A stretch of DNA of 12,257 nt from Spirochaetota bacterium (lineage in GTDB: Bacteria > Spirochaetota > Spirochaetia > SZUA-6). The stretch lies in NCBI GenBank assembly GCA_003641675.1, contig QNBI01000016.1, positions 1 to 12,257 of the forward strand. Direction: 5' to 3'. The notes beneath the pieces were generated by a model, which had not been told where the DNA came from, did no database searches, and saw only the letters and a program-made list of their open reading frames with translations. Position 1 is the first letter of the stretch; each line of letters opens with the position of its first letter. Both the position numbers and the translations under genes were made by a program. Below are positions 1-12,257 of this stretch, one piece after another.

Positions 1-48
1 AATATTTTATTGAAATATATAGCAGTATCCGGCTATTATACAAACATT

Positions 49-1074
49 ATGATAAACGAACCACTTTTATTACGGCCGGTCTTAATGGAAAAAATCTGGG
101 GCGGAAGAAGGCTTGCATCTGTTATAGGGAAAACGCTTCCCCCGGGTAAAATAGGCGAATCATGGGAGGCTTCTACTCATAGAAACGGTGTAAGTACAAT
201 AGCTTCCGGATCACTGAAAGATATAAGACTTGATAAAGCCATAGCAGGGAACCTTAAGGAAATGCTGGGAGAAAGAATTCTAAGCAGAGGATACGATACT
301 CTTCCTGTTCTTGTAAAATTTATAGACGCATCGGATAAACTTTCCTTTCAGTTACACCCGAACGATGAGTATGCCAAAATCCACGAAAATGAACGCGGCA
401 AGACAGAGATGTGGTATATACTATATACAGAACCCAATGCACAGCTTATATACGGGCTAAAGGAGGGAACAACAAGAGAGCTGCTGGGCAGCGCTATAAA
501 AAAAGGAGAAGCAGAGAAGTACCTCCGCTATGTGGATATAAGTGCCGGAGATGTTCTGTTCGTCCCTGCCGGAACTGTTCATGCAATACTCGGCGGCGTA
601 GTTCTTCTTGAAATCCAGCAGAGCTCGGATTCCACATACCGTCTATACGACTGGGGAAGACTCGGATTTGACGGCAAACCGAGGCCTCTGCATATAGAAA
701 AAGCTCTCGCTGTTATCAACTATGACTACAATGGAGATGTAAAAAATTTTAAGGGTAAAAAAACAGAATACGGAGACACATCTACCCTCGCCGAATCCCC
801 CTACTTTACAGTAAAAAGGTACAGAATAGAGAAAATATTTAAAATAAAAGAAAAATCCGAAGGCAGATTTAATATATTTATTATTACAAACGGCTCCGGT
901 AAAATGCAGTGGGAAAGGGGAGCTTCCAATTCACCGGCATTAGTATCATCGGGAGGTAAATCGAGATATTTAACCTATAAAAAGGGCGATACCTTTTTTA
1001 TTCCGCCCCAATGCTATAATTTAAGAGTAAGGCCGGACAGTAATTCAGAGTTTATCGACGTATTCCTTGATTGA
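49..1074 (+). CDS. manA: Class I mannose-6-phosphate isomerase (short, Bacillus ManA-like)
   Basis: Interconverts mannose 6-phosphate and fructose 6-phosphate in the cytoplasm, feeding mannose into glycolysis or supplying mannose 6-phosphate for GDP-mannose and glycan synthesis. The 341-residue protein matches the short bacterial class I type. It has the N-terminal LRPVLMEKIWGG signature, then the cupin core with the zinc ligands: His103 in QLHPND, Glu120 in GKTEMWY and His178 in VPAGTVHAI. The hallmark EIQQSSDSTYRLYDWGR follows. The ATG at 49 is chosen because family members begin about 10-15 residues before the EKIWGG motif. A TTG at 10 is in frame and the frame is open to the window edge, so a 354-residue form is possible. 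Neither start has a clear ribosome binding site. The last 30 bp overlap the convergent gene on the other strand. The link to the polysaccharide genes downstream is plausible but rests only on proximity. Confidence 0.93.
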   Translation: MINEPLLLRPVLMEKIWGGRRLASVIGKTLPPGKIGESWEASTHRNGVSTIASGSLKDIRLDKAIAGNLKEMLGERILSRGYDTLPVLVKFIDASDKLSFQLHPNDEYAKIHENERGKTEMWYILYTEPNAQLIYGLKEGTTRELLGSAIKKGEAEKYLRYVDISAGDVLFVPAGTVHAILGGVVLLEIQQSSDSTYRLYDWGRLGFDGKPRPLHIEKALAVINYDYNGDVKNFKGKKTEYGDTSTLAESPYFTVKRYRIEKIFKIKEKSEGRFNIFIITNGSGKMQWERGASNSPALVSSGGKSRYLTYKKGDTFFIPPQCYNLRVRPDSNSEFIDVFLD

Positions 1075-1560
1075 CCTGTTTACAATGCCGGCTATTTTCT
1101 CACCCAAAGAGAAGTCCAGTTTAGACTGATTAATTCTGTTTTCCTCGCCTTCATTACTGCCCTTTATGTTCCCCTTTACGATGAGTTTTGAGTATCTTGC
1201 ATCGTATAGATAATAGGAAGCGGAGGTCTTTACATGAACTTTCCGTTCCTTCGACTTAACCTGCTTTGTATTCACCTTAACCGCTACAAAATAACGGGCG
1301 CCGCCCTCCAGAGAAATGTTTAGGGCACTTGAAAAATCCTGTTTTCCCCAGTTTACATTCAGGATATTCTTGTCTCCCATATCAAAAACAATATGATTAC
1401 CGTCGAATAAGCCATAGTATATTCCCTCCTTTGTAGGAGGAGGGAAAGGACCGAATTCGCCGTTTGTACGTTCTTCAACGTAAAGACATAGGGTTTCTGA
1501 AAAAACGCTAACAGTCAGGACCAGAATACAAAGCGATAATACAACTTGTTTCAGCCTCAT
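1045..1560 (-). CDS. Hypothetical exported protein, 171 aa
   Basis: Not a family I recognise. The N-terminus is a typical Sec signal peptide: MRLK, a hydrophobic stretch of about 15 residues, then VFS-ET as a likely signal peptidase I site near residue 21. No convincing lipobox cysteine is seen. The mature part is about 150 residues, rich in alternating beta-type segments (for example YYGLFDG, FVAVKV, SYYLYDARYSKLIVKG), with a basic C-terminal tail; a small beta-sandwich or envelope protein is possible. The reality of the gene is supported by a strong ribosome binding site (AAAGGAGGAG, 8 nt before the ATG) on the minus strand. It overlaps the 3' end of manA by 30 bp, and its start codon is 18 bp from that of the divergent VWA/PIG-L gene. 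It is the only minus-strand gene in the window. Its promoter must lie inside the opposing gene. Confidence 0.75.
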   Translation of the reverse strand: MRLKQVVLSLCILVLTVSVFSETLCLYVEERTNGEFGPFPPPTKEGIYYGLFDGNHIVFDMGDKNILNVNWGKQDFSSALNISLEGGARYFVAVKVNTKQVKSKERKVHVKTSASYYLYDARYSKLIVKGNIKGSNEGEENRINQSKLDFSLGEKIAGIVNRSIKEYVDKL

Positions 1561-1561
1561 A

Positions 1562-1579
1562 GACTTATCTCCTCCTTTA
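1562..1579 (-). promoter_or_regulatory. Strong Shine-Dalgarno of the minus-strand exported-protein gene
   Basis: Read on the minus strand, the sequence is ATAAAGGAGGAGATAAGTCT immediately before the ATG. The GGAGGAG core is 8 nt from the start codon. This near-consensus site is the main non-ORF evidence that the small minus-strand gene is real. On the plus strand the same bases are pyrimidine-rich, which leaves the divergent VWA/PIG-L gene without any ribosome binding site at its candidate start. Confidence 0.7.
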
Positions 1580-3864
1580 TGATATTTTTTTTCTTTGTAG
1601 TGAAACAGGTATTTTTCACGCTACTTCTAATTCTCATTTTCAATGTATCGGCAGCGTACTGCCAAAATACAAAGAACAATCGGGATATCAAAGCAAGCGT
1701 AGTGTTAATACTCGATTCATCTTTTAGTATGAGGCTTACCTACAACTCTTCCTACCCGGGTATTCACGGAGAAAGCAGGTTAAAAAAAGCTAAAACATTT
1801 TTATACAGCCTGCTTACTGCTGAAAAACAGAAGAATATAGAATGGGCACTTGTATCATTTGGCGAAGATATCGGGAAGGGCAGAGATATTATTCTTAAAG
1901 TTCCCTTTACCACCAGCTATAAACGCATACTTAACTCTGCAGAACATATAAATGCATGGGGACTATCCCCTCTTAACTCCGCCATTTCTTTCGGTATGAG
2001 CTACTGTAATACGGGAGCCGCAGGCAGAAAAAAGATAGTTATTGTTATTACCGACGGTATATCAACAGACACAAATGGACTGCTGCCTTCGGAAAATAGA
2101 ATTTTGCAGGGCCTAAATCAGGGGCCCTTAGAACTATACTTTATAGGATTCCCTCTACCGGACAATGTAAAGCTTAAAAAAATGACGGAAAACGGGAATC
2201 TTAAACTAAATTCCAAAGAAGCGGATAACTACCACTTCTACTATATTTCACAACTTAAGACTGTTATGCAGAAAATATCACAAAGTATTGCTTCTTTAGA
2301 AAACAAACCGGCCGTTCCGGTAAAGAAAACCCCCACAGCAGCCCCGGCCTCAAGAAGGATAACTGTAAAGCATATTAATCCTTTTTTTATTGTGTTCCTG
2401 CTGCTGACAGCTTTGATTTTAATTTCTCTCCTCTACTTTGCATTTATTAGAAAACCAAAAGAGACAGAAAAAGTTCCTGTAGGAACGCGTCCTTTTATTA
2501 ATCTAAAAATTATTTCATCCTCCGGACAAAAAGAGCTGAAAAGACTGCACAAAGTCCCTGCAAAGATTGCCCAGACAGGCAATGCCGATATTATTTTAAA
2601 CGATGCCGGTTTTACCGGAAAACAGAAAGAGGCTTTTTTAAGAATAGAGTACTTTAACAATACACCGTTTATAAGGTCTAACTTTCCCCTTAATATAAAC
2701 GGTGTATCAAGAAAGCAGAAAAAACTCAAAGAGGGAGACCATATTCTCTTTGGAAGATACAGAATCTACTTTCTCTGTATTGGAAGCGAAAATGTATATG
2801 AAATAAGGAAAAAGAAGCCCTATCCAATCTATACAATTCATGCTGCCGCATTTCTCCTTATGGTATTTCTTGTCCTTGTTCTCGGGGTAAAACCTGTTAT
2901 TACAAAGACCCGGAAACTAGAACAGGTTCAGAAAATGCATGCCGGGTCCTCTGTTCCGAAAACCAAGGTTGAACCGCTTAAAAATAAAAGCAAGGTAATT
3001 CCTCCGGCTAAACTAATAAAGGAAAGTATACCCCTGGGAAAAATTGTATATACAAAACCCAGAATTTACAAACCTGGAGATAAAATAGCCTATTTTAAGG
3101 CTGATATTCTCTTTTTCCATGCTCACCCGGACGATGAGAGCCTTGATTTCGGCTGCCTTATGGCGCAGGCGGCAAGAGCCGGGAAAAAGGTTGTAACTGT
3201 TCTGTTTACAGACGGAGAGAGCGGCCTGGATCAATATCCGGCAAGAATAGTAAACGGCACATACCCGCCGCACGACTTAAAGGGTAAAGCTCTTGCCGGA
3301 GTCCGGGTAAAAGAAGCACAAAAGGCAATGTCAATTCTCGGTTCCCGCGTTTATATACGCCTTGGTTTAAAAAATCACCCTTACAGCTCTATAAAACAGG
3401 TTATGTCAAAAGAGGCTGTTTTTAAAGACTGGGGCGGCGAAACAGAACTTATTAAAAAGGTAACGGAAATTATAGAGGGTTATCATCCGGACATTATTGT
3501 AGCCCCGGACCTGCATACGGCAGCTTATGAGCATTTCGAACATGAAGCTGTGGGCTATATTATAAGAAAAGCAGTTTCAAAAATTAACAATATTGATAAT
3601 AGTTTTATAAAAGGGTATATTGTATCAGTCGACCCGCTTCAGAGAGAAGCATATCCCGGAAGAATCCGCATAGACGCCATGGGAAGAGACCGTAAACTTG
3701 ATATTCCCTACAGGCTCATTCAGAGGGAAGCGTTAAAACAGCACATCACCCAGAGAGATGCATCTGTAATAGGAGTTGAAATCCTTCCTAATTTCCGGTA
3801 TGAATACTATGCAGTTGAAAAATGGGATGTCACCGGTTCGCTTGAAAGCTACATAAAGAGGTGA
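1579..3864 (+). CDS. VWA domain - FHA-like domain - PIG-L/LmbE deacetylase fusion membrane protein
   Basis: A 761-residue protein with an unusual domain order. Residues about 8-28 form a signal peptide or anchor ending VSAAYC. Residues about 36-235 are a von Willebrand A domain with MIDAS residues D46-x-S48-x-S50, Ser130 in the third loop (usually Thr) and D159 in ITDG. A Pro/Ala-rich linker leads to a membrane helix at 268-289. Residues about 304-401 resemble an FHA fold (ADIILNDAGFTGKQ, NINGVSRKQKKLKEGDHILFG) but lack the canonical GR and S-x-x-H phosphopeptide residues. A second helix spans 416-441. Residues about 507-761 are a PIG-L/LmbE zinc deacetylase with AHPDDE (His516, Asp518, Asp519), TDGE and HFEHEAVG (His652, His655), so the active site looks intact. 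The predicted topology is VWA outside, FHA-like inside, deacetylase outside. An N-acetyl-sugar or envelope-glycan substrate is inferred from the family and from the wzz gene 19 bp downstream. The start is uncertain: no ribosome binding site precedes the ATG at 1579. A GTG at 1600 would give a cleaner signal peptide starting MKQVFF. Confidence 0.85.
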   Translation: MIFFFFVVKQVFFTLLLILIFNVSAAYCQNTKNNRDIKASVVLILDSSFSMRLTYNSSYPGIHGESRLKKAKTFLYSLLTAEKQKNIEWALVSFGEDIGKGRDIILKVPFTTSYKRILNSAEHINAWGLSPLNSAISFGMSYCNTGAAGRKKIVIVITDGISTDTNGLLPSENRILQGLNQGPLELYFIGFPLPDNVKLKKMTENGNLKLNSKEADNYHFYYISQLKTVMQKISQSIASLENKPAVPVKKTPTAAPASRRITVKHINPFFIVFLLLTALILISLLYFAFIRKPKETEKVPVGTRPFINLKIISSSGQKELKRLHKVPAKIAQTGNADIILNDAGFTGKQKEAFLRIEYFNNTPFIRSNFPLNINGVSRKQKKLKEGDHILFGRYRIYFLCIGSENVYEIRKKKPYPIYTIHAAAFLLMVFLVLVLGVKPVITKTRKLEQVQKMHAGSSVPKTKVEPLKNKSKVIPPAKLIKESIPLGKIVYTKPRIYKPGDKIAYFKADILFFHAHPDDESLDFGCLMAQAARAGKKVVTVLFTDGESGLDQYPARIVNGTYPPHDLKGKALAGVRVKEAQKAMSILGSRVYIRLGLKNHPYSSIKQVMSKEAVFKDWGGETELIKKVTEIIEGYHPDIIVAPDLHTAAYEHFEHEAVGYIIRKAVSKINNIDNSFIKGYIVSVDPLQREAYPGRIRIDAMGRDRKLDIPYRLIQREALKQHITQRDASVIGVEILPNFRYEYYAVEKWDVTGSLESYIKR

Positions 3865-3872
3865 TATTTTTT

Positions 3873-3878
3873 TAGGAG
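3873..3878 (+). promoter_or_regulatory. Ribosome binding site of the Wzz-family gene
   Basis: An AGGAG motif in a T-rich context lies 5-6 nt before the ATG at 3884, in the 19-bp gap after the VWA/PIG-L stop. It fixes the start of the Wzz-family gene and fits co-transcription with the gene before it. Confidence 0.6.
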
Positions 3879-3883
3879 AAACA

Positions 3884-5170
3884 ATGCACGGAGATGAAAT
3901 AAAAGAAATTAAAAATTCCACAGAAAGCAGAGACTATACGGCAGAGGAAGACACAATCTCTCTTCTCGACCTATTCGCAGTTCTTGTAAAGAGAAGAAGG
4001 CTCATTGTACTGACAACTTTTTTTGCAGCACTTTTTATCCTGGGTTTTGCTTACCTTACTCTAAAACTCCCACCGGATTCCCGCTGGAACTACCTGCCCA
4101 ATATATATAAACCAAAGGTTGAGGTGCTGGTTAAAGCGAGCTCTTCCTCCAGCGGGGCAATAAGCTCCATACTTTCATCGAGCGGCCTAAACTCTTTGGC
4201 AGGCCTCTTAGGCGCTTCTGCAGGCACTAACTCCAGCGCAGAACTTGCACAGGCTCTCCTGAAGGGCAATACCATAAAAGACCAGGTCGCAGAGGAATTT
4301 AATTTTAAGAAAAAGTACAATATCACTAAAAACCCGAAAACAACGGCAAGAAATATGATCCAGTCTGCCATGGATGCAGATTACGATGCAAAATCCAACA
4401 TACTCTCAATAAGCTATAAGAACATAGACCCGGTATTTGCAACAAAGGTTGTAAACAGAATAGTTGAACTTCTCGATAACCGTTTTAAGGATTTAACTCT
4501 GGAAAAGGTAAGACAGAAAAAGACTTTCCTCGAGGAGAGACTCAAAACTGTGGGAGTGGACTTAAAAACAGCTCAGGATAAACTGGTAGCTTATCAAAAA
4601 AAATACGGGATAATAGACCTGTCGGTGCAGGCAGAGTCGCATATAAAGATGATTGCCGATCTTACAACTCAGGTTTACAATAAAGAGATAGAACTTCAAA
4701 ACCTTAAAAGTTATCTAAAGGATACCAACCCGCAGATAGTCAGGCTAAAAAATGAAATAGATGCAACAAAACAGCTCATAAAGGAGCTTAAAAAGGGATT
4801 TCAAGAATTTTCCGGGGAGACAATTCCACAGGAAAAGCTGCCAGGCGTATCTGCGGAATATTTAAACTTAAAGAGAGACTTAAGCATACAGGAAACAATA
4901 TACACTATGCTTAGACAGCAGTACGAAGCCTCTAAAATAGAGGAAACGGATACTTCGCAGACCTTTCAGATTATAGAAAAGGCAGAGGTGCCTGAGGTTA
5001 AAACCAGCCCGAGCAGATTTAAAATTTGTATTATTTTTACAATAACTGCTTTTTTCCTTGCTGTTTTTATTGCTTTTATTGCAGAATACTTTGAAAGGGT
5101 AAAAAGGGACCCGATTGAATCTGTAAAGTTAAACGAAATAAAAAATATGTTTAAGAGTAAAAAGGGTTAA
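3884..5170 (+). CDS. Wzz-family polysaccharide chain-length determinant / co-polymerase
   Basis: Inner-membrane protein that sets the chain length of a surface polysaccharide or helps export it. It is 428 residues long, with the classic two-helix layout. An N-terminal helix at about 38-60 follows the basic KRRR. A large periplasmic region carries a Ser/Gly/Leu-rich stretch (85-118) and a long coiled coil (about 205-310). A C-terminal helix at about 379-401 is preceded by the Pro motif PEVKTSPSRFK. The segment around 319-353 (PGVSAEYLNLKRD to YTMLRQQYEASKIEET) matches the GNVR region of tyrosine-kinase-associated Wzz proteins. No Walker kinase domain is fused, so this is a stand-alone co-polymerase; a separate BY-kinase could exist elsewhere. 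The short cytoplasmic tail is rich in Lys. Its stop codon directly abuts the ATG of the NusG-like gene, which implies translational coupling. Whether the substrate is capsule, O-antigen or exopolysaccharide cannot be told from the window. Confidence 0.88.
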   Translation: MHGDEIKEIKNSTESRDYTAEEDTISLLDLFAVLVKRRRLIVLTTFFAALFILGFAYLTLKLPPDSRWNYLPNIYKPKVEVLVKASSSSSGAISSILSSSGLNSLAGLLGASAGTNSSAELAQALLKGNTIKDQVAEEFNFKKKYNITKNPKTTARNMIQSAMDADYDAKSNILSISYKNIDPVFATKVVNRIVELLDNRFKDLTLEKVRQKKTFLEERLKTVGVDLKTAQDKLVAYQKKYGIIDLSVQAESHIKMIADLTTQVYNKEIELQNLKSYLKDTNPQIVRLKNEIDATKQLIKELKKGFQEFSGETIPQEKLPGVSAEYLNLKRDLSIQETIYTMLRQQYEASKIEETDTSQTFQIIEKAEVPEVKTSPSRFKICIIFTITAFFLAVFIAFIAEYFERVKRDPIESVKLNEIKNMFKSKKG

Positions 5171-5731
5171 ATGTCCTACTTTGCAGTACAGGTAAAAACC
5201 GGCCGTGAGGAAATATTTCTGAAAAGCGCAAAAAAGGTTCTTGACTCCAAAGACGTTACTTTTTTATGGCCCAGGAAAAATTTAAGGATACGGCGCAGAG
5301 GCAAATGGCAGGATAAAGTAGCCTCCGTTTATCCCGGCTACATTTTCCTGGAAACACAGAAAATCGATAACGATCTGTACTGGGCTTTACGTAAAACCCA
5401 GGGCTTTTACCGTTTTTTAAGGGACAATCAGAATATAGAGCCCCTTTCCAAAAACGATGAGGAGATTTTAAAGCACTTTATCTCATGCGGTGAAATAATA
5501 GAAAAATCCAGAGTTGCATTTGATGAAAATGACAGAATCCATATAATATCCGGCCCGTTAAAAGGGCTAGAAGGGTTAATTGTAAAAGTAAACAGGAGAA
5601 AGGGGCGAGTAAAAATCCGACTTAATCTTTACAACAATACATTATATGCAGATCTGGGAATCGAAACAGTTGCATCATCCAGAGATGAAAATACTTACAA
5701 TTCAAGTTTAAATTCCGAAAATCAAAAATGA
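5171..5731 (+). CDS. NusG/RfaH/LoaP-like specialised transcription elongation factor
   Basis: A 186-residue paralogue of NusG. The NGN domain (about 1-105) begins SYFAVQVKTGREE and has YPGYIFLE and WALRKTQGFYRFL at the positions expected for the RNA-polymerase-binding face. A KOW domain at about 120-166 (DRIHIISGPLKGLEGLIVKVNRRKGRVKI) follows, and then a polar tail of about 20 residues. Stand-alone NusG paralogues inside polysaccharide or secondary-metabolite operons (RfaH, UpxY, LoaP) act as operon-specific antiterminators, so it probably promotes read-through of this or a related glycan operon. It starts directly after the wzz stop codon, with a modest AAGGG a few bases upstream, and overlaps the next gene by 4 bp (ATGA). 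I saw no RfaH-type ops element in the visible leader regions. It is unlikely to be housekeeping NusG, which usually sits by secE and rplK. Confidence 0.88.
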   Translation: MSYFAVQVKTGREEIFLKSAKKVLDSKDVTFLWPRKNLRIRRRGKWQDKVASVYPGYIFLETQKIDNDLYWALRKTQGFYRFLRDNQNIEPLSKNDEEILKHFISCGEIIEKSRVAFDENDRIHIISGPLKGLEGLIVKVNRRKGRVKIRLNLYNNTLYADLGIETVASSRDENTYNSSLNSENQK

Positions 5732-7224
5732 CGGCACAGAACATGATTAAAAGAAGCAAAAATAGAATTTATATAGTGGGTGCAGGTTTTACCGGTACAA
5801 CTCTGGCGAAGGAAATTCATTCAAAAAAGATATTCGGAAGAGTCGTTGCATTTTTAGATGATAACAGAAAAAAAATAGGAAATAAAATTAACGGCATTCC
5901 TGTTTTAGGTCCTTTGGATGCAGTTATAGAAATACTAAAAACAAACCCGGCAGACGAAGCAATTATAGCAATTCCGAGTGCAACAAAGGAACAGCTTAAA
6001 AGAATTTATAGCATACTTAAAAGGGCAGAATTTTCAAAGATAAGAATTGTGCCGCGGGTTTCCCAGATCCTTGAAGACGAAGCCCATCTAATACAGGCGC
6101 GTGAGATAAATCCCGAGGACCTGCTTGCAAGGATGCCCGTAAAGGTTAATCTTAAGGAGAGCCTCTCATACCTAAGAGGCAAAAGAGTACTGGTTACGGG
6201 TGCTGGCGGCAGCATAGGAAGCGAACTTTCGCGCCAGCTCCTATCCGGAGGCGCAGAGAGGCTTTACCTGTTCGGGCACGGAGAAAACAGTATTTATGAA
6301 ATAGAGAGAGAGCTTAAACTGCTTCAGGAAGAGGGGATAGGAGAAAAAGCAACAATTGTACCTATTATTGGAGAACTTCAGGACCGTGATTATGTAATGT
6401 TTCTGATAAAGAGACTTAAAGCCAATGTGGTTTTTCATACAGCGGCGCACAAGCATGTACCTCTTTTAGAGGCGAATCCGGTGGAAGCTGTAAAAAATAA
6501 TGTCTTCGGTACACGGAATATAGTGGATGCTTCACGGGAAGCCGGTATTGAACGGTTCGTCTTTATCTCAACGGATAAAGCGGTAGAACCGAGTAATGTA
6601 TACGGGGCATCTAAACTCATAGCTGAAGAGATTGTCCTGAACGAAGGGAAAAACGGTAAGAATTTTTTAGTCGTACGGTTCGGGAACGTTCTCGGTTCGC
6701 GGGGCAGTATTCTTCCTCTGTTCCAGAAACAAATCGCAAAGGGCGGGCCTGTCACCATTACACACGAAGCTGTTAAGCGATTCTTTATGACAATCCCGGA
6801 AGCAGCATCTCTTGTTCTAAAGGCGGGAGGCGTAGGGAGTGGCGGTACGCTCTATCTTCTTGATATGGGAGATCCTGTTTCTATTAAAGAACTTGCAGAG
6901 CAGATGATCCGGTTCTACGGCTATGAGCCGGAAAAGGAGATTAAACTTAAAATTACAGGCCTAAGGCCCGGTGAAAAACTCAGCGAAAAATTATGGACCA
7001 AAGAGGAAACACCTTACCCCACCGAATCCAATAAAATCCTTGAACTGCACCGCGAAAAACTGCTTATAAACGGAAACCTAAAACCGCTTATCGAAAAACT
7101 TTCTCCCGTATGCTTCTTCGATGAAAACAAACCGGATGTCTTTAGAAACAGAAAGTATTTAAAAAAAATTCTCAAAGAAGCTATCCCGGGAATACAGATT
7201 CACAGTAATGAACCGGAATACTGA
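5728..7224 (+). CDS. CapD/PglF-type nucleoside-diphosphate-sugar 4,6-dehydratase, soluble form
   Basis: Probable UDP-N-acetylglucosamine 4,6-dehydratase that makes the 4-keto-6-deoxy sugar nucleotide. Residues about 12-130 are an N-terminal Rossmann-like domain (IYIVGAGFTG, VAFLDDN) of the type found before the catalytic domain in CapD/PglF/WbpM. The extended SDR catalytic domain follows: NAD-binding VTGAGGSIGSELSRQ (from 156), HTAAHKHVPLLE (237-248), and the catalytic Ser281, Tyr292 and Lys296 in FISTDKAVEPSNVYGASK. RFGNVLGSRGSILP and GLRPGEKLSEKL are also present. The Tyr is kept, unlike the Met of WbpM-type enzymes. At 498 residues it lacks the four N-terminal membrane helices of full-length (about 600-residue) relatives, and no in-frame code for them exists upstream, so it should be cytosolic. 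It overlaps the NusG-like gene by 4 bp and the aminotransferase by 17 bp. 4,6-dehydration with or without C5 inversion cannot be distinguished. Confidence 0.9.
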   Translation: MTAQNMIKRSKNRIYIVGAGFTGTTLAKEIHSKKIFGRVVAFLDDNRKKIGNKINGIPVLGPLDAVIEILKTNPADEAIIAIPSATKEQLKRIYSILKRAEFSKIRIVPRVSQILEDEAHLIQAREINPEDLLARMPVKVNLKESLSYLRGKRVLVTGAGGSIGSELSRQLLSGGAERLYLFGHGENSIYEIERELKLLQEEGIGEKATIVPIIGELQDRDYVMFLIKRLKANVVFHTAAHKHVPLLEANPVEAVKNNVFGTRNIVDASREAGIERFVFISTDKAVEPSNVYGASKLIAEEIVLNEGKNGKNFLVVRFGNVLGSRGSILPLFQKQIAKGGPVTITHEAVKRFFMTIPEAASLVLKAGGVGSGGTLYLLDMGDPVSIKELAEQMIRFYGYEPEKEIKLKITGLRPGEKLSEKLWTKEETPYPTESNKILELHREKLLINGNLKPLIEKLSPVCFFDENKPDVFRNRKYLKKILKEAIPGIQIHSNEPEY

Positions 7225-8425
7225 CAGAGAGAACTTTATCCCCTTTGCAAGGCCGTCCATAGGTGAAGAGGAAGAGGAAGCCGTAATAAAGGTACTTCGC
7301 TCCGGATGGCTTACAACAGGGAAAATTGCCGAGAAATTCGAAACAGAGTTTGCAGGTTTCGTAGGAAGTAAGTATGCGGCTGCACTTAATTCGGCAACAG
7401 CCGGATTACATTTAGCCTTAGAAGCAGCAGGCATAAAAAGAGGCGACAGAGTAATTACAACTCCCTTTACTTTTGCGTCCACTGCAGAGGTAATAAGGTA
7501 TCTGGGTGCAGACCCGGTTTTTGCAGATATCGAAGAAGAGACGGGAAATATCAGTCCGGATTTAATGTTTAAAACCCTCTCTGAGTATAATGAGAGAGAA
7601 AAAGCCAAAATTAAGGCGGTTATTCCTGTTCACTTTGCCGGTCTTCCATGTTCTATGGAAGAAATTGAGGATGCTGCAGATAAATTTGAGCTGCAAATTA
7701 TAGAGGATTCGGCACATGCCTTTCCTGTAAAGCTTGCAGAAGGCAGGTATAAGGGCAGATATGCAGGTACAGTGGGGGATATGGGGGTTTATTCGTTCTA
7801 TGCAACCAAAACCATCACCACCGGCGAAGGAGGAATGCTTGTAACCGACAGTAAAACCTGCTATGAAAGAGTCAAGGTTATGCGGCTTCACGGAATAGAC
7901 CGCGATGTTTTTGACCGTTACAACTCTATAGAGGGAAGCTGGAAGTACGATATCACAGCCCCGGGATTTAAGTACAATATGACAGACCTGGCGGCCGCAT
8001 TGGGCCTTGTGCAGCTTAAAAATGCGGTTAACTTTCTTGAAAAACGCAGAGCAATAGCCAGATACTATATAGAGACATTTTCACAATACGACTTTCTTAA
8101 AATACCCGACTACAGCCCTGAACATGCATGGCATCTCTTTGTAATTCGAATTGCTCCTGAAAAACTAACAATCGGCAGGGATGGATTTATAGAACTCCTT
8201 AAGGAAGAGGGGATAGGAACATCTGTCCATTTTATACCTCTACATATAATGACTTACTATAAAAAGAGATACGGGTTTAAGGAAAACGATTTTCCTGAAA
8301 GCTTTAAGAGATACAGAAATTCTATAAGTATCCCGATTTACCCCGGTTTATCCGATGACAGCCTGCAGCTCATTTCGGAGACCGTAGTAAAAATAGGGAA
8401 AAAATACTACAAAAAGGCCACTTAA
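7208..8425 (+). CDS. DegT/DnrJ/EryC1-family PLP-dependent sugar aminotransferase
   Basis: Transfers an amino group, usually from glutamate, to the keto carbon of a nucleotide-linked keto sugar. The 405-residue protein shows the family pattern. It has the N-terminal FIPFARPSIGEEEEEAV and RSGWLTTG, the PLP phosphate region NSATAGLHLAL, the cofactor-contacting EDSAHA (Asp167), and the Schiff-base lysine Lys201 in SFYATKTITTGEGGM. The TAPGFKYNMTDLAAALGLVQL segment and a C-terminal VHFIPLH segment follow. Its start overlaps the dehydratase by 17 bp, a tight coupling. With the dehydratase it would make a UDP-4-amino-4,6-dideoxy-N-acetylhexosamine (the PglF/PglE or FlaA1/PseC logic), a precursor of bacillosamine-type or related sugars. 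No acetyltransferase, PseB/PseI or glycosyltransferase gene follows, so the end sugar is not decided. It is the last gene of the operon; I see no convincing intrinsic terminator after it. Confidence 0.9.
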   Translation: MNRNTDRENFIPFARPSIGEEEEEAVIKVLRSGWLTTGKIAEKFETEFAGFVGSKYAAALNSATAGLHLALEAAGIKRGDRVITTPFTFASTAEVIRYLGADPVFADIEEETGNISPDLMFKTLSEYNEREKAKIKAVIPVHFAGLPCSMEEIEDAADKFELQIIEDSAHAFPVKLAEGRYKGRYAGTVGDMGVYSFYATKTITTGEGGMLVTDSKTCYERVKVMRLHGIDRDVFDRYNSIEGSWKYDITAPGFKYNMTDLAAALGLVQLKNAVNFLEKRRAIARYYIETFSQYDFLKIPDYSPEHAWHLFVIRIAPEKLTIGRDGFIELLKEEGIGTSVHFIPLHIMTYYKKRYGFKENDFPESFKRYRNSISIPIYPGLSDDSLQLISETVVKIGKKYYKKAT

Positions 8426-8481
8426 TAGTTAAAAATAACGAGCGAAAACAGGCTTGGCAGGGATGAGACTATTGGTTCCTA

Positions 8482-8510
8482 TTGACCTGTTTAAAATCCT
8501 GATATATTAT
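8482..8510 (+). promoter_or_regulatory. Sigma-70-type promoter of the tetR-efflux operon
   Basis: TTGACC at 8482-8487 and TATTAT at 8505-8510 are separated by 17 bp, which is close to the housekeeping consensus. Transcription would start near 8517, just at the edge of the 34-bp palindrome that follows. A repressor bound there would block the start site or early elongation. It is the only good promoter I can see in the window. Confidence 0.6.
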
Positions 8511-8520
8511 CCGTTTATAC

Positions 8521-8554
8521 ATATTTAATGAATGAAGGTTCATTCATTAAATAT
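8521..8554. promoter_or_regulatory. Perfect 34-bp palindrome, likely TetR-family operator
   Basis: Two perfect 16-bp arms (ATATTTAATGAATGAA and its exact complement) flank a central GG. The core TGAATGAA-GG-TTCATTCA has the form of the long palindromic operators bound by TetR-family repressors. It lies 10 bp after the -10 box and about 60 bp before the tetR start codon, so autorepression of the whole tetR-MFP-RND operon is the simplest reading. It is not a terminator: there is no GC-rich stem, and the run of A after it is on the coding strand. Confidence 0.7.
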
Positions 8555-8602
8555 TAAAAAGGCAACCAGAGCTTAAATATTCATAATTGACCAATACACT
8601 TA

Positions 8603-8609
8603 AAGGGGG
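8603..8609 (+). promoter_or_regulatory. Ribosome binding site supporting the TTG start of tetR
   Basis: AAAGGGGGA ends 4-5 nt before the TTG at 8615. This spacing selects the TTG as start codon, giving the MARPKD N-terminus typical of TetR regulators. Confidence 0.6.
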
Positions 8610-8614
8610 ATATT

Positions 8615-9202
8615 TTGGCAAGGCCGAAGGACGATAAAAAACGTGAAAAAATAATAAACGCAGCATTCGAGGTTTTTGGAAAGAACGGCTTTGATAGTTC
8701 TACAATCCAGAGTATTGCCGAACTATCCGGTGTCGCTTCCGGTTCTATATACAATTACTTTTTAAACAAAGAAGACCTCTTTACTGCAACAGTCGATGAA
8801 GGATGGAAGAATTTTCTCTCCCAGATAAGATTAATCAACAGTTCCAAAGAACGGATAACTGTGAAATTCGAAAACTTTCTCAACCTGGCCTTCGAAATAC
8901 TCCAGAAGTCACTTCCCCTTTTACGGGGAATGCTCTTCAAGGCTAACCAGCATAAGCTTCTAAATAAGAATTTCAATACTCTGTTTTCACTTATAGAAGA
9001 GCTTTTAACAGAAGGAAAGTCCAACGGTTTGCTGGATATATCCAATGACAAAGAGCACGTTTCTAATCTTATTAAGATAACCGTTTTGGGAATCCTCTTT
9101 TCTGCCGCACTTTCACCGCCGGAGAAACTAAATGAAGAAATAGAATCGCTTAAAAATTCTGTAAAGAAGATGTTCCTGGAAAAATTAAAAATAGGCTATT
9201 AA
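8615..9202 (+). CDS. TetR/AcrR-family transcriptional repressor
   Basis: A 195-residue one-domain-plus-ligand-pocket regulator. The N-terminal DNA-binding domain (about 10-56) has KIINAAFEVFGKNGFDSSTIQSIAELSGVASGS followed by IYNYFLNKEDLF, the diagnostic TetR helix-turn-helix. The helical remainder is a ligand-binding and dimerisation domain with no recognisable effector specificity. The TTG start is backed by a good ribosome binding site. A perfect 34-bp palindrome lies between its promoter and its start, so it very likely represses its own operon. The membrane-fusion gene follows with a 56-bp gap and the pump after that, the usual arrangement of a drug- or lipid-responsive efflux regulator. 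The inducer cannot be predicted. Confidence 0.92.
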   Translation: MARPKDDKKREKIINAAFEVFGKNGFDSSTIQSIAELSGVASGSIYNYFLNKEDLFTATVDEGWKNFLSQIRLINSSKERITVKFENFLNLAFEILQKSLPLLRGMLFKANQHKLLNKNFNTLFSLIEELLTEGKSNGLLDISNDKEHVSNLIKITVLGILFSAALSPPEKLNEEIESLKNSVKKMFLEKLKIGY

Positions 9203-9258
9203 TAATCAGGGCCGTCGATATGTAAATTTTGCCGGAGAAAAAGGGTACACAGATACAT

Positions 9259-10632
9259 ATGAAAAGAAAAGGGAAAACTTTAACTATTGTAATTGCTATA
9301 ACCGCAGCTGTAATTTCTCTAAGCGTATTTGCAAGATTAAAAAACAGAAGTGCCAAAGATACTGCAGTACAGACAGAGATACCTGTAGAAATAGAGAAAC
9401 CTCAATACAGAGTAATGGAGAAAATTCTTTCCTTCACAGGAAACCTTGTATCCGGAAATACGGTAACAGTACTTTCGAAGATACCGGGGAAAATAGAAAA
9501 GATATATGTAACTGAAGGAGCTAAAATTTACAAAGGAGAACTCCTTGCAAAAATAGAGGACGATTCTGTAATCCTGCAGATGAAACAGGCCTACTCCGCA
9601 TGGAAAGCTTCCGAAGCTCAGTACAACAAAATAAGAAAAGGGGCAAGAAAAGAGGAAATAGAAAACACTCGGGCCCTTGTTAAACAGGCAAAACAGGACC
9701 TTGTAGATGCGGAGGAGAATCTAAACAGGCTTAAGAGACTCTATAAAAACGGAGCCATACCTAAATCACAGTACGAAGAAAGCGAAAGCAGGTACAGAAA
9801 TGCAAAAACCTCATATCAGAACGCACAGAGAAGCCTGTCACTAATGGAGAAGGGTGCTTCACCCGAAGAGCTGGAAATGGCCCGGGCCAATATGGACGCT
9901 ATGAAAGCTCAGTACGAACTTGCCTGCCTGCAGGTTGACTATACAAGAATAACAGCTCCTATCTCCGGAAAAGTCGCTAAAATATTTGCCGATAAGGGCA
10001 ACATGGTAGCTCAAACAACACCTATTCTTACAATAATAAGTGAGAGCCTCATAGAGGCGCAAATACTTATACCAGAAAAATACTACGGTGAAATTAAAGA
10101 AAAGAAAGATTCCATAATAGTCAACATTTACCCAAGTGCATACACCAGCTCCAAACCCTATACGGGTAAAATATCTGCAGTCGATTCGGTAATAGATCCT
10201 GCAAGCAGAACCTTCACTGTCAGTGTGGATATTGAAAACAGAGACGGCAGCCTCCTCCCCGGAATGTTTATAGAGGCCGATCTTGTAATAGAACATTACG
10301 ACAATGCATTAACCGTTCCGATTGGAGCAGTTGTAAACAGTAACGGCAGAGAAGGGGTTTTTATTGTGAAGGAAAGCGCTGTATCTCCTAAAAACGGCGA
10401 AGGAAAAGATAAAATAAACAGAAAAGTACAGGTTAAGGCGGAAGATGCTCAAAAAGACAAGCTAAAAGGCTTAAAACTCTCAACTGCTCAATTTATCGCT
10501 GTTAAAACGGGGATAAGAGAAAGCGGGAGGGTGCAAATTCTAAAGGGCATTTCAGCTTCTGATCTGGTTATTATAGATGGCAATTCATTTTTAGAAAACG
10601 GACAGGAGGTGAGAATTATCTCCGGAAAATGA
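9259..10632 (+). CDS. RND efflux periplasmic membrane-fusion protein (HlyD/AcrA family)
   Basis: Periplasmic adaptor that links the inner-membrane RND pump to an outer-membrane channel. It has 457 residues from the ATG at 9259. MKRKGK plus a hydrophobic helix at about 6-25 forms an uncleaved anchor or signal peptide without a lipobox. The lipoyl half-motifs (GKIEKIYVTEGAKIYKGELLAKIE and TRITAPISGKVAKIFADKGNMV) flank an alpha-helical hairpin at about 103-225. That hairpin holds two related segments, IRKGARKEEIENTRA and MEKGASPEELEMARA. The beta-barrel (VDSVIDPASRTFTVSVDI, LLPGMFIEADL) and the membrane-proximal domain follow. The latter carries a lysine-rich insertion at about 371-410. A TTG at 9229 is in frame and would add 10 residues. 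I prefer the ATG because it puts the charged n-region directly before the hydrophobic core, but neither has a well-spaced ribosome binding site. It overlaps the pump gene by 4 bp (ATGA). Confidence 0.92.
   Translation: MKRKGKTLTIVIAITAAVISLSVFARLKNRSAKDTAVQTEIPVEIEKPQYRVMEKILSFTGNLVSGNTVTVLSKIPGKIEKIYVTEGAKIYKGELLAKIEDDSVILQMKQAYSAWKASEAQYNKIRKGARKEEIENTRALVKQAKQDLVDAEENLNRLKRLYKNGAIPKSQYEESESRYRNAKTSYQNAQRSLSLMEKGASPEELEMARANMDAMKAQYELACLQVDYTRITAPISGKVAKIFADKGNMVAQTTPILTIISESLIEAQILIPEKYYGEIKEKKDSIIVNIYPSAYTSSKPYTGKISAVDSVIDPASRTFTVSVDIENRDGSLLPGMFIEADLVIEHYDNALTVPIGAVVNSNGREGVFIVKESAVSPKNGEGKDKINRKVQVKAEDAQKDKLKGLKLSTAQFIAVKTGIRESGRVQILKGISASDLVIIDGNSFLENGQEVRIISGK
10604..10612 (+). promoter_or_regulatory. 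Near-perfect anti-SD match upstream of the RND pump gene, unusually far
   Basis: AGGAGGTGA matches the 16S anti-Shine-Dalgarno consensus over nine bases, but ends 16 nt before the ATG at 10629. No start codon in the pump's frame sits closer. It may still load ribosomes for the pump, helped by coupling to the overlapping MFP stop codon, or it may be chance coding for GQEVRI in the MFP. Confidence 0.4.
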
Positions 10633-12257
10633 AGCTAACAGAATATTCGGTTAACCATAAAGTAACAACAATAATGATATTCGTAGCACTTACGACCTTC
10701 GGGGTTATTTCTCTCTCACGGCTCGGCCTTGAACTTTTTCCCGATATAACCTACCCCACGGTTGCAGTTGTGACAATCGATACGGGTGTAAGCCCCTATG
10801 AAGTAGAAACAAATATATCTAAACCGATAGAAGATGCTGTTTCTTCCATTAACGGGGTAGAGAATGTTTCTTCTACTTCCAGCGAAGGCATCTCTTTTGT
10901 AACGGTTAATTTTATATGGGGCACTAACATGGATACAATAGTGCCGGAAATAAGAGAAAAACTTACCGATATAGAGGCGGACCTTCCGGACGATGCAGAG
11001 CGCCCCATGATTTTTCGGTATAATCCCGAAGTCCTTCCCTCCATTACATTTGTTGTGGAATCCGATATAGAAGGGCTGGACTTAAGGCGTCTTGCCGAAA
11101 AAAGAATAGTTCCCGAAATAGAAAAAGTTAAAGGGGTAGCCGCTGCAAACATTTACGGAGGGAAAAAACAGGCGGTCACATGCAAACTTAATGTAGAGGA
11201 TCTTTCAAAACTCAATATTTCCATAACTCAGGTTTTAAAAGCCTTCCAGGGAGAAAACATAAATATACCGGCTGGCTCAATTAATATTAACAACAAATAC
11301 CTGGTGATAAGAACCATCGGAAAATTTTCACAGTTAAAAGACATAGGTAATGTCCTTATAGGTTACCGCGGGAAAACCCCGGTTCTGCTTAAAGATATCT
11401 CTTCTATTGAACTCGGAGACCTGCCTCAGGAAGAGTTTGTCCTTTCTGGTGCAAGGAATACAATAGAAATTCAGGTAAGGAAACAGCCCGGACACAACAC
11501 TGTGGACGTTATTGAACAGGTAAAAAATACGGTAAACAGTATTAAAAAAAGCCTCCCTCCTTCTGTTAAAATTCGAATACAGTCCGACCAGTCAAAATCC
11601 ATTATCATGTCTATAGGAGGCGTGGCAAGTGCTGCATGGCAGGGAGGGCTTCTTGCAATTCTGGTACTGCTGTTTTTTTTAAGAAATGTAAGCTCCACTC
11701 TCATAATCTCCGTAGCTATTCCTGTTTCCATTGTAACAACCTTTTCGCTTATGGACTTCGGTCACATCACCATGAACATTATGTCCCTTGCAGGCATTAC
11801 TCTGGGGATAGGCATGCTTGTTGACAACTCAATAGTTGTGCTTGAATCTATCTATAGAAAACAGCTCTCCAACCTTCCTCCTAAAGAAGCTGCAGTACAG
11901 GGAACAGAAGAGGTTTCCCGTGCAATAACAGCTTCCACCCTTACTACAGTTGCCGTTTTTCTTCCCCTTGTATTTGTAAAAGGCATAACAGGACTCATAT
12001 TCAAGGATTTAGCATTTACCATATCCTTTGCCCTATCCGTCTCTCTCGCAATGGCCATTACCTTAATGCCGGTACTATGCTCAAATTTCCTAAAGGTTCC
12101 TAAATTAACTATTAACAAGAAGCCGTTAAATGATAGCAGTTCCGGCTATAGGGAATTAAGCCTTGCAGATGTGGACATACATACCGGAAACAGAGCCGTA
12201 GATGCCGTAAGTAAAAGAATAAGAATATGGCTTGTAAATTTAGATGCATTTTATGAA
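10629..12257 (+). CDS. RND-family efflux transporter (AcrB/SwrC-like), 5' part, truncated by the window edge
   Basis: Proton-driven inner-membrane pump. The first 543 codons are open to the last base, about half of a usual 1000-1050-residue RND protein. Residues 1-32 contain TM1 and LGLELFPDITYPTVAVVT. The porter-domain half follows (GVSPYEVETNISKPIEDAVSSINGVENVSSTSSEG, REKLTDIEADLPDDAERP). TM2-TM6 lie roughly between 335 and 475. The TM4 motif GIGMLVDNSIVVLES has Asp399 at the position of AcrB Asp407, while the neighbouring AcrB Asp408 is Asn400 here, as in SwrC-type and many other non-proteobacterial RND pumps. The loop after TM6 seems longer than in AcrB and is polar. The gene starts within the MFP stop codon (ATGA). 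Substrate is unknown; drugs, detergents or lipid-like compounds are typical. An outer-membrane TolC-like partner is not in the window and may lie downstream. Confidence 0.92.
   Translation, partial: MKLTEYSVNHKVTTIMIFVALTTFGVISLSRLGLELFPDITYPTVAVVTIDTGVSPYEVETNISKPIEDAVSSINGVENVSSTSSEGISFVTVNFIWGTNMDTIVPEIREKLTDIEADLPDDAERPMIFRYNPEVLPSITFVVESDIEGLDLRRLAEKRIVPEIEKVKGVAAANIYGGKKQAVTCKLNVEDLSKLNISITQVLKAFQGENINIPAGSININNKYLVIRTIGKFSQLKDIGNVLIGYRGKTPVLLKDISSIELGDLPQEEFVLSGARNTIEIQVRKQPGHNTVDVIEQVKNTVNSIKKSLPPSVKIRIQSDQSKSIIMSIGGVASAAWQGGLLAILVLLFFLRNVSSTLIISVAIPVSIVTTFSLMDFGHITMNIMSLAGITLGIGMLVDNSIVVLESIYRKQLSNLPPKEAAVQGTEEVSRAITASTLTTVAVFLPLVFVKGITGLIFKDLAFTISFALSVSLAMAITLMPVLCSNFLKVPKLTINKKPLNDSSSGYRELSLADVDIHTGNRAVDAVSKRIRIWLVNLDAFYE

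Follow-up and report, generated by a model that had tools for sequence, protein, structure and literature searches.

A predicted membrane-anchored PIG-L/LmbE de-N-acetylase with an FHA-fold domain and a variable VWA domain in Spirochaetota

The window analysed here, a contig of 12,257 bases (G000:C16) from a Spirochaetota assembly of 2.59 Mb (485 contigs, 81.8% complete), encodes a protein that joins three folds, VWA, FHA and PIG-L/LmbE, in one chain, has an invariant metal site and belongs to a family of varying architecture. In our preferred reading, to which we assign a probability of about 0.6, the protein is an inner-membrane-anchored, periplasm-facing, zinc-dependent PIG-L/LmbE de-N-acetylase that would be placed by its FHA-fold domain and that carries an optional VWA binder; we infer its catalysis, substrate and partners.

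The reading frame is unbroken (Table 1), and both its VWA and its PIG-L regions score above their Pfam cut-offs; the FHA-like region sits between two segments that are strongly hydrophobic by hydropathy. The order of the three modules in a single membrane protein, proposed in an initial annotation of this DNA, is borne out by Pfam, by hydropathy and by the relatives. That annotation had named in advance two outcomes that would speak against it, namely, failure to find the FHA fold and a PIG-L match, or a frame created by misassembly; neither occurred, that is, the fold and the match were found and the fusion recurs in other assemblies. The assembly of the window's genome is fragmented, which would favour a chimera of separate genes, but proteins P0002–P0014, from several databases, have the same order (34–74% identical over 94–99% of the query), as does a homologue in another metagenome-assembled genome (locus L002, 55% identical); the chance that the frame is an assembly chimera is negligible, and we rejected it. 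No clear ribosome-binding site accompanies the ATG at 1579; the stretch rich in purines at this place is in the minus-strand orientation. The window contains 23 promoter-like sites (16.1 expected) and 19 terminator-like sites (8.0 expected); no tRNA and no Rfam match at the gathering threshold was found in it.

Table 1. Coordinates of the fusion gene, its parts and its neighbours in the window; residues are numbered from the ATG at 1579.
Feature	Position	Strand	Remarks
Divergent 171-aa gene, probable secreted protein, no family	1045..1560	-	70% / 72% identical in L002 / L003
VWA-TM-FHA-TM-PIG-L protein	1579..3864	+	761 aa
N-terminal hydrophobic segment (signal peptide or signal anchor), ~residues 1-29	1579..1665	+	hydropathy core 2-20
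VWA domain, residues 41-228	1699..2262	+	MIDAS D46, S48, S50, S130, D159
TM1, residues 269-287	2383..2439	+	hydropathy, charge bias
FHA-fold domain without phosphothreonine motifs, residues 296-411	2464..2811	+	fold and motif counts
TM2, residues 423-441	2845..2901	+	hydropathy, charge bias
Linker from TM2 to PIG-L, residues 442-505	2902..3093	+	pLDDT < 50 at residues 438-473
PIG-L/LmbE deacetylase domain, residues 506-761	3094..3861	+	Pfam core 511-665
Predicted zinc ligands H516, D519 and general base D518 (HPDD)	3124..3135	+	invariant 61/61; HXD1D2+H rule (PMC4101496)
EHFEHE with predicted third zinc ligand H655	3529..3546	+	residues 651-655 invariant 61/61; aligned to MshB His147
TQRDASVIGVE, conserved motif, C-terminal part of the clade's PIG-L domain	3748..3780	+	
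Wzz/BexC-type polysaccharide chain-length protein	3884..5170	+	19 nt downstream; Pfam GNVR; TIGR01010 E 4.3e-22, below its cut-off
LoaP-type NusG paralogue (antiterminator)	5171..5731	+	NF033641 156.3 bits, cut-off 125
Polysaccharide biosynthesis protein (Polysacc_synt_2, nucleotide-sugar dehydratase type)	5728..7224	+	PF02719 E 1.2e-108
DegT/DnrJ/EryC1 sugar aminotransferase	7208..8425	+	PF01041 E 3.4e-111

The PIG-L domain of the window protein matches PF02585 with 77.7 bits (cut-off 28.2), and all of 61 relatives match this family at E≤0.1. The metal-motif rule for LmbE enzymes, HXD1D2 plus a later H, as given in passages of PMC4101496, is satisfied by H516-P-D518-D519 and H655, with a spacing of 136 residues that fits the 97–148 for ligands 2 and 3; 61/61 relatives keep the metal ligands and the general base without change, together with H652 and E654 next to them, so the complete PIG-L motif set seen at first inspection stands. 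The modelled domain has the Rossmann-like fold of LmbE enzymes, and the top-ranked fold-search matches are N-acetylglucosamine-type deacetylases, with MshB and BshB among the closest solved folds. The domain could instead be another type of hydrolase or hydratase or a catalytically dead binding domain: GalB (5cgz) shares the fold, and the clade is far from other PIG-Ls in score and has its own C-terminal motif. However, the invariance of the metal site and the ranking of the deacetylase folds make this improbable. A role in the thiol pathways of MshB and BshB was rejected because the NCBIfam equivalog cut-offs are not reached (MshB, 42.7 bits vs 224.35; BshB1, 39.3 vs 182.5; Mca, 37.5 vs 277.15).

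A search with the whole protein, limited to scoring the 8000 candidates with the most words in common, found 147 relatives at E≤0.001; among the 120 that were listed, most are nameless, seven names bear an organism, all Spirochaetota, and one more is a subsurface metagenome. A search with the PIG-L domain gave 159 matches, and the scores of the 120 listed descend to 135 bits, followed by a single 67-bit fragment and then by values of 58 bits or less; this fall identifies the PIG-L domain as a distinct clade. The named organisms above the fall are Spirochaetota, and two named below it, Naumannella and Micropruina, are actinobacteria. Parsed with profiles, the 229 proteins from both searches comprise 68 VWA-FHA-PIG-L proteins, 41 TM-FHA proteins without VWA, 38 starting with FHA, 80 with PIG-L and no detected FHA or VWA (60 PIG-L alone and 20 TM-PIG-L, many from short contigs or distant PIG-Ls) and 2 oddities; the VWA match follows PIG-L in 2 of the 70 proteins that have one. 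In P0082, P0084 and P0086, which exceed 1000 residues, TM2 and PIG-L are separated by a linker of about 600 residues.

For a FastTree phylogeny of the PIG-L domain we retained 138 family members and four distant PIG-Ls as the outgroup, leaving out of the 229 those without a detected FHA, shorter than 400 residues or with a PIG-L match below 200 residues. Short FHA-TM-PIG-L forms and one long-branched VWA form (P0090) are located near the base. On this tree the VWA label changes at least 9 times, with 4 changes forced by starred branches, although the figure of 9 may be inflated by possibly truncated 'no VWA' members of VWA clades (e.g., P0050, on a contig of 1444 bases). The basal short forms and the repeated label changes suggest that the conserved core is most likely FHA-TM-PIG-L, with a variable VWA. 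The clade is patchily distributed: the PIG-L domain finds matches at E≤1e-30 in 5/392 genomes of a Spirochaetota sample and in 4/326 of those with a completeness of 90% or more and a contamination of 5% or less. A first search of the phylum, with at most two candidates per genome scored in the rows listed, matched 307/392 genomes; we rejected this number as a distribution because most of the listed matches cover the VWA end only.

The placement of the domains was predicted from the K+R count in the 15 residues flanking each helix, using relatives with an FHA and at least 400 residues (68 VWA, 39 TM-FHA and 34 short). At TM1, the bias is to the FHA side in 54 vs 3 proteins of the VWA class (64 scored) and 33 vs 0 of the TM-FHA class (37 scored); at TM2, it is 42 vs 14 (VWA, 68), 27 vs 3 (short, 33) and 19 vs 11 (TM-FHA, 39; weak, p 0.2), all counts being of relatives that are not independent of each other. 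A cruder first count on 61 proteins gave 41 vs 2 of 49 at TM1 and 27 vs 18 of 59 at TM2. Together with the N-terminal hydrophobic segment, present in 57/70 proteins with a VWA match, this bias makes the simplest predicted topology one with VWA outside, FHA inside and PIG-L outside the inner membrane. The linker between TM2 and PIG-L ranges in length from 30 to 651 residues, with a median of 69 in the VWA class, 261 in the TM-FHA class and 61 in the short class, and that of the window protein includes a stretch of low model confidence. In the reverse topology, a cytoplasmic PIG-L would act on a small GlcNAc conjugate (a low-molecular-weight thiol, a lipid-linked sugar or a nucleotide sugar), as do MshB, BshB and human PIG-L, which act in or towards the cytosol; the kinship of fold with MshB and BshB noted above would fit, as would the fact that this is the sole PIG-L match in the 82%-complete genome. 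The charge bias on both helices, weak at TM2 of one class, points the other way, the thiol-pathway equivalogs score far below their cut-offs, and linkers of up to 651 residues would better suit periplasmic reach; we consider the reverse arrangement unlikely.

The full-length fold search lists mainly VWA and PIG-L parts, so we modelled the central region alone; it has the FHA beta-sandwich fold, in agreement with the FHA-like beta region described initially, and the window protein has no PF00498 match up to E 10. The motif set with which FHA domains bind phosphothreonine is GR, SRxH and NGT. A pattern found the position of the FHA in 109 of the 120 listed relatives (single rows may be misplaced), and in none of these is the set complete: GR occurs in 2 (one off its canonical place), S[RK]xH in 3 (with spacing non-canonical by eye) and NGT in 0. 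The SRRH of OdhI likewise aligns with non-matching residues. Ordinary phospho-dependent partner binding therefore seems unlikely from these sequences. A domain that nevertheless recognised phosphothreonine, and so linked the enzyme to Ser/Thr kinase signalling, would agree with the fold and with kinases scoring over cut-off in 2/5 carrier genomes, plus a sub-cut-off match in a third; with the motifs missing and neither G000 (82% complete) nor G377 giving a kinase match, we judge canonical signalling of this kind very unlikely and rejected it.

The VWA domain scores 45.8 bits against PF00092 (cut-off 23.8) and retains the columns of the MIDAS motif (DxSxS, T/S, D), so the MIDAS is indeed intact as first described. 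The domain most likely lies outside the conserved core because many relatives are FHA-TM-PIG-L proteins without it.

Downstream of the fusion gene lie the polysaccharide genes of Table 1; its other flank has the divergent 171-aa gene and the gene for mannose-6-phosphate isomerase (manA). In L002 the gene order is that of the window, followed by radA; in L003 the upstream part is the same and the contig ends inside the gene. The homologues in L004 and L005, which lack VWA, directly follow radA, and those in L041, L042 and L043 have SPFH/DUF401/YmdB, beta-CASP and glyoxalase neighbours. Of the loci that we read, the window and L002 alone share the downstream genes; we therefore rejected the argument that a conserved polysaccharide operon proves the function, and genomic context speaks for a role in envelope glycans solely within the lineage of the window itself. 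A defence system was also rejected, no PADLOC family being found at E≤0.01. Several other features of these loci were observed. The start of the 171-aa gene is 18 nt from the ATG at 1579, and L002 and L003 have the same head-to-head spacing; the LoaP-type NusG paralogue lies inside a spirochaete polysaccharide operon and is 65% identical in L002; and the Wzz-type gene of L002 (8298-9594) is divided between two frames that overlap, apparently through a frameshift or a sequencing error. Further downstream in the window (8615-12257, plus strand) are TetR, HlyD and RND efflux genes, and L005 (1-5812) has an RND-type gene and radA upstream of the homologue, which hints at a shared old gene neighbourhood.

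In the mechanism that we propose, the PIG-L domain would remove N-acetyl groups, most likely from hexosamines in the glycans of the cell envelope. The FHA hairpin between the two helices, on the cytoplasmic face, would be a phospho-independent docking module that puts the enzyme at a partner machine, by analogy with the FHA domains of YscD/PrgH, and the MIDAS-bearing VWA, in that part of the family that has it, may give the protein a surface for metal-dependent binding in the periplasm; partners may set the activity or the placement of the enzyme. The 'membrane-scaffolded glycan deacetylase' of the initial annotation survives as the best reading, with the topology that it lacked now predicted, an FHA that is without phosphothreonine motifs and a VWA moved outside the conserved core. 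More speculatively, and with less confidence than in the reading itself, evolution in Spirochaetota might have produced an exported LmbE deacetylase whose position or switching is governed from within the cell. In this case the phospho-independent FHA in its membrane hairpin would bind a cytoplasmic partner and so direct the periplasmic enzyme, tethered by a linker of about 30 to 650 residues, onto nascent envelope glycan while the VWA senses or grips a periplasmic ligand.

Extracytoplasmic glycan deacetylation shapes the biofilm matrix, the wall and surface charge, and the classical periplasmic enzymes belong to the NodB family (PgaB/IcaB). If the proposal is true, glycan de-N-acetylation would be controlled inside-out by a system built from PIG-L rather than the usual NodB-type deacetylase; a Spirochaetota clade of exported, membrane-tethered PIG-L enzymes would bring a second enzyme family to this reaction and offer a testable example of an FHA fold that places an enzyme without phosphothreonine. 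The idea can be tested because a named species, the marine, non-pathogenic Marispirochaeta aestuarii, carries a short form (P0183). Our literature search of open-licence papers found no published description of the VWA-FHA-PIG-L architecture, of an exported or periplasmic LmbE in spirochaetes or of a PIG-L + FHA fusion.

The protein has parallels among known systems. BatB-type VWA membrane proteins have a similar VWA and MIDAS (3ibs, BatB, and 4jdu are among the profile's matches); to our knowledge, they have neither FHA nor PIG-L. YscD, PrgH and MxiG of type III secretion have a periplasmic part that is not known to be an enzyme. The window protein has no match to their family (PF16697) at E≤0.1, 3/61 relatives have weak ones (best E 0.012), and no type III secretion gene was seen in the window; according to the portions of PMC3635987 consulted, these proteins similarly combine a cytoplasmic FHA fold with poorly conserved phosphothreonine-binding residues and a separate periplasmic part. 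DnpA of Pseudomonas aeruginosa, described as a putative LmbE-superfamily de-N-acetylase in the LPS cluster, likewise ties PIG-L to envelope-glycan genes; the relevant passages of PMC6048251 do not mention FHA or VWA, and a title cited there mentions the membrane localisation and topology of DnpA. Finally, MshB, BshB, Mca and diacetylchitobiose deacetylase (PF02585) share with the window clade the fold, the HxDD+H motif, the ligand spacing and the general base; however, those enzymes are single alpha/beta domains in the passages of PMC4101496, whereas the PIG-L of the window clade is joined in one chain to membrane helices and an FHA domain, often also to VWA, is predicted to be periplasmic and has its own conserved C-terminal motif.
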